Shown in pieces: positions 1 through 64,000 of a stretch of 64,000 bases of DNA (the first letter of the stretch is position 1; the number at the start of each line of letters is the position of its first letter). The notes beneath the pieces are model-generated. The model saw nothing but the letters and a program-made list of their open reading frames with translations. It did no database searches and was not told the origin of the DNA. Origin of the DNA: Acidobacteriaceae bacterium (GTDB lineage: Bacteria; Acidobacteriota; Terriglobia; Terriglobales; Acidobacteriaceae); the NCBI GenBank assembly GCA_003138365.1, contig PLFY01000133.1, forward strand, positions 15,294 to 79,293, read 5' to 3'. The position numbers and the translations under genes were made by a program.

Positions 1-123
1 TGAAGTCGTGCCCTGACGCTTTTGCAGTCTCAATGGAGTTTTGCAAGAGGCTCCTTCCTCTCTCCTTTATGTACGGGCTGAGGCGCATACCCTCCATCCA
101 GACACGCGCTATTGGACGGGCTC

Positions 124-1605
124 TTAGTCCGTTGAGGAGGTAGCCATTCTGCGCCGTGCCAGTGGAGCAGCCGTGACCCAGTAGAGCACCGGGCCCAGCA
201 AGCCCACCGCGACCGAGAAGAGCAGCGCCGATGTAGTGCCGATGAGCTTTTCGTCGCGCGAGGCATAGAGCGCATAGCCGATCAACGCAGCCGGGCCCAG
301 GCCCAGCAAAGCTGCGGTAGTCAGATTGCCGGCTTTGAAGGGCCTCGCCAGATTGGGCTCACGAATCCGCAGGACAACGAGGGCCACGAACTCCAGCAGC
401 AAACTCGTGCCATATAAGATGAGGTCGATGGAGATGAGCCGTTCAAAGGGCAGTTTGAGCGCCATGGCCCAGGCCAGGCCGCAGAGCAGAACGCTCACCC
501 AGGGAACTCCGCGCTTGTTGCGCCGGGCAACCACGCGCGGCAACATACCGTCTTCGGCCATGGCCATGGGCAGGCGCGTATAACTCATGACCAGCGCGTT
601 GAACATGCCGACGCCCGAAATGGCGCCGCCGGCAACCACGGCCAACCCCAGCCCCGCTCCGACGAGTCCAGTGCCGCCGAGCGCCCTTGCGGCCGTGGTC
701 CAGTCGCCGGTCGAGAAGCTGTCCGCGGAGAGACCAGCCAGCGCCATGGCCGCCAGCGGCAAGATGTAGGTGATGGCCACCAGAATTGTGGATAGGATCA
801 TGGCGCGAGGATAGTTGCGCTGCGGATTCTCCACCTCCTGGGCCACGGTGGAGGCGTTGTCCCAGCCCATGTAGTTCCACATCGCCACCAGGACCGCTGT
901 CGAAAAACCGGATTCCGCACCAAGCCCCAGTCCAGTCCCCAAACCGGGCCCGCCCCATTGCACCTGGGGGTGCAGCGTAAGCCCGCGCCACAGCCCGAGA
1001 ATTACAAAGACCACGAAGGGCGCAAGCAGCAACGCGAACAGCCCCATCGAGTCCTCTCCCACTGCCGGCGCACCGCGCAGGTTCCACGCGCAGCAAAGCA
1101 CCACGACCGCCAGCGACCAGGCGTAGCCGTACCAACCAGCGGTGAGCCCAGGCGAGAACTTGCCCAGGTAAAGCACAAAGATGGCCGGATAAATGGCCAT
1201 GTCGAAGACGCTGGCCGAGAGCGAGAGCCACCCCTCCTGATAGCCCCAGAAGGTCCCCAGCGCACGCCGCACCCAGATGTAAAAGCCGCCCTCGGCAGGA
1301 ATGGCGCTGGCCAGTTCGCCGATCATCAGCGCCGTTGGCAGGGACCACAGAAGTGGCAAGACCAGCAGAATCGCGATGGCCTTCAGGAATCCGGCTCCTC
1401 CGAGAATGTCCTCAATACCATACGGGCCGCCTGAAACCATGAAATAGGTGGCGGCTACCAGCGGTAGAAAGCGCATCTTCCGGCGAGCAGGGTTGAGGGC
1501 AAGTGGCATCACAAGCGAATCTAACAACCGTTGCCGCCCGCGGAAAGAGAAAAATGAGGGAGGGGAAACGATCCTGCCTCGCGCGCCGCGCCAGTCATTG
1601 CGCAC
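124..1605 (-). CDS. APC-superfamily amino acid permease (true start probably a downstream Met)
   Basis: Hydrophobic multi-TM translation with APC-like segments (GGPYGIEDILGGAG, EVENPQRNYPRAM, YTRLPMAMAEDGMLP). Confidence 0.85.
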   Translation of the reverse strand: MRNDWRGARGRIVSPPSFFSFRGRQRLLDSLVMPLALNPARRKMRFLPLVAATYFMVSGGPYGIEDILGGAGFLKAIAILLVLPLLWSLPTALMIGELASAIPAEGGFYIWVRRALGTFWGYQEGWLSLSASVFDMAIYPAIFVLYLGKFSPGLTAGWYGYAWSLAVVVLCCAWNLRGAPAVGEDSMGLFALLLAPFVVFVILGLWRGLTLHPQVQWGGPGLGTGLGLGAESGFSTAVLVAMWNYMGWDNASTVAQEVENPQRNYPRAMILSTILVAITYILPLAAMALAGLSADSFSTGDWTTAARALGGTGLVGAGLGLAVVAGGAISGVGMFNALVMSYTRLPMAMAEDGMLPRVVARRNKRGVPWVSVLLCGLAWAMALKLPFERLISIDLILYGTSLLLEFVALVVLRIREPNLARPFKAGNLTTAALLGLGPAALIGYALYASRDEKLIGTTSALLFSVAVGLLGPVLYWVTAAPLARRRMATSSTD

Positions 1606-1642
1606 CCCAAGCGCATCATCCGGTATAATCCCCTTGAGACCC

Positions 1643-1735
1643 GGAGAGATGGCCGAGCGGCTGAAGGCGGCGGTTTGCTAAACCGTTATAGGGTCAAAAG
1701 CTCTATCGGGGGTTCGAATCCCCCTCTCTCCGCCA
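1643..1735 (+). tRNA. tRNA-Ser (anticodon GCT)
   Basis: ggagaga acceptor paired with tctctcc, class II long variable arm, GGTTCGAATCC T-arm, tttGCTaa anticodon loop, encoded CCA. Confidence 0.95.
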
Positions 1736-1823
1736 TCGATTTAAAATCAACGGCTTACAGCACCGGCTATATTCTCGCGAAAAGTCCGTTTTCCCGGTAT
1801 TAACCCTCTGGAGAGCGGAACAC

Positions 1824-2379
1824 ATGGCAAATCGCAAGGTTGCCCTGCTTCCGCGGGTCAAGACACTTCATCAGCAGCGCCCCTACCTCAAACCAGCACT
1901 GGCCGCGAACGGCAAGATTCGTCCGCACTGGGCCGTTTATAACAATCAGCCGACTCACTTCCCCAATGACGTCTGCTACCTCCGGTACGAACAGGGCAAA
2001 CGGCTGGTCTTGGAGCAGGTCGGCGCTGACTTGGCTGTGGCACAAGTCGAGTTGCTGCGGCGAACCATCTCGAAGGGAAGGCGCTCGGAAATGCTGTGAG
2101 GAGGCCGAGGCTCCTGTCTCGCGCGTCCGTCTGGGCTCGACGATGGAACTCGTACTTGGATGGTATAGGAGCCCGTGTTCACTCCGAACGGCAAAAGGGT
2201 ACGGAGATGTCCTGGAGCAGTTCCGCCAGCGCTGCCAGAAGGGCTACCTGGACGAAATGAGCCGCGCCGATCTGGTCGCGTTCATCGTGAAAAAGAAGGA
2301 GCGGGTGCTGAGTAGCCGCACCATTTTCAATCGAGTGTCCAATGTTTGGACACATTCCTCCGCGCGCATGGGCTACTGA
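1824..2379 (+). pseudogene. Degraded tyrosine recombinase/integrase remnant (N-terminal and core-binding parts split over frames)
   Basis: Fragments resemble phage-integrase N-terminus (VKTLHQQRPYLKPALAANGKIRPHWAVYNNQPTHFPNDVCYLRYEQGKRLVLEQVG) and SAM-like domain ([28 protein letters not shown]); frame shifts near 2090 and 2346; no catalytic R..HxxR..Y domain; adjacent to tRNA. Confidence 0.6.
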
Positions 2380-2630
2380 CGGAGCGTGATTTGGCCACGC
2401 CCCAATTCGGGCCGAGAGTTCTGTTTCTGGACTCCTCTCATGAAGTGAGCGGTATTGACCGCTTTCCCCTTGCGACCGCTGAGCCGAAGGTTCCAACTAG
2501 ACTTCGTAACTTGCCATGCGCATCTCTCACCTCTACTTGCGCACAACACAAATTCCACCGATCCGCTGAATCCGGCCAAGGGCGAGCTTCGGATTACAAC
2601 GCAACTCGAAGAGCACGAAAGGAAAGGGAC

Positions 2631-4553
2631 ATGGCACTCGTCAAGAAAGTTGCCGTCCAGGCAACGTCCGCGTCAACGGAGGGGGGAAAGCCCTCGCTTG
2701 TAACCGCCCGCGAGGCGGAAGCGCAACGCAAAAAGGCGAGGACCCTCGCCAAACAACAGCAGGCTGCCGAGCGCATTGCCGCTGCCACGGGAGAGTTGGC
2801 CTCCGGCATCGCCGAAGCATCGTCGGCGGCCGAGGAGTTGAAGCGCGCCAGCGATCAGATCGCCACCGGCGCCGAGGAAGCCTCGAGCGCCGCGCAGGAG
2901 TCGCTGGCCGCGTTCCAGCAGGTGGGAGTCTCGATCACCCGGCAACTGCAGAACGCCGATCTCAGCGCCGGCAAGGGCGAGGCCTGCCAAACGTTGATCG
3001 CCCGAACCAGCGGGGACGTGGCCGGTCTGATTTCGAACGTTGGTGTGGCCGCGCAGCGCCAGGTCGATTCCGTGCGCATGGTGGTGGAACTGGAGAAGCA
3101 GGCCGCCACGATCGGCGACATCGTCAAGGCGGTGGCGCGCATCGCCGACCAGACCAACCTGCTGGCCTTGAATGCGGCCATCGAAGCCGCGCGGGCCGGC
3201 AAGCACGGCAAGGGCTTCGCGGTGGTTGCCGACGAGGTGCGCACGCTGGCCGAGACCTCGGAGAAGAGCGCAAAGCAGATTCAGGAACTGGTCGGGCAGA
3301 TTCAGGCGGATGTCAAGAAGATCGCCGAAGGCATCAATACGTCCGCCAAGACGATGGAAGAAGAGGTGGAAAAAGGCAAGATCATCACCGCCCAACTGGA
3401 GCAGATTCGCCTCGACGCCATTGAGATCGTCAAGGGCATCCGCGAAATTGCGGTGAACGCCGGGCAGTCGAATGTGGCTGCAGGGCAGGCCCTCAAGGGT
3501 TCGCAGAGCATCGCGGCCGCTGCCGAGGAGCAGTCCTCCGCGGCCGAAGAGTCGGGCAAGACGGTGGCCGAGCAGGCCCAGGCGCTGGCCGAGTGCGAAC
3601 AGGCCGCCCAGGCCCTGTCGGAGCTGGCCGAAGATCTGAAGAACTCGACCGACGTGGCCAAGAGCGCAGAGCAGGTGGCTTCCTCGTCCGAGGAGTTGTC
3701 TTCGGCAGTGCAGGAGATCAATCGCTCCAGCGCCCAGATCATGACCGCGCTGGGTCAGATTCGCAAGGGCGCCGAGGTGCAGTCGTCTGCTTCCGAGGAG
3801 TCCGCGGCAGCCACCAACCAGATCGAGAAGGGGTTGGAAGTTGCGCAGAAGCGGGCCACAGCGAGTGCCGAGAAGGTGGTGGCGATCAAGAATCTGCTCG
3901 GCGAGAACAAGACCGCAGTCAATGGGCTGATCAACGGCCTATCCAGCTCTGCGGACGCCTCCCGCTCCAGCATCAAGCAGATGAACGACCTCGAGCTGGT
4001 GTCCCGGCGTATCGACAAGATCGTCGAGGCTATCAGCACGGTGTCGATTCAGACCAACATGCTGGCCGTCAATGGAGCCATTGAAGCCGCGCGGGCAGGA
4101 GAGTTTGGCAAGGGCTTCGTGGTGGTGGCCACCGACATCCGCAACCTGGCCCACGACTCGGCCGAGAACGCGGACCGCATCAAGGATCTGGTGAAGGCGG
4201 TGCAGGATCAGATCGGGGTTGTGGGCCGCGACCTGAACGAGATTGTGGCCTCGGCCGTCAGCGAGGTGGAGAAGGCCAAGAGCACAACCACCGATCTGGT
4301 TTCCATTGAGGCCGACATCCTGGTCGTCGAAAAGGGCTGTCAGGAGATTCTTTCCGCGTCGGAAGAGATTGCCGCCGCATTGGGCCAGGTGAAGAAGGGC
4401 ATCGAGCAGATCTCCGCCGCCGCAACCGAGGCCGACAAGGCAGCAACCGAAGCCTCCAGCGCCGCGCAGCAGCAGTCCAAGGGCGCCGAAGACCTGGCCG
4501 CAGCCATCGAAGAAATCGCTTCGCTGGCCGACGAACTGCAGAGCGCAGCGTAA
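2631..4553 (+). CDS. Soluble methyl-accepting chemotaxis protein with two signalling tips
   Basis: Two tip motifs ([37 protein letters not shown] and [37 protein letters not shown]); no TM segment; ATG at 2631. Confidence 0.9.
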
Positions 4554-4565
4554 GGGAGCGCGACC

Positions 4566-6230
4566 ATGACGACAAGAGCATCGAAGCACAATAATGGCGG
4601 CACGCTGGTCGAGGAGCCGATTCTCGATCAGGGCGCTCCCGACAATCAGCCGGATGAGGCGGCGAGCGAAGTCCGCTACGCCGCGGCGCCCGCCTCGAAT
4701 CCACAACAGAATCTACAACAGGGCCCACAAAAGGGCACGCAACAGGGGACACAGCAGTTTGTGACCTTCATCGCCGGCGACGAGGTCTTCGCGGCCGACA
4801 TGACGCCAGTGAAGGAGATCATTCGAGTTCCCGAAGTGGTGCGGGTGCCGCTGGCGCCGGCCGCTCTTGAGGGTCTTGCCAACCTGCGCGGCAAGGTTCT
4901 GCCCATCATCAGCCTGCGCCGTCTCTTCGGGTTTGAAGAGCTGGCCCACGACGACTCGACGCGAGCTCTGGTGGTGGACGTCGGCCAGCCGCTGGGTTTC
5001 GTGGTCGACCGTGTCTCGAGCGTGGTGGGCGTCGACGCCGGTCACATTGAAGACGTAGGCTCCCTGCGCACCACGGTGAATACCGAGGTGCTTTCCAGCC
5101 TCATCAAGGATGTGGGCGGCCACGCCATGATCATGGTGCTGGACTTTGCCAAGCTGATCGAGCGGGAGTTCTCGCAGATTGCGGCCATCACAAAAAACAC
5201 CGGCGTTGCGGGCACGGCGCAGGCCGGCGTGCAAGCCGACGAAGAAGACCTGAGCGATGAACTGCAACTGGTCAGCTTCGACGTCGACGGGCAGGAGTAC
5301 GCCATCGCAATCGAGGACGTGCAGGAGATTGTGCAGGTGCCGGAGGCGGTCATCCACGTGCCGCACTCGGAGTCGCATGTGCTGGGCGTGATGACCTTGC
5401 GCAGCCGCCTGCTGCCGCTGGTGAACCTGCGCGCCATGTTCGCCCTGCCCTACCGCGAGCTGGACGAGAAGAGCCGCATCGTTGTGCTCACCCTGGGCGG
5501 CGTCTCGGTGGGTGTGGTGGTGGATGCGGTCAGCGAGGTGCTGCGCGTCTCGAAGTCCGGAGTCGATCCGCTTCCCGCGATGCTGGCCCGCGAAGGAAAC
5601 CTGGCCGAGGTGACCTCCATCTGCCGTCTGGACAATGGCAAGCGCCTGGTGTCGATCGTCACCGCGCGCAATCTCTTCGGTCATTCGGTCATCAAGGAGG
5701 CATTGAGCGCTGTGAACGAAAGTGAACTGGAAGAGGGCCAGCAAACCAAAGAAGCGGACGACAACCTGGACGACGATGAACAGGTGGTCATCTTCCGCCT
5801 GGACAAGGAGGAGTTCGGCGCGCCCATCGCCAGCGTGCAGGAGATTGTGCGGGTTCCGGAAGAGTTGATCCGCGTTCCCAAGGCGCCTTCGTTCGTCGAG
5901 GGGGTCATCAATCTGCGCGGAACCGTGCTGCCGGTGATCGATCTCCGCCTGCGGCTGGGCCTGAACCAGGTAGAGCGCAGCGATCGCCAGCGGATCATGG
6001 TGTTTCTCATCTCCGATGTGCGCACCGGATTCATCGTCGATCAGGTGGCTGAGGTGTTGAAGATTCCCAAGGCAGCCATCGAACCTGCGCCGCAACTGTC
6101 CAGCGATCAGGTCAGGCTGCTCAGCCGCATGGCCAATCTCGAAAAGCAGAAGCGCATGGTGCAACTGATCGATCCACCTCACTTGATGGAGAAGGGTGAG
6201 CTGGTTGCGCTCGCCGCAGTTACGGGATAA
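4566..6230 (+). CDS. cheW: CheW-like adaptor with three CheW domains
   Basis: Three repeats of (V)xEIxRVPE...LRG/LRSxxLPxxxLR. Confidence 0.9.
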   Translation: MTTRASKHNNGGTLVEEPILDQGAPDNQPDEAASEVRYAAAPASNPQQNLQQGPQKGTQQGTQQFVTFIAGDEVFAADMTPVKEIIRVPEVVRVPLAPAALEGLANLRGKVLPIISLRRLFGFEELAHDDSTRALVVDVGQPLGFVVDRVSSVVGVDAGHIEDVGSLRTTVNTEVLSSLIKDVGGHAMIMVLDFAKLIEREFSQIAAITKNTGVAGTAQAGVQADEEDLSDELQLVSFDVDGQEYAIAIEDVQEIVQVPEAVIHVPHSESHVLGVMTLRSRLLPLVNLRAMFALPYRELDEKSRIVVLTLGGVSVGVVVDAVSEVLRVSKSGVDPLPAMLAREGNLAEVTSICRLDNGKRLVSIVTARNLFGHSVIKEALSAVNESELEEGQQTKEADDNLDDDEQVVIFRLDKEEFGAPIASVQEIVRVPEELIRVPKAPSFVEGVINLRGTVLPVIDLRLRLGLNQVERSDRQRIMVFLISDVRTGFIVDQVAEVLKIPKAAIEPAPQLSSDQVRLLSRMANLEKQKRMVQLIDPPHLMEKGELVALAAVTG

Positions 6231-6234
6231 GCCA

Positions 6235-7308
6235 ATGATCAAGCTGCTGATTGTCGACGACTCGGCGCTGATGCGCCGCCAGTTGATGGTCCTGTTTCAG
6301 GCAGAGGGAGACTTCGAGGTTCGTCAGGCCAGAAACGGCGACGAAGCGGTGAGGGAAAACCGGGAATTCGAGCCGCATGTTGTGACGTTGGACATCAACA
6401 TGCCGGAGATGGACGGATTGACCGCGCTTTCTCTCATCATGGCCGAGAGGCCCGTCGCTGTGGTCATGGTCTCCTCGCTCACCAACGAGGGGGCTCTGGC
6501 GACGTTTGAAGCTCTGAATCTGGGCGCGGTGGATTTTGTTGCCAAGCCGGGCGGAACGATTTCGCTTTCCATCGACAAGATCGCCGCGGAACTGGTATCG
6601 AAGGTGCGCAGCGCGGCGCGGGCACGGCCGAGGAACAGAGTATCGACCGCTGGCGCGTTGGCCAGGCGCATGCAGGAGGAGCGCAAGAAGGCTTCTCAGG
6701 CCTCTGCCGCGTTGGCCGCGCCCAGAGGAACCAGCGACGGCTTGGTGGTGATGGGCGCATCCACGGGCGGTCCGCGCGCCTTGGAGATTGTCTTATCGGG
6801 GTTGGCGGCGAACTTCCCCTGGCCGGTGCTGGTGGCGCAGCACATGCCTGGGGCGTTCACCAGGGCCTTCGCCGACCGGCTGGATCAGTTGTGCGCTTTG
6901 CAGGTCGTGGAGGCGGGCTCTGCCCTGGCGATCGAGGCCGGGAAGATCTACATCGGCAGGGGTGGGGCGGACATGGTGCTGGCCAACCGCGCCGGCAGGC
7001 TGACCGTTCTGCCCACGCCGGAGAATTCGAACTACCTGTGGCACCCGTCGGTCGAGTTGCTGGGCCGGTCGGTGCTTGAACACTACGATCCGAGGCGGGT
7101 CACGGCGGTGCTGATGACCGGGATGGGCTACGACGGTTCGGATGCGTTTTCCGAGATCAAGAAGCGCGGCGGCCGCACCATTGCCGAATCGGAAGAATCG
7201 GCTGTGGTTTACGGAATGCCGGCCGAGTTGGTCGGCAAGGGTGGCGCAAGCCTGGTGCTTGCCATTGAAAAGATCGCCGCGCAGGTCTCCGCCTGGGCCG
7301 GCCGGTAA
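6235..7308 (+). CDS. cheB: Chemotaxis response regulator protein-glutamate methylesterase CheB
   Basis: Receiver (LLIVDDSALMRRQL, VTLDINMPEMDGL) plus methylesterase (GASTGGPRALE, AQHMPGAFTRAFADRLD, MTGMGYDGSDA). Confidence 0.95.
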   Translation: MIKLLIVDDSALMRRQLMVLFQAEGDFEVRQARNGDEAVRENREFEPHVVTLDINMPEMDGLTALSLIMAERPVAVVMVSSLTNEGALATFEALNLGAVDFVAKPGGTISLSIDKIAAELVSKVRSAARARPRNRVSTAGALARRMQEERKKASQASAALAAPRGTSDGLVVMGASTGGPRALEIVLSGLAANFPWPVLVAQHMPGAFTRAFADRLDQLCALQVVEAGSALAIEAGKIYIGRGGADMVLANRAGRLTVLPTPENSNYLWHPSVELLGRSVLEHYDPRRVTAVLMTGMGYDGSDAFSEIKKRGGRTIAESEESAVVYGMPAELVGKGGASLVLAIEKIAAQVSAWAGR

Positions 7309-7364
7309 GAAAAAAAGGGCGGCTGCGCAGGAGATCATCTGGGCCGGCCAGTCAGGAATGAACG

Positions 7365-8003
7365 ATGGGTCTGGTTAAAGGGAAAGCTGCGCAACCTGCC
7401 GGGAACACCACGTCCAAACCGGCCAGTTGCGAGGAGTTGGCGGCTGGGCTGGAAAGCGCCGATGCGGCAGTTCGCCGCCACGCCGCCAGGGAGATTCCAG
7501 CCTGCGCGGATGCCGGCGCCGCGCTGGTCAGCCGGCTGAAACGCGAGGAGGAGATCGCGGTGCGAGCGGCGATTCTGACCGCGTTGATTCGGCTCGACGA
7601 TCCAGTAGCAACAGCGGGGTTGGCCGACTGCCTGCGCAGCGAGGACGTGGCCCTGCGCAACGAAGCCATTGAGGCCCTCAAGGAGCTGGCCTCGAGCGGC
7701 GACCGGGCCGGCGCTGTGCCGCCGGTTCTCGCCTCCTTGCTGGCCGATCCCGATCCCGATGTGCGCATCTTTGCCGTCAATGTCATGGAGTCGGCGCCGC
7801 ATCCGGATGTGGAGAGTTGGCTGATCGAAGCGATCGAGCGCGACTCGCACGTCAACGTTTGCGCCACTGCGGTGGACCTGTTGTGCGAGGTGGGCACGGA
7901 GGCGGCCATCGATCCGCTCGTCCGGCTCAAGGCTCGCTTTGCCTCTGAACCGTATATTCAATTTGCCGCCGGCCTGGCGTTGAAACGCATTCGTGAAATC
8001 TGA
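7365..8003 (+). CDS. HEAT-repeat (PBS-lyase-like) protein
   Basis: Repeated helical units (DAAVRRHAAREIP, EEIAVRAAILTALIRL, DPDVRIFAVNVME); inside the che operon. Confidence 0.8.
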   Translation: MGLVKGKAAQPAGNTTSKPASCEELAAGLESADAAVRRHAAREIPACADAGAALVSRLKREEEIAVRAAILTALIRLDDPVATAGLADCLRSEDVALRNEAIEALKELASSGDRAGAVPPVLASLLADPDPDVRIFAVNVMESAPHPDVESWLIEAIERDSHVNVCATAVDLLCEVGTEAAIDPLVRLKARFASEPYIQFAAGLALKRIREI

Positions 8004-8009
8004 TCTCCC

Positions 8010-8876
8010 ATGAGCGCATTTACGCCACAACCAGATCCCGGCCACGGCATCAGCAGCGAGGATTTCCTCAAGTTTCGGGAGTTCTTCTATCGCCGGACCG
8101 GCATCAGCTTCGAGGCCTCCAAGCGCTATTTTGTTGACAAGCGCCTGGCCGAGCGCATCGAGTCCACCGGCACGGGAAACTTTCGCGGCTACTTCACCCT
8201 GCTGCGTTTTCAGGCATCGGGCGAGGAGTTGCAACTGCTCACCAACTCCATGACTGTGAACGAAACCTATTTTCTGCGCGAGGAGTATCAGTTTCAATGC
8301 CTGGTCGATTCCATCCTTCCGGAGATCGTCAAGCACAAAGACGGCTCCGATCCGATTCGCATCTGGTGCATTCCATCTTCTTCGGGCGAAGAACCCTATT
8401 CGATCGCCATGTACCTGCTTGAAAAATGGCCCCAGATCAACGAATGGGATGTGGAGATCATCTCCTCGGACATCGACACCAGCATCCTGCGCCGCGCCCG
8501 GCAAGGCCGCTATTCGGTTCGCTCGGTGCAGTATGTGCCGGCGCGCTGGCTGGCAAAGTATTTCAAAGGCATCGGCGACGAGTACCAGCTCTCGGACGAT
8601 CTGTGCCAGGCGGTCGAGTTCACCCGCGTCAATCTCTCCGAGCCCGGCGACACCGCCAACTACCGCAACTTCGACGTCATCTTCTGCCGCAACCTGCTCA
8701 TCTATTTCGACGACCTGTCGCGCAAGACCGCGACGGACACATTTTACGAAGCCCTCAATCCAGGCGGCTTTATCTGCCTGGGTCATTCCGAATCCATGAG
8801 CCGCATCTCGTCCTTGTTCAAGGTGCGCAAGTTTCCGGAAGCGATCGTTTATCAGAAAACACTGGAGGCGCGATGA
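8010..8876 (+). CDS. cheR: CheR-type protein-glutamate O-methyltransferase
   Basis: MTVNETYFLREEYQF, IWCIPSSSGEEPYSIAM, FDVIFCRNLLIYFD motifs. Confidence 0.95.
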   Translation: MSAFTPQPDPGHGISSEDFLKFREFFYRRTGISFEASKRYFVDKRLAERIESTGTGNFRGYFTLLRFQASGEELQLLTNSMTVNETYFLREEYQFQCLVDSILPEIVKHKDGSDPIRIWCIPSSSGEEPYSIAMYLLEKWPQINEWDVEIISSDIDTSILRRARQGRYSVRSVQYVPARWLAKYFKGIGDEYQLSDDLCQAVEFTRVNLSEPGDTANYRNFDVIFCRNLLIYFDDLSRKTATDTFYEALNPGGFICLGHSESMSRISSLFKVRKFPEAIVYQKTLEAR

Positions 8877-9262
8877 AACGCGGCCTGGTTGTGAAACGCA
8901 TCCTCATCGTCGACGATGCCGCCACCGTGCGCATGTATCACCGCGGCATTCTGGAGTCCGCCGGTTACACGGTGGACGAGGCGCTGAACGGGATCGAGGC
9001 GCTGGAGAAGGCGCTTGAAACCCCTTTCGACCTGCTGCTGGTGGACATCAACATGCCCAGGCTCGACGGTTTTGGCTTCCTCAAAGAGCTGCGCCGCCAA
9101 CCGATGCCGCAGCCGCCGGCCATCATGGTCTCGACTGAAGCTGAAGCCCGAGACGAAGTGGCTGCCTACCGCGCCGGAGCCAGTTGCTATCTGCTCAAGC
9201 CAGTGCGGCCCTCGCAGTTATTGGCCCATGCCCGGCTGATGCTTGGGGAGGCAAACAAATGA
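8873..9262 (+). CDS. CheY-like single-domain response regulator
   Basis: RILIVDDAATVRMYH, DLLLVDINMPRLDGF, LLKPVRPSQL; overlaps the cheR stop by 4 nt (ATGA). Confidence 0.92.
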   Translation: MKRGLVVKRILIVDDAATVRMYHRGILESAGYTVDEALNGIEALEKALETPFDLLLVDINMPRLDGFGFLKELRRQPMPQPPAIMVSTEAEARDEVAAYRAGASCYLLKPVRPSQLLAHARLMLGEANK

Positions 9263-11787
9263 CCCCCCTGCTCGAACAGTTTCTATCCGAGTCGCGCGAG
9301 TTTTCCCAGGGCATCGGCGAAAAGCTGATGCAAATGGAGGATGCGCCCAGCGATCAGGGGCTCATCAATGAGCTGTTCCGCCTTGTGCATACCCTCAAGG
9401 GCAACAGCGGCCTGTTCACATTTCCTGAAATGACGCGTGTCCTGCATGCGGGCGAAGACCTGTTGGGACTTGTCCGCAACGGCCAGATCGCCTATTCGCG
9501 GGAGTTGGCGGACTGCCTGCTCGATGCCATCGATTTCGTGATGGTCCTGTGCGCGGATATCGAAGCAACGGAACAGATCGATGCCTCGCGTGCACAGGAC
9601 TCAGCCCGCATGGCCGAGTCGCTGCGGGCGCTGATGCCGGCCGCCCAAACCGCGCGGTCCGTCTCCGCCGCGAACTCCAGCAAGCCGGCCACAATCACCC
9701 AGGACGCGCACTCCGCCGAATTGCCGCCGCTCGCCGAGCTTCCCAAAGCCACACGCATCGAGGCTCTTCACCAATGCCATCAAGGAGAGACGCTGCATTG
9801 GATCTGCTACACGCCGGCTTCGGACTGTTTCTTTCAGGGCGACGATCCGCTCTTCTCTGCGCGCCAGACCCCGGGCCTGCTGTGGGGCAGCGCCAAGCCG
9901 ACCGAGCCTCTGCCACCGCTGGCCGAGCTTGACACTTACCGTTGCGTACTCGAATTCCATCTGCTCAGCGCGGCCCCCCGCGAGGAACTCGACGAACACT
10001 TCCGTTATGTGCCGGATCAGGTGCGCATCGTTCAAGTCAATCCGGGCTGGCTGAGCCTCTCTGAAGACAGTTCCGAAGACAGCTCAGCAGTCAGCGCGCA
10101 ACCGGTTCCAGCCGTTCCGGAGGGCGCTGCGGGCGAGGCAAATCTCATCTCTGCCGCCCCACTGAAAGCAGCGGCAAAGGCATCCATCGAGGATTGCGCA
10201 GAGCAAGTCGCCGCGCTCGAATCGATTCTCTCCGCCCAGCGGCAAATCCTGATGCTCGACGACCGCCCTGACTGGGGCGTGGGAAGACTCAAGGCGGCTG
10301 GGTCGGTGCTGCTCAATCTGGCCAACTCCGCCGGTGATCGAGTTGCGGCAAGCGAAGTTGAAGCAGCGTTGGCGGAATGCCTGGCCACAGGCCAGAACTC
10401 TATGCTGCTCTTGTGGCTGGAAGCCAGCAAGGAACATCTCATCGCCAGTTGCGTCGCCCAGCCCGGACCTTCGGCGTACCCCGCATCGAACCCAGCCGCG
10501 GGCCCGTCGAAGGAGCCCAAAGAGGGCGCTGCCGAAGCGGAGGCGAGCCTCGCCAAACCTGCAGCCGACGAAGGGATCAAGTTCGGCCGCCGGGCAGAAG
10601 ATCATGTGACCGGGCCACGCAGTCTCAAAGTCGATCAGGCCAAGATCGACCGGCTGATGAACCTGATCGGCGAACTGGTGGTCTCAAAGAATGCACTTCC
10701 CTATCTTGCCCAGCGGGCAGAGACGCACTATGGCGTGCGCGAGCTTTCCCGCGAGATCAAAGGGGAGTATTCGGTCATCAACCGCATTGCCGACGAGATG
10801 CAGGACGCGATCATGCAGGTACGCATGATGGCCGTCTCGTTTGTCTTTCAGCGATTCCCGCGGCTGGTGCGCGACATCTCCCGCAAGCTCGGCAAGGACG
10901 TGCAACTGGTGCTTGAGGGCGAGCAGACCGAGGCCGACAAGAACATCATTGAATCGCTGGCCGACCCGCTGATCCACATCGTCCGCAACAGCCTCGATCA
11001 TGGTCTGGAGACTCCTGAAGTCCGCCGCGCCTGCGGCAAGCGGGAGACCGGGACACTGACCATCCGCGCCGCGCAGGAGGCTGACCGCGTGGTCATCGAG
11101 ATCACCGACGATGGCAAGGGCATCGATCCGGCGGTGATCAAGCGCAAGGCTTACGAGAAAGGGTTGATCGACGAAGCTGCCCTCGAGCGAATCGACGACC
11201 GCGAGGCCGTCAACCTGATCTTCGCCGCCGGGTTGTCCACCTCCGAAGTTGTCTCCGACCTGTCGGGCCGTGGAGTGGGCATGGACGTGGTGCGCTCGGC
11301 GGTTCAAAAGATCAACGGCACGGTCGTCATCGAAAGCAAGCTGGGCACGGGCACCACGATTCGAATATCGCTTCCCCTTTCGATGGCCGTGACGCAGGTG
11401 ATGATCGTCGAGTCCGACGGCCAACTGTTTGGGGTCCCGATGGACAACGTAGTCGAGACCGTTCGCGTCCCCAGAAGCGACCTCCGCGCCATCAAGCAGA
11501 GCCTCACGGTCGTCCTGCGCGGGCGCATCGTGCCGCTGAAGGCGCTCAACACTTTGCTGGGAATCTCCGCTAGCCCTCGAGTGAATTCTGACGATGAGCT
11601 AGCTGTGCTGCTGGTTCAGGCAGGTGGCGAAGTTCTTGGGCTTCTGGTTGACGGATTCAAGGAGACCATCGGCCTCATTCAGAAGCCGCTCGCCGGCTTT
11701 CTCTCAGGCCTGTCCGCCTATTCGGGTTCAGCCTTGATGGGCGACGGCTCAGTGCTCATGATTCTCAACATTCGGGAGATTGTCTGA
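9259..11787 (+). CDS. cheA: CheA histidine kinase (HPt, dimerisation, HATPase, CheW)
   Basis: HPt motif LVHTLKGNSGLF, LVVSKNALPYL, HIVRNSLDHGLE, ITDDGKGIDP, LSGRGVGMDVVRSAV; ATG at 9259. Confidence 0.95.
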   Translation: MTPLLEQFLSESREFSQGIGEKLMQMEDAPSDQGLINELFRLVHTLKGNSGLFTFPEMTRVLHAGEDLLGLVRNGQIAYSRELADCLLDAIDFVMVLCADIEATEQIDASRAQDSARMAESLRALMPAAQTARSVSAANSSKPATITQDAHSAELPPLAELPKATRIEALHQCHQGETLHWICYTPASDCFFQGDDPLFSARQTPGLLWGSAKPTEPLPPLAELDTYRCVLEFHLLSAAPREELDEHFRYVPDQVRIVQVNPGWLSLSEDSSEDSSAVSAQPVPAVPEGAAGEANLISAAPLKAAAKASIEDCAEQVAALESILSAQRQILMLDDRPDWGVGRLKAAGSVLLNLANSAGDRVAASEVEAALAECLATGQNSMLLLWLEASKEHLIASCVAQPGPSAYPASNPAAGPSKEPKEGAAEAEASLAKPAADEGIKFGRRAEDHVTGPRSLKVDQAKIDRLMNLIGELVVSKNALPYLAQRAETHYGVRELSREIKGEYSVINRIADEMQDAIMQVRMMAVSFVFQRFPRLVRDISRKLGKDVQLVLEGEQTEADKNIIESLADPLIHIVRNSLDHGLETPEVRRACGKRETGTLTIRAAQEADRVVIEITDDGKGIDPAVIKRKAYEKGLIDEAALERIDDREAVNLIFAAGLSTSEVVSDLSGRGVGMDVVRSAVQKINGTVVIESKLGTGTTIRISLPLSMAVTQVMIVESDGQLFGVPMDNVVETVRVPRSDLRAIKQSLTVVLRGRIVPLKALNTLLGISASPRVNSDDELAVLLVQAGGEVLGLLVDGFKETIGLIQKPLAGFLSGLSAYSGSALMGDGSVLMILNIREIV

Positions 11788-12029
11788 TGCCCATCGAATT
11801 CAAGAGAAACAGTGCTGTGTTTCACGATGTTGTCAGCGTCGAAGAAGCCGAGAAGCTGCTCGAATGGTTGCAGCGGAAGCCGGCCGCAAAGGTGGATCTC
11901 ACGCGTTGCAACCATCTGCATACCGCCAACCTCCAGGTGTTGATGACGGCCAGGCCGGGAATTTCCCATTGGCCGGAAAACTCTGAACTGCGCGCATGGC
12001 TTGAGACAGCGTTGAATTCCGAAGCGTAA
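11787..12029 (+). CDS. Small STAS-like protein at the end of the che operon
   Basis: 80 aa, VDLTRCNHLHTANLQVLMTA resembles STAS core; start overlaps cheA stop. Confidence 0.5.
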   Translation: MPIEFKRNSAVFHDVVSVEEAEKLLEWLQRKPAAKVDLTRCNHLHTANLQVLMTARPGISHWPENSELRAWLETALNSEA

Positions 12030-12126
12030 GAACCTTCGATGGCAATGACCATTTTCGTCGTAGCCGCCAGTTTCGTCGGCGTACGCCAGGTCTGTGACCG
12101 TTTGTTTTTGTACCAATTGTGGGTGC

Positions 12127-12152
12127 CCCAGGTCTCGATTTTGAGACCTGGG
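12127..12152. repeat. REP-like palindrome / possible terminator of the che operon
   Basis: CCCAGGTCTC-gatttt-GAGACCTGGG, 10-bp perfect stem between two convergent genes. Confidence 0.6.
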
Positions 12153-12192
12153 AAAGCAAAATCTCGAGAGACAAATTCATGCGGTCAAAGAC

Positions 12193-13638
12193 CTAGCTCA
12201 GTCCCGACATGACTAACATGCGGGGCTCGGTCATCTCCTGGATGGCGGAGCGGATGCCTTCGCGGCCCAGGCCGGAGTCCTTGATGCCGCCGTAGGGCAT
12301 TGGATCGAGTCGCCAGCTTGGGGTGTCACCGACGATCAGCGTGCCCACTTCGAGTTCGCGGTAGGCGGTGAGGATGCGGCCGGCGTCGCGGGTGAGCAGG
12401 CCGGCCTGGAGGCCATAGCGCGAGTGATTCACGTCGGCCAGGGCCTGCTCGAAGTCGTCGTAGGGCTCGATGGCCACAACAGGACCGAAGACCTCTTCGT
12501 CGCGCACCTTCATGCCCGGCTTGGTTCCGGTAAGGATGACGGGAGTGACGACGGAGCCGTGGCGCTCGCCGCCGGCTACCAGCTTGGCGCCGCCGTCGAC
12601 GGCTTCCTTGACCCAGGCCTCGACGCGTTCGGCTTCGCCAATCCTGATCAGCGGGCCCACTTCAGTGGCTTCATCCGAGGGGTCCCCGGCTACCATCTTG
12701 GCGGTGGTCTCGACAACCTTCCACAAGAACGTCTGGAAGATTTTGCGCTCGACAAAGACGCGCTGGACGCTGATGCACGATTGGCCGGCGAAGCCAAAGG
12801 CTGCGTGCGCGGTGCGTTCGGCTGCCTCGTCGAGGTCGAGCCAATCGCTGTGGACGATGAGCGCGGCATTGCCGCCGAGTTCGAGCAGCACACGCTTGCG
12901 CCCGGAGTGGGCTTTGAGTTCCCACCCCACTTTGGCCGAGCCGGTAAAGCTGACCAGCTTGATGCGATCTTCCTTTTCAGCAAGCCATGCGGCGTCGATA
13001 TTGCTGAGGGGCAGAACGGCCAGCGCTTCGCCGGGCCAACCGGCTTTGAGAATCACTTCGCCCAGAGCCAGCGCGGTAAACGGAGTTTGCGGGGCGGGCT
13101 TGAGAATCAGCGGACATCCGGCAGCAAGCGCGGGCGCCACTTTGTGGGCGACAAGGTTCAAAGGAAAATTGAACGGCGTAATCGCCAGGACCGGGCCGAC
13201 CGGGAAGCGCTGCACCAGCCCCCAGCGGCCCTCGTTGCCCTCGGTCAGGTCAAGGGGAAGGCTTTCGCCTCCGAGCCGGGCGGCTTCTTCGGCAGCGGTC
13301 TTGAAGGTGAGCACGGCGCGGTCGACTTCACCGCGAGCCAGGCGGACGGGTTTGCCGGCTTCAGCGACGATGAGTTGAGCGAAGCGCTCCTTCTGCTCGA
13401 TGAGCGCGGCGGCTACGTCTTCGAGAATCTCGCGGCGTTTCCATCGGGGCAGGGCGCGAGTGCGGCGCAGGCTGGCCATGGCGTGGTTCACGGCCTGGCG
13501 CGCGTCGGCGCGGGTGGCCACAGTCACACGGCCCACCAGACCCTGATCCCACGGTGAACGCACTTCGAGCGTTTCGCCTTCGATCCACTCTTTGCCGCAC
13601 AGCAGAAATCCCGTTTGCGTTCCCGGCCGCATCTTCAT
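12193..13638 (-). CDS. Aldehyde dehydrogenase family protein
   Basis: ITPFNFPLNLVAHKVAPALAAG, LELGGNAALIV, FAGQSCISVQRVFV, EEVFGPV motifs. Confidence 0.92.
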   Translation of the reverse strand: MKMRPGTQTGFLLCGKEWIEGETLEVRSPWDQGLVGRVTVATRADARQAVNHAMASLRRTRALPRWKRREILEDVAAALIEQKERFAQLIVAEAGKPVRLARGEVDRAVLTFKTAAEEAARLGGESLPLDLTEGNEGRWGLVQRFPVGPVLAITPFNFPLNLVAHKVAPALAAGCPLILKPAPQTPFTALALGEVILKAGWPGEALAVLPLSNIDAAWLAEKEDRIKLVSFTGSAKVGWELKAHSGRKRVLLELGGNAALIVHSDWLDLDEAAERTAHAAFGFAGQSCISVQRVFVERKIFQTFLWKVVETTAKMVAGDPSDEATEVGPLIRIGEAERVEAWVKEAVDGGAKLVAGGERHGSVVTPVILTGTKPGMKVRDEEVFGPVVAIEPYDDFEQALADVNHSRYGLQAGLLTRDAGRILTAYRELEVGTLIVGDTPSWRLDPMPYGGIKDSGLGREGIRSAIQEMTEPRMLVMSGLS

Positions 13639-14849
13639 GAATGAGCAACTCCTTCTTGTTCGGAGGGTATGTCGGGTGCGTTCTCAACCAGAATACGCGG
13701 GGATCGCAGATCGAGGCCGATGACTTCGTCGATGAGGCCGAGCCAATAAGCTTCTGTCGCGGTCATGGGGAAATCGCCGGATTGAAGCCGGCGGCAGAAG
13801 GATACGAACAAGAACCAAATTGAGAAGCACATCGTATCCATGTACTGAAAAACAGCCTTCCACCAATCCTGTTTTGACGAAAAACCGGTTTTGCCCGTTT
13901 TTAAGATTGCTGTGTCACGCAAAGGATCATTGAAGAAATCCTCGAGCCAGCGGTTTTTCAATTTCGCAATCATCTCGCGATGATGATATTCGAAAAAATC
14001 GCAAAGCAGAGAATACTTGACTTCCATGGCGGCGAACGATGGATACATGGAAACATTCGTAAGTGCATCGCCCAGAATTGCGGTCTTAACCGATGCTTTC
14101 CTCTTCATTTCATCGGATAATCTCAGAGCATCCATCAAATCCGTCAAATTCGAATTCTTGGCGAACGAAGCAACGTCATTTGCGGTTTGGCCTGCAATGA
14201 CAAGTTGCTCCAGGATTGCATGGTTGACATAGCCAAGATTGAGAATTGAAATCATGGTTTCGGCAACACTCTTTGCGGTCAATGAGTCTTCGTAACCAAA
14301 TAACCCCGGCCCCCCCTTCTCAACTCCAAATCTATCGAGATTCAGCCAAAACGTCGAAAAGCGGAACATAAACCGGTCTATACAGTTTCGCGCCAGAGCG
14401 ATCGCAAATCCTTCATCTTGCCCGGCCATATCCTTGGCGAAACTGGCTGCGACATCTTTGGTGAGAGCCGTGGGCTGATAGATGATATGGCGTGTACCAT
14501 GACAGAGAATCCTACTATAGGGGTATGCGAGAGCATAATCGCCAGCCATCAGGATGTCTGAGGCTGCACTCGATGCCTCGCCGAGTGCCACCGTAATCAG
14601 GCGGCACGGCTCGGAGCGATCTTGGTCGCTGGCACGCAGAGCATCCAGAAGCAGCCTAGCGGATTCTGTGTCGCCTCCGGGGCTGTCGATGTACACGGTA
14701 ATTGGCTCGCGTGAAGTGGTTTGGAGCCTGACTATCTCAGGAAGAAGGCGGGAGACAAGAGTGTCGTCGATGATCCCGGAGATGGTGACCGATCGATTGT
14801 GGTTTGGCCTATACTTCGGATCACGCCGGATCGGTTCCTGTCCTGACAT
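13635..14849 (-). CDS. ClpP-fold serine protease-like protein with large internal insertion
   Basis: YIDSPGGDTESARLLLDAL, GEASSAASDILMAGD (Ser motif), YSRILCHGT (His), TATEAYWLGLIDEVIG (Asp); ATG at 14849. Confidence 0.7.
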   Translation of the reverse strand: MSGQEPIRRDPKYRPNHNRSVTISGIIDDTLVSRLLPEIVRLQTTSREPITVYIDSPGGDTESARLLLDALRASDQDRSEPCRLITVALGEASSAASDILMAGDYALAYPYSRILCHGTRHIIYQPTALTKDVAASFAKDMAGQDEGFAIALARNCIDRFMFRFSTFWLNLDRFGVEKGGPGLFGYEDSLTAKSVAETMISILNLGYVNHAILEQLVIAGQTANDVASFAKNSNLTDLMDALRLSDEMKRKASVKTAILGDALTNVSMYPSFAAMEVKYSLLCDFFEYHHREMIAKLKNRWLEDFFNDPLRDTAILKTGKTGFSSKQDWWKAVFQYMDTMCFSIWFLFVSFCRRLQSGDFPMTATEAYWLGLIDEVIGLDLRSPRILVENAPDIPSEQEGVAHS

Positions 14850-15039
14850 CCTGGCCTTCCGTGTGGGAGGTGCTAGGCTTACTCGCCTTCGCCGCCTCCT
14901 CCCGCTTGCGCGCATCGTCGTAGAAGCGATCCCAGTCTGTGGAACCGTCCTCTTTGCGATAGACGATACGGATGCGGCGTAGCGCGTCGTCGAACTCGCG
15001 GTCCGCTTCTGTTTCACCATATGGCCTGGCAATGGGCAT
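14821..15039 (-). CDS. Small charged hypothetical protein coupled to the ClpP-like gene
   Basis: MPIARPYGETEADREFDDALRRIRIVYRKEDGSTDWDRFYDDARKREE...; strong SD CGGAGGTGCG upstream; overlaps the next gene by 29 nt. Confidence 0.65.
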   Translation of the reverse strand: MPIARPYGETEADREFDDALRRIRIVYRKEDGSTDWDRFYDDARKREEAAKASKPSTSHTEGQDVRTGTDPA

Positions 15040-15181
15040 GCGCACCTCCGTTTGTTGAGTGTAACACCGCACCAATATCGCTTGAATATCGACCCAAGGT
15101 AACGAAGGTCAATAGGAGTCAATAGGCGCCAATTCTAGCAGGCGATCAAATGGGGAATCTGATACGGTACACTGTTCGCCT

Positions 15182-15886
15182 ATGATCCATGATGGCAAGA
15201 GCCGCAAACTTCCTTTTGATGCAGCCGAGGCGGTGGCGCATCTGAAGGCCAACGACGCCAAATTGGGCGCGCTGATTGACAGGGCGGGCGAGTTCACGCT
15301 GCGGCTCGATCCAGCGCCTTCGCCGTTCGAGTCTCTGCTGGAGTCCATCCTCTACCAGCAATTGCACGGCAAGGCGGCGGCCACCATCCATCGCAGGGTG
15401 CGCGAGTACTTTGGCGGCGACCCGGCGCCACTGCTTCTGCTGGATACGCCGGATGAGGTCCTGCGGGCGGCGGGCGTTTCGGGAAACAAGTGCAAGGCGC
15501 TGAAGGACCTGGCCGCACGCACGCTGGACGGGACAGTGCCAACGCACGCTGCGATCCGGAAGATGACGGACGCGGAGATCATCGAGCGGCTGACGGCAGT
15601 GCGCGGCATTGGCCCATGGACGGTGGAAATGCTGCTGATTTTTCGAATGGGCCGGCCCGATGTGCTGCCGGTAACCGACTACGGCGTGCGCAAAGGGTTT
15701 GCGCTGACCTTCCAGCGTGTGCCGAAGACCCGCCCTCTCGCGGCCGAGGATTTGCCCAAGCCTGAAGTGCTGTTCAGAAGGGGAAAGCGTTGGGCGCCGT
15801 TCCGTTCTGTGGCGAGTTGGTACCTTTGGCGGGCATGCGATCTGGCCAAGGGCACGGCCCCTTCAGGGCGGTCCAGCCTACAATAG
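15182..15886 (+). CDS. DNA-3-methyladenine glycosylase II family (HhH-GPD)
   Basis: FESLLESILYQQLHGKAA, LTAVRGIGPWTVEMLLIFRMGRPDVLPVTDYGVRKG. Confidence 0.92.
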   Translation: MIHDGKSRKLPFDAAEAVAHLKANDAKLGALIDRAGEFTLRLDPAPSPFESLLESILYQQLHGKAAATIHRRVREYFGGDPAPLLLLDTPDEVLRAAGVSGNKCKALKDLAARTLDGTVPTHAAIRKMTDAEIIERLTAVRGIGPWTVEMLLIFRMGRPDVLPVTDYGVRKGFALTFQRVPKTRPLAAEDLPKPEVLFRRGKRWAPFRSVASWYLWRACDLAKGTAPSGRSSLQ

Positions 15887-15936
15887 CCAAGACGGCTGGC
15901 ATCTTGAAGCGATGCAGGCCCGCGATGGGAACCCTA

Positions 15937-18417
15937 ATGGCCACAAGCAAACGTTTTATCTGCATTCATGGTCACTTTTACCAGCCGCCGCGCGAGAATC
16001 CCTGGCTGGAGACGGTGGAAACACAGGACACGGCAGCGCCCTACCATGATTGGAACGAGCGCATCTGCGCGGAGTGTTACGCGCCCAATGGCGCGGCGCG
16101 CATCGTGAATATCAAGAATCAGATCATGCGCATTGTGAACAACTACGCGCGCATGAGTTTCAACTTCGGGCCGACGCTGCTGAGCTGGCTGAAGGAGAAT
16201 GCGCCGCGCACTTACCGCATGATTCTGGACGGCGAGCAGCGCAGCCGGAAGAGCTTTGACGGCCACAGCTCGGCCATGGCGCAGGTTTACAACCACATCA
16301 TTCTGCCGCTGGCCAGCGAGCGTGACCGCATCACCCAGATCCGCTGGGGCATTGCCGACTATGAACACCACTACGGCATGCCGCCGGAGGGCATGTGGCT
16401 GGCGGAGACCGCGGCCGACACCGAATCGCTGGAACTGCTTGCGCAACACGGCATCAAGTTCACGCTGCTGGCGCCGCACCAGTGCAAGCGCATTCGGCCG
16501 CTGAAAGACGGTGGGGGCTGGAGCGATACCGCCGGCGCCACGGTAGACACCACGCGCCCCTATCTGGTGCGCTTCGACTCCGGAGTCTCGATTGCCGTAT
16601 TTTTCTACAATGGCCCCGTTTCGCGGGCGATTGCCTTTGAGGGTTTGCTGAACTCAGGAGAGAACTTTGTCGCGCGCCTCAAAGCCGGATTCAAAGACAG
16701 CTCGCAGGCCCAGTTGGTCCACGTGGCCACCGACGGCGAGTCGTATGGGCATCACCACAAGCACGGCGAAATGGCGCTGGCGTATACCTTGCGCAGGCTT
16801 GAGGGAGACAAAACCGTGAACCTCGCCAATTATGGCAGCTTTCTGGAGGAGTTTCCGCCCGAGTACGAGTGCGAGATTGTGGACAACACTTCCTGGAGCT
16901 GCGTACACGGGATAGAGCGCTGGCGCTCGAACTGCGGCTGCAATGGCGGCAAGCCGGGCTGCAACCAGCTTTGGCGCGCGCCGCTGCGCCAGGCCCTGGA
17001 CGAGCTGCGGGACGCCGTGGTCCCGCTCACGGAGCAGGAGGGCGGCAAGCTCTTCAAAGACGTGTGGGCCGCCCGCGACGGCTACATCGAAGTGGTGCTC
17101 GACCGCGGCGAGGAGTCGGTTGAGCGCTTTTTCCGCGCGCATGAGAGCCACATTCTTTCTGACCCAGAGCGTGTGCGCGCCTTGGAACTGATGGAACTGC
17201 AGCGCCACGCGCAACTGATGTACACCAGTTGCGGCTGGTTCTTCGACGACATTGCGGGCATTGAAACGGTGCAGGTCATTGCGTATGCCGCCCGGGTGCT
17301 GCAACTGGCGCAGGAACTGTTCGCCGGGCAGGCCGTAGCGCTGGAACCCAGTTTTCTGGTACACATGGCAGCGGCCCGGTCCAACGACGCGAGCGCCGGC
17401 GACGGCGCCCAGATCTACAAGAAGTGCGTAGCCACCATGGAGCTGGGTCTTGAGCAAGTGGCGGCCCACTACGCCATCAGCTCGGTTTTCTCCTCGTTCG
17501 CCGAGGAAACCGACCTGTTCTGCTACCACGTGCGGCGCATCTCCTACGACATCTATACCTCCGGCCGCGGACGGCTGGCGTTAGGCCGGGCGCAGATTGC
17601 CAGCGCCATCACCGGCCAGGAACAAAGCTTTTCGTTTGCGGTTTTGCACTTCGGCGACCAGAACATTACCGCTGCCGTAAAACCTTACATGGAGGCCGAC
17701 GCGGCGGAGTTCGAAGCCTTTGCCAAACAGGCCGCGGAACATGTGCAGCGCGCGTACTTTCCTGAGGTGATTCGCCTGCTCGACCGCTATTACGGCCGCG
17801 TGGACTATTCGCTGACCTCGCTGTTTACCGACGAGCAGCGGCGCATCGTGCAGCTTATCCTCAACTCGACGCTGTGGGACATTGAGAACTCGCTGACCAC
17901 CATCTACGAGGACCACGCCAGCCTCTCGCACTATCTATCGCAGGCCGGTCTGCCCAAGCCGCCGGCGCTCACCCTGGCGGCGGCCTTTGCCGTGAACGCA
18001 GGCCTGCGCCGCGCACTGGAGAGCGACTCGATCGACCAGGCCCTGTTGCGTTCATTTCTTGCGCTGGCCAAGGCAGACCAGGTTCCGCTGGAGACGGCGA
18101 ACCTGTCCTATATTGCCGATCAACGCATGAAGCGCACCATGGTCGAACTGCAAATGTCCTCCGGGTCGCTGGAGTTGCTGGAACGAGCGTTGGCATTGGC
18201 TCGTAACCTGGTCGAGATGCCTTTTGAGCTGAACCTCTGGCAGGCGCAGAACATCTGGTACGAGATTCTGCGCACCTCGAACTACGGGTTGACCTCTCTG
18301 GGGAAAGGCGACCGCCCGCGGTGGGACAAGCTTTTCAATGAACTTGGCGGTTGTCTGTCGATCGACTGCGCAGCCATCCGCGACCAGGACCCAGCCGTGG
18401 CGACCGCGGGAGATTAA
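15937..18417 (+). CDS. GH57 / DUF3536-type glycoside hydrolase
   Basis: ICIHGHFYQPPRENPWLE N-terminus, YEHHYGMPPEGMWLAETA, ATDGESYGHHHKHGEMAL. Confidence 0.88.
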   Translation: MATSKRFICIHGHFYQPPRENPWLETVETQDTAAPYHDWNERICAECYAPNGAARIVNIKNQIMRIVNNYARMSFNFGPTLLSWLKENAPRTYRMILDGEQRSRKSFDGHSSAMAQVYNHIILPLASERDRITQIRWGIADYEHHYGMPPEGMWLAETAADTESLELLAQHGIKFTLLAPHQCKRIRPLKDGGGWSDTAGATVDTTRPYLVRFDSGVSIAVFFYNGPVSRAIAFEGLLNSGENFVARLKAGFKDSSQAQLVHVATDGESYGHHHKHGEMALAYTLRRLEGDKTVNLANYGSFLEEFPPEYECEIVDNTSWSCVHGIERWRSNCGCNGGKPGCNQLWRAPLRQALDELRDAVVPLTEQEGGKLFKDVWAARDGYIEVVLDRGEESVERFFRAHESHILSDPERVRALELMELQRHAQLMYTSCGWFFDDIAGIETVQVIAYAARVLQLAQELFAGQAVALEPSFLVHMAAARSNDASAGDGAQIYKKCVATMELGLEQVAAHYAISSVFSSFAEETDLFCYHVRRISYDIYTSGRGRLALGRAQIASAITGQEQSFSFAVLHFGDQNITAAVKPYMEADAAEFEAFAKQAAEHVQRAYFPEVIRLLDRYYGRVDYSLTSLFTDEQRRIVQLILNSTLWDIENSLTTIYEDHASLSHYLSQAGLPKPPALTLAAAFAVNAGLRRALESDSIDQALLRSFLALAKADQVPLETANLSYIADQRMKRTMVELQMSSGSLELLERALALARNLVEMPFELNLWQAQNIWYEILRTSNYGLTSLGKGDRPRWDKLFNELGGCLSIDCAAIRDQDPAVATAGD

Positions 18418-18426
18418 GAGCTTCAA

Positions 18427-19536
18427 TCAACTTCGCCAGTGCAGCTCGACCGGGCCGTCCATGGGATGTTTGGGCGTGGCGCCTGGCTGCCTTTCAAGCC
18501 GCGCCTGTTTCAACGCGAAGTACCACTTGGCCGGCTTGTCGGCATCGTCAATGAGCATCAAGCTCGGGTTGTGCCGCAAGCCCTCGGCCTGCTGGATCAT
18601 GGTGATCTGGTCCTGGCGTACAAACTTCGCGCCGAAGAATTTCGCAATGGGTGTGACAAACGGCACGTGGTAAAAAACATTCCACGCCGCAATCACATCG
18701 ATGCGGCAGGTTGAGGCGGTGACCGGCGTGACTGTAGTCAGCGAAGAAAACCACTTGTCGCCGCAGCGAATGATCTCCGTGCGGCGGTTGGGCAGCGCAA
18801 AGTCGATGGTCGTCTCGATCGGCTGGCCGTAAACGCCCAGCAGCTTATAAGGCGCGGAGTTGCCGCTGGGGGCGTGGGCGCTCATGCGAAAACCCTCGGG
18901 GATGGGTTCGAAGCGCTTGGTCTTCTCGCGGATGGATCCGCGGGTGCGCCACCACCAGGCCTGGTGGACAAAGGGGCCGTGCGCCGGGTCCATCAGCCCG
19001 ATGATGCCGTGATCCACGTTGCAGGGCAGCTCGGCAGTGAGGAAAGCGGAGCGGTAGCGGGGGCCAAACTTCGCCAGCTCCGGTACCGGCCTGCGCTCTG
19101 CGGTCTCGCCTTTTCGTCCGCTGCCGGGGCTGGGAATGAACACCCAGGCGTGGCCGTCGCGTTCCTCGCAGGGAAAGGCAGTGGCAAAGATGCGCGTCGC
19201 GTCCAGGTGGTCGTGGCTTGAGAGCGACGGGATGACCGCGCACTGGCCGCTGCACGGCTCGAACTCCCAGCCGTGGTACCTGCAGGTGACGCGCTGGCCG
19301 TCAAACCAGCCAACGCTCAGCGGGATGCCGCGATGCGGGCAACTGTCGCGCATGGCAAAGACGCGTCCATCGCTGCGCCGCCCAAGAACCAGCGGGATAT
19401 CCAGGAGCATGGCCGTAGTCAGCTTGCCGGGGCGCAACCGGGAAGTCCGGAGCGCGGGATACCAATCGTCGTAGAGGAGCGTGGCAGTGGGGCTCTGGAT
19501 GGAGGCGCCGGCTTCAGATGTGGTGATGAGCGGCAT
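18427..19536 (-). CDS. Rieske [2Fe-2S] aromatic ring-hydroxylating-type oxygenase
   Basis: CPHRGIPLSVGWFDGQRVTCRYHGWEF Rieske motif; DHGIIGLMDPAHGPFVH. Confidence 0.88.
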   Translation of the reverse strand: MPLITTSEAGASIQSPTATLLYDDWYPALRTSRLRPGKLTTAMLLDIPLVLGRRSDGRVFAMRDSCPHRGIPLSVGWFDGQRVTCRYHGWEFEPCSGQCAVIPSLSSHDHLDATRIFATAFPCEERDGHAWVFIPSPGSGRKGETAERRPVPELAKFGPRYRSAFLTAELPCNVDHGIIGLMDPAHGPFVHQAWWWRTRGSIREKTKRFEPIPEGFRMSAHAPSGNSAPYKLLGVYGQPIETTIDFALPNRRTEIIRCGDKWFSSLTTVTPVTASTCRIDVIAAWNVFYHVPFVTPIAKFFGAKFVRQDQITMIQQAEGLRHNPSLMLIDDADKPAKWYFALKQARLERQPGATPKHPMDGPVELHWRS

Positions 19537-19635
19537 TTGGGACTGACGATAACACCCTTGTCGTCGTAGAGGCCAGCCGCTCTTGATTGAGGCTGGGGGT
19601 GTGGAAGTGGGTTCCGCGGCGAAGACCGCTCCAAA

Positions 19636-20859
19636 CTAACTTGTCGATTCGCCCACTCTTTGCAGCTTTCCGCCCTTGAGCACAAACCGCTCGCCGCGCC
19701 AGACGATAGTGTTCCCGGCGAATCCGGCCACCCATACGCCCATGGCTACGATGTCGCGCAGGGGCAGCAACCACAGGCTGGGTAGAACTTGGTGGTCGCC
19801 GAGCACTTGAGCGCCGACCGTCATGGCCTGTGTGACGCGAAGCAAGAAGCTCAATCCAAGGAGCCACAGGCTCAGGGGGCTCAGCCCGCTAGCCAGCACA
19901 TTCAGCAGCGCCCAGCCCAGGCCGTGGGTGAAGATGAGGCCCGCATAGCCCCAGGGGCGGGCGTTGCGGACGGTGCGGGCCCAGCGCAACTGGTGATCGA
20001 GGAAGCCGCGCCAGGCGTAGGCGGGAATGGCCGTCTCAACGACTTCGGCGCTGAGCGCGATGCGGTAGCCGGCCTGGTCCACGCGGGCGCCGAGTTCGTA
20101 GTCGTCGGCAAGGTGGTCGGCCAGCGGTTCCAGGCCGCCGATCTGGTTGAGCGCCTGGCGGCTGATGGCCAGCGTGGAGCCGAGGCCGTAGTGAAGCCCT
20201 CCCTCAATCATTTTGGAGAGCAGGACGCCGGCCTGGAAGTCGGTGGCGATGCCCAGCGCCTCAAGTTGCGAAGGGAGCGTGCCGTGGGCGCGACCACGAT
20301 AGAGAGCGGTGACTAAACCTACGGGGGCCTGCACTCTGCCGGGCTGCATCGCGGACTGGCCTGGAGAATGGCCGGCGGGAGCGGCGAAGTGGGCCATCAC
20401 GCGCTCCAGATAACGGGAGGAGACGGTAATGTCGGAGTCGTTGATGAGCAGGAAGTCATGGCGGGCAAGGGGGACGAGCTGGGCCAGCGTGCTGACTTTT
20501 CCGTTGCTTCCAAGGCGGGATGGACACACAATAAGTTGAATGGAATGAAAGGGAAACTCCAGCTTGAGCTGTTCAACGGCGGAGGCTGCGGGGTCAGACA
20601 GGCTGGAAACGCCAAACAGCAGCTCAAATTCGCCGGCGTAGGCCTGAGCGCAGTGGCTGCGGAAGGCTTCGATCATACCGGGGTCGAGTCCCTTGAGGGA
20701 CTTGAGGATGCTGACGCCGGGCGAAAACGGCGACAGCGGGGTGCGCCGGGCTGCCAAGACGGCGCGGGCCGCAACCATGGCCGCCAAAAAGTAACCCATG
20801 CCGGCCACAGTCAGCACCGTGGTGAGGATCTCCACGGATTGAGCCAAAACATGGGACAT
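19636..20859 (-). CDS. hpnI: Glycosyltransferase family 2, ceramide glucosyltransferase-like; probable hopanoid HpnI type
   Basis: VSILKSLKGLDPGM, LINDSDITVSSRYL, ADDYELGARVDQAGYRIALS, HQLRWARTVR. Confidence 0.7.
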   Translation of the reverse strand: MSHVLAQSVEILTTVLTVAGMGYFLAAMVAARAVLAARRTPLSPFSPGVSILKSLKGLDPGMIEAFRSHCAQAYAGEFELLFGVSSLSDPAASAVEQLKLEFPFHSIQLIVCPSRLGSNGKVSTLAQLVPLARHDFLLINDSDITVSSRYLERVMAHFAAPAGHSPGQSAMQPGRVQAPVGLVTALYRGRAHGTLPSQLEALGIATDFQAGVLLSKMIEGGLHYGLGSTLAISRQALNQIGGLEPLADHLADDYELGARVDQAGYRIALSAEVVETAIPAYAWRGFLDHQLRWARTVRNARPWGYAGLIFTHGLGWALLNVLASGLSPLSLWLLGLSFLLRVTQAMTVGAQVLGDHQVLPSLWLLPLRDIVAMGVWVAGFAGNTIVWRGERFVLKGGKLQRVGESTS

Positions 20860-20983
20860 CACAGGGGTTAGTGTAGCGGAAAAGCAGTGGCCGGTGGACA
20901 GTGAACAGTGAACAGAGGGCAGATGCGTTGGCAAATCGGCGCATGACGACAGAACAATGAAACCATTCGCGCGGCCGCACCGC

Positions 20984-22798
20984 TTATTGCGATGGACTTT
21001 CGTCCGCCGGCAAGATGGTTACCGTCGATGCGAACAGCCTGTAGTTCGAATACCGGTGAAGTTCATCTCCGACCCGATCCCCGGAGAGCCATGTGGTTTC
21101 GACGTCACTGGGCAGCCACAGCATTAGATTGAGCTTTGGTATCTTCACGTCGCTGTAGTTGAGTATCGAGCGCAGTTGATTCAGTTGGATGCTGGGGAGC
21201 GGAGCCAGCAGGTCTGTCTGCATGCGAACAATCTGAAATGTCGATTGGTCTATCCAGGCCACACCCTGACTGTACGTTAAGCAGGGGCCGCTGGGCGTGT
21301 GAACGACGGTGTCCATGTGTGTGTGCCCTGGAGTCTGGGCAAAGGCCAGCACATAGGTTTCGTGATTGCCAATCTTCTGTCGTCCAAGGTAACGAAAACG
21401 GGATTCCTGGATGTTGCCCGGAATAAAGAAAAGCCATGAAGTGGCGAAGCCGGTGCTCCGGGGGGTGTCGGGATCGTCAGCAGAGTCACGGATAGGATGG
21501 TCATGCGCATCCGTCCTGTACTCATCGAAAGAGTCGCCAAGGGCCGGATCTTTTCTGGATACGATGCGGTAACCGAAAATACGGGTCTGGTATTGCGTAA
21601 CAGGCACGGACTGAATTCCATATTGCATTCGCCTCCCCACGGGCATCGTCGCGCTGTTCTGCATGGTCGAACCGGTTGTCTGCTGAACTTCCTCCCTCGC
21701 AATCAGGTTGGGGATTCTGTGCAACAGGTCTGCAGTCACTGCGCTGGTCTGTTCAAGAATCGACTCAGTGCCATCCTGCGCCGGTACAACGGTCATGCTG
21801 TCCTGTGCATTCAGGCCTGCTTCAAATTTGATCCCGCGCAAGGCCGGCACAGCTCTTTTCAATTCCTCCACGGAGTCATCCACGTAAGTGGGAGCGGGCG
21901 CTGCATGATTCGATAGAGTCGCTGTCGCGATACCCGGCAGGCTGTCTGGAAGAACTCCGCAGGAGGGAGCAGACGGAGATTTTGATTGAGCCGGTGCAAC
22001 GGGAGCCGCGAAAGCGGTGGGCGGACCCTTCAAATTCACCATTTTGCCGGCGACTTCGGGATCGATCTGCCGGGCAGTTGTTCTATCCGTCTCAGCTCCG
22101 GCAGTGTCGTGCATGTTCTGCTTCGTAACTCCACGCGCGTAAAGCGCATAGGCATTTTTTGGATTGAGTTGCAGCGACTTGTTGAAGTCGCCCAGGGCGC
22201 CATCGTAATCGCCGCCATTGCTATATGCAATGCCGCGGTTATAGAAAGCATCCGCATCGTCCGGCTTGATGCGGATCGCTTCATTGAAGTCCAGAATTGC
22301 GAAGTTGTAATCGCCAACATCGATGTACGCAATACCGCGATTGTCGAAGGCGGAAGCATAGTTGAAGGGTGTGGGATCGTTGTTGCCGATCGCATACCCC
22401 GGCTTGATGCGGATGGCTTCGCTGAAGTCCAGGATTGCGCGGTCATATTCATGCTTGCCGGTGTGCGCATTGCCGCGATTGTTGAAGGCTGCGGCATAGT
22501 CCGGTCTTAGTTGGATGGCCTGGTTGTAATCTTCGATGGCCCGGTCGAGTTCACCCTTGGCGTCGAACGCATTGCCGCGGTTATTGAATGCGGTTGCGAG
22601 GTCCGCGGGCGTGTCCGCATGAGTTTCAATGATTGCCGTACAGCCTTTGACGATGAGATCCGGATTGCTGTTCAGGCAATTCGCCCAGTTTTTTTCATGC
22701 TCACTGCGAAGCGGGTCAGGCACGCCAGGGCTCTGCGCCCGTGCCGGAGTTGCGACAGTTGCCATCGCCAGAACCACAAGTGCAAATCGATGAATCAT
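20984..22798 (-). CDS. Secreted TPR-repeat protein with uncharacterised C-terminal domain
   Basis: Signal peptide MIHRFALVVLAMATVATPARA; repeated DYNQAIQLRPDYAAAFNNRGNA-type TPR units. Confidence 0.8.
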   Translation of the reverse strand: MIHRFALVVLAMATVATPARAQSPGVPDPLRSEHEKNWANCLNSNPDLIVKGCTAIIETHADTPADLATAFNNRGNAFDAKGELDRAIEDYNQAIQLRPDYAAAFNNRGNAHTGKHEYDRAILDFSEAIRIKPGYAIGNNDPTPFNYASAFDNRGIAYIDVGDYNFAILDFNEAIRIKPDDADAFYNRGIAYSNGGDYDGALGDFNKSLQLNPKNAYALYARGVTKQNMHDTAGAETDRTTARQIDPEVAGKMVNLKGPPTAFAAPVAPAQSKSPSAPSCGVLPDSLPGIATATLSNHAAPAPTYVDDSVEELKRAVPALRGIKFEAGLNAQDSMTVVPAQDGTESILEQTSAVTADLLHRIPNLIAREEVQQTTGSTMQNSATMPVGRRMQYGIQSVPVTQYQTRIFGYRIVSRKDPALGDSFDEYRTDAHDHPIRDSADDPDTPRSTGFATSWLFFIPGNIQESRFRYLGRQKIGNHETYVLAFAQTPGHTHMDTVVHTPSGPCLTYSQGVAWIDQSTFQIVRMQTDLLAPLPSIQLNQLRSILNYSDVKIPKLNLMLWLPSDVETTWLSGDRVGDELHRYSNYRLFASTVTILPADESPSQ

Positions 22799-22958
22799 GG
22801 CTCCAGATCCGATCTGTACGTACCTTCTTTCTCGCATTGGAGAATACTCCAGCTTGGCCGGGGGATCTTCATTCTTCTTCCCCGGCTACGAGCCAAGATT
22901 CCGCGATCTGCCTCCGCGGAACTGTCTGTTCCAGGCTCTCCACTCTCTTTTCGATGGC

Positions 22959-24215
22959 CTACTCGTAGCGGAGGGCTTCGATGGGGTCCATGGAGGCCGC
23001 TTTCCACGCCGGATAAATGCCGAAGATGAGTCCGATTGCGAGGGAGACGCCAAGGGCGATGAGAACCCACATGGTAGAAAGCGCAGCATGAAGGAAAGGA
23101 ACAGCATAATGCAAGATTAGGGTGAACACGGCGCCGGCCAGGATGCCGATCAGCCCGCCGACAATGCACAGAGTCACCGCTTCCAGCGTGAATTGCAGAA
23201 GGATATTCTTCTTGGTTGCGCCAATGGCCTTGCGGATTCCAATTTCCCTGGTGCGCTCAGTCACTGAGACAAGCATGATGTTCATCACGCCGACGCCGCC
23301 AACCATCAGGCCTACCGATGAGACGGCGACCATGAAAAGAAAGAGGCCGCCGGTAAGCGTGTTCCAAAGGCGGGTAAGAGAGTCGGGCCCAAAGATGGCG
23401 AAGTTGTCGTCCTGCTCCAGGCGAACGTTGCGGCGGCGGCGAAGCAGCTCGCGAATTTCATCGATCACAAGCGCCTTGTGGGAGGGATCGTCATACTTCA
23501 CGGTGATCCAGAAGTCCTTCTGTTCGGGATGGATCTTCTGGAAAGTTTCAACCGGAAAATACACTGAGTTGTCCTGCGTGTTGCGGCCGCTTCCAAACGG
23601 CTGGGGCTGCTTATCGAGCACGCCGATCACCGTGAAAATATCACCTTCACAATCGATATCCTTGCCGATCGGGGATTCGCCGGGGAAGAGGTCTTCGGCC
23701 GCATCGTGGCCGAGTACGGCGACATTTGCGTGGCGCTCTTCTTCGGCATCGGTCCACATCCGGCCTTCGATCAGTTCGATATCCTGCGTCACCTTCACAT
23801 CTGAAGAGCTGCCATTCAAAATGGTGTTCGTAATCTTGTGCGTGCCCGCCTTGATCGACACGCTGCCCAGGCCCGTCTGGAAATTCTGGTAGGTGAGGCC
23901 GGGATCGACGGCAACGACGTAGGGAAGGCTGCGCATCGCAATCCCGTCGTCAAAGGTAAGCTGTTTACGATTGAGTTCCTCGGTGGTGGGACGCTTGCCA
24001 AACGGTTCAAAGCGGAAGACCCACAGATCGTTGGTGCCCAGAGACTTCACGAATGTGTCGATGTTGCTATTGAGTCCGTTGATGGCGGAAGAGATCAGAA
24101 TCACGGTCGCAATACCGATGGAGATTCCAAGAACGGTGAGGCCGGAGCGCAATTTGTTTTTGCGCAACGTATCGAGCGCCATCCGTACAGATTCTTGTGA
24201 GTCGCGTAGCCTCAT
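22959..24215 (-). CDS. ABC transporter permease, MacB/FtsX type
   Basis: LRKNKLRSGLTVLGISIGIATVI, SVTERTREIGIRKAIGATKKNILLQF, GIYPAWKAASMDPIEALRYE. Confidence 0.92.
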   Translation of the reverse strand: MRLRDSQESVRMALDTLRKNKLRSGLTVLGISIGIATVILISSAINGLNSNIDTFVKSLGTNDLWVFRFEPFGKRPTTEELNRKQLTFDDGIAMRSLPYVVAVDPGLTYQNFQTGLGSVSIKAGTHKITNTILNGSSSDVKVTQDIELIEGRMWTDAEEERHANVAVLGHDAAEDLFPGESPIGKDIDCEGDIFTVIGVLDKQPQPFGSGRNTQDNSVYFPVETFQKIHPEQKDFWITVKYDDPSHKALVIDEIRELLRRRRNVRLEQDDNFAIFGPDSLTRLWNTLTGGLFLFMVAVSSVGLMVGGVGVMNIMLVSVTERTREIGIRKAIGATKKNILLQFTLEAVTLCIVGGLIGILAGAVFTLILHYAVPFLHAALSTMWVLIALGVSLAIGLIFGIYPAWKAASMDPIEALRYE

Positions 24216-24217
24216 GC

Positions 24218-25444
24218 CTATAGCTCCGATCGCAGGGCGACAATGGGATCGAGTTGCGAAGCCTTGTTTGCCGGGTAAACTCCGAAGAATAATCCAACTG
24301 CGGTAGACACAAACAAGCTTACGACGATGGGCCAGATCTCAACTTCCGAAGGGAAGGAGATGACAAGAGTAATGACCTTGGCCAGGGTGATGCCGGCGAT
24401 CACTCCGATGACGCCGCCCGTCAGCGACATGGTGGCCGACTCGATGAGGAACTGGATCAGGATGTCATGGCGGCGCGCACCCAGAGCCTTGCGGACGCCG
24501 ATCTCCCGGGTGCGCTCGGTCACCGAGACCAGCATAATGTTCATGATGACGATACCGCCAATCACCAGAGAGATGCCGGCAATAGCGACAACGATGGCGC
24601 CGAAATTGTTGAGGATGTTGCCGAGCAGGTTGGCAAAGGTTGCGCTGGTATCGACGGTGAAGGTGTCGGCGTCGCCCGGCAGCAGATGGCGGCGCGAGCG
24701 CATGATGACGCGCAGTTGATCGATTACATTGTCCATCACTTCGCCGCCGCCGCCGGCATCGGCGTAGATGGTCAGGCTGACGTTGGAGCCGAACTGATCG
24801 AGATACGCGGTAAGAGGGATGCCCACCCAGTTATCCATGCTGGTTCCCATGGTCTTGCCCTGGCTCTCCGCAACTCCAATTACCGTGTAGGGAGACCCGT
24901 TGACGCGAATCTCCTTCCCCAGCGGGTCGCCCTGCCCGAGGACGTTGTCGACAATGTCAGAGCCGACGATGGCCACGTGAGCGCTGTGTTCGTCTTCAGA
25001 CTCGGTGAAGGAGCGCCCCTCGGCGATGTTGAGATTCGCAATCGCAAACATGGTCCAGGTGACTCCGCGGATGGTGGAGTCAGTGGTGGACCGCGTCTGG
25101 TAAACGACTGAACCGGACGTGGAGCGATCGGCTCCGACCACCACGCAAGACTTGCATTCCGAGACAACCGCCCTGTAGTCGTCGAGGGAAATATTCTTGC
25201 GCTTCTGCCACTCAAGATACTCTTCAGTGGTGTTGAAGAACGCCGGCGTCTTGGTGATGGTCACCACGCTGGCGCCGTAGCGATTGATGTTGTCGGTCAC
25301 AAATCTCTTGGCTCCGTTGGTCAGGGTCACCACCGTGATGACGGACGCAACACCGATGACTACGCCAAGCAGCGTCAGGATGGAGCGCATCTTGTTGGCC
25401 CAGAGGGATTGCAGCGCGAGTTTGAAGGCCTCAGTGAATTGCAT
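24218..25444 (-). CDS. ABC transporter permease, MacB/FtsX type (tandem paralogue)
   Basis: LWANKMRSILTLLGVVIGVASVITV, SVTERTREIGVRKALGARR, GVYPANKASQLDPIVALRSEL. Confidence 0.92.
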   Translation of the reverse strand: MQFTEAFKLALQSLWANKMRSILTLLGVVIGVASVITVVTLTNGAKRFVTDNINRYGASVVTITKTPAFFNTTEEYLEWQKRKNISLDDYRAVVSECKSCVVVGADRSTSGSVVYQTRSTTDSTIRGVTWTMFAIANLNIAEGRSFTESEDEHSAHVAIVGSDIVDNVLGQGDPLGKEIRVNGSPYTVIGVAESQGKTMGTSMDNWVGIPLTAYLDQFGSNVSLTIYADAGGGGEVMDNVIDQLRVIMRSRRHLLPGDADTFTVDTSATFANLLGNILNNFGAIVVAIAGISLVIGGIVIMNIMLVSVTERTREIGVRKALGARRHDILIQFLIESATMSLTGGVIGVIAGITLAKVITLVISFPSEVEIWPIVVSLFVSTAVGLFFGVYPANKASQLDPIVALRSEL

Positions 25445-25528
25445 GGTCCCGCTTTCCTGACCAGGGCTAAAATCGGCTCGTGGTTTCCCGTCCTCTTGCC
25501 CCCTCTCTTCTCGAAGGGCCCGCGCAAG

Positions 25529-25560
25529 GATGGGACTCCCCGCATTTTCGGGGCATCCCG
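25529..25560. repeat. REP-like palindrome
   Basis: ATGGGacTCCCCGcattttCGGGGcaTCCCG in an intergenic region. Confidence 0.5.
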
Positions 25561-25818
25561 CCAGATTCTTCCAGTGTACTCAATCTGCGGCAACCGAAAA
25601 ACTCCAGGCGGTTATTCCTATGGACGGAACACAGAGCGTTCAAGCCGCGTTTCGGTGTCGCCGTGCCGGGCGCGCCAGGCTCATTTGCATTGCGCGGCTG
25701 GTTTGCCCCTGAATTTGATACGCGGCAATGCGCGCGATGGTTCCTGGGTTGGGTGGAAGCAGGGGGCGTCACGGGCGAATTTGTTGACCCTCAGGCAGAA
25801 AGACCATCAGGGGCGGCT

Positions 25819-26253
25819 CTACCGGCCCGAGCTGCCAAAGCCCTTTTCGGCGCGGGCGGAGTCTTCCAGGTCTTCCACCTGGGCCACGGCCCCGGTGAGG
25901 ACGGGAACGGGGATCATCTGGGCGATTTTCTCGCCCGCTTTCAGCTCGACGGCCGCCTCACCCAGGTTGGTCATGAGCACAAGAATCTCGCCCCGGTAGC
26001 CGGCATCGATGACCCCACCCGTGGTGGCGATCCCTTTGGCCGCCATGGACGAGCGGTCGCGCACCAGCAGGCCCAGCGCAGCGCCGGTGGCGGGATGGCG
26101 GGCCTCGACGGCAATGCCGGTGCGCACTCTTACCGTGGCGTGGGAGGCCAGAAGCGTGGCTTCCAACGCAAACAGGTCGTAGCCCATATCCTCGCCGGGG
26201 TGGGCCACCACCGGCAGCCGGGCGTTCTCTTCCAACAGCTTCACTCGCAGCAT
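25819..26253 (-). CDS. dut: dUTP diphosphatase
   Basis: GYDLFALE, VRDRSSMAAKGI, GGVIDAGYRGEILVLMTN, GEKIAQMIPVPV, RAEKGFGSSGR. Confidence 0.95.
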   Translation of the reverse strand: MLRVKLLEENARLPVVAHPGEDMGYDLFALEATLLASHATVRVRTGIAVEARHPATGAALGLLVRDRSSMAAKGIATTGGVIDAGYRGEILVLMTNLGEAAVELKAGEKIAQMIPVPVLTGAVAQVEDLEDSARAEKGFGSSGR

Positions 26254-26277
26254 GGATTGATGGTAAAGCAAGGCAGC

Positions 26278-26309
26278 GAGTCAGCGAGTCAGCAGGCCAG
26301 CAAGTCAGC
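26278..26309. repeat. Short inverted-orientation block of the 8-bp minisatellite (GAGTCAGC, 4 units)
   Basis: GAGTCAGC GAGTCAGC AGGCCAGC AAGTCAGC. Confidence 0.85.
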
Positions 26310-26390
26310 CGATGCATTGGGGGAACGCGCATTTGGTTTTGGGACAATGGATGGGCTTAACCGCTCTTAGGCCAATGCGGCCGCAGACGT

Positions 26391-26542
26391 GCTGACTCGC
26401 TGATTCGCTGACTCGCCGACCTGCTGACTCGCCGACCCGCTGACTCGCTGACTCGCTGACCCGCTGACTCGCTGACCCGCTGACTCGCTGACCCGCTGAC
26501 CCGCTGACCCGCTGACTCGCTGACCCGCTGACCCGCTGACTC
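26391..26542. repeat. 8-bp tandem repeat (minisatellite), 19 units of GCTGACTC/GCTGACCC
   Basis: Direct count of octamers; 19 x 8 = 152 bp. Confidence 0.97.
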
Positions 26543-26556
26543 GCCTCAAAAGTGGT

Positions 26557-26590
26557 CAGCCCCGGCCGGGAAGGTTCCCGGCCGGGGCTG
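26557..26590 (-). terminator. rnpB terminator-like hairpin
   Basis: CAGCCCCGGCCGGGAA-gg-TTCCCGGCCGGGGCTG, 16-bp perfect stem, followed by ACCACTTTTG on the minus strand. Confidence 0.8.
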
Positions 26591-26611
26591 TCGTTTTGGT
26601 CAAAACAATTC

Positions 26612-27142
26612 GGCAAAAGGACCTGTAAGCCGAATTCTGTCGTGTGCGGTCATTCCTCTAGACGCCGCGTTGCCGCGGACGTTCATCAGCGACCTACCCG
26701 GAGGTTCCGGCAATTGCTTAAGCCGCCTGGGCGCATCGGGCCGATGCGCAACGCCGCCTGGCTCTTGGCGGGCGATTCCCTCCCTATTTGGTCTTGCTCC
26801 GTGTGGGGTTTACCTTGACCCCAGCCTTTACAGGCTGAGCGGTGCGCTCTTACCGCACCATTTCACCCTTACCCCGGCGCTGGAGTTTCCGCAACGACGG
26901 GCGTACCCGGCAAGCCGGGCCAACTCGGGTATTGCGTTTCCAGGGAGGCCCTCCGACCGGATCCGAAGAAGCGGGGAGGGGTAGCCGAGGCGGTATCTTT
27001 TCTGTGGCACTGGCCGTCCATGGGTTTTGAGGCCCACGTCCCGGACGTTATCCGGCACACTGCCCTGCGGAGTTCGGACTTTCCTCCCCCGGCGGACTCG
27101 CTTGCGCGAAACCACCGGCAGCGACCGCCCGGTCCTCCTGCC
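26612..27142 (-). ncRNA. rnpB: RNase P RNA, bacterial type A-like
   Basis: Minus strand contains GAGGAAAGTCCGAACTCC, GGTGAAATGGTGCGGTAAGAGCGCACCGC and ACAGAATTCGGCTTACAGGTCC; ends pair as P1 (GGCAGGAGGACC / GGTCCTTTTGCC). Confidence 0.95.
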
Positions 27143-27144
27143 AA
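27127..27144. repeat. 18-bp direct repeat copy 1 (5' end of rnpB)
   Basis: gcccggtcctcctgccaa identical to 27642..27659. Confidence 0.95.
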
Positions 27145-27221
27145 TTGTTAGTTTACCGCAGTTCCGGTTTTCAGTACTGAGTATGTCGCGCGTAGCTCGG
27201 AATCTATCAATGTTTTGAAAG

Positions 27222-27275
27222 GGCACGACTTCAGTCGTGCCGCAAATGCCGCATAATAATCGTGGGCTTCAGCCC
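27222..27275. repeat. REP-like double hairpin
   Basis: GGCACGACT-tc-AGTCGTGCC (27222-27241) followed by GGGCT-tc-AGCCC (27264-27275). Confidence 0.7.
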
Positions 27276-27300
27276 CTGGGGGAAGCTCTTCGGTGAAGCC

Positions 27301-27666
27301 ATGATGGAATACAAAGGTTATGCCGCTGGCCCCATCGACTTCGATCCGGAGGATAAGACATTCTCCGGCACGGTCGCCGGGCTTCGGGATGTGATTCATT
27401 TTGAGGGCAGGACTGCGACGGAGCTGGAGCGCGCCTTCCGCGGGAGCATCGACAGCTATCTGGAACTTTGCGCCGAGACCGGCCAGCAGCCCGACCGCCC
27501 CTTCAACGGAAAAATTCTGGCGCGCACCGAGTCGGAACTGCACCGCAAAGCCGCCCTGCGCGCGGCGGTCGAAGGCGTGAGTTTGAGCCGTTGGATCAGC
27601 CGGCAGATTGAAAGCGCAAGGCGAGCGGTACGGCAACCGCAGCCCGGTCCTCCTGCCAAGATCTAG
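27301..27666 (+). CDS. HicB-family antitoxin-like protein (no hicA seen)
   Basis: YKGYAAGPIDFDPEDKTFSGTVAGLRDVIHFEGRTATELERAFRGSIDSYLE, then ARTESELHRKAALRAAVEGVSLSRWISRQIE. Confidence 0.85.
   Translation: MMEYKGYAAGPIDFDPEDKTFSGTVAGLRDVIHFEGRTATELERAFRGSIDSYLELCAETGQQPDRPFNGKILARTESELHRKAALRAAVEGVSLSRWISRQIESARRAVRQPQPGPPAKI
27642..27659. repeat. 18-bp direct repeat copy 2 (inside hicB C-terminal codons)
   Basis: gcccggtcctcctgccaa identical to 27127..27144. Confidence 0.95.
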
Positions 27667-27684
27667 TGTCGCGCAGAATCGAGA

Positions 27685-28599
27685 TTACTGGCTTCGATAG
27701 GGGATCATTGAATCTTTGACATCTACACAATAGATATCCTGTTTTTTGAGCAGCATCTCAACAGACTTCCGTGCTTCGGCCGGATTTGGACATGGACCAA
27801 TAAAAAGTCTTTTGATTTCGAGGCGTTGTTCGGGACAAGTCAACGGGATTTTTAAATACGGAATCAGCATCGAGCTACCCTGCCTGAAAAACACATCGTT
27901 GCCAAATTGGCGCAAGTGAACCACCAATCGCCATTCACGCTCCTCATGAAATGCATAATCTTTTGTAACTGCACAATCTCGACTGAAATCCCAGAAATGC
28001 CTAAGTGCAATACCTGCCGGGGTATGACGCCCAACCTGTTCCGTAGAAGGAAGTGTACGTTTGATCCTCTCTGCTTCTTCGATATATGAATCGACCACCT
28101 TCTGAATTTTTCCTTTCAATTGCCTTTCAACATCATCATCGAAATACTGACAAGGAATAAGAGGGTTATCGGGTGAGTAATGTGGTCCAGGAATATTTTC
28201 AGAGAAGTGCTGACCAATGGCCTTCAGGTAATTCGGCGAAAAGCCAATACTATAGCCGCCGGATTTTCCGGAATATGCTCTCCATTGGCTCAAGAGATTA
28301 CCATCTTCAGAAAAAGACGTTGCGTAATAATCCTGTGAAGTAATTTCGAATAGTATTGTTTCACCTTGGCTTATTACTCCCTCATCGCCGATTCTTTTCG
28401 CCAACTCTTGAAATAAAAGCTTAGAAACAATTTGACCTTCACTTGCATCGTTCAAATATCGATAATGAGTCGCCCAAATCTTCTTGTCCTTGTCTCCAAG
28501 GATCCCCAGCAGCCCTTCCGGCGTTGTGTAGTGATAGAGCAGCCCATCAGGCTCGGCATTCTCTTGCTCGGGTCGATGCTCTTGTTCCTCCATTGTCAC
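27685..28599 (-). CDS. DUF2971 domain protein
   Basis: LLYHYTTPEGLLGIL...IWATHYRYLNDASEG...YYATSFSEDGNLLSQWRAYSGKSGGYSIGFS. Confidence 0.8.
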   Translation of the reverse strand: MTMEEQEHRPEQENAEPDGLLYHYTTPEGLLGILGDKDKKIWATHYRYLNDASEGQIVSKLLFQELAKRIGDEGVISQGETILFEITSQDYYATSFSEDGNLLSQWRAYSGKSGGYSIGFSPNYLKAIGQHFSENIPGPHYSPDNPLIPCQYFDDDVERQLKGKIQKVVDSYIEEAERIKRTLPSTEQVGRHTPAGIALRHFWDFSRDCAVTKDYAFHEEREWRLVVHLRQFGNDVFFRQGSSMLIPYLKIPLTCPEQRLEIKRLFIGPCPNPAEARKSVEMLLKKQDIYCVDVKDSMIPYRSQ

Positions 28600-28964
28600 C
28601 CCTCCGATTCCAATTCCCGGAGCACTTTCACAATCTGCAGGCGCAGATCAGGCACGTCAACTTGCACGGAATCCCAGATCATCGCCGAGCTTACGGCAAA
28701 ATATCCGTGCGCCACACGATTTCTCATTCCATATATTTGCGCAAAGGGAATCGAAGGATACTTGGTGGCGAACTCGGGTCCGACCTCAAGCAGGTTGTTG
28801 GCGGCTTCGCCGATGATCTCGATGTTACGGACAACGGCGTCCTGCAACATTTGATTGGCTACGAACTGTTCCTCGGTCACGCCCGCAGTGTACTCAAGGC
28901 TCCGATCCGCAGCCTCCAGCATGTGGAGGAGATAGTCCTTGGCGCGGAATTCGTGTTTGTTCAA
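28596..28964 (-). CDS. hepT: HepT-like HEPN toxin (DUF86 family)
   Basis: RNIEIIGEAANNL and RX4HXY motif (RNRVAHGY); TTG start overlapping mntA stop. Confidence 0.9.
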   Translation of the reverse strand: MNKHEFRAKDYLLHMLEAADRSLEYTAGVTEEQFVANQMLQDAVVRNIEIIGEAANNLLEVGPEFATKYPSIPFAQIYGMRNRVAHGYFAVSSAMIWDSVQVDVPDLRLQIVKVLRELESEG

Positions 28965-29251
28965 AGGGATGCGGCCTCGGCGAGAACCTTCTCGCGAAAG
29001 CGGGGATGAAGTTCGCCCGGTGTGCGGACGTCGACCTTGACCCCAAGCGCCTTTTCCAACTCGATCTGCAGGCCGGCCATATCCAGCAGGCTGGCACGAG
29101 GCGCCGGGTCAACGAGGATGTCCAGGTCGCTGCCTTCCTGGTCATCGCCGTGCAGCACAGAGCCGAACACGCGCGGATTCGCCATGCCCGCCTCAAGAAC
29201 AAGCTGGCGAATGGTCTCGCGATGCTGCGGCAATACCTCAGACGGTCTCAT
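28961..29251 (-). CDS. mntA: MntA-like minimal nucleotidyltransferase antitoxin
   Basis: FGSVLHGDDQEGSDLDILVD = GSX10DXD. Confidence 0.9.
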   Translation of the reverse strand: MRPSEVLPQHRETIRQLVLEAGMANPRVFGSVLHGDDQEGSDLDILVDPAPRASLLDMAGLQIELEKALGVKVDVRTPGELHPRFREKVLAEAASL

Positions 29252-29347
29252 GCGGCTTTCTCACTCAAGCTGCTAACAGTTTACTGCCAATGTCAAGGAC
29301 AAGCACACGGCGGGATGGGCGAAGGTTACAGGGCCTCGAAAGCGGGT

Positions 29348-30433
29348 CTATCGGTTTGGCTTCGGGGTGTCCCGCTTGGGATGATGCCGGACGGATTTCT
29401 CGATGGCGTTCCATTTGGCGCGGGTCTCTTTGGCGAGGCGGGGGTTGGTTTTACGCTCCAGATGGGCTAGTTCCTTCTGCATCTTTTGGTAGTTGGCTAG
29501 GCGGCCAGGGTCGAGGTTGGCGGCGGTTACGGTGCAACCGGGCTCGGCGCCATGGGTGCAGTCGCGGAAGCGGCAGGCGAGGGCTAGCTGCTGGATGTCG
29601 TCGAAGCTGTCTTCAAGCTTTTCGGTGGACGCCCAGAGCTGAACTTCGCGGAGGCCGGGCAGGTCCATGAGCAGCCAGCCACGGGGCATCACAAACAACT
29701 GGCGGCTGGTGGTGGTGTGGCGGCCGCGGCTGTCGCTGGCGCGGACGGGGGTTGTACGCTGGCGCTCGTCGCCGAGAAGCCGGTTGAGGATGGTGGATTT
29801 GCCCACGCCGGAAGAGCCGATGAGGGCGGCGGTTTCTCCGGGGGCAAGCAAAGCAGGGAGCGCGTCCAGACCATGATCGGAGATCGCGCTGATGGGGAGC
29901 ACGGTGATGCCGGGGCTCAACAGTTGTGTGCTGGCGACAACCTCGGCCAGGTCGAGGCCAAGCTCGGCGGTGAGGTCGGTCTTGTTGAGCAGGACCACGG
30001 GGCGAGCGCCGCTTTCGTTGGCCAGGACAAGAAAGCGCTCGATGCGGCGCGGGTTGTAGTCGCGATCCAAACCGCTGACGATGAAGAGCACATCAATGTT
30101 GGCGGCCAGCACCTGCTCGCGGACTTCGCGTTCCGGCTGCTTGCGCGAGAGTTTGGTTTTGCGGTTGAGTACGCTGACGATGACCGCGGCATCGTTGCGC
30201 AGGACGACCCAGTCTCCCACAGCCGGCCAGAGGGACGAAGACTTGCGCAGCAAGCCGCTGACGCTCGCGTCGATCTCGCCGGTTTCAGTCCACACCAGGA
30301 AGCGGCCATGGTTGGCCGAGGCGACGCGGCCGGGAATGCCTGTTGTGAGCTGGTTCTGAAAGAAGTCGCACCAGCCCAGTTTTTCAAGGCCAAATTCTCC
30401 GAGATTCGATTGTTCAAGATTCACGGGGACCAT
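29348..30433 (-). CDS. rsgA: Small ribosomal subunit biogenesis GTPase RsgA
   Basis: GSSGVGKSTILNRLLG, DSRGRHTTTSRQLFVMP, LMDLPGLREVQLW, zinc motif CRFRDCTHGAEPGC. Confidence 0.94.
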   Translation of the reverse strand: MVPVNLEQSNLGEFGLEKLGWCDFFQNQLTTGIPGRVASANHGRFLVWTETGEIDASVSGLLRKSSSLWPAVGDWVVLRNDAAVIVSVLNRKTKLSRKQPEREVREQVLAANIDVLFIVSGLDRDYNPRRIERFLVLANESGARPVVLLNKTDLTAELGLDLAEVVASTQLLSPGITVLPISAISDHGLDALPALLAPGETAALIGSSGVGKSTILNRLLGDERQRTTPVRASDSRGRHTTTSRQLFVMPRGWLLMDLPGLREVQLWASTEKLEDSFDDIQQLALACRFRDCTHGAEPGCTVTAANLDPGRLANYQKMQKELAHLERKTNPRLAKETRAKWNAIEKSVRHHPKRDTPKPNR

Positions 30434-30566
30434 CCTCTCTTTGTTGGAGCGAAGAGACACACCTCAGCCAACCTCTGGCGGCGAGGCAGTGTGTGAGAGG
30501 ACGAACTAGACAATGACGTTCAGCGGCGCTCCGTGTAAACACAATGTATCAAATCGGCCCCGCCGC

Positions 30567-31445
30567 ATGGCTACAATCGAGAAGACGATGATCCAGTACC
30601 TTTATCTCGGGCGGGTGGGCTACGACGAGGGCCTGCGGCTCCAGGCGGAGATTGCTGAGTTGCGCTTGCAGGGGCGCGTGGAGAATGTGCTGCTGCTCCT
30701 GGAGCATCCGCCGGTGCTGACGCTGGGGCGGAATGCGCACCGGACCAACGTGCTGGCCTCGGACGAGTTGCTGGCGCGGCGCGGGGTTACGGTACACGAG
30801 ATCAATCGCGGCGGCGATGTGACCTATCACGGGCCGGGGCAGTTGGTGGGGTACCCGATCTTCGATCTGCGCAGCCTGCGCAACCCGAACGGCGGCTCAA
30901 ACGGATTCCGGATGGGGCCGGTGGACTTTGTGCGGCTGATGGAAGAGGCGCTGATCCGGCTGTGCGGCGGGTTTGGGGTGCGGGCGGGAAGGATTGCAGG
31001 GCTTACCGGCGTCTGGTGCGGCGGACCTGCGGGCAGCGGATCTGAATCGGAGCGAAAGATCGGCGCGATCGGGATTCATGTCTCGCGCGGCATTACATCC
31101 CACGGGTTTGCCTTCAACGTGACGACCGATCTGCGCGACTTTGCGTTGATTATTCCGTGCGGTATCCCCGACCACGCGGTCACCAGCCTCAAAAATGAAT
31201 TCTCGGCCCGTGAGGTCCGGCAGCCGGAGGAGTTGCCCGCGCTGGAGGCCGTGGCGCACCAGGCGGCGCGGCAGTTTGGGCTGGTGTTTGACCAGCAGGT
31301 GCTGGCTGTCGAGAGTCTGGCGGCGCTGCGGACTCAGGCTGCTGCCCAGGCCGCGCCCGAGTTTCCGGCTGAAGATATACCGATGCGGGTTCCAGCGGAG
31401 GTTGAACGGCTCAGGCATACAAAGGGACGGCCAGTCCAGGCGTAA
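30567..31445 (+). CDS. lipB: Lipoyl(octanoyl) transferase LipB
   Basis: LLLEHPPVLTLGRNA, RGGDVTYHGPGQLVGYPI, KIGAIGIHVSRGITSHGFAFNV, IIPCGI. Confidence 0.95.
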   Translation: MATIEKTMIQYLYLGRVGYDEGLRLQAEIAELRLQGRVENVLLLLEHPPVLTLGRNAHRTNVLASDELLARRGVTVHEINRGGDVTYHGPGQLVGYPIFDLRSLRNPNGGSNGFRMGPVDFVRLMEEALIRLCGGFGVRAGRIAGLTGVWCGGPAGSGSESERKIGAIGIHVSRGITSHGFAFNVTTDLRDFALIIPCGIPDHAVTSLKNEFSAREVRQPEELPALEAVAHQAARQFGLVFDQQVLAVESLAALRTQAAAQAAPEFPAEDIPMRVPAEVERLRHTKGRPVQA

Positions 31446-31525
31446 GCAACCCGCGGTGGAGCGATTTATAATCCGGCAGGAACCGGGTGCGGAATTGAAG
31501 TTCCAAATGGCGGAGAGAGGGATCC

Positions 31526-33043
31526 ATGCCAACCGACGTGATCATGCCGCAGATGGGCGAGTCTATCTTTGAGGGCACCATTACCAAGTGGCTCAAAAAG
31601 GCCGGCGACGCGGTGGAGAAAGATGAGCCGTTGTTTGAGATTTCCACTGATAAAGTGGACGCGGAGATTCCCTCGCCTGTGGCTGGCGTGCTGAGCGAGA
31701 TCAAGGTTCAAGAAGGCGCTACGGTCGAGATCAATACGGTGGTGGCGGTGGTGAGCGAAATGGGCGCGGTGGTTGCGCCCCAGGCTTCCGCTGCCAGTCC
31801 GGTGATTGGCGGGACCGATGTAGTGATGCCGCAGATGGCCGAGTCGATCTTCGAGGGCACCATTACCAAGTGGCTGAAAAAGGCCGGCGACATGGTCGAG
31901 AAAGACGAGCCGCTTTTTGAGATTTCCACCGACAAGGTGGATGCGGAGATTCCCTCGCCTGTGGCTGGTTTGCTGAGCGAGATCAAGGTGGCTGAGGGAG
32001 CGACGGTCGAAATCAATACCGTGGTTGCGGTGATTGGCGGCACCGGCGCAAATGCCTCCGTGCCAGCTTCTCCTGCTCCAGCAATTGCAAAGCCATCAGC
32101 TCCCGCGCCGCAGGCGCAGTTGGCCCCACCGCAGGCGGCTGGCGAGCGCATTCGCTCCTCACCGCTGGTGCGGCGGATTGCCAAAGACAACAACCTCGAC
32201 CTCAGCCAGATCGCGGGCACTGGTTCTGAAGGCCGCATTACCAAAGAAGATGTGCTGCGGCATTTGAGCGAGCGCGGGCCTGGCAGCCAGGCTGCCAAGG
32301 CGCCTGCACTTCAAAGCACACCGGCGGCTCCATCGTTGGCCGGGCAGGTCGTCCCGCTCACCAAGATGCGCGCAATTATCGCCCAGCGGATGGTGGAGAG
32401 CGTGGCGACAAGCCCGCACGTTTACACCGTCTACAAAGTGGACATGACGCGGGTGGCTCGCATCCGGGCGCGCGAAAAGAGCAGGTTCGAACAGCAGAAT
32501 GGCGTGAAGCTGACGTTTATGCCTTTTATTGCCGCGGCTGCAGTCGAAGCGCTGCGCAAGTTTCCCGTTGTCAACGCGACGTTGGAAAGCGGCTCCATTC
32601 ACTACCACGCGCACATCAACCTCGGCATTGCAGTGGCGCTGGAGTGGGGGCTGATTGTGCCGGTCATCAAGCAGGCCGAGGAGCGCAGCTTTGCAGAGAT
32701 TGCAAAGGCCATGAACGACCTTGCCCTGCGCGCAAGGACGAAGAAGCTTCTGCCCGAGGAGGTTGTGGGAGGCACGTTCACGCTGACCAACTCCGGCGTT
32801 TTCGGCGGCGAGTTCGGCACCCCGATCATCAACCAGCCGGAGTCGGCCATTCTCGCCATTGGCGGGTTGAAGAAGGAGGCGGTTGTGCTCACGGACGCCG
32901 AGGGCAACGACTCGATTGCCATCCGTTCAATGCAGCACTTCTGCCTGGGCTTCGATCACCGCACCATCGACGGCGCAGATTCGGGCAAGTTCATGAGCGT
33001 GTTCAAGAAGACGCTCGAGGGCTGGGATCGGGAGATCGGGTAG
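31526..33043 (+). CDS. 2-oxoacid dehydrogenase E2 (dihydrolipoyl acyltransferase) with two lipoyl domains
   Basis: Two FEISTDKVDAEIPSPVAG lipoyl motifs, E3-binding domain, HFCLGFDHRTIDGADSGKFM catalytic motif. Confidence 0.93.
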   Translation: MPTDVIMPQMGESIFEGTITKWLKKAGDAVEKDEPLFEISTDKVDAEIPSPVAGVLSEIKVQEGATVEINTVVAVVSEMGAVVAPQASAASPVIGGTDVVMPQMAESIFEGTITKWLKKAGDMVEKDEPLFEISTDKVDAEIPSPVAGLLSEIKVAEGATVEINTVVAVIGGTGANASVPASPAPAIAKPSAPAPQAQLAPPQAAGERIRSSPLVRRIAKDNNLDLSQIAGTGSEGRITKEDVLRHLSERGPGSQAAKAPALQSTPAAPSLAGQVVPLTKMRAIIAQRMVESVATSPHVYTVYKVDMTRVARIRAREKSRFEQQNGVKLTFMPFIAAAAVEALRKFPVVNATLESGSIHYHAHINLGIAVALEWGLIVPVIKQAEERSFAEIAKAMNDLALRARTKKLLPEEVVGGTFTLTNSGVFGGEFGTPIINQPESAILAIGGLKKEAVVLTDAEGNDSIAIRSMQHFCLGFDHRTIDGADSGKFMSVFKKTLEGWDREIG

Positions 33044-33053
33044 GGAGGCGCCG

Positions 33054-33212
33054 CTATTCCTCGGCAGCTTCGACATATTCCCCGATGGCAACCTGGATGT
33101 TGGCAAGGGCTTCTTCCTCGGTGGCCCCCTGCGACCAGCAGCCGGGCAAGCCGGGACAGGAGACGCTGTAGCCTTCCTCGGATTGGCGGAGAACAACGCG
33201 ATAATTTGCCAA
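33054..33212 (-). CDS. HicB-like antitoxin (short, TTG start, no hicA seen)
   Basis: ANYRVVLRQSEEGYSVSCPGLPGCWSQGATEEEALANIQVAIGEYVEAAEE. Confidence 0.75.
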   Translation of the reverse strand: MANYRVVLRQSEEGYSVSCPGLPGCWSQGATEEEALANIQVAIGEYVEAAEE

Positions 33213-33267
33213 GAAAGTTATGGTACACCCAGCTTCAATCCGGCGCCGATCCGACGATCTTTGACGA

Positions 33268-34200
33268 TTACTTCCAAACATGCTGCACGGCGCCGGCAGG
33301 TTGGTGGTGGGTGATCTCTGTGTAAGTCGCCTCGACATCGAATGAAAGATCTTTGGGTATCCAGTTCTGGTCGGTTGGCGGGAGCTGGATGGTTATCTGA
33401 GGCAGAGTCTTGCCTTCACGCACCTGCTCTTTGACGGCGCTGTATAAGTCGAGCAGGAACTGGCGCTGACCGGTAAGTATCTCGATGCCGCCGGCATCGC
33501 CGTGGCCGGGCAGGACGAACAGCGGTTGCAGTTGTATGGCCTTCGCGAGCACGCGCGGCCAGTTGGCGAGGTTCGCATCCCATAACTTGTTGCGCGGGCC
33601 GTTGACGGCGGCGTCGCCGGTGCAGAGAACACGCTCCTTGGGTAGCCAGACATAGCCGTCGCCTTCCGTATGACCCCAGCCCAGGTGCAGGAAGTCGACT
33701 TCTCGGGTCGAGTCTTTCAGGACAAATCGACTCCCTCGAAAGGTCTGCTCAGGCCGCTGCACATTGTCCTGGTGCAGATCGCGAACGTCCTGCCGTTTAG
33801 CCTCCGCTGCCTGCCAACGCGTGGGTTCGTAGCGATCCATCTCTTCTGTGACTTTGTAATAGGCAAGCGTGGTTGCGCCCGCTGCCGTCCACAGCGAGTT
33901 GCCGTAGGAATGATCGCCGTGGGCATGGGTATCGAAGACATAGCGCACCGGCTTTGGCGATAGCTGCTTGACTTCGACCATGAGCTCGCGGGCACGTGCG
34001 GGATAGTTGGCGTCCACGACGATGAGATAGTCCTTCATCTCAACGATGGCTGTGTTGCTGTAGCCCTTGGGCGCATCGCCGAGCAGGAACCAGACGCCCG
34101 GCGCGATCAGGCGCGGCGGAGCGGACTGGGCATGAATGGCTGAGACGGCGTGCGCCAGAAGCAGAACAAAAGCGACAACGATAGGACGCATGTGAATCAC
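33268..34200 (-). CDS. Secreted MBL-fold metallohydrolase
   Basis: Signal peptide; FDTHAHGDHSYGN, HLGWGHTEGDGYVWLP, LPGHGDAGG. Confidence 0.9.
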   Translation of the reverse strand: MIHMRPIVVAFVLLLAHAVSAIHAQSAPPRLIAPGVWFLLGDAPKGYSNTAIVEMKDYLIVVDANYPARARELMVEVKQLSPKPVRYVFDTHAHGDHSYGNSLWTAAGATTLAYYKVTEEMDRYEPTRWQAAEAKRQDVRDLHQDNVQRPEQTFRGSRFVLKDSTREVDFLHLGWGHTEGDGYVWLPKERVLCTGDAAVNGPRNKLWDANLANWPRVLAKAIQLQPLFVLPGHGDAGGIEILTGQRQFLLDLYSAVKEQVREGKTLPQITIQLPPTDQNWIPKDLSFDVEATYTEITHHQPAGAVQHVWK

Positions 34201-34243
34201 TCCTATGAACGCACCTCGCTGCGTGCGTTTGCTTAACTGAAGA

Positions 34244-35251
34244 TCAACGCGCCTCTGCCCACGCGAGCCCGTCGGTGGATTTGCCTGTGGCGATCAGCCG
34301 CGCGACCTTCCACGAAGCGAGATCGATTTCTGCTACCTGGCTGCTGCCCGCGCAGGAGACATAGGCGGTTTTTCCGTCGGGGCGAGCCAGCGTTTCCTGC
34401 GGATCGGAGCAGACCGCGACAGATGGGGCCGCCTTCATGGTCTTCAGGTCGATGACGTCAACTTTGTTTTTGTCGGGGATCGCAATCAGCAGCCAGCGAC
34501 CGTCAGGGGTGGGAGCGCTTCCGTAGCCGAGGCCGTCGAGCGGGACCCAACTCTTCACCTGGTTGGTGGCTGTGTCGATGACCGCCAAACGCGGCTCTTT
34601 CTGGTCGGCGGTAAAGACCCAGCGATCGTCGTTGGAGATGGAGATGCGCTGCGTAGCGCCGGAGATGGGAATGATGGCGAGGGTCTTGCGGGCAGGGATG
34701 TCGAGGACGGACACAGTGCCGGGGCCGACGTTGGCGGTGTAGCCGCGGCGGCCGTCGTGGGAGAGCGCAAGCATGTGGCTCTGCGGCTGGCCGGTGGGGA
34801 TCGACCCCACGATCTTGAGCGTTTTCGGGTCAATAAGGGTGATCGCCTGATCAAGCTCGGTGGTCACATAGAGCAAGCCATCCTTGGGTCCGAAGATGGG
34901 CATGTGCGGGCGGACGGGGTGGCCGAAGTCGAGGTTGCCCACGACCTTTTGCGAAGCGATGTCGATGACCACCATGTTCCGGCCATCGGTTCCGGGCTTG
35001 CCTACGCCGGAGTTTCCATAGATGGGCACGTAAGCCAGGCGGCCGTCGGGCGACGCGATGACTTCATGGCCAGTGACGCCGCCCTCGGGGACGGAAGCGA
35101 TGACTTTTCCGGCGGCGGGATCGACGATGGCGAGACTTGTGTCTCCCTTTTGCGTGACCAGCAAGCGGCCCTGCTGCGCGAAAGCCGCGGGAATCGCAAA
35201 GGAAAGGAGTGGGGACAACAGCAATGTGGCAACAGACCGGGGAATGGTCAT
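34244..35251 (-). CDS. YncE/YVTN-type beta-propeller protein, secreted
   Basis: Signal peptide MTIPRSVATLLLSPLLSFAIPAAFA; repeats such as DKTAYVSCAGSSQVAEIDLASWKV. Confidence 0.82.
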   Translation of the reverse strand: MTIPRSVATLLLSPLLSFAIPAAFAQQGRLLVTQKGDTSLAIVDPAAGKVIASVPEGGVTGHEVIASPDGRLAYVPIYGNSGVGKPGTDGRNMVVIDIASQKVVGNLDFGHPVRPHMPIFGPKDGLLYVTTELDQAITLIDPKTLKIVGSIPTGQPQSHMLALSHDGRRGYTANVGPGTVSVLDIPARKTLAIIPISGATQRISISNDDRWVFTADQKEPRLAVIDTATNQVKSWVPLDGLGYGSAPTPDGRWLLIAIPDKNKVDVIDLKTMKAAPSVAVCSDPQETLARPDGKTAYVSCAGSSQVAEIDLASWKVARLIATGKSTDGLAWAEAR

Positions 35252-35357
35252 GAGAAAGCACCTCGCTCGCACTACGAAACGACTATATCGCACGGGGGGA
35301 GCGATGTGTTTGCGCATCCCGATGATCGTCGCGGTCCGATCGGATATCCTTGGCGGC

Positions 35358-35963
35358 ATGGAGCTGCCAGCGAGAGATCGAGAACTGGTGCAGATTGTGG
35401 ATGCGGCGCTGGCCGATGTGGCGCGGCGGGCGGGGGAGCGGCTGGTCTGCCGGCTGGGGTGTACGCAGTGCTGTTACGGAGCGTTTGCGATCAGTGCGCT
35501 GGATGTGTTGCGGCTGCGGGCGGGTATGGAGGCGCTGCGGCATGAGGAGCCGGACTTGGCGGCAGAGATTGAGCGCCGGGCTCGGAATTGGATTGCGGTG
35601 CATGGTGTGGAGTTTCCTGGCGACGTGGCTACGGGACTGTTGGGCGAATCAGAGGAGGAACGCGAAAGATTCGAGGAGTTTGCCAATGAGGAGGCTTGTC
35701 CGGCGCTTGATCCGGCTTCCGGGCGGTGCGATGTGTACGCGTGGCGGCCCATGACCTGCCGCGTCTTCGGTCCTCCCATTCGCATGGACGCTGGGATGGG
35801 TCACGGCGAAGCCCTGGGACACTGCGAGCTGTGTTTTGCGGGCGCGAGCGAACAGGAAATCGCCGCCTGCGAGATGCCGGTTACGCATGACCTTGAAGCG
35901 GAGTTGCTGGACGAGGTGGGCGCCAAGGGCGAGACGGTGGTGGCGTTCGCGCTGGTGCGGTGA
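35358..35963 (+). CDS. YkgJ-family cysteine-cluster protein
   Basis: LGCTQCCYGAFAIS, EEACPALDPASGRCDVYAWRPMTCRVFGPP. Confidence 0.75.
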   Translation: MELPARDRELVQIVDAALADVARRAGERLVCRLGCTQCCYGAFAISALDVLRLRAGMEALRHEEPDLAAEIERRARNWIAVHGVEFPGDVATGLLGESEEERERFEEFANEEACPALDPASGRCDVYAWRPMTCRVFGPPIRMDAGMGHGEALGHCELCFAGASEQEIAACEMPVTHDLEAELLDEVGAKGETVVAFALVR

Positions 35964-35990
35964 GTAGGATCGATAACCGAGTTCACTGCT

Positions 35991-36031
35991 TCCCACCCTA
36001 GCGACAAAAACAAAAGCGTCGCGAGAGTGGG
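35991..36031. repeat. REP-like imperfect palindrome
   Basis: CCCACcctaGCGAC...GCGTCGCgagaGTGGGGCACCC upstream of alr. Confidence 0.5.
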
Positions 36032-36084
36032 GCACCCAGCGTTTCCGGCAAAGTTGATCCGGCGCGTTCGCGATAGACTGAAGC

Positions 36085-37299
36085 TTGGACAGCCTGATGC
36101 CAACACGCCCCTGCTGGGTTGAGATTCGCACCCGTTCCCTGGAAGAAAACTATCGATTTCTCGTGAGCCTTGCCGAGGGGCAGGCGGAGTTGCTGGCCAT
36201 GGTCAAGGCTGACGCTTACGGCCATTCGCTTGCCGCTTGCGTTCCGGCGGCGGTGCGCGTGGGGGCTCGGTGGCTTGGCGTCACCAGCGTTGAAGAAGGT
36301 GTGGCGACGCGTGCCCTGTGTCCCCAGGGACGGGTGCTGGTGATGGGCGGCGTCTTTGCGGGGCAAGGCCACGCGGTGGTCGAGCATTTGCTTACGGCGG
36401 TGGCTTGGGAGCCATGGCAACTGGACGAGCTTGAACGTGCGGCCCATTCGGCGAATTGTCCGGCTGGGGTTCAGGCTGTGGGGTTGCCGGTTCACCTGGA
36501 GATCGATACCGGGATGAGCCGGCAGGGCGTGAGTCCGGATGGTCTTGCCGCGGCTTTGGCGCGGTTTGGCCCGGCCTCGGCACTTAGGCTTGAGGGCGTC
36601 ATGACGCACCTGTTTGCCGCGGACGAGGCGGACGGCGCGGTGACCGAGGCGCAACTTGTTCGATTGAACCAGGCGCTGGGGCAAATTGCGGACGCGGGAT
36701 TGACGCCGGATTGGCTCAATGTGGGGAATTCGGCGGCGCTGCTCGCCGGCGAGGCCGGGCGAATCGCGGCTTTGGCCGGCCGCCACGGGATGAAGGCGAT
36801 GCTCAGGCCAGGGCTGGCGCTTTATGGTTTGGCGCCGCAGTTTGATCCCGGATTTGCGCCAGAAAAAGTGCCGGACGGCTTGGCCGCGGCGCGCGCCGCC
36901 TTACAACCGGTGCTGAGTTGGAAGACCGCGGTGGTGGGCGTCCGGACCGTTCCCGCGGGTGCGGTGGTGGGCTATAACGGAACCTTTGTGGCGACGGAGC
37001 CGATGCGTCTGGCGTTGGCGGCCGTGGGGTATGCGGACGGCCTGGACCGGAGGCTTGGCAACAACTTCAGCCTTCTTGTGCATGGGCAGCGAGCCCCGCT
37101 GGTGGGCCGCATCAGCATGGACCAGGCGGTGCTGGACGTGACGGAGATTGCTGGGGTGGAAGCCGGCGATGAGGTGGTGATTCTGGGAACGCAACGGGAC
37201 GAGACCATTACCGCGTTCGACCACGCCGAGGCAACGGGGACGATTCCGTGGGAGGTCTTTACGCGGATTGGGCCGCGGGTGCGGCGGGTCGCGGTTTAA
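36085..37299 (+). CDS. alr: Alanine racemase
   Basis: AMVKADAYGHS, HLEIDTGMSRQG, LRPGLALYGL, VGRISMDQAVLDVT. Confidence 0.95.
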   Translation: MDSLMPTRPCWVEIRTRSLEENYRFLVSLAEGQAELLAMVKADAYGHSLAACVPAAVRVGARWLGVTSVEEGVATRALCPQGRVLVMGGVFAGQGHAVVEHLLTAVAWEPWQLDELERAAHSANCPAGVQAVGLPVHLEIDTGMSRQGVSPDGLAAALARFGPASALRLEGVMTHLFAADEADGAVTEAQLVRLNQALGQIADAGLTPDWLNVGNSAALLAGEAGRIAALAGRHGMKAMLRPGLALYGLAPQFDPGFAPEKVPDGLAAARAALQPVLSWKTAVVGVRTVPAGAVVGYNGTFVATEPMRLALAAVGYADGLDRRLGNNFSLLVHGQRAPLVGRISMDQAVLDVTEIAGVEAGDEVVILGTQRDETITAFDHAEATGTIPWEVFTRIGPRVRRVAV

Positions 37300-37382
37300 C
37301 TGTCCGCAGAGCATGGTGAAAGCAAGATCGAATCAGGTGAAGAATCTCTCTCAATGATCCGAACTGCGTCCCGAATTGGGGT

Positions 37383-38180
37383 ATGCGTGTCGGGGAATCG
37401 AGGAGGCCGCGAAAGGAGACAGCAAGAGTGTCGACTACTCCCACGCCGATCGTATCCGGAGAGAACCGCGCTCCCGCCAGCAGTTCGCCGCCGCACAAAA
37501 TCGGTCTTTCAGCAAGAGTCGCGATCAGAATAATCGCAGTACTGACCATAGCCATTTGCGCCCTCTTCCTGCCTGCCGGCACGTTGAGGTTCTGGCAGGG
37601 CTGGGTTTATCTGGGCGTCCTGCCCGTTCCCAGCCTTTGCGCCTACCTTTACTTTTTGAAGCACGATCCACAACTTGTCGAACGCAGATTGCAACAGAAG
37701 GAGCAGGTCCGCGAACAGAAGCTTCTGATGCGTTGGTTCAAGCCGCTTTTCTTGTGTGTGTTTTTAGTGCCGGGGTTCGACTACCGCCTGGGCTGGACGC
37801 GCACATTGCTGGGCGCAGTGCCGTTGTGGCTGACGGTGTTTTCTCAGGTCATGGCGTTGACGGGAATGTGCTTTGCGTCTTGGGTCATCACCGTCAACCG
37901 ATTCGCGGGACGCACGATCCGGGTCGAGGAGGGTCAGAAAGTCATCTCGACCGGCCCATACAGCATCGTTCGTCATCCGATGTATTCAGGGAGCGTGGTC
38001 TTGTTGATGTTCACGCCGTTGGCGCTCGGTTCCTACATCTCCGTGCCCATTTTCGCGCTGCTAATCCCGTTCTACGTCATCCGCCTGCTCAACGAGGAGA
38101 AGGTGCTTCGCGAGGAGTTGCCCGGCTACCCAGAGTACTGTCTGCACACGCGGTTTCGTCTGATTCCCTTCGTCTGGTAA
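37383..38180 (+). CDS. Isoprenylcysteine carboxyl methyltransferase (ICMT)-family membrane protein
   Basis: ISTGPYSIVRHPMYSGSVVLL, RLLNEEKVLREELPGYPEYC. Confidence 0.88.
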   Translation: MRVGESRRPRKETARVSTTPTPIVSGENRAPASSSPPHKIGLSARVAIRIIAVLTIAICALFLPAGTLRFWQGWVYLGVLPVPSLCAYLYFLKHDPQLVERRLQQKEQVREQKLLMRWFKPLFLCVFLVPGFDYRLGWTRTLLGAVPLWLTVFSQVMALTGMCFASWVITVNRFAGRTIRVEEGQKVISTGPYSIVRHPMYSGSVVLLMFTPLALGSYISVPIFALLIPFYVIRLLNEEKVLREELPGYPEYCLHTRFRLIPFVW

Positions 38181-38285
38181 GGCGCAAGCAGTTTGCATCC
38201 GCCCATGGAACCAATGAGCAGAACAAGCGCAGGAGGGGAACCCTCTTGCGCCTGTTTGCCGTTCACTCCATGATGACTAGCGTTC

Positions 38286-39932
38286 TTATTGCTTGACCGG
38301 TTGCGGGGGCAGAGCCTTGGGCGCCTTCAGATGAGGCGCGTTGGGGGCGAGCGGAGCTTTGGGTGCGGCCGCAACGGTTGGCGCTGGTGGCGTCGCAGGG
38401 AAGGCGGACCCCTTCTTGATGCGCAAGTCGCCGTTGTCGGCATTCAGGACAATTTTCGATGTGCCGGAGCCGATCTTCCCGCTGACGGTCTTGTTCTCGT
38501 CGCCGCTGATGGAAAGCGCAAACTCCGTAAAGATATCGCCGTTGCGGGTGCGGCCGTCCACCGTGGCCGAAGCGTTGGGCGGCAACGTCACGACGATGCC
38601 GCCTTTGCCGTTCTTGGCATCCACAGAGTAGGCGCCGGCCGGCTCCACGGCGATGCTGCCGTCGCGATTTTCCACGGTGCTATCGCCGTAAATCTGGTTG
38701 AGGTCGACATCTTTGGCGTGCGTCACCACATGCACGGGCCCCTTGGCCTCGGCGATGCGGAGATCGTCGGAGTCGAGGGTCAGGTCGCCGGGCAGCGCGG
38801 CCAGTTGCACGTCAGTGACTGAGGTGTGCAGATGCACCGATCCGGAGACGTTCTCGATATGCACGTCGCCCAGAATTTCGCCGCTCTGCGTGATCTTGCC
38901 CTTGATCTCGGAGAGGGTGAGGTCGTTGCAGTCGCCATCGGTGGTCAGGTCGCCGTCCACCTGGTGCGCCGAGAAGTCGTGCTTGCCGCCGGCAAAGTGC
39001 ATCTGGACCGAGCCTGTAATCGCGTTCAGATGCACGTCGCCGTGTTGTGCGGAGACACTGATGCCGGCGCCGAGGCCGGCAGCCGTTACGTCCCCTTTGC
39101 CGGCGTTGATGCTGACCCTGGCAGATTTGGGTACGGTGACGGTTAGGTTGAGGCGGCCGTTGTTGTTGCTTTCTGACTTGACCAGCACGGCGCCGCCGTT
39201 GACGGTGACATGGGCGGCCTCGGCGGCAAAGATTTTGTCTGCTTCGGTATCCGAACCGGCAAAAGCCACTGCGTGTGCGCTTACCTCGATGTTGGGTCCG
39301 TCGCCGGAGGTGACGCTGACGTCGCCGCGGGGATTTTGAATCTCAACGGTGGCGTTTGCGGGAATCTGCGAGCTGAGCGCCTGCTGGTCCATATCGTGCT
39401 GGGGCAGACCGAATGCGTTGAAGAAGTTGTCATTCATTCCGTATTCGTTTTGATCTCCCATATGGGAAAACCACGGCCGCATATGCTCCCAACCTGAAGC
39501 GCCAAAGCCGAGGAAGGCAAGCAGGATAAGGATGCCGACAAAGCTGCCGCCGCGGCGCACGGGGGTTTCGCGGCGCAGGTCGAGCGCCCACTCGCCCAGC
39601 AGGGCCAGACCTGCGACGATCAGCAACAGCGGCCACCAGCGGCCATACCAGGGCCAGAATTGGTCGGCGGCAATGCGGCCGGTGACGACCAGGAGTGCGA
39701 CCACTCCGCCGGCGACAAGAATGATGGGACCGACGACTGAGGGAACGCGCGGTCCATAGGCGCCTACGTAGCTGGACTTCCAGGCGTAACGCTGGGCCTT
39801 CCAGGCATCGCGCTGCGCCCGCCAGGCGGCTTTCTGCTGCTCACGGTAGACGCGGTACTGGGTTTTGGGATCGTAAGGGGGATAGGGAGGCCGTCCGCCA
39901 CCCGGAGGCATATTGGGAGGTACGCTGCTCAT
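38286..39932 (-). CDS. DUF4097-type beta-strand repeat protein with N-terminal TM region
   Basis: GDVSVTSGDGPNIEVSA, GDVHLNAITGSVQMHF, GDVHIENVSGSVHLHT repeats. Confidence 0.82.
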   Translation of the reverse strand: MSSVPPNMPPGGGRPPYPPYDPKTQYRVYREQQKAAWRAQRDAWKAQRYAWKSSYVGAYGPRVPSVVGPIILVAGGVVALLVVTGRIAADQFWPWYGRWWPLLLIVAGLALLGEWALDLRRETPVRRGGSFVGILILLAFLGFGASGWEHMRPWFSHMGDQNEYGMNDNFFNAFGLPQHDMDQQALSSQIPANATVEIQNPRGDVSVTSGDGPNIEVSAHAVAFAGSDTEADKIFAAEAAHVTVNGGAVLVKSESNNNGRLNLTVTVPKSARVSINAGKGDVTAAGLGAGISVSAQHGDVHLNAITGSVQMHFAGGKHDFSAHQVDGDLTTDGDCNDLTLSEIKGKITQSGEILGDVHIENVSGSVHLHTSVTDVQLAALPGDLTLDSDDLRIAEAKGPVHVVTHAKDVDLNQIYGDSTVENRDGSIAVEPAGAYSVDAKNGKGGIVVTLPPNASATVDGRTRNGDIFTEFALSISGDENKTVSGKIGSGTSKIVLNADNGDLRIKKGSAFPATPPAPTVAAAPKAPLAPNAPHLKAPKALPPQPVKQ

Positions 39933-40255
39933 GATTGTCCTCCATCGAGATCTTTGTCGTATTCATGGGCAGGGACGATGGCCGTCGGCTGTCCTGGGTA
40001 GGGTGGAATGCCTGTTGCCGCCCTGGGATCGATTGGGCCCTGGTAAGGAGCGCCAGGATAGGGCATAGGCGGACTGCCCCCTTCAGCGGCCAGGGCTGCG
40101 CGTTCCGCCAGCATGAGGACGCCGGCAAGAATCAGAAACAGCGGCCAGCTCTTGCCCCAACCGAGAATGTGAGCCTGGGCCAGCAGGGCAATCACGCCGA
40201 CCAATAGAAGATAAGCGGGGCCGCGAAGGCGGCGAATCATGATATAGCGGCTCAT
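39929..40255 (-). CDS. Small DUF5668/LiaF-like membrane protein
   Basis: GPAYLLLVGVIALLAQAHILGWGKSWPLFLILAGVLMLAERA. Confidence 0.75.
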   Translation of the reverse strand: MSRYIMIRRLRGPAYLLLVGVIALLAQAHILGWGKSWPLFLILAGVLMLAERAALAAEGGSPPMPYPGAPYQGPIDPRAATGIPPYPGQPTAIVPAHEYDKDLDGGQS

Positions 40256-41082
40256 TTGGAACCTCCTTGGGAATCTCCGAGACGACGAACGATCAGCCAG
40301 ACACCGACCCCGATCAGAAGCACCGGCCATGAAAACTCAAGCAGGCGTCCGCTGAAGATATCGAGCCGATCGAGCAGGAAAAGCAATCCGAGGGCGATTA
40401 GAATCACAGCGCCGACCGGCTCCTTGCGCTTCCAGAACAGAGGCCGCCAATACTCTGAGGGATCAGGCGTAAAGCCGGGTCCGGCAGCGCCGGGAGCAGG
40501 CGGCGTGAATGGCGCTTGCCAGGCCCCCTGCTGGTAAGGCGGCTGTTGGTACGCGCCCTGTGCCTCGGGGCCCGGAGGATTGGGGTTCGGATTGCCCTGG
40601 GCCGGTCCAGCGCCTGGTTGGCCCGGATACCTGTGGCGCGTGCCCAGGTTCAGCCAGTTCCCAACCTCGTTCAGCCCCAGTGGATCGGGCGGAGGCTGGC
40701 CGTCCCGCAGCGCTCTGGCGGTGTGGAAAGCCTCGAAGGACTGGTAGAGGCACCACGCGCCGATGAAGATGCCGAAGATGCCGTGGTACTCGGTGATGCT
40801 GACCAGCACGGCAAAGATGACAACGTGGATGAGTCCCTTGAAGAACTGCCCGTTGTACATGGCGCCGACGCCGGGAATGAGTCCCAGGATGGCGGCAGCC
40901 GATGGGTGGGGCCCACTGGGCGGGACCACGAATGGTTGTTGAAAGGCCTGCCAGGATGCCTGGCAAGGCTCGCAGAGAATCTGGCCTCCAGCCGCGTTGC
41001 GCACGCAGTTGGCGCAGAGCGGCTTGCCACATGTCTGGCAATAGGCGGTCGCGGTTACACCGCTGTGATTTACGCAGTCCAT
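40252..41082 (-). CDS. B-box-type zinc-finger membrane protein with DUF5668-like C-terminus
   Basis: CVNHSGVTATAYCQTCGKPLCANCVRNAAGGQILCEPC; later AVILIALGLLFLLDRLDIF. Confidence 0.82.
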   Translation of the reverse strand: MDCVNHSGVTATAYCQTCGKPLCANCVRNAAGGQILCEPCQASWQAFQQPFVVPPSGPHPSAAAILGLIPGVGAMYNGQFFKGLIHVVIFAVLVSITEYHGIFGIFIGAWCLYQSFEAFHTARALRDGQPPPDPLGLNEVGNWLNLGTRHRYPGQPGAGPAQGNPNPNPPGPEAQGAYQQPPYQQGAWQAPFTPPAPGAAGPGFTPDPSEYWRPLFWKRKEPVGAVILIALGLLFLLDRLDIFSGRLLEFSWPVLLIGVGVWLIVRRLGDSQGGSK

Positions 41083-41957
41083 ACTGTGCTCCTTTCCCGT
41101 AGTGCCATTGCGGAGCCGCCGGAGTGCGCGGGCTGAGCTTGAAACTTGAGGGAGGTTTCTAAAAAGTCACTGGAATCGTTGGGAGCCGGGCTTCCCGATT
41201 GCTGGGGAGGGTCCATCCGGGAGCCCCCATCCTTGTGGCCTGGGGTCTGTTTTGACTCGCCCGGCGGGTTGTCTTTCGGTCGTTGCTGGTTGTCGTTTTC
41301 TCCGCCCTGGTTCTCGGTGGTGCTGCGCAATTGCCGCATGGTGGACTGAACCTCGTAGACAAAACGCAGGTGGTCGTAATAGCGGATGATCGGGGTAGAG
41401 GCCATGGTCAGCCGCCGCTCCATGAACGAGCGCACCGCGGTGGGGCGAAGGCTGCTGAGCCGCAGGTTGCTCAAGCTGACGCCGGTCAGGTTAAGCGTCA
41501 GCGCGATGGTGAAGAATGCCATGGCGGCCGTCATGAGCAAGCGCGGCTCGGCAAACCGGCGGGCTTGAAAGGCGACGAGTCCGGCAATGCCGGGACGCTG
41601 CCAGGCCGGGGTCCCCGTCATGCGGCCTTTGCGTGCGGGGGTAGAGCCGGGTTGCATCGGCAACACGCTGGCGCCGCCAGCCATCAGGCCGAAGCCTTCT
41701 ACCTGCCCTGGGCCGGTCTGGGCCAGAATCTTATCCAACAGCCCTGCGGGAACCTCCGGTTCGGGCGAAAGGAACTCAAGCCACTCGCGGCCTCGCCGGG
41801 CGTCTTCAAACAGTGCCGTGCAGGCCGGGCAGACGGCCATGTGCGCGGTAAAGATCGCCTCGTCGGCCGGATTCAACAGCCCGTCCAACGCATCGGTCAA
41901 AAGTGTCTCCCACTGCCCGCAGGCCGGAGAGCTCGGAATGTTTGTGCGCTCTGCCAT
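41070..41957 (-). CDS. Anti-sigma factor with zf-HC2-type zinc finger
   Basis: LTDALDGLLNPADEAIFTAHMAVCPACTALFEDARR then one TM segment; start overlaps sigma stop. Confidence 0.87.
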   Translation of the reverse strand: MAERTNIPSSPACGQWETLLTDALDGLLNPADEAIFTAHMAVCPACTALFEDARRGREWLEFLSPEPEVPAGLLDKILAQTGPGQVEGFGLMAGGASVLPMQPGSTPARKGRMTGTPAWQRPGIAGLVAFQARRFAEPRLLMTAAMAFFTIALTLNLTGVSLSNLRLSSLRPTAVRSFMERRLTMASTPIIRYYDHLRFVYEVQSTMRQLRSTTENQGGENDNQQRPKDNPPGESKQTPGHKDGGSRMDPPQQSGSPAPNDSSDFLETSLKFQAQPAHSGGSAMALRERSTVWTA

Positions 41958-42592
41958 TACATCACCTCCCGTTTATTACGTTCCAGCAGCCGTGCTAGTT
42001 CCGCGCGGCCTCTGCTGATGCGGGACTTGACCGTCCCCTCGGGAATGCCCAGCACCTGGGCGATCTCCTTGTAATCAAGATCTTGCAGGTCACGAAGAAT
42101 GACGGCCTCGCGCAGCTCGACGGAGACGCGAGCGAGGGCATTCTGGACCATTTTCGCCAGTTCCTTCTGGGCCGCCGACTCGTGCGGCGAAGGACCGCTG
42201 GCCATCAGGCGGGCTACAGGCTGCAACTCCTCTGCCGACTCCCAGCCGTCGTCCAAAGAAGAGGTCGCGCGCTGGTTGCGGGTGCGCCGGAAGTTGTCCA
42301 CCAGCAGGTTGCGGGTCATGGTTGTGATCCACACCTGCAGGCTGCCGCGGCCGGTATCGAAACTGGCCAGGTTCGAGTAAACCTTCAAAAAAACGTCCTG
42401 AGTCAGGTCCTCCGCGTCGGCCGGGTTGCCGGTAAAGCGATAGCAGAGCCCGTAGACACGCCTGTGGTGGGAGCGGACCAGTTCGGCCCACGCGCCGGAA
42501 TCACCGTCCATGCAGCGGCGAACAGTCTGGGACCAGTCGATCTCCAGCGGACTCACCTCCACGTTTAGCGGGCGGGCGTCAGGAGCTTTCAT
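41957..42592 (-). CDS. ECF-type RNA polymerase sigma factor
   Basis: GLCYRFTGNPADAEDLTQDVFLKVYSNL, VILRDLQDLDYKEIAQVLGIPEGTVKSRISRGRAELARLL. Confidence 0.94.
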   Translation of the reverse strand: MKAPDARPLNVEVSPLEIDWSQTVRRCMDGDSGAWAELVRSHHRRVYGLCYRFTGNPADAEDLTQDVFLKVYSNLASFDTGRGSLQVWITTMTRNLLVDNFRRTRNQRATSSLDDGWESAEELQPVARLMASGPSPHESAAQKELAKMVQNALARVSVELREAVILRDLQDLDYKEIAQVLGIPEGTVKSRISRGRAELARLLERNKREVM

Positions 42593-42863
42593 CTTGCCTC
42601 CCAGAATGTCCCCGTTGCCGGCAGCGGGCGTCCGAAATGCGCCAATCTCCGGCGCCTCCATGGTACGCCGCGATTGTGGCCTCGGCGGGGTCCCCGGCGA
42701 CAGGTCTTTGTCGCTGGGGTGTCTCGGCGGCGATGCCAACCCTATCACGCTCCAGCTTAATGTGCCCACGCATTGCATAGTTTGCTAATACGCGGGATCT
42801 GTGCGGATAGTTCCGTGGGAGGAAGAAGTAGAATTCCTTTGCCATCCCTGCTACCCTCAAGCC

Positions 42864-43130
42864 ATGCAGATTACCGTCCAACTTCCCGACGATCTGGCCC
42901 AGCACCCCAACCCGGGGCGCGATGCCCTGGAATCGCTGGCCATTGAGGGATACCGCACGGGAACGCTCTCTCACTATCAGGCAAGCCAGATACTGGGGTT
43001 GTCGCGTTTCGAGTTCGACGGCTTTCTCAAGGATCGGCAGATCTACGACCACGCTTATGACGTCGAAGATTTGGAACAGGACCGTGAGACCATGCGCCAG
43101 CTTCAGGCCAAGGGGCTCCTCCGGGCATGA
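42864..43130 (+). CDS. UPF0175-family antitoxin-like protein
   Basis: ALESLAIEGYRTGTLSHYQASQILGLSRFEFDGFLKDRQIY. Confidence 0.85.
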   Translation: MQITVQLPDDLAQHPNPGRDALESLAIEGYRTGTLSHYQASQILGLSRFEFDGFLKDRQIYDHAYDVEDLEQDRETMRQLQAKGLLRA

Positions 43131-43612
43131 TCGTTGTTGCTGATACTTCGCCGCTCAATTACCTGATTCAGATCCATTGCGACACACTTCTCCCTCAGAT
43201 TTACGGGAAAATTGTTGTCCCTTCCGGAGTGATGCGGGAGCTGAATCACTCCGGCGCGCCGGCAGCGGTGCGCTTGTGGCTGACTCGTCTCCCGTCCTGG
43301 GTCGATGTCCGCCTGATCACTTCTCCACCGGATTCGGAGCTTGCATTCCTGGGGCTAGGTGAGCGAGACGCAATTCAATTCGCCGAGGAACACCACGCGG
43401 ACCTCCTGCTGATGGATGAACGCAAGGGGCGATTGGAAGCAAAACGGCGCGGACTGATGACGACCGGAACGTTGGGGATCTTGTTGAGTGCCGGAGAGCT
43501 GAGACTGATCGATCCGGAACTAGCCTATCGCCGGCTGATTGCCGAGACTACCTTTCGCACTTCTGCCGCACTGGAAGCGCAGTTTCTCGGGCAGGATCGC
43601 TCCACACTTTGA
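43127..43612 (+). CDS. DUF3368 PIN-like toxin candidate
   Basis: VVADTSPLNYLIQI, PSGVMRELNHSGAP, LGLGERDAIQFAEEHHADLLLMDERKGR; 4-nt ATGA overlap with upstream gene. Confidence 0.87.
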   Translation: MIVVADTSPLNYLIQIHCDTLLPQIYGKIVVPSGVMRELNHSGAPAAVRLWLTRLPSWVDVRLITSPPDSELAFLGLGERDAIQFAEEHHADLLLMDERKGRLEAKRRGLMTTGTLGILLSAGELRLIDPELAYRRLIAETTFRTSAALEAQFLGQDRSTL

Positions 43613-43688
43613 ATTGAAAGCAGGGATCCACATCTCTGCACGCGGATGGTGGCCCAAGTCTCACTGGCGATCCCTGGAAGACCCGCGC

Positions 43689-44324
43689 CTAACCAAGCTT
43701 GACGAAATGCATGGCCGCCGAATTCATGCAGTAGCGCAGGCCCGTGGGGGCGGGGCCGTCATTGAACACGTGCCCGAGGTGAGCGTCGCACAGCCTGCAG
43801 GAGACTGCGGTGCGGACCTCCATCAGGCTTCCGTCGACAGTATCCACGACATTCTCTTGCGCGATGGGCTGCCAGAAACTGGGCCAGCCGGTACCGGAGT
43901 CGAACTTGGTTTCCGAACTGAACAGGGCCAGGTCGCAGCAGACACAGCGGAAGACGCCTCGATCGTGCAGGTTCCAACTGTCGCCGGTGAAGGGCAGCTC
44001 GGTGTCTGCGTGGCGGGTGACTCGATAGGAGGTTGGAGAGAGCATCTTCTTCCACTCGCCGTCGGACTTGATGAGGCGGGGAAGGCTGACCGTGTCCGTC
44101 TGCTTCCCGTCGGCTGAAAACTCAATGATGGTGACCGTCTTTGGACCCTCGTCCGGAGTCATTGGGCGCGCCGCTGCGACAGTGCTGCGCCGCAAGCCCC
44201 AGAAGGCCGCCGCACTGACTGCGGTTGCGACTGAAACGATGAAGGCACGACGGCCGAAAAGCTGTACGAGGCTTGGTTCGCACGGCTCAACCGGCTCGGA
44301 CGGTTGTTCCAGGTCATTCTCCAT
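43689..44324 (-). CDS. msrB: Exported peptide-methionine (R)-S-oxide reductase
   Basis: GRRAFIVSVATAVSAAAF signal; GTGWPSFWQPI, LGHVFNDGPAPTGLRYCMNSAAMHF. Confidence 0.94.
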   Translation of the reverse strand: MENDLEQPSEPVEPCEPSLVQLFGRRAFIVSVATAVSAAAFWGLRRSTVAAARPMTPDEGPKTVTIIEFSADGKQTDTVSLPRLIKSDGEWKKMLSPTSYRVTRHADTELPFTGDSWNLHDRGVFRCVCCDLALFSSETKFDSGTGWPSFWQPIAQENVVDTVDGSLMEVRTAVSCRLCDAHLGHVFNDGPAPTGLRYCMNSAAMHFVKLG

Positions 44325-44465
44325 GATCGATTCTCTTCTCAACTCGGACGGCGGAGTTCGAATGCTCGCCGTGCTCGATTGTTAGAGCGTGCGTGCAGTG
44401 AGAAGGTTACGGAATTCGACCGAATTCAGCGCGGCCTTTCGACAAGGCGGGATTACCGGCAATGC

Positions 44466-44501
44466 AGAAGAGGCCTCTTCCTCGTGGAAAGGGCCTCTTC
44501 T
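44466..44501. terminator. Hairpin downstream of glgC
   Basis: AGAAGAGGCC ... GGCCTCTTCT, 10-bp perfect stem. Confidence 0.65.
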
Positions 44502-44536
44502 CATTTGCCGCGCTTCGTGATGAATCAGGACCCGCC

Positions 44537-45790
<1,254 letters not shown>

Positions 45791-45981
45791 ATCGGTTTGA
45801 TCCCGCCTTCGTTGTCGTTCCTGTCCGGCGTATGAATGTTAAGGCGAGTGGCGCTATCTGGTACAGCATATTTTTTGCGGCAGCACATTTACCCAAGCCT
45901 CACCGAACGGTGGAGAATACCACACGCGGATGAACTTGGCTGCCCTGTCTGTTGCACAGGCACTTTTGGATACGAGGCGCC

Positions 45982-46686
45982 TTACCGCTTTTTCTTGAAC
46001 TTGTACTCGAGGCCGACGGAAATTGCGAAGTTGACATCGAATTGGGAGGTCTTGGGCCCGTAGTTGATGCTGTAGTGGGTCATCACCGCGTCGGGTGTGA
46101 TCCGAAAGACCCAGCGCGCCGAGCGGTTCAGATCAAAATGGCCGCCTATGATCGCGGCCGGAGCGAGCTGGTTGTTATAAAAAGCCACCACCGACGGAGA
46201 GTTTCCGCGCAGGTCCTGCTCGAAGTTTCCATAGACTCCGCCGACCAGCACGTGGGCGAGCATTGCGCCATGTTTGTTGTGCGGGCCCAGCCACTCGGGA
46301 CCGGCGGTGAAAAAGTACTCGCTGACGAACGGCCCTTCGATGTTCTGGTCGTTGGGCGCGGCGCCGCTGGTGCCCAGATAGCCGCGTCCCGATCCCTCCA
46401 CGGCCCAGTGCTTGCTGAACCAATAGGCGCCGGAAAGATCGAGGCCACCGAGATTGGAACCCTGGAGCAGGGTAGGGCCGGCCTTCATGTGGTCGTAGGC
46501 CATACCCAATGAAGCATCAAAGCGGTTGTCATAGCGCACATTGGCCAGCGGATCGCTGGAAATGTAGGCGCCATTGCCGGCGGTCGGAGAGGCGGTTACC
46601 TGGGCCACGGCGCAGGTTCCGGCACAGACTGTCAAGGCGGCTACGGCTGCAAGAGAGACGGGCAAACTGACATGGAAACGCATCAC
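45982..46686 (-). CDS. Outer-membrane beta-barrel protein
   Basis: Signal peptide, alternating barrel pattern, C-terminal FAISVGLEYKFKKKR. Confidence 0.75.
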   Translation of the reverse strand: MMRFHVSLPVSLAAVAALTVCAGTCAVAQVTASPTAGNGAYISSDPLANVRYDNRFDASLGMAYDHMKAGPTLLQGSNLGGLDLSGAYWFSKHWAVEGSGRGYLGTSGAAPNDQNIEGPFVSEYFFTAGPEWLGPHNKHGAMLAHVLVGGVYGNFEQDLRGNSPSVVAFYNNQLAPAAIIGGHFDLNRSARWVFRITPDAVMTHYSINYGPKTSQFDVNFAISVGLEYKFKKKR

Positions 46687-46748
46687 TTACCAGCTTACAG
46701 GACTGCGCCGAGGGCGGACAATGCAAACCGGGCTTCATTGTCCCGGTC

Positions 46749-47402
46749 CTAAGGCTCGCAGTGTTCCATCTGGCGGGTCCACACCAGGTAACGAGCCGTC
46801 TTTGCGGTTTCGACGATCGCTTCAACGCTCACGCGAATCGCCGACTTGGGCGCCAGCGGCGGAGCCGTGTGCTCACGCCATTCCAGAGGCAGGCGGCTGA
46901 AAATTAGCCCAGTGCGAGGCAGGTGAACGGCGGTGGAAATCACCTCCGCGGAGCGCCAGCCATGGGCCTTCATGATGCGGACCGAGTAGCAGGCGTTCTG
47001 AATGGTATCCAGAGCCTCCGGCTCCACAAAGATGGCGGTCTCCGGAATGCCCTGGGCCTCGGCGGCACGAGCCATGACGCGCGCCTCTACAAAGCGGTTG
47101 TGGGCTGGCCCGCCGGTGAGGATGAGGCGCGACGCCACGCCACGCTCGTACTCATGGACAGCCTCGGTGACGTGGGCCAATTGATCGGGGGTTGGGTTGC
47201 CGTCGTTGTCCGCAGGAGTGCCCAAAACAATAATGGCGTCAAAGCGAGTGCGCGAAGTATTTGCGGAGGGGGCCTGGCGGCGCGCGATGGCTGCCCAGGC
47301 TAACAATCCCAGAATCAGTGCGGCGGCGGCAATTGCCAAGCCTCTTGGCCAGCGCATGGGCTTGCGGCGGCGGGGTTGCCGGCGAGGGCGCTTGAGCGTC
47401 AA
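46749..47402 (-). CDS. YdcF/ElyC-family (DUF218) membrane protein
   Basis: DAIIVLGTPADNDGNPTPDQLAHV, LILTGGPAHNRFVEARVMARAAEAQGIPETAIFVEPEALDTIQNA. Confidence 0.87.
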   Translation of the reverse strand: MTLKRPRRQPRRRKPMRWPRGLAIAAAALILGLLAWAAIARRQAPSANTSRTRFDAIIVLGTPADNDGNPTPDQLAHVTEAVHEYERGVASRLILTGGPAHNRFVEARVMARAAEAQGIPETAIFVEPEALDTIQNACYSVRIMKAHGWRSAEVISTAVHLPRTGLIFSRLPLEWREHTAPPLAPKSAIRVSVEAIVETAKTARYLVWTRQMEHCEP

Positions 47403-47481
47403 AGGGAATCTCCTCCAGCATCCACTTTAATCGTGGCTGGAGGCTCGGTTGCCGGGTGCGGTTGTGGCCGGGACGGGGCCA

Positions 47482-48105
47482 TCAGCCCAGGTCCGCCGGG
47501 GAATCCCAGGAGGAGAAGACGAAATCTTTCAAGGGTTTACGCTGGCGTGGAGCGATCTCCTGAGCGAGCATCTGCTCGTTGGCCAGAGCCGCGGGTTCGC
47601 CTTGATAGCCGAGGGCGATCACGGCGCCAATGGCGTAATTCTCTGGAATTGCCAGGGCTTGGCGGGCGGCAGCCACGTCAAAACCGGCCATCTGGTGGGT
47701 GGCAATGCCAAGGGAGGCAGCCTGAAGGGTAAGGTAGGACGATGCTGCGCCCAAATCATAAAGGGCATTGCGGTTGTCTGCACCGTTGTGGGCAAATTTG
47801 GTGCTGGAAGCACCCAGGATCAGCACAGGCGCGGAGCCGGCCCAGCCCTGGTTGAAGGGAGCGAGTGCGTCGAATATCTTCTTGTAGGTTAAAGAGTTAC
47901 GGGTTCCTACGAGAAAGCGCCAAGGCTGTTCGTTGTAGGAGGAAGCGGCCCATCGCGCGGCCTCGAAAACTCGGGCCAGGTCGGCGGGGGCTACCTCGCG
48001 GTCAGAAAAGGATCGCGGGCTCCAGCGGCTGTGCAGGACAGGCAAGACGCCTTCGACGGCGGGGGCTTGCTTCAAGTTGTTGACTTCAATGGCGGATAAG
48101 GTCAC
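47482..48105 (-). CDS. Nitroreductase family protein
   Basis: LHSRWSPRSFSDREVAPADLARVFEAARWAASSYNEQPWRFLV. Confidence 0.92.
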   Translation of the reverse strand: MTLSAIEVNNLKQAPAVEGVLPVLHSRWSPRSFSDREVAPADLARVFEAARWAASSYNEQPWRFLVGTRNSLTYKKIFDALAPFNQGWAGSAPVLILGASSTKFAHNGADNRNALYDLGAASSYLTLQAASLGIATHQMAGFDVAAARQALAIPENYAIGAVIALGYQGEPAALANEQMLAQEIAPRQRKPLKDFVFSSWDSPADLG

Positions 48106-48323
48106 GGGCGGGGCTCCTGAAGCAAAAAACTCGCTTCGGCTGTTTGATTCCAGGAGCGGGGCGGAAGATTCGGGCGAAAGACTGCCGTCAGCTTTTAACT
48201 GCTAGTTCCCAGCTTTCAAAAAAAGTACTTGCGGCTTGAAAACGGTGGCTTGATGGTGGGAGGTCTGATACGAAAAGTTGACCCAAGGCTTACCGCTCCT
48301 GGGGTGATCGTGAGGCTTCAGGC

Positions 48324-49679
48324 TCATGGGTAGATGCGGTGCAGGGTGCGGGCGAACGGGATGGTCTCTCTTACGTGGTCGAGGCCGCAGATCCAGGCTA
48401 CGGCGCGCTCGATGCCCATCCCGAAGCCGCTGTGGGGGACGCTGCCGTAGCGGCGGAGGTCCAGGTACCACTCGAAGGCTTCCCTGGGCAGCTTGTGCTG
48501 GTCGATGCGGCTGCTCAATAACTCATAACTTGACACGCGCTGGGACCCGCCAATGATTTCGCCGTAACCTTCAGGAGCCAGGACGTCGACGCAGAGGGCG
48601 AGGTTGGCGTTGAGGGGGTCGGGTTCCATGTAGAACGCCTTCACGTTTGCGGGGTAGCGGTGGACCATGACGGGTCGGTCGAATTGGCTGCTTAGCCAGG
48701 TTTCGTCGGGAGAGCCGAAGTCGTTGCCGTAGGTGAATGGCTGCTCAAGATGGCCGTCCTTGTGGGCCTGGTTGAGCAGGTCGGCGGCATCGTCATAGGT
48801 CAGGCGGGGGAAGGGCGGAGTTATGGCTTCTAACTTGGCTGGGTCGCGGCCGATCACTACTAACTCCGAAGCGCGGTTCTTCAAGACGCTCGCGACAATG
48901 TGGGAGAGGAAGTTTTCGGCTAACTCGAGGAGGCCGTCCAAGTCGCAATAGGCTACTTCTGGTTCTATCATCCAGAACTCCGTGAGGTGACGGCGGGTTT
49001 TGGATTTCTCGGCGCGGAACGTAGGTCCGAAGCTGTACACCTTGCCTAAAGCAAGTGCAGTGGATTCGATGTAAAGCTGCCCTGATTGGGTGAGGAAGGC
49101 TGCGTCGCCGAAGTAGTCGACGGGGAAGAGGGTGGAGGTGCCCTCGCACGCTGCCGGTGTCAGGATGGGCGGGTCGGTGCGGATGAAGCCGTTGCTATCG
49201 AAATACTCTGCGGCGGCTCTCATGATTTCGGCCCGGATCCGGAGGATGGCGGACTGGCGCGGGGAACGGACCCACAGATGGCGGTGCTCCATGAGGAAGT
49301 CGACGCCATGCTCCTTGAGGGTGATGGGGTAGGGATTGGACTCGGGGACGCGCTGGACGACCTCGAGATCGAGGACATCGAGCTCATATCCGCCCGGCGC
49401 CCGCTTGTCGGCACGGACTTTGCCGGTGACGATGACGCTCGACTCCTGGGTGAGGCCTTTCAGGGCATCGAAGACGGCGGGAGGAACGCTCTTTACGTGG
49501 GCGACGCCCTGGATGGTGCCGGTGCCGTCGCGAAAGATGGGGAAGAGGAGCTTGCCGCTCTCGCGGAGGTTGTAGAGCCAGCCGCGGAGTGTGACGGCCT
49601 GGCCTTCATGCTGGCCGAGGGTGGCGATGGTGGCTACTGGGGCGGCTTCGGGGGTTGAGGCGGTCAAGTCTTCGGGCAT
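48324..49679 (-). CDS. asnS: Asparaginyl-tRNA synthetase
   Basis: [77 protein letters not shown]. Confidence 0.95.
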
Positions 49680-49833
49680 GGGTTTCCTTGGCGGCCGGGA
49701 TGAGGCTGGGCGGCCGGACTCTTTAGGATAACGCGGAGCCTGGGCCGGCGAGTTTAGTAGGACGGGAAACTTTTTTGATCTGGACAACTTTTTGTCTTGA
49801 GATGCATCCTGTCTGAGTAGATGCGGGAGGCCC

Positions 49834-50592
49834 ATGGGCGAGCTGGCTGGAGTGAAGAACGAAGAGGTGCAAAAGACCCAGGTGGATCCGGAGACGGCGG
49901 AGCGGTTTATCGCCGAGAAGCGGATTGGGGAGCGAATCAAGCGGCTGCGGCTGAAGAAGTCGATGGGCTTGGTGGAGCTGGGCAAGCATACGGGCCTGTC
50001 GGCGAGCTTTCTCTCCCAACTTGAAACCGGGCGGGTGGTGCCGACCTTGCGGAACCTGGCGCGGGTTGCGATGGTGTTCTCGAAGGACTTGTCGTATTTC
50101 TTTGAGACAGAGCCGCAGTCTATCTTCAGGATTCACCGGCGGAAGGACCGGGTAAGGCTGCCGCAGACCGGCGTGGAGCCGCCGACTTACTTTTTTGAAA
50201 GCCTTGGTTACATGGTTCCGGACCGGTACATGGACCCTTATTTTGCCGAGTTTGTTCCGCTGACCAGGGAGATGGCGCCCAAGGCGCACATGCACGCGGG
50301 GTTTGAGTTTTTGTATGTGCTGGAGGGAGAGCTGGAGCTTCAGCACGGGGACCAGAAGTGCACGCTGGAGGGGGGCGACGCGGTCTATTTCGATGCGAGC
50401 ACGGCGCACTCCTACCAGTGCGCGGGGAAGATGCCCGCGGGAGCGATCATTGTCACCATGCATCAGCCGCTGCAAGGGCAGCCGGCGCCGCTGCGGGGGG
50501 TGAGTGCGGGGTTGGCGGCGAAGGTGGAATCCCAGCTCCCAAAAGCGAGACCTGGGACGCCCGATTCGATTGCAGGGCCGGTGGGGAGTTAG
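49834..50592 (+). CDS. XRE-family regulator with C-terminal cupin domain
   Basis: [46 protein letters not shown]; cupin [18 protein letters not shown]. Confidence 0.92.
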
Positions 50593-51125
50593 CTGGGCAG
50601 GATGGCGAAGTAATCGGCTACTTGTTGCCAGTTATCCACGCGGACGAAGCCGGTGGCGGTCAAGTTATGCGGAGCAGTGTAGAGGATGCCCTGACCTTCA
50701 AAACGAAGTAAGTTGCGGGGCAGGTCGTCGATAAGATAGTCGGCGCGGAGGATAGACTTGTTGCCGCAGAACACGTAATGCGTGGGCGGGATAAAGGGGA
50801 AGTGGCGCTGCAGCCAGCGGTACTTGGGGCCGAGGGAGTTGGGGACGGTCATGGCCTGGGTGGCGATGAAGATTTCAAAGCGGGTGGAGAGGTCTTTGAG
50901 CACACGCTGGGCGTCGGGCATAAGGGCCAGGTCCTCGAAGAAGTCTTCAGCGTCAAGGAAGGCGCGGAGTTGCTGCTGGCGGTCGAGCGGGGCAATCTCC
51001 CAGAGCCCCTTTCCGGCCAGGTCCTGGGGAGTTACTTCTTCGTCGAAAGTCTGGTTGTAGCGGCGCAGGTGTTCAGCGAGCGTGTCCGCCATAACCTCGT
51101 CCATGTCCACACAGATTCGCTGCAT
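50589..51125 (-). CDS. 5'(3')-deoxyribonucleotidase-like HAD protein
   Basis: ICVDMDEVMADTLAEHLRRYN, FFEDLALMPDAQRVL, FCGNKSILRADYLIDDLPRNL. Confidence 0.87.
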   Translation of the reverse strand: MQRICVDMDEVMADTLAEHLRRYNQTFDEEVTPQDLAGKGLWEIAPLDRQQQLRAFLDAEDFFEDLALMPDAQRVLKDLSTRFEIFIATQAMTVPNSLGPKYRWLQRHFPFIPPTHYVFCGNKSILRADYLIDDLPRNLLRFEGQGILYTAPHNLTATGFVRVDNWQQVADYFAILPS

Positions 51126-51129
51126 TCGG

Positions 51130-51945
51130 TCAAGCTCCAGCCGGATGGGGCTTTGCGATGCGCGGGCGTGCGGCGGGGGCGTGCTCGGGTTCCGGAGCTT
51201 TGGGAGCGGGCGCCATGGCCGGGTCCCAGTAGAGCAGGCGGCCGCAACTGTCGCAGGCGAGAAGTTCGCCCTCGCGGAGCTGGTTCCACACCTGGGGGCG
51301 GACGCCCATGCGGCAGCCGGTGCATTGCTGGTTATCGACGCGGGCGATGCCGGTGCCGCGAGAGCCGGAGAGGCGGTCATAGCGAATAAGACGGTCGGGC
51401 TCGATGAGCGGACGGAGGGCTTCGCGCTCGAGGTTGAGGGCGGCCAGTTCGGCGGAGAACTCCTTGTGGCGAAGGGCTGCGCGGGCACGGGTTTTGTCCA
51501 GGGCGGAAGCAAGAGATTCCACGCTGGCGCGGGCCGCGGCGAGGCTGGCTTCCTGAGCTTCACTGCGCTCCAGGCTGGAGAATTCTTCGTTTTCAAGTCG
51601 CTCGGCTTCGGCGGACTCAAAGGCGATTTCGTGCTCAATGGCAGCGGCCTGCTCTGGGGTCTTTACGGAGTCGAGCTGGGTGCGGAAGCGTGCGGCCTTC
51701 TGGCGGTGGGCGGTGATGTCGCGATCAAGGCGGGTGCGGAGCGATTCCTCGCGGGCGAGCCCATCGGAGGCGTCGGCGGAGTGGCGTTCGGCTGCGGTCA
51801 GTGCGGCTTGTGCCTGGGCGATTTCAGCGGGAAGGGCGCGAATGGCGAGGGTGAGGCGAGTACGCTCCAGATCCGCGCTTTGCAGCTTTACGAGGTTTTC
51901 AATTTGCGCTTGCATCCGTGTTATGAAGTCTACGGCATTTGGCAT
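51130..51945 (-). CDS. Coiled-coil protein with C4-type zinc ribbon (zf-RING_7 type)
   Basis: QCTGCRMGVRPQVWNQLREGELLACDSCGRLLYW after a long coiled coil. Confidence 0.87.
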   Translation of the reverse strand: MPNAVDFITRMQAQIENLVKLQSADLERTRLTLAIRALPAEIAQAQAALTAAERHSADASDGLAREESLRTRLDRDITAHRQKAARFRTQLDSVKTPEQAAAIEHEIAFESAEAERLENEEFSSLERSEAQEASLAAARASVESLASALDKTRARAALRHKEFSAELAALNLEREALRPLIEPDRLIRYDRLSGSRGTGIARVDNQQCTGCRMGVRPQVWNQLREGELLACDSCGRLLYWDPAMAPAPKAPEPEHAPAARPRIAKPHPAGA

Positions 51946-51994
51946 CTAATGAGAAACAGGGGTCAGGGAGCAGCACCCAGCGAGTGCTGCGACA

Positions 51995-53773
51995 ATGAGA
52001 AGCGGTCGGGAGGCGGGTTTGGCGAACGGTCGGACATCTTTCTGGCACAGGAACCGGTGGATCATGTGGGTTGGCGGCTTGTTGCTGATGGTTGTGGCGG
52101 GGCTAGCCGTCGTTGCGGCTGTGGTTGCGCGCCGGGCTGAGCCGTATTTGCGCGCCCGGATTGTGGAAGGGTTGCACGAGCGGTTTCATGCGCGGGTTGA
52201 GCTGGACAGCTTTCATATGTCGGTGCGCAATGGCTTGGACGGCCATTGGGGGGTCTGGGCCGAAGGGAAGGGGCTGCGGATCTGGCCGCCGGCACAGGTT
52301 GCCGGAGTTGCGGTTCCGGGAGCGAAGGAAGCGGGAACCGATGCGGATAAGCCTCTGATCCGGCTGGAGGAGTTTCGCTTCCATGCGCCACTGATCTATG
52401 AGCGGGGCAAGCCGTTCCACGTCTCGGTGGTGGAGCTGAAGGGGCTGAATGTGGATTTGCCGCCGAGGTCGCACTTTGAACATGGCGCTGCCAGTTCTGA
52501 GCCGCCGAAAGCCGGCGGGATAAGCGGCGGCTTGCTGCGATTTGGGGTGGATAGCCTTGATTGCAACAATGCGCGGCTGGTGCTGGAGACCAGCAAGCCG
52601 GGCAAGCTGCCGCTGGAGATTGCAATCGCGCACTTCAAGCTTACGAATATCGGCAGGAGCGCTGCGATCCACCCCAAGGGCCAAGACCTGTCCTTGGCGA
52701 CCCCGGCGATGGGGTTCGAGGCCGAGCTGACCAACCCTCGCCCGACGGGGGCGATCCACACGACGGGGAGCTTTGGGCCGTGGGATGGGTCGGACCTTGG
52801 CGCTAGCCCGATTGCGGGCGACTATCAGTTTGATCGTGCGGACCTGAGCGACTTCAAGGGTATTGCCGGGATTCTGACCTCGAAGGGACACTACGAGGGG
52901 ACACTGCGCGACCTGGTGGTGGATGGGGAGACCGATGTCCCGGACTTCCGGCTTGAACCCTTCGACAACCCACTGCCGCTGCACACGAAGTTTCATGCAA
53001 AGGTGGATGGGACCAACGGCGACACGTGGCTGGAGCCTGTGGATGCGACACTTGGGCACTCGCACTTTACGGCACAGGGGCAGATTGTGCGAGTGATGGC
53101 GGCGGGGCCTGGGGGTGCGGGCCAAAAGCAGAGCGTTGGGCACGATATTGCGCTGAAGGTGAACGTGGACCGGGCGCGGATTGAGGATTTTCTTCGCCTG
53201 GCGAGCCACGGGGGTACGCCGCTGCTCACCGGTTCGGTGACCCTGAAGACTACGCTGCACATTCCTCCGGGGCCCGCGCCCGTGCATGAGCGGCTGCGGC
53301 TCAATGGGAGTTTTGTGCTGGACGAGGCGCAGTTCAGCAACGCAAAGATTCAAGGTAGCATTGAGCAACTGAGCCTGCGCGGGCAGGGGCGGCCCAAGGA
53401 GATGAAAACGACCGATCCGGCGAGCATCCACTCGAAGATGGAGGGGGATTTCCAGATGGGCGGCGGGGTGATCAAGCTGCCTACGTTGACCTACACGGTG
53501 CCGGGGGCGACGATCCAATTGAAAGGCACGTATGGCGTGCAGGGTGGGACGCTGGATTTTATCGGGAACGCGAAGATGCAGGCGTCGGTTTCAGAAATGG
53601 TGGGCGGTTGGAAGGGATTGCTGCTGACCCCGCTGGACCGGTACTTGAAGAAGGATGGGGCGGGGACAGAGATTCCGATTCACATAAGAGGGACGCGGGA
53701 CCAGCCGCAATTCGGGATCGATTTCAACCGGATGAAGGGGCGTTCGGCGGAAACGCCGGGAGAGAAGCAGTAA
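51995..53773 (+). CDS. AsmA-like / DUF748-like membrane-anchored protein
   Basis: One N-terminal TM, repetitive beta-rich fold, PLDRYLKKDGAGTEIPIHIRGTRDQPQFGIDF C-terminus. Confidence 0.7.
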   Translation: MRSGREAGLANGRTSFWHRNRWIMWVGGLLLMVVAGLAVVAAVVARRAEPYLRARIVEGLHERFHARVELDSFHMSVRNGLDGHWGVWAEGKGLRIWPPAQVAGVAVPGAKEAGTDADKPLIRLEEFRFHAPLIYERGKPFHVSVVELKGLNVDLPPRSHFEHGAASSEPPKAGGISGGLLRFGVDSLDCNNARLVLETSKPGKLPLEIAIAHFKLTNIGRSAAIHPKGQDLSLATPAMGFEAELTNPRPTGAIHTTGSFGPWDGSDLGASPIAGDYQFDRADLSDFKGIAGILTSKGHYEGTLRDLVVDGETDVPDFRLEPFDNPLPLHTKFHAKVDGTNGDTWLEPVDATLGHSHFTAQGQIVRVMAAGPGGAGQKQSVGHDIALKVNVDRARIEDFLRLASHGGTPLLTGSVTLKTTLHIPPGPAPVHERLRLNGSFVLDEAQFSNAKIQGSIEQLSLRGQGRPKEMKTTDPASIHSKMEGDFQMGGGVIKLPTLTYTVPGATIQLKGTYGVQGGTLDFIGNAKMQASVSEMVGGWKGLLLTPLDRYLKKDGAGTEIPIHIRGTRDQPQFGIDFNRMKGRSAETPGEKQ

Positions 53774-53803
53774 GGCAGCGAGTCGGCAGGTCAGCAAGTC
53801 CGC
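53773..53803. repeat. Dispersed relative of the 8-bp repeat family
   Basis: AGGCAGC GAGTCGGC AGGTCAGC AAGTCCGC, similar order to 26271..26309. Confidence 0.65.
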
Positions 53804-54017
53804 CAGGAGGCAAGCGTAGCGGGTTCAGCGGGCGTGGAGAAGCGACCGAGGGGAGATTTCGCAGCCCAATGACTGGTGGTACGGCCACGGCGCGATCCGC
53901 GTGTCGACGTGATCGATTGGCTTGGATCTTGTCGTTGGCGAACCAGAGAGCAGCGGAAATGGCAAGGAACAAGGCGAATCGGAACGGCTTATGGCTAATC
54001 GGCACGAGGAGCCAGCA

Positions 54018-55832
54018 ATGGACTGGATCAAACTTAACGCAAGGACAATCGCAACCAGCTTCCTGGCTTTGACACTGGGGGCTGGGGCATACCACGCCGG
54101 AGGGCAAACATTGCTTGCTCAATCCACGAGCCAACCTGAGAGCGGAACCTCTGCCAGCATGCAAGACTGGTGGAAGAACGCCGTCATCTACGAGATCTAC
54201 CCGCGGAGTTTTCAGGACACAAACGGGGACGGAATCGGCGACCTGAACGGCATAACCTCACGATTGGACTACCTGCAAGGTCTGGGGGTGGATGCGATCT
54301 GGCTGACGCCCGTTTATCCTTCGCCAGACGTGGACTTCGGCTACGACATCTCCGATTACAAGAACATCGACCCGCAGTACGGCACGCTGGCCGATTTCGA
54401 CAGGCTGGTTGCCGAGGCGGCCAAGCGGCATATTCGCGTGATCATGGACATGGTGATGAACCACACCTCAGACAAGCATGAGTGGTTCATCCAGGCGCGG
54501 TCGTCGCGCGACAATCCCTATCGGGACTGGTTTGTGTGGCACGATGGCATGGGGCAAACCAGCACGGACAAGGGCGTACCGCCGAATAACTGGCAGTCGC
54601 TTTTTGGGCACTCGGCGTGGCAGTGGGACGAGAAGACACGGCAGTACTACTACCACAAGTTCTATGTTCAACAACCGGACGTGAACTGGGACAATCCGCA
54701 GATCCACGAGGCGTTCAAGGACATCATCGCATTCTGGCTGAAGCGCGGGGTGGGCGGGTTCCGGTTCGACGCGGTGACGACGCTCTATGAAGATCCCAGC
54801 CTGGCGGATGAGGGCGTCGTGCTCGGCAAGGACGGCAAGCCGGTCATCAATGCCTATGGCGATCCGCAACTGGACAACTCGAAGACCGACAATCAGCCGG
54901 GGCTGCATCCTGTGATGCAGGAGATGCGGGTGGCGGCGGATGCGTTTAACTCGAACAAGTTTCCCGGTACGCGGGTGCTGATCGGCGAGACCTACATGGA
55001 CAATATCGCGGAACTGGCCGAGATGTATGGAGCGCCGGAGAAGCCGGAGTTTCATTTGCCCATGGATACGCAGGTGGGCTTCATCAACAAGCTCGACGTG
55101 ACGGTTTTCCGCAGCAAGCTGATCGACGTGGAGACGCAGATCGGGCACAATATTCCGCTGCTGCTGTTCGATAACCACGACAACCCGCGGCTGGACGCGC
55201 GCTACGGCGATGGGATCCACGACACGGATATTGAGCGGGTGCTCTCGACAGTTCTGTTCGCAAGCCGGGGGGCGGCGCTGTTTTACTACGGTGACGAGAT
55301 CGGGATGAAGACCACGCCGCCGGCGCGCAAGCAAGACGTGAAAGACCCGATCGGCGTGACCGGGTGGCCCAAGGAAAAGGGCCGCGACGGCGAGCGGACG
55401 CCGATGCAGTGGGACGGGAGCGCGAACGCGGGCTTCACGAAAGGCACGCCGTGGCTGCCAGTGCCGCCGAGTGCCGCGACCATCAACGTGGAGGCCGCGA
55501 AGGCGGATCCAAAGTCGTTGCTGGCGTGGTACAAGAGCCTGATCCGGCTGAAGAAGACCAACCCGGCCTTCGCGAATGGGGCCAACCTCATGCTGGACAC
55601 GGAAAATACCAAAGTACTGAGCTGGATGCGGCAGGCCCCCGGTGCGGCAGAGGCGGTGGTGGCGGTCAACTTTACGGCGGAGCCGCAGACGGTGAACCTT
55701 GCGGCCAGTGGCGCCGGCCTGCAGGCCGCTCATTTGAAAACGCTGCTGAAGACGCCCGGTGGGCCTGTGCCCAGGTCCCTGGCGGCCATCAAGCTGGGTG
55801 CGTATGGGGTTTATATCGGGGAAGTGCAGTAG
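54018..55832 (+). CDS. GH13 alpha-glucosidase / oligo-1,6-glucosidase-like, exported
   Basis: WWKNAVIYEIYPRSFQDTNGDGIGDLNGI, GGFRFDAVTTL, LLFDNHDNPRLDARYGD. Confidence 0.93.
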   Translation: MDWIKLNARTIATSFLALTLGAGAYHAGGQTLLAQSTSQPESGTSASMQDWWKNAVIYEIYPRSFQDTNGDGIGDLNGITSRLDYLQGLGVDAIWLTPVYPSPDVDFGYDISDYKNIDPQYGTLADFDRLVAEAAKRHIRVIMDMVMNHTSDKHEWFIQARSSRDNPYRDWFVWHDGMGQTSTDKGVPPNNWQSLFGHSAWQWDEKTRQYYYHKFYVQQPDVNWDNPQIHEAFKDIIAFWLKRGVGGFRFDAVTTLYEDPSLADEGVVLGKDGKPVINAYGDPQLDNSKTDNQPGLHPVMQEMRVAADAFNSNKFPGTRVLIGETYMDNIAELAEMYGAPEKPEFHLPMDTQVGFINKLDVTVFRSKLIDVETQIGHNIPLLLFDNHDNPRLDARYGDGIHDTDIERVLSTVLFASRGAALFYYGDEIGMKTTPPARKQDVKDPIGVTGWPKEKGRDGERTPMQWDGSANAGFTKGTPWLPVPPSAATINVEAAKADPKSLLAWYKSLIRLKKTNPAFANGANLMLDTENTKVLSWMRQAPGAAEAVVAVNFTAEPQTVNLAASGAGLQAAHLKTLLKTPGGPVPRSLAAIKLGAYGVYIGEVQ

Positions 55833-55965
55833 GGGACTGCTGCTGCCTTCTAGCCTCTGGCTCCTGGCCTCATCTCCGGCGTCTGGCGTTGGTTTGTAAC
55901 CTGACTGCCTTGACGATCCCGTATAATTCGACGTTACCCGCCACGGCGGGCAGCGGAGGATTCAA

Positions 55966-56874
55966 ATGGACATAGTGGCCTTGGTTTTGTTGGCGATTGT
56001 CGCCGTCATTGTTCTTTCCCTGGTACTGGGAAGCTTCTTCACCGTGAATACGGCACAGGTGGCCGTGATCTCGCGCTTCGGCAAGTTTCTTCGCGTGGCC
56101 GATCCGGGATTGAACTGGAAAGTTCCGTACTTCGATTCCGTGGCAGGGCTGGTGAGCCTGCGGGTCAATCAGATCACGTTGACCATGGAGACCAAGACCA
56201 AAGACAACGTGTTTGTGACCATTCCGATTTCGGTGCAGAATCGGGTGCGTCCGGAGAAGGTCTACGACGCCTACTACAAGCTGTCCGATCCGGTGGCGCA
56301 GATCAAATCCTATGTCGAGCAGGTGATTCTGGGCCACGTGCCCGGTATGACGCTCGATGAGGTGTTCGCCTCGCAATCCTCGATTGCCGCCGCGGTGAAG
56401 CAGGAGCTGGATGCGGATATGGCCACATTCGGCTACGAGATCGTCAATGTGCTGGTGACGGATATCGTTCCCGATCAAAAAGTGAAGTCGGCCATGAACG
56501 ACATCAACGCGGCGCAGCGCGAGCAGGTGGCGGCAAACGCACGGGGCGAGGCGGAGAAGATTCTCGTGGTGAAGAAGGCCGAGGCCGAGGCGGAAAGCAA
56601 GGCACTGCAGGGACAGGGAATCGCCAATCAGCGCAAGGCAATCATCGAGGGGTTGCAGGTCTCCATCGAGCAGTTCCAGAAGGTGGTGGATGGGGCGTCG
56701 TCGAAGGACGTGATGCAACTGGTGATGGTGACACAATATTTCGACACGCTGAAGTCGATTGGCGAGAACGACAAGACCAATACGCTGTTTCTGTCTCACT
56801 CGCCGGGGGCTGTGAAAGATGTTTCGGATCAGATCATGGAGGCGATGGTGATAGCGGCGCGGGCGAATGGGTGA
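55966..56874 (+). CDS. SPFH/Band 7 (stomatin/prohibitin-like) membrane protein
   Basis: AQVAVISRFGKFLRVADPGLNWKVPYFDSV, coiled-coil AQREQVAANARGEAEKILVVKKAEAEAESKALQGQGIANQR. Confidence 0.93.
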   Translation: MDIVALVLLAIVAVIVLSLVLGSFFTVNTAQVAVISRFGKFLRVADPGLNWKVPYFDSVAGLVSLRVNQITLTMETKTKDNVFVTIPISVQNRVRPEKVYDAYYKLSDPVAQIKSYVEQVILGHVPGMTLDEVFASQSSIAAAVKQELDADMATFGYEIVNVLVTDIVPDQKVKSAMNDINAAQREQVAANARGEAEKILVVKKAEAEAESKALQGQGIANQRKAIIEGLQVSIEQFQKVVDGASSKDVMQLVMVTQYFDTLKSIGENDKTNTLFLSHSPGAVKDVSDQIMEAMVIAARANG

Positions 56875-56887
56875 TTGAATCTGTTGA

Positions 56888-56940
56888 CGCCCCACCCTTT
56901 CGCCAGTTTTTCTTCGCAAGACCGGCGAAAGGATGGGGCG
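56888..56940. terminator. Bidirectional terminator-like / REP-like hairpin between convergent genes
   Basis: CGCCCCACCCTTTCGCC ... GGCGAAAGGATGGGGCG, 17-bp stem with one mismatch. Confidence 0.7.
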
Positions 56941-56983
56941 TCCGGCGCCTGAATGCGGCCAAGCGCCGTGCGGTTGCCTTCCC

Positions 56984-57697
56984 TTATAGAAGGCCGAGCC
57001 GGATGTATTCGTCGTGGACGATTCGATAGCATTCGCAAGCCGCGTCTGCGAGGCCGGCATGATTTTGAATGGTGACATGTCCGCGGGCATATGCGATGAG
57101 TCCCGCATTCTGCAAAATGCCGGCGGCCACGGTAACCGTGCTGCGGCGCGTACCGAGCATCATGGCAATAAACTCCTGCGTTACGAGCAGGCGATCTGCC
57201 TGAATTCTGTCATGGCACATCAGGAGCCACCGGGCCAGGCGCTCGTGAATCTCATGTACGCGGTTGCACGCGGCGGTCTGGGCGGTCTGCACGAACAGGC
57301 CATGCACGCTCCGCAACAGGCACGACCGTAGTTTGCCAGATCCCTCAGACAACTCAATCAGCGTTTTGGCATTGATGCTGTAACCGTATCCCGGTATTTG
57401 CATGAAGCATCGGTTCGGTGAGTTTCCGGAGCCCAGGATTGCGGGAATGCCGACAAACCCATCTCGGCCGGTCAAGCCGACCTCAACGGTAGTTCCGTTT
57501 TTCATCGTCGCCACAATCGAGCAGATTCCATCCTCCAGGAAATAGACAGTATCCACTTTCCTGCCGGGAGATTCGAGGGTTCGGTTTCTGGTGAAGGTTA
57601 CGGGCGAAAGATGGGGAGCAAGGCGCTCGATATCAAGTTCCGGCAATGAGGCTAACACCCGATTTATGTATGACTTCTGGAGAGAAACGGTTCGCAT
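56984..57697 (-). CDS. Crp/Fnr-family transcriptional regulator
   Basis: cNMP-like domain plus LLVTQEFIAMMLGTRRSTVTVAAGILQNAGLIAYARGHVTI HTH. Confidence 0.88.
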   Translation of the reverse strand: MRTVSLQKSYINRVLASLPELDIERLAPHLSPVTFTRNRTLESPGRKVDTVYFLEDGICSIVATMKNGTTVEVGLTGRDGFVGIPAILGSGNSPNRCFMQIPGYGYSINAKTLIELSEGSGKLRSCLLRSVHGLFVQTAQTAACNRVHEIHERLARWLLMCHDRIQADRLLVTQEFIAMMLGTRRSTVTVAAGILQNAGLIAYARGHVTIQNHAGLADAACECYRIVHDEYIRLGLL

Positions 57698-58279
57698 GGG
57701 TGCTCCTTTGCGGCGCCAGGGCCGAAGGCTCACGCCTGAATGCGCAAAAGAACCGGCGCCGGAACACTGAAACCGAAGGCGGCGTGGGTCGCGTATCAGA
57801 AATGCATACTCATGATACGCTCCTATCGCGCACGCGGAGCCGCAGGATGCGAATTCCCTGGCAGACTGCCTGCAAGGCTGGCACACAGGGTTATTCGAGA
57901 TTCTTCGATTAGGTTCGACAAACGACAGACGCCCCTGGAAGGATGAGACTAGCATTGACTTATTGAATAGATCGTGAAATCCCGTCCAGAAGAGGCGTGC
58001 GCCACTGAAGTGCATCCCGACTGGAGCTAATTCCCCACTTTCCCCTAAACAAGTTCAAGAACGCGGATCGTGTGGATCCACCCTTGGCGTCGCTGAAGTC
58101 GCAGGAGAAGACGCACGCTCCCGCACTTGCTAATTGCACCGGTCACACGGCAATGCGGACTTGTGTGCAATAGAAGAGAGCCGGCGAGTCGAGACAGAAG
58201 TATCGTCGCAAGCCAAAGCAGTATAGGCCGCCTGTTGCTGTGGGCGGTAAGGGTACTGTTGGCAGAATTGGAGATCGTC

Positions 58280-58669
58280 ATGCCCATAACCGTCGTCCTG
58301 GCCGTTGGATTGGATTCATCGCTACTGAGGACACAAGGCTCAGTCTGGAAATCCGCGGGATACATCGTCTCCCTGGCAGGGTCGATACGAGAAGCGATCG
58401 ATCGCTTCAGGGCCGGGGATTTCGATCTGGTTCTCCTTGGCGATTCCATTCCCGCGGAAAACAGGGAGCGCCTCACCTTTTTGATTCGCGCATTCGGTTC
58501 CCATGTACCCGTGGTGAGCATTGCGAACTCGTCCGCCGCTTGCGACGTGTTTGCGGATGCGACACTCAGGAGCGATTCAAGCGAGCTGCTCAAAGGCATG
58601 GGAGAGTTAATGGCGAAGAGGTCGAGCATGCCGGTGGCGCAGACAATGGCGTACAGCAATGCAGCCTGA
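58280..58669 (+). CDS. Degenerate receiver-domain (pseudo-receiver) protein
   Basis: Receiver-like layout; DLVLLGDSIP where DLVLLDxxMP is expected. Confidence 0.6.
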   Translation: MPITVVLAVGLDSSLLRTQGSVWKSAGYIVSLAGSIREAIDRFRAGDFDLVLLGDSIPAENRERLTFLIRAFGSHVPVVSIANSSAACDVFADATLRSDSSELLKGMGELMAKRSSMPVAQTMAYSNAA

Positions 58670-58846
58670 GGCATGTTTCTCGGGAACTTTGCTCGGATTC
58701 AGGCCTCTTTCCGCAGCCTGTAAAGCCAAGGGTTTCAACCCTGGCCTGCCAGCCGCGCCCTCTCAAACCAGACCGGCCCCAGTGATTTGTTCAGATGCTC
58801 CCTGGATACGGACGAGAATCAACTACCTGAGGACGAGGAAGAAGGG

Positions 58847-59683
58847 ATGCGGATCATGGAATATTCCTATGAGCAGACTCACAAAGAGGTAAAGGCCGGT
58901 TGCTCCGGGGCGGATTGCTTTCAGGAGAAGCCTGAGAACGGTGCGGCAATCGATTCCACGCAGTCCCCGATGCGCCCGAACTCCGGAACAAAGTGGAATG
59001 ACGTCCGGGCTCCGTGGAGAGCGGGAGAGTTCTACAAGAGTCTGCCACCCGAGGCGATGAGCGAGTTTGAATCGCACGCAGCACCGTTCTTCTGCGAGGG
59101 AACCGATGTCCTCTTCAGGGAGGAGCAACAACCGAGCAGCGTCTTGTTCTTGCTTGAGGGGCGGGTAAAGCTTTCGATGAACTCGATCGACGGCAGGCGG
59201 CTTATCATGGGCATCGCAGGGCCCGGCGAGATCCTGGGGCTGACTTCCGCGGTTTCCGGCCTCCCCTATGAGATCACGGCAGAGGCGCAGTTCCCTTGCG
59301 TCATCACGTCGCTGCAACGGCGGAGTTTTCTCGACTTTCTGCTGCGTTACCCGGTTGCCTGTCAGAACGTGGCGCGCCAGTTGAGCCTCGACTACAAGGG
59401 AACCTGCGAACAATTGCGTACGCTCGGCCTTGCATCGTCCGCGCCGGCGAAACTGGCCCGGCTCTTGCTGGAGTGGTGCGCGGCTGGCCAGCAGACAGAG
59501 CACGGCGCCCGGATCCAGTGCTCGCTCACCCACGGAGAGATCGGTGAGTACATCGGCGTATCTCGGGAAACAGTCACTCGCACCCTCCATGACTTCAAGA
59601 ACCGCGAGATGGTGGAACAGCGCGGCGCTACTTTAATCGTATTGAGTCTTCGGGCGCTGGAAATCTACGCGGGCGCAAATTGA
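58847..59683 (+). CDS. Crp/Fnr-family transcriptional regulator
   Basis: SVLFLLEGRVKLSMNSIDGRRLIMGIAGPGEILGL; HTH LTHGEIGEYIGVSRETVTRTLHDFKNREMV. Confidence 0.93.
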   Translation: MRIMEYSYEQTHKEVKAGCSGADCFQEKPENGAAIDSTQSPMRPNSGTKWNDVRAPWRAGEFYKSLPPEAMSEFESHAAPFFCEGTDVLFREEQQPSSVLFLLEGRVKLSMNSIDGRRLIMGIAGPGEILGLTSAVSGLPYEITAEAQFPCVITSLQRRSFLDFLLRYPVACQNVARQLSLDYKGTCEQLRTLGLASSAPAKLARLLLEWCAAGQQTEHGARIQCSLTHGEIGEYIGVSRETVTRTLHDFKNREMVEQRGATLIVLSLRALEIYAGAN

Positions 59684-59716
59684 CCTTTGAAGGAGGTCGA
59701 ATCCAAACGCATACAT

Positions 59717-60138
59717 TGAACGTGAAAGTGGGAGATCGCGTCAGGATCTCCAGGCCTCGCTCAAGCAGCCGATTTGCAGCGAGCGTAGAGCGGTTCTCCA
59801 GCGTGTCGGCGGTTCGCCCCGCGTCCTTCGACGCAGGCGGCCTATGCTTCCGATATGACGGCAGGGAATGGAAAGGGAGCAGTCGAGTTCGTTTGATCTC
59901 CAAAGAGGAAGAGGAGGATTATATTCACTCCCTGGCCAGGGCCGAAGAGGAAATTAACGTTGAACGCGCGGAGCGCGGCAGAGAGGACGTTTTCCTGGCA
60001 TCCTTGCTGACTTACCGGCATGAAAAGGAGTGGCTCGAACTGGGCGTTGACGAGCTGCGCAGGATCGCGGCCATGTTCGGGATCAGTCATGCGAGAGCAC
60101 AAGCACTTGAAGCTTCAGATCTCAATGCCAATAAATAG
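59717..60138 (+). CDS. Hypothetical protein downstream of crp-like gene (start uncertain)
   Basis: Open frame with charged helical C-terminus; GGAGG upstream of a TTG codon. Confidence 0.35.
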
Positions 60139-60218
60139 CAACGGCCCCGGGCCGAGACGATGGGCATGAGCGCGGGGTTGGCCGTGCATCGAACTCTCAG
60201 CCGCGTAGGCTTGCCGGC

Positions 60219-60245
60219 GGATGGCTGATCGCGGAAAGTTCGTCG
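60219..60245. repeat. 27-bp direct repeat copy 1 (second copy of aldo/keto reductase 3' end)
   Basis: ggatggctgatcgcggaaagttcgtcg identical to 60951..60977. Confidence 0.95.
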
Positions 60246-60281
60246 TAGGCGGGCCAGCCGCAACGTGCGAGCGAAGGAGTG

Positions 60282-60584
60282 CTACGAGTCGAAAGCGTCT
60301 TCAAACTTTTGCCCACCGTAAAAAATGCCAAGGATGGTGACCAGGTCGCCGGTGACCTCAAAGGTGATTGAGACACGCCTCCGAAAGTCGAAGACGCGCA
60401 ATCCGGGACGAATATCGTCCCGCCGCGCACCGCGATTGGGGAATGTCTTCAGGCTCTCGCACTGTTTCACAATGGCTTCGGTATAGTTGGCTGCAATCTT
60501 GGGAGACGCAACTGCTGCAATATGGAAAAACAGCGCTACCAGCTGATCTTCCGCTTCTGGAGCGTAGACAACGCGATACATCAC
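60282..60584 (-). CDS. parE: ParE/RelE-family toxin
   Basis: MYRVVYAPEAEDQLVALFFHIA, FPNRGARRDDIRPGLRVFDFRRRVSITFEV. Confidence 0.9.
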   Translation of the reverse strand: MMYRVVYAPEAEDQLVALFFHIAAVASPKIAANYTEAIVKQCESLKTFPNRGARRDDIRPGLRVFDFRRRVSITFEVTGDLVTILGIFYGGQKFEDAFDS

Positions 60585-60859
60585 CCCGCCCTGAGCAAGG
60601 AATCGTGAGCCGCCGCAAGCGAGGCCCGCACTTTTTCTGAAGATACTGCCCGCGACGGATCGGCTTTCATGGCGTCGTAGGTGGGAGCTACCTGTTCACG
60701 GAGCCAGGTTTCAAGGGCGCGCTCGTGGAGTTGGAGCGAGCGGAGACCGTCACGGATCACTTCGCTCTCAGAGGCGTACTCGCCGGACTCGACCTTGGTG
60801 CGGACCATCTCGGCCATTTCATGGGGCAGGGTGATGCTGAGTTGCTTTGTGGTGCGCAT
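60581..60859 (-). CDS. parD: ParD-type antitoxin
   Basis: KQLSITLPHEMAEMVRTKVESGEYASESEVIRDGLRSLQ; 4-nt overlap with parE. Confidence 0.92.
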   Translation of the reverse strand: MRTTKQLSITLPHEMAEMVRTKVESGEYASESEVIRDGLRSLQLHERALETWLREQVAPTYDAMKADPSRAVSSEKVRASLAAAHDSLLRAG

Positions 60860-60928
60860 CGGCAGCCTCTTTTCGGATAGGATTCAATCCTACTCTATTC
60901 TGACACAGCCTCATGGGGCACGTCGATG

Positions 60929-61813
60929 CTAGCCGCGCAGACTCACGGGTGGATGGCTGATCGCGGAAAGTTCGTCGAAAGCTGCCTCTGGCAATTCAAG
61001 ACGAGCCGCGGCGATATTCTCTTCCACGTGGGCGACGGACGAAGTTCCCGGAATGGGCAGAATCACCTTTGACCTCTTGAGCAGCCAGGCGAGGGCGACC
61101 TGCAGAGGAGTGGCGTTGAGTTCGGCGGCAACCTTCTGGATTGCCTCATGAACCTTTCTTCCCTGTCCCATCGGCGCCCATGGCATGAAGCCGATTCCGT
61201 TCTTTTCGCAATGATCGACAACGTAGTCGTACTCGCGGTCGGCAAAGCTGTAGCGGTTCTGCACCGTGACGATGGGCACAATGGCGCGGGCGCGCTCGAT
61301 GTGCTCACGCGTGACGTTCGAGAGCGCCACATGGCGGATCTTGCCCTGCTCGCGCAGCGTGGCCAGCGTTTCAACGGATGCCTCGAAGCTGACGGCGGGG
61401 TCGGGGACGTGGAGCTGATAAACATCGATGCGGTCGAGGCGGAGGCGCTTGAGGCTGCCTTCAAGCGCTTCGGTGAGGTGTTTGGGGCTGGCATTGTGGG
61501 TCCATTGGCCGGGGCCTGGACGCTCCCATCCGCCCTTGGTGGCGATAACCAGGCCGGCCGGGTAGGGGTAGAGCGCTTCGGCAATCAGCTCTTCAGAGAC
61601 GCCGGGGCCGTAGGAGTCGGCCGTGTCGATCAGGTTGACGCCCAGTTCAACCGCGCGCCGCAAGGTTGCAAGGGCGGCGGCCTTGTCGGCAGGAGGCCCC
61701 CAGATGCCTTTGCCTGTGATGCGCATGGCTCCGTAGCCGAGGCGATTGACGGTGAGGTCGCCGCCGATGGTGAATGTGCCTGAGGAGGCAGCAGAGATGG
61801 ATTGGCTTTCGCT
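60929..61813 (-). CDS. Aldo/keto reductase
   Basis: VNLIDTADSYGPGVSEELIAEAL, RIDVYQLHVPDPAVSFEASVETLATLREQGKIRHVALSN, VEENIAAARLELPEAAFDELS. Confidence 0.94.
   Translation of the reverse strand, partial: SESQSISAASSGTFTIGGDLTVNRLGYGAMRITGKGIWGPPADKAAALATLRRAVELGVNLIDTADSYGPGVSEELIAEALYPYPAGLVIATKGGWERPGPGQWTHNASPKHLTEALEGSLKRLRLDRIDVYQLHVPDPAVSFEASVETLATLREQGKIRHVALSNVTREHIERARAIVPIVTVQNRYSFADREYDYVVDHCEKNGIGFMPWAPMGQGRKVHEAIQKVAAELNATPLQVALAWLLKRSKVILPIPGTSSVAHVEENIAAARLELPEAAFDELSAISHPPVSLRG
60951..60977. repeat. 27-bp direct repeat copy 2 (aldo/keto reductase 3' end)
   Basis: ggatggctgatcgcggaaagttcgtcg identical to 60219..60245. Confidence 0.95.
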
Positions 61814-61937
61814 CATTGAGATGGCTCCAGACATACAGGATAAATTCCTGGGGCCGGTCATTGAAAGGGAGGGGCAAAAGGATTGGGGGGGTGCGGCTCC
61901 AATAGGAGGCTCGGCATGAGGGCAGCGATCCGGATTG

Positions 61938-62693
61938 CTAGGTCAGTTTTGCGTTGGGCACCACTACGCCGGCGCCGCTGATGGTGCAGTTGCCGGACTG
62001 GTCGCAGCGGTAATGAACAGTGCGGTGATAGTCCTGCCATGGTCCAGCATTGCTCTCCCCGGCTGTCTTGTCGATGAGGAACGTCTTTCCCTCGTCTGTT
62101 TCGATCATCCCCCTGGAAGCGTCGAAGTCGGCTACGGTTGCGTCGCCTTCGATCATGAACAAGTAAGGAACCACATCGTTCAGCCTTGATTCCTCGCTGG
62201 CTGGGGGCACGGCCGCGGTTGCAGGCGCTTTGAGGGAGGCTTCCGACGTGCGCCTGGCAAAGGAATTCTTGCCGGCCGAACCCTTGCGTGCAGCGTGACG
62301 ACGATGGGCGGCAGATGACTTGTGAGCGGCAGAGGTTTTAAGGGCGGCTGCTACCAGTGAAGCGGAAGACGTTGTTTTTCCTTGCCCTGTATTCTTCAGT
62401 TTGTTCGCCCGGCCCTGCAGCGGCGTGGCCTGTCCGGCAGGCGTGGCCAGAGGGCTATTCAATCCGGTCGCCCTGGAATCGACCGATGCTGGATTGAGCG
62501 GCGCCAGCGGGCTCAGCGCATTTCCGGCTGTGGCTGCGATTGCGACTCCAAACAAGAGCCCGAACGCCACGGCTACCGCCGCATACCGGTAGGTTGAGTC
62601 GTCTTTAATCTTCAGGGTCTCAGCGTCGGGAATTTGCCAGGTTCTGTTCGTTTCAGTCGCATCGGCAAATTGCAGTTGAGCATTTGTGGTCAT
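61938..62693 (-). CDS. Hypothetical single-TM protein, Ala/Ser/Lys-rich linker
   Basis: TM segment YAAVAVAFGLLFGVAIAATAG; conserved-looking VPYLFMIEGDATVADFDASRGMIETDEGKTFLIDKTA domain. Confidence 0.65.
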   Translation of the reverse strand: MTTNAQLQFADATETNRTWQIPDAETLKIKDDSTYRYAAVAVAFGLLFGVAIAATAGNALSPLAPLNPASVDSRATGLNSPLATPAGQATPLQGRANKLKNTGQGKTTSSASLVAAALKTSAAHKSSAAHRRHAARKGSAGKNSFARRTSEASLKAPATAAVPPASEESRLNDVVPYLFMIEGDATVADFDASRGMIETDEGKTFLIDKTAGESNAGPWQDYHRTVHYRCDQSGNCTISGAGVVVPNAKLT

Positions 62694-63104
62694 GCTGGCC
62701 TCCTTGAGCGTCTTCCCAAATACCGCACCCTTGCGTTAAAGAGATTTGACCACTGATGAATCTGCTCCACAATGCGCCAAAAGGGGCAAATTCTGGCGTC
62801 AGCGCCTACGTCTTCGGGCACCGCCTTTTGATTACCCTCAGTAACCAAACTTTGAAACTTCCTGTTGTTCATCGCCTTTCTGATGATGGGGCGGCCCGCA
62901 TACGGACGAAGCTGCACCGCTGCCGGTGCAGAATAAGCATTCTAGTGAATTTGCGTCCGTACGAAGCCAAGTCTTGCGTTGCAAAGATATCCACAGGCTG
63001 CTGATTAGCCAACCAACTGCGAATTGGCCAATGCGCACGATTCTCCCCGCTTGCCCGCCTCTGGCCGGGCGTGTTTGACTGGTGGCCGTAGGGGTACACC
63101 GCAC

Positions 63105-64000
63105 ATGGCTTACATACTTGCACTGGACCAGGGAACGACGAGTTCGCGGGCGATCTTGTTCAACGAGGCGGGCACGATTGCCGCTGTGGCGCAGCATGAG
63201 TTTGAGCAGTTCTACCCAGGAGCAGGCTGGGTGGAGCACGATCCGACGGAGATATTGACCAGCCAGCTGAGCTGCGCCGTTGAGGTGCTGGGCAAGGTTG
63301 GGGCGCGCCCGCGGGATGTGGCGGCCATCGGCATTACCAACCAGCGCGAGACGGTGATTGTGTGGGAAAGGGCGACGGGCAAGCCGATTTATCCGGCGAT
63401 TGTGTGGCAGGATCGCAGAACCGCCGGGCGCTGTGCGGCCTTGCGGGAGAGTGGGGTCGAGGAGACGGTCTCGTCGAAGACCGGGCTGGTGCTCGACCCC
63501 TATTTTTCAGCAACTAAGGTGGGTTGGATTCTGGACAACGTGACCGGCGCGCGAGCCCGGGCGGAGCGGGGCGAGTTGGCCTTTGGAACGGTAGACAGTT
63601 GGCTGATCTGGCACTTGACCAGCGGGCAGCGGCATGTGACGGATGTGACCAATGCATCGCGGACGCTGCTCTTCAACATCGTGAAGGGCGAGTGGGACCC
63701 GGAACTGCTGGGGATCTTCGGGATTCCCGAAAGCATGTTGCCGCGGGTGGTCTGGTCGAGCGAGAAGGTGGGCGAGGTGACCACGACGCTGGGGCTGGGC
63801 GGTGCGGCGATTGCGGGGATTGCCGGAGACCAGCAGGCGGCTCTGTTTGGGCAGTTGTGCTGGGGCGCGGGCGAGGCAAAGAACACATATGGAACCGGTT
63901 GCTTTCTATTGCAGAACATTGGCGGGACGTTTGCGCGGTCGAAGCACAGGCTGATTACCACGGTGGCGGCGAGCGCTCAAAAGCGGCTGGAGTACGCCTT
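63105..64000 (+). CDS. glpK: Glycerol kinase, 3' truncated by window end
   Basis: [64 protein letters not shown]. Confidence 0.95.

Follow-up and report, generated by a model that had tools for sequence, protein, structure and literature searches.

We propose that the mntA, hepT and DUF2971 genes found in the window, the whole stretch of 64,000 nucleotides from an Acidobacteriaceae bacterium analysed here, occupy a mini defence hotspot located between rsgA and rnpB and marked by mntA, in which DUF2971 is an independent cargo; we assign this reading a probability of about 0.6. The three genes are adjacent and co-directional and form one tight cassette on the minus strand, where the order is rsgA, mntA, hepT, DUF2971, then rnpB and dut (Table 1). 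An earlier note had presented them as a translationally coupled candidate three-component system. Such a dedicated system is not supported, since mntA-DUF2971 arrangements exist without hepT, alternative cargos are encountered, DUF2971 is absent from the rnpB loci devoid of mntA, and DUF2971 genes are usually solitary elsewhere, with slot copies that do not group as one clade.

Table 1. Features of the rsgA-rnpB region (window coordinates)
Feature	Position	Strand	Evidence and remarks
rsgA	29348..30460	-	RsgA_GTPase E 1e-46; borders the slot on the left
mntA, MNT-type nucleotidyltransferase antitoxin, 96 aa	28961..29251	-	PF01909; GSX10DXD; PADLOC PDC-S09 E 3e-29
hepT, toxin (HEPN RNase); its TTG start overlaps the stop of mntA	28596..28964	-	PF01934 (HepT-like) E 4e-25; RNRVAHGY = RX4HXY
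DUF2971 gene from the conserved ATG	27685..28593	-	PF11185 E 6e-10; PDC-S31 E 1e-4; phrog_1762 E 9e-21; AF2 model pLDDT 87.7; start set by comparison with relatives
Mechanical DUF2971 ORF, GTG start at 28599	27685..28599	-	
Orphan HicB-like gene in the DUF2971-rnpB interval	27262..27666	+	PF05534 E 6e-16
REP-like palindrome GGCACGACTTCAGTCGTGCC	27222..27241	.	
rnpB (RNase P RNA)	26610..27140	-	RF00010, 238 bits; borders the slot on the right
dut (dUTPase), conserved downstream gene	25819..26271	-	From sequence; homologue downstream of rnpB in relatives

All three cassette genes give Pfam matches above cut-off (NTP_transf_2, E 5e-9, for mntA; HepT-like and DUF2971 as in Table 1). The motifs reported in the earlier note, GSX10DXD in mntA (GSVLHGDDQEGSDLD) and RX4HXY in hepT, are both present, and the TTGA overlap between these genes is real: the 4-bp overlap is kept in relatives, where it reads ATGA or GTGA, and its conservation with differing start codons confirms the unusual TTG start of hepT. 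The idea that all three genes overlap holds at this junction and probably fails at the next. The GTGA overlap described between hepT and DUF2971 depends on a GTG start, whereas DUF2971 genes in relatives share a common ATG start (MEEQ or a near variant, MDEQ or MEEK) and point to the ATG at 28593, which lies 2 nt beyond the stop codon of hepT. hepT and DUF2971 therefore abut, and the GTGA overlap is probably an artefact of start mis-calling. The gap between them is also 2 nt in G944, G853 and G977, and roughly 50 nt in G884 and G897.

The first two genes present the features of a class I HepT/MntA pair: a PF01909 gene lies beside a PF01934 gene in the window, and GSX10DXD and RX4HXY are the defining motifs of this class (PMC7641770). 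Class membership rests on domain adjacency and motifs, since the NCBIfam equivalog cut-offs of 60 bits each, which the two proteins do not reach (35.9 and 28.9 bits), are a naming threshold for close orthologues and not a mechanistic criterion. In other family members, HepT is established as an RNase kept silent by MntA through AMPylation of the HXY tyrosine, and the motifs present here suggest the same regulation. The pair shares with characterized type VII systems (PMC7641770; PMC11586414) the position of PF01909 upstream of PF01934, the start/stop overlap and both motifs. It differs from them by the cargo gene directly behind it and by the frequent loss of hepT with retention of mntA.

Relatives of MntA were traced through the family and genus, and 48 loci were fetched (the window, L048, L148-L157, L181-L206 and L241-L250), mostly from draft genomes in which contig ends conceal some neighbours. 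The complete trio was found in the genome of the window (G000) and again in five further members of its genus, and this recurrence argues against a chance arrangement; the trio is located at rnpB in G000, G884, G944, G853 and G897 and at a contig end in G977. The neighbourhood comparison thus bears out DUF2971 directly 3' of hepT as a recurrent layout, and the occurrence in a single genome that the earlier note had named as fatal to its proposal is not what is observed. Within the genus, identity to the window proteins amounts to 65-81% for MntA and to about 28-33% for the slot DUF2971. The DUF2971 gene of G853 is frameshifted; at L185, mntA and hepT are intact and DUF2971 is broken into three frames. 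Three genomes carry DUF2971 behind mntA without an intact hepT: G965 (L048) retains a 28-codon hepT remnant and an intact DUF2971, G524 (L041) has no hepT and the start of its DUF2971 gene overlaps the stop codon of mntA (ATGA), and in G952 an ATGAAT stub separates mntA from the DUF2971 gene behind it. DUF2971 is lacking at six loci with the order mntA-hepT-rnpB (G660, G642, G888, G789, G972 and G969). A reversed DUF2971-mntA-hepT order occurs in G199, which belongs to a different family. At L012 (645-3356), this reversed order outside the family includes an Mrr-like nuclease, the row being Mrr-like nuclease, DUF2971, MntA and HepT.

The site occupied by the cassette, between rsgA and rnpB, can be very short in relatives lacking mntA, with as little as 28-84 bp from the end of rsgA to rnpB. 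Elsewhere in the genus, other genes are encountered there behind mntA: G962b has a SmaI-type restriction endonuclease and a DNA methylase, G955 a protein with a NOV_C domain, and G913b the nucleotidyltransferase/exonuclease pair of PADLOC model PDC-M70, these three being the few rnpB-linked loci with alternative cargo. Outside the set of loci shown to be rnpB-linked, mntA precedes AbiU in G956 (E 6e-128) and a PDC-M70 pair in G909. At L187 and L189, a PDC-M70-like nucleotidyltransferase and a DEDD exonuclease lie antisense behind mntA. Unrelated known defence genes are therefore found at the same site in relatives, as is expected of a defence hotspot. Within the genus, DUF2971 is present at 6/13 rnpB loci with mntA versus 0/52 without it (Fisher p 2e-5, uncorrected for relatedness and thus overstating the independence of these related genomes). 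A generic hotspot at rnpB operating without mntA was considered and rejected: upstream of rnpB in 19 mntA-less genomes, we observed ordinary genes such as rsgA and lipB, and none of the 49 ORFs matched PADLOC at 1e-5. Defence hotspots on the chromosomes of E. coli and Pseudomonas (PMC10121019; PMC12629846) similarly hold exchangeable defence genes at one site; by comparison, the present slot, which lies between rsgA and rnpB, is very small and is marked by an antitoxin gene, and no integrase was seen in it.

The constant element of these loci is MntA: all 48 loci encode an intact protein of 96-97 aa, and 47 of them preserve GSX10DXD. By contrast, about 22/48 loci have no intact hepT, the gene being frameshifted, truncated or missing; some of the single frameshifts may reflect sequencing errors, which cannot explain the large deletions or the complete absences; at 21 of these 22 loci MntA is intact with its catalytic motif. 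This retention may provide protection against incoming hepT, the ordinary explanation, or involve other partners. A broader proposal, which we regard as unlikely, would make MntA a promiscuous, always-kept antitoxin whose downstream partner (HepT, DUF2971 or others) is exchanged, in other words a modular nucleotidyltransferase-controlled defence platform with AMPylation restraining different effectors. That an antitoxin of the AMPylating type systematically stays intact once its toxin is lost bears on the question of orphan antitoxins, as guards against incoming toxins or as proteins with other targets.

DUF2971 itself is usually a lone gene, and neither MntA nor HepT was found near 76 of 80 public loci. 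In a first phylogenetic tree, a single origin of the slot copies was not rejected; it was rejected once the tree included solitary copies from this genus (p-AU 4e-8), and the slot copies do not form one clade. The G884 protein groups 100/100 with the solitary copies of G958 and G956 yet retains the local MEE(Q/K) start, from which we infer that the copies were recruited separately or that the coding body was replaced in place. Although slot proteins share only 28-39% identity, their motif residues are kept. Thirteen positions (H23, Y24, T25, D51, E54, Q105, W106, R107, Y109, K213, E220, E222 and R224) are invariant across 72 relatives, which suggests an enzyme. AlphaFold gives a confident model (pLDDT 87.7); Foldseek returned nothing from the PDB at E below 0.5, ADP-ribosyltransferases (ART) included, so that no solved structural relative was found and DUF2971 is not filed as an ART. 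A search of a viral structure library gave weak matches only. Tox-ART-HYD1 and AbiGi profiles weakly match 18/72 and 9/72 relatives, respectively (best 7e-5), and at the YHYT motif the profile aligns locally with DarT and AbiGi (P 2e-4; A3 against unrelated controls, 0.3-0.5). The candidate H/Y/E triad (H23, Y109, E220/E222) is invariant, and only motif I aligns with DarT.

Several known families can be compared with this protein. AbiGi of the lactococcal AbiG system has the (Y/F)HF(T) and E-x-EWR motifs of DUF2971 and weak profile similarity to it, but the overall family differs, the window protein has no PF10899 match, and no AbiGii partner lies beside it as in the AbiGi-then-AbiGii order of AbiG. 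A parallel with an AbiGii nucleotidyltransferase was dropped, as Pfam gives AbiGii no such domain. DarT-type ADP-ribosyltransferases share the N-terminal YH-x-T...L..I motif and differ by the lack of a fold match and by the alignment of this one motif only. PADLOC PDC-S31 models, an unvalidated single-gene candidate from a guilt-by-embedding screen (PDCs: PMC12988326), match many DUF2971 relatives and represent the same sequence family as Pfam DUF2971; here the score is weak (E 1e-4) and the gene stands in a cassette with a toxin-antitoxin pair. A defence function is very probable for DUF2971, which is probably an effector distantly resembling AbiGi and ADP-ribosyltransferases; an NAD-dependent effector is the leading but unproven assignment.

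The proposal closest to the earlier note is a dedicated module in which MntA silences both HepT and DUF2971, or in which DUF2971 is a second toxin or trigger acting through MntA. The position of DUF2971 in the exact place of hepT in G524 and close behind mntA in G952, the intact MntA motif at loci without intact hepT, and the reversed trio of G199 are in its favour. Cooperation could also be read, against the hotspot, from the more frequent preservation of hepT with DUF2971 (6/9) than with other cargo (0/5; p 0.03, ignoring kinship). We nevertheless consider such a module rather unlikely: the linkage of DUF2971 to mntA-hepT is neither constant nor exclusive, the gene being mostly solitary, absent from most mntA-hepT loci and persisting without hepT in G524, G952 and G965, the same mntA precedes unrelated cargos, and many intact mntA genes have neither hepT nor DUF2971 behind them. 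Even less probable is the idea that DUF2971 serves as an accessory antitoxin or regulator of HepT. Its location directly behind hepT and the antitoxin label of AbiGi, a possible distant relative, in Pfam would agree with this role, but it is kept where hepT is gone (G524, G952 and G965) and missing from most loci that have mntA-hepT.

Passive insertion would require neither cooperation nor defence: the site upstream of rnpB would tolerate insertions, and DUF2971 would hitchhike without defence selection. The vicinity of an RNA gene, the REP-like palindromes nearby and the frameshifted G853 copy are compatible with it. We find it improbable, as the genes encountered behind mntA have known or candidate roles in defence, none of them appears at the mntA-less rnpB loci sampled, and the divergent slot DUF2971 proteins still hold their motif residues.

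We therefore retain the hotspot, where a type VII mntA-hepT module would reside between rsgA and rnpB and varied anti-phage genes would be swapped behind mntA, possibly by homologous recombination between the conserved flanks, with the slot stabilized by the toxin-antitoxin module. DUF2971 would be a self-contained effector, presumably on the same transcript and independent of HepT/MntA. Its DarT/AbiGi-like domain, with conserved H23, Y109 and E220/E222, suggests abortive action in which sensing of infection would lead to modification of an essential target or consumption of NAD+; the absence of a PDB fold by Foldseek, ART included, counts against this reading, and so does the small number of alternative-cargo loci. 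A compact rsgA-rnpB defence slot in Acidobacteriota offers a testable locus in place of an isolated three-gene guess and points to DUF2971, an uncharacterized family that a single paper of the library searched mentions by name, as a defence gene.

The HicB-like gene beside the cassette has no HicA partner that we could see. Homologues adjoin the cassette in G897 (95% identical) and the AbiU locus in G956 (87% identical), the loci concerned being L190 and L244, and these values, where MntA is only about 70-76% identical, suggest recent transfer. The genome of the window encodes a second, divergent DUF2971 protein (G000:C218:33718-33939; L002, L036), with no MntA or HepT nearby. The REP-like palindrome pattern GGCACGACTNNAGTCGTGCC is present both beside the window cassette (27222-27241) and at the hepT deletion of L048 (940-959).
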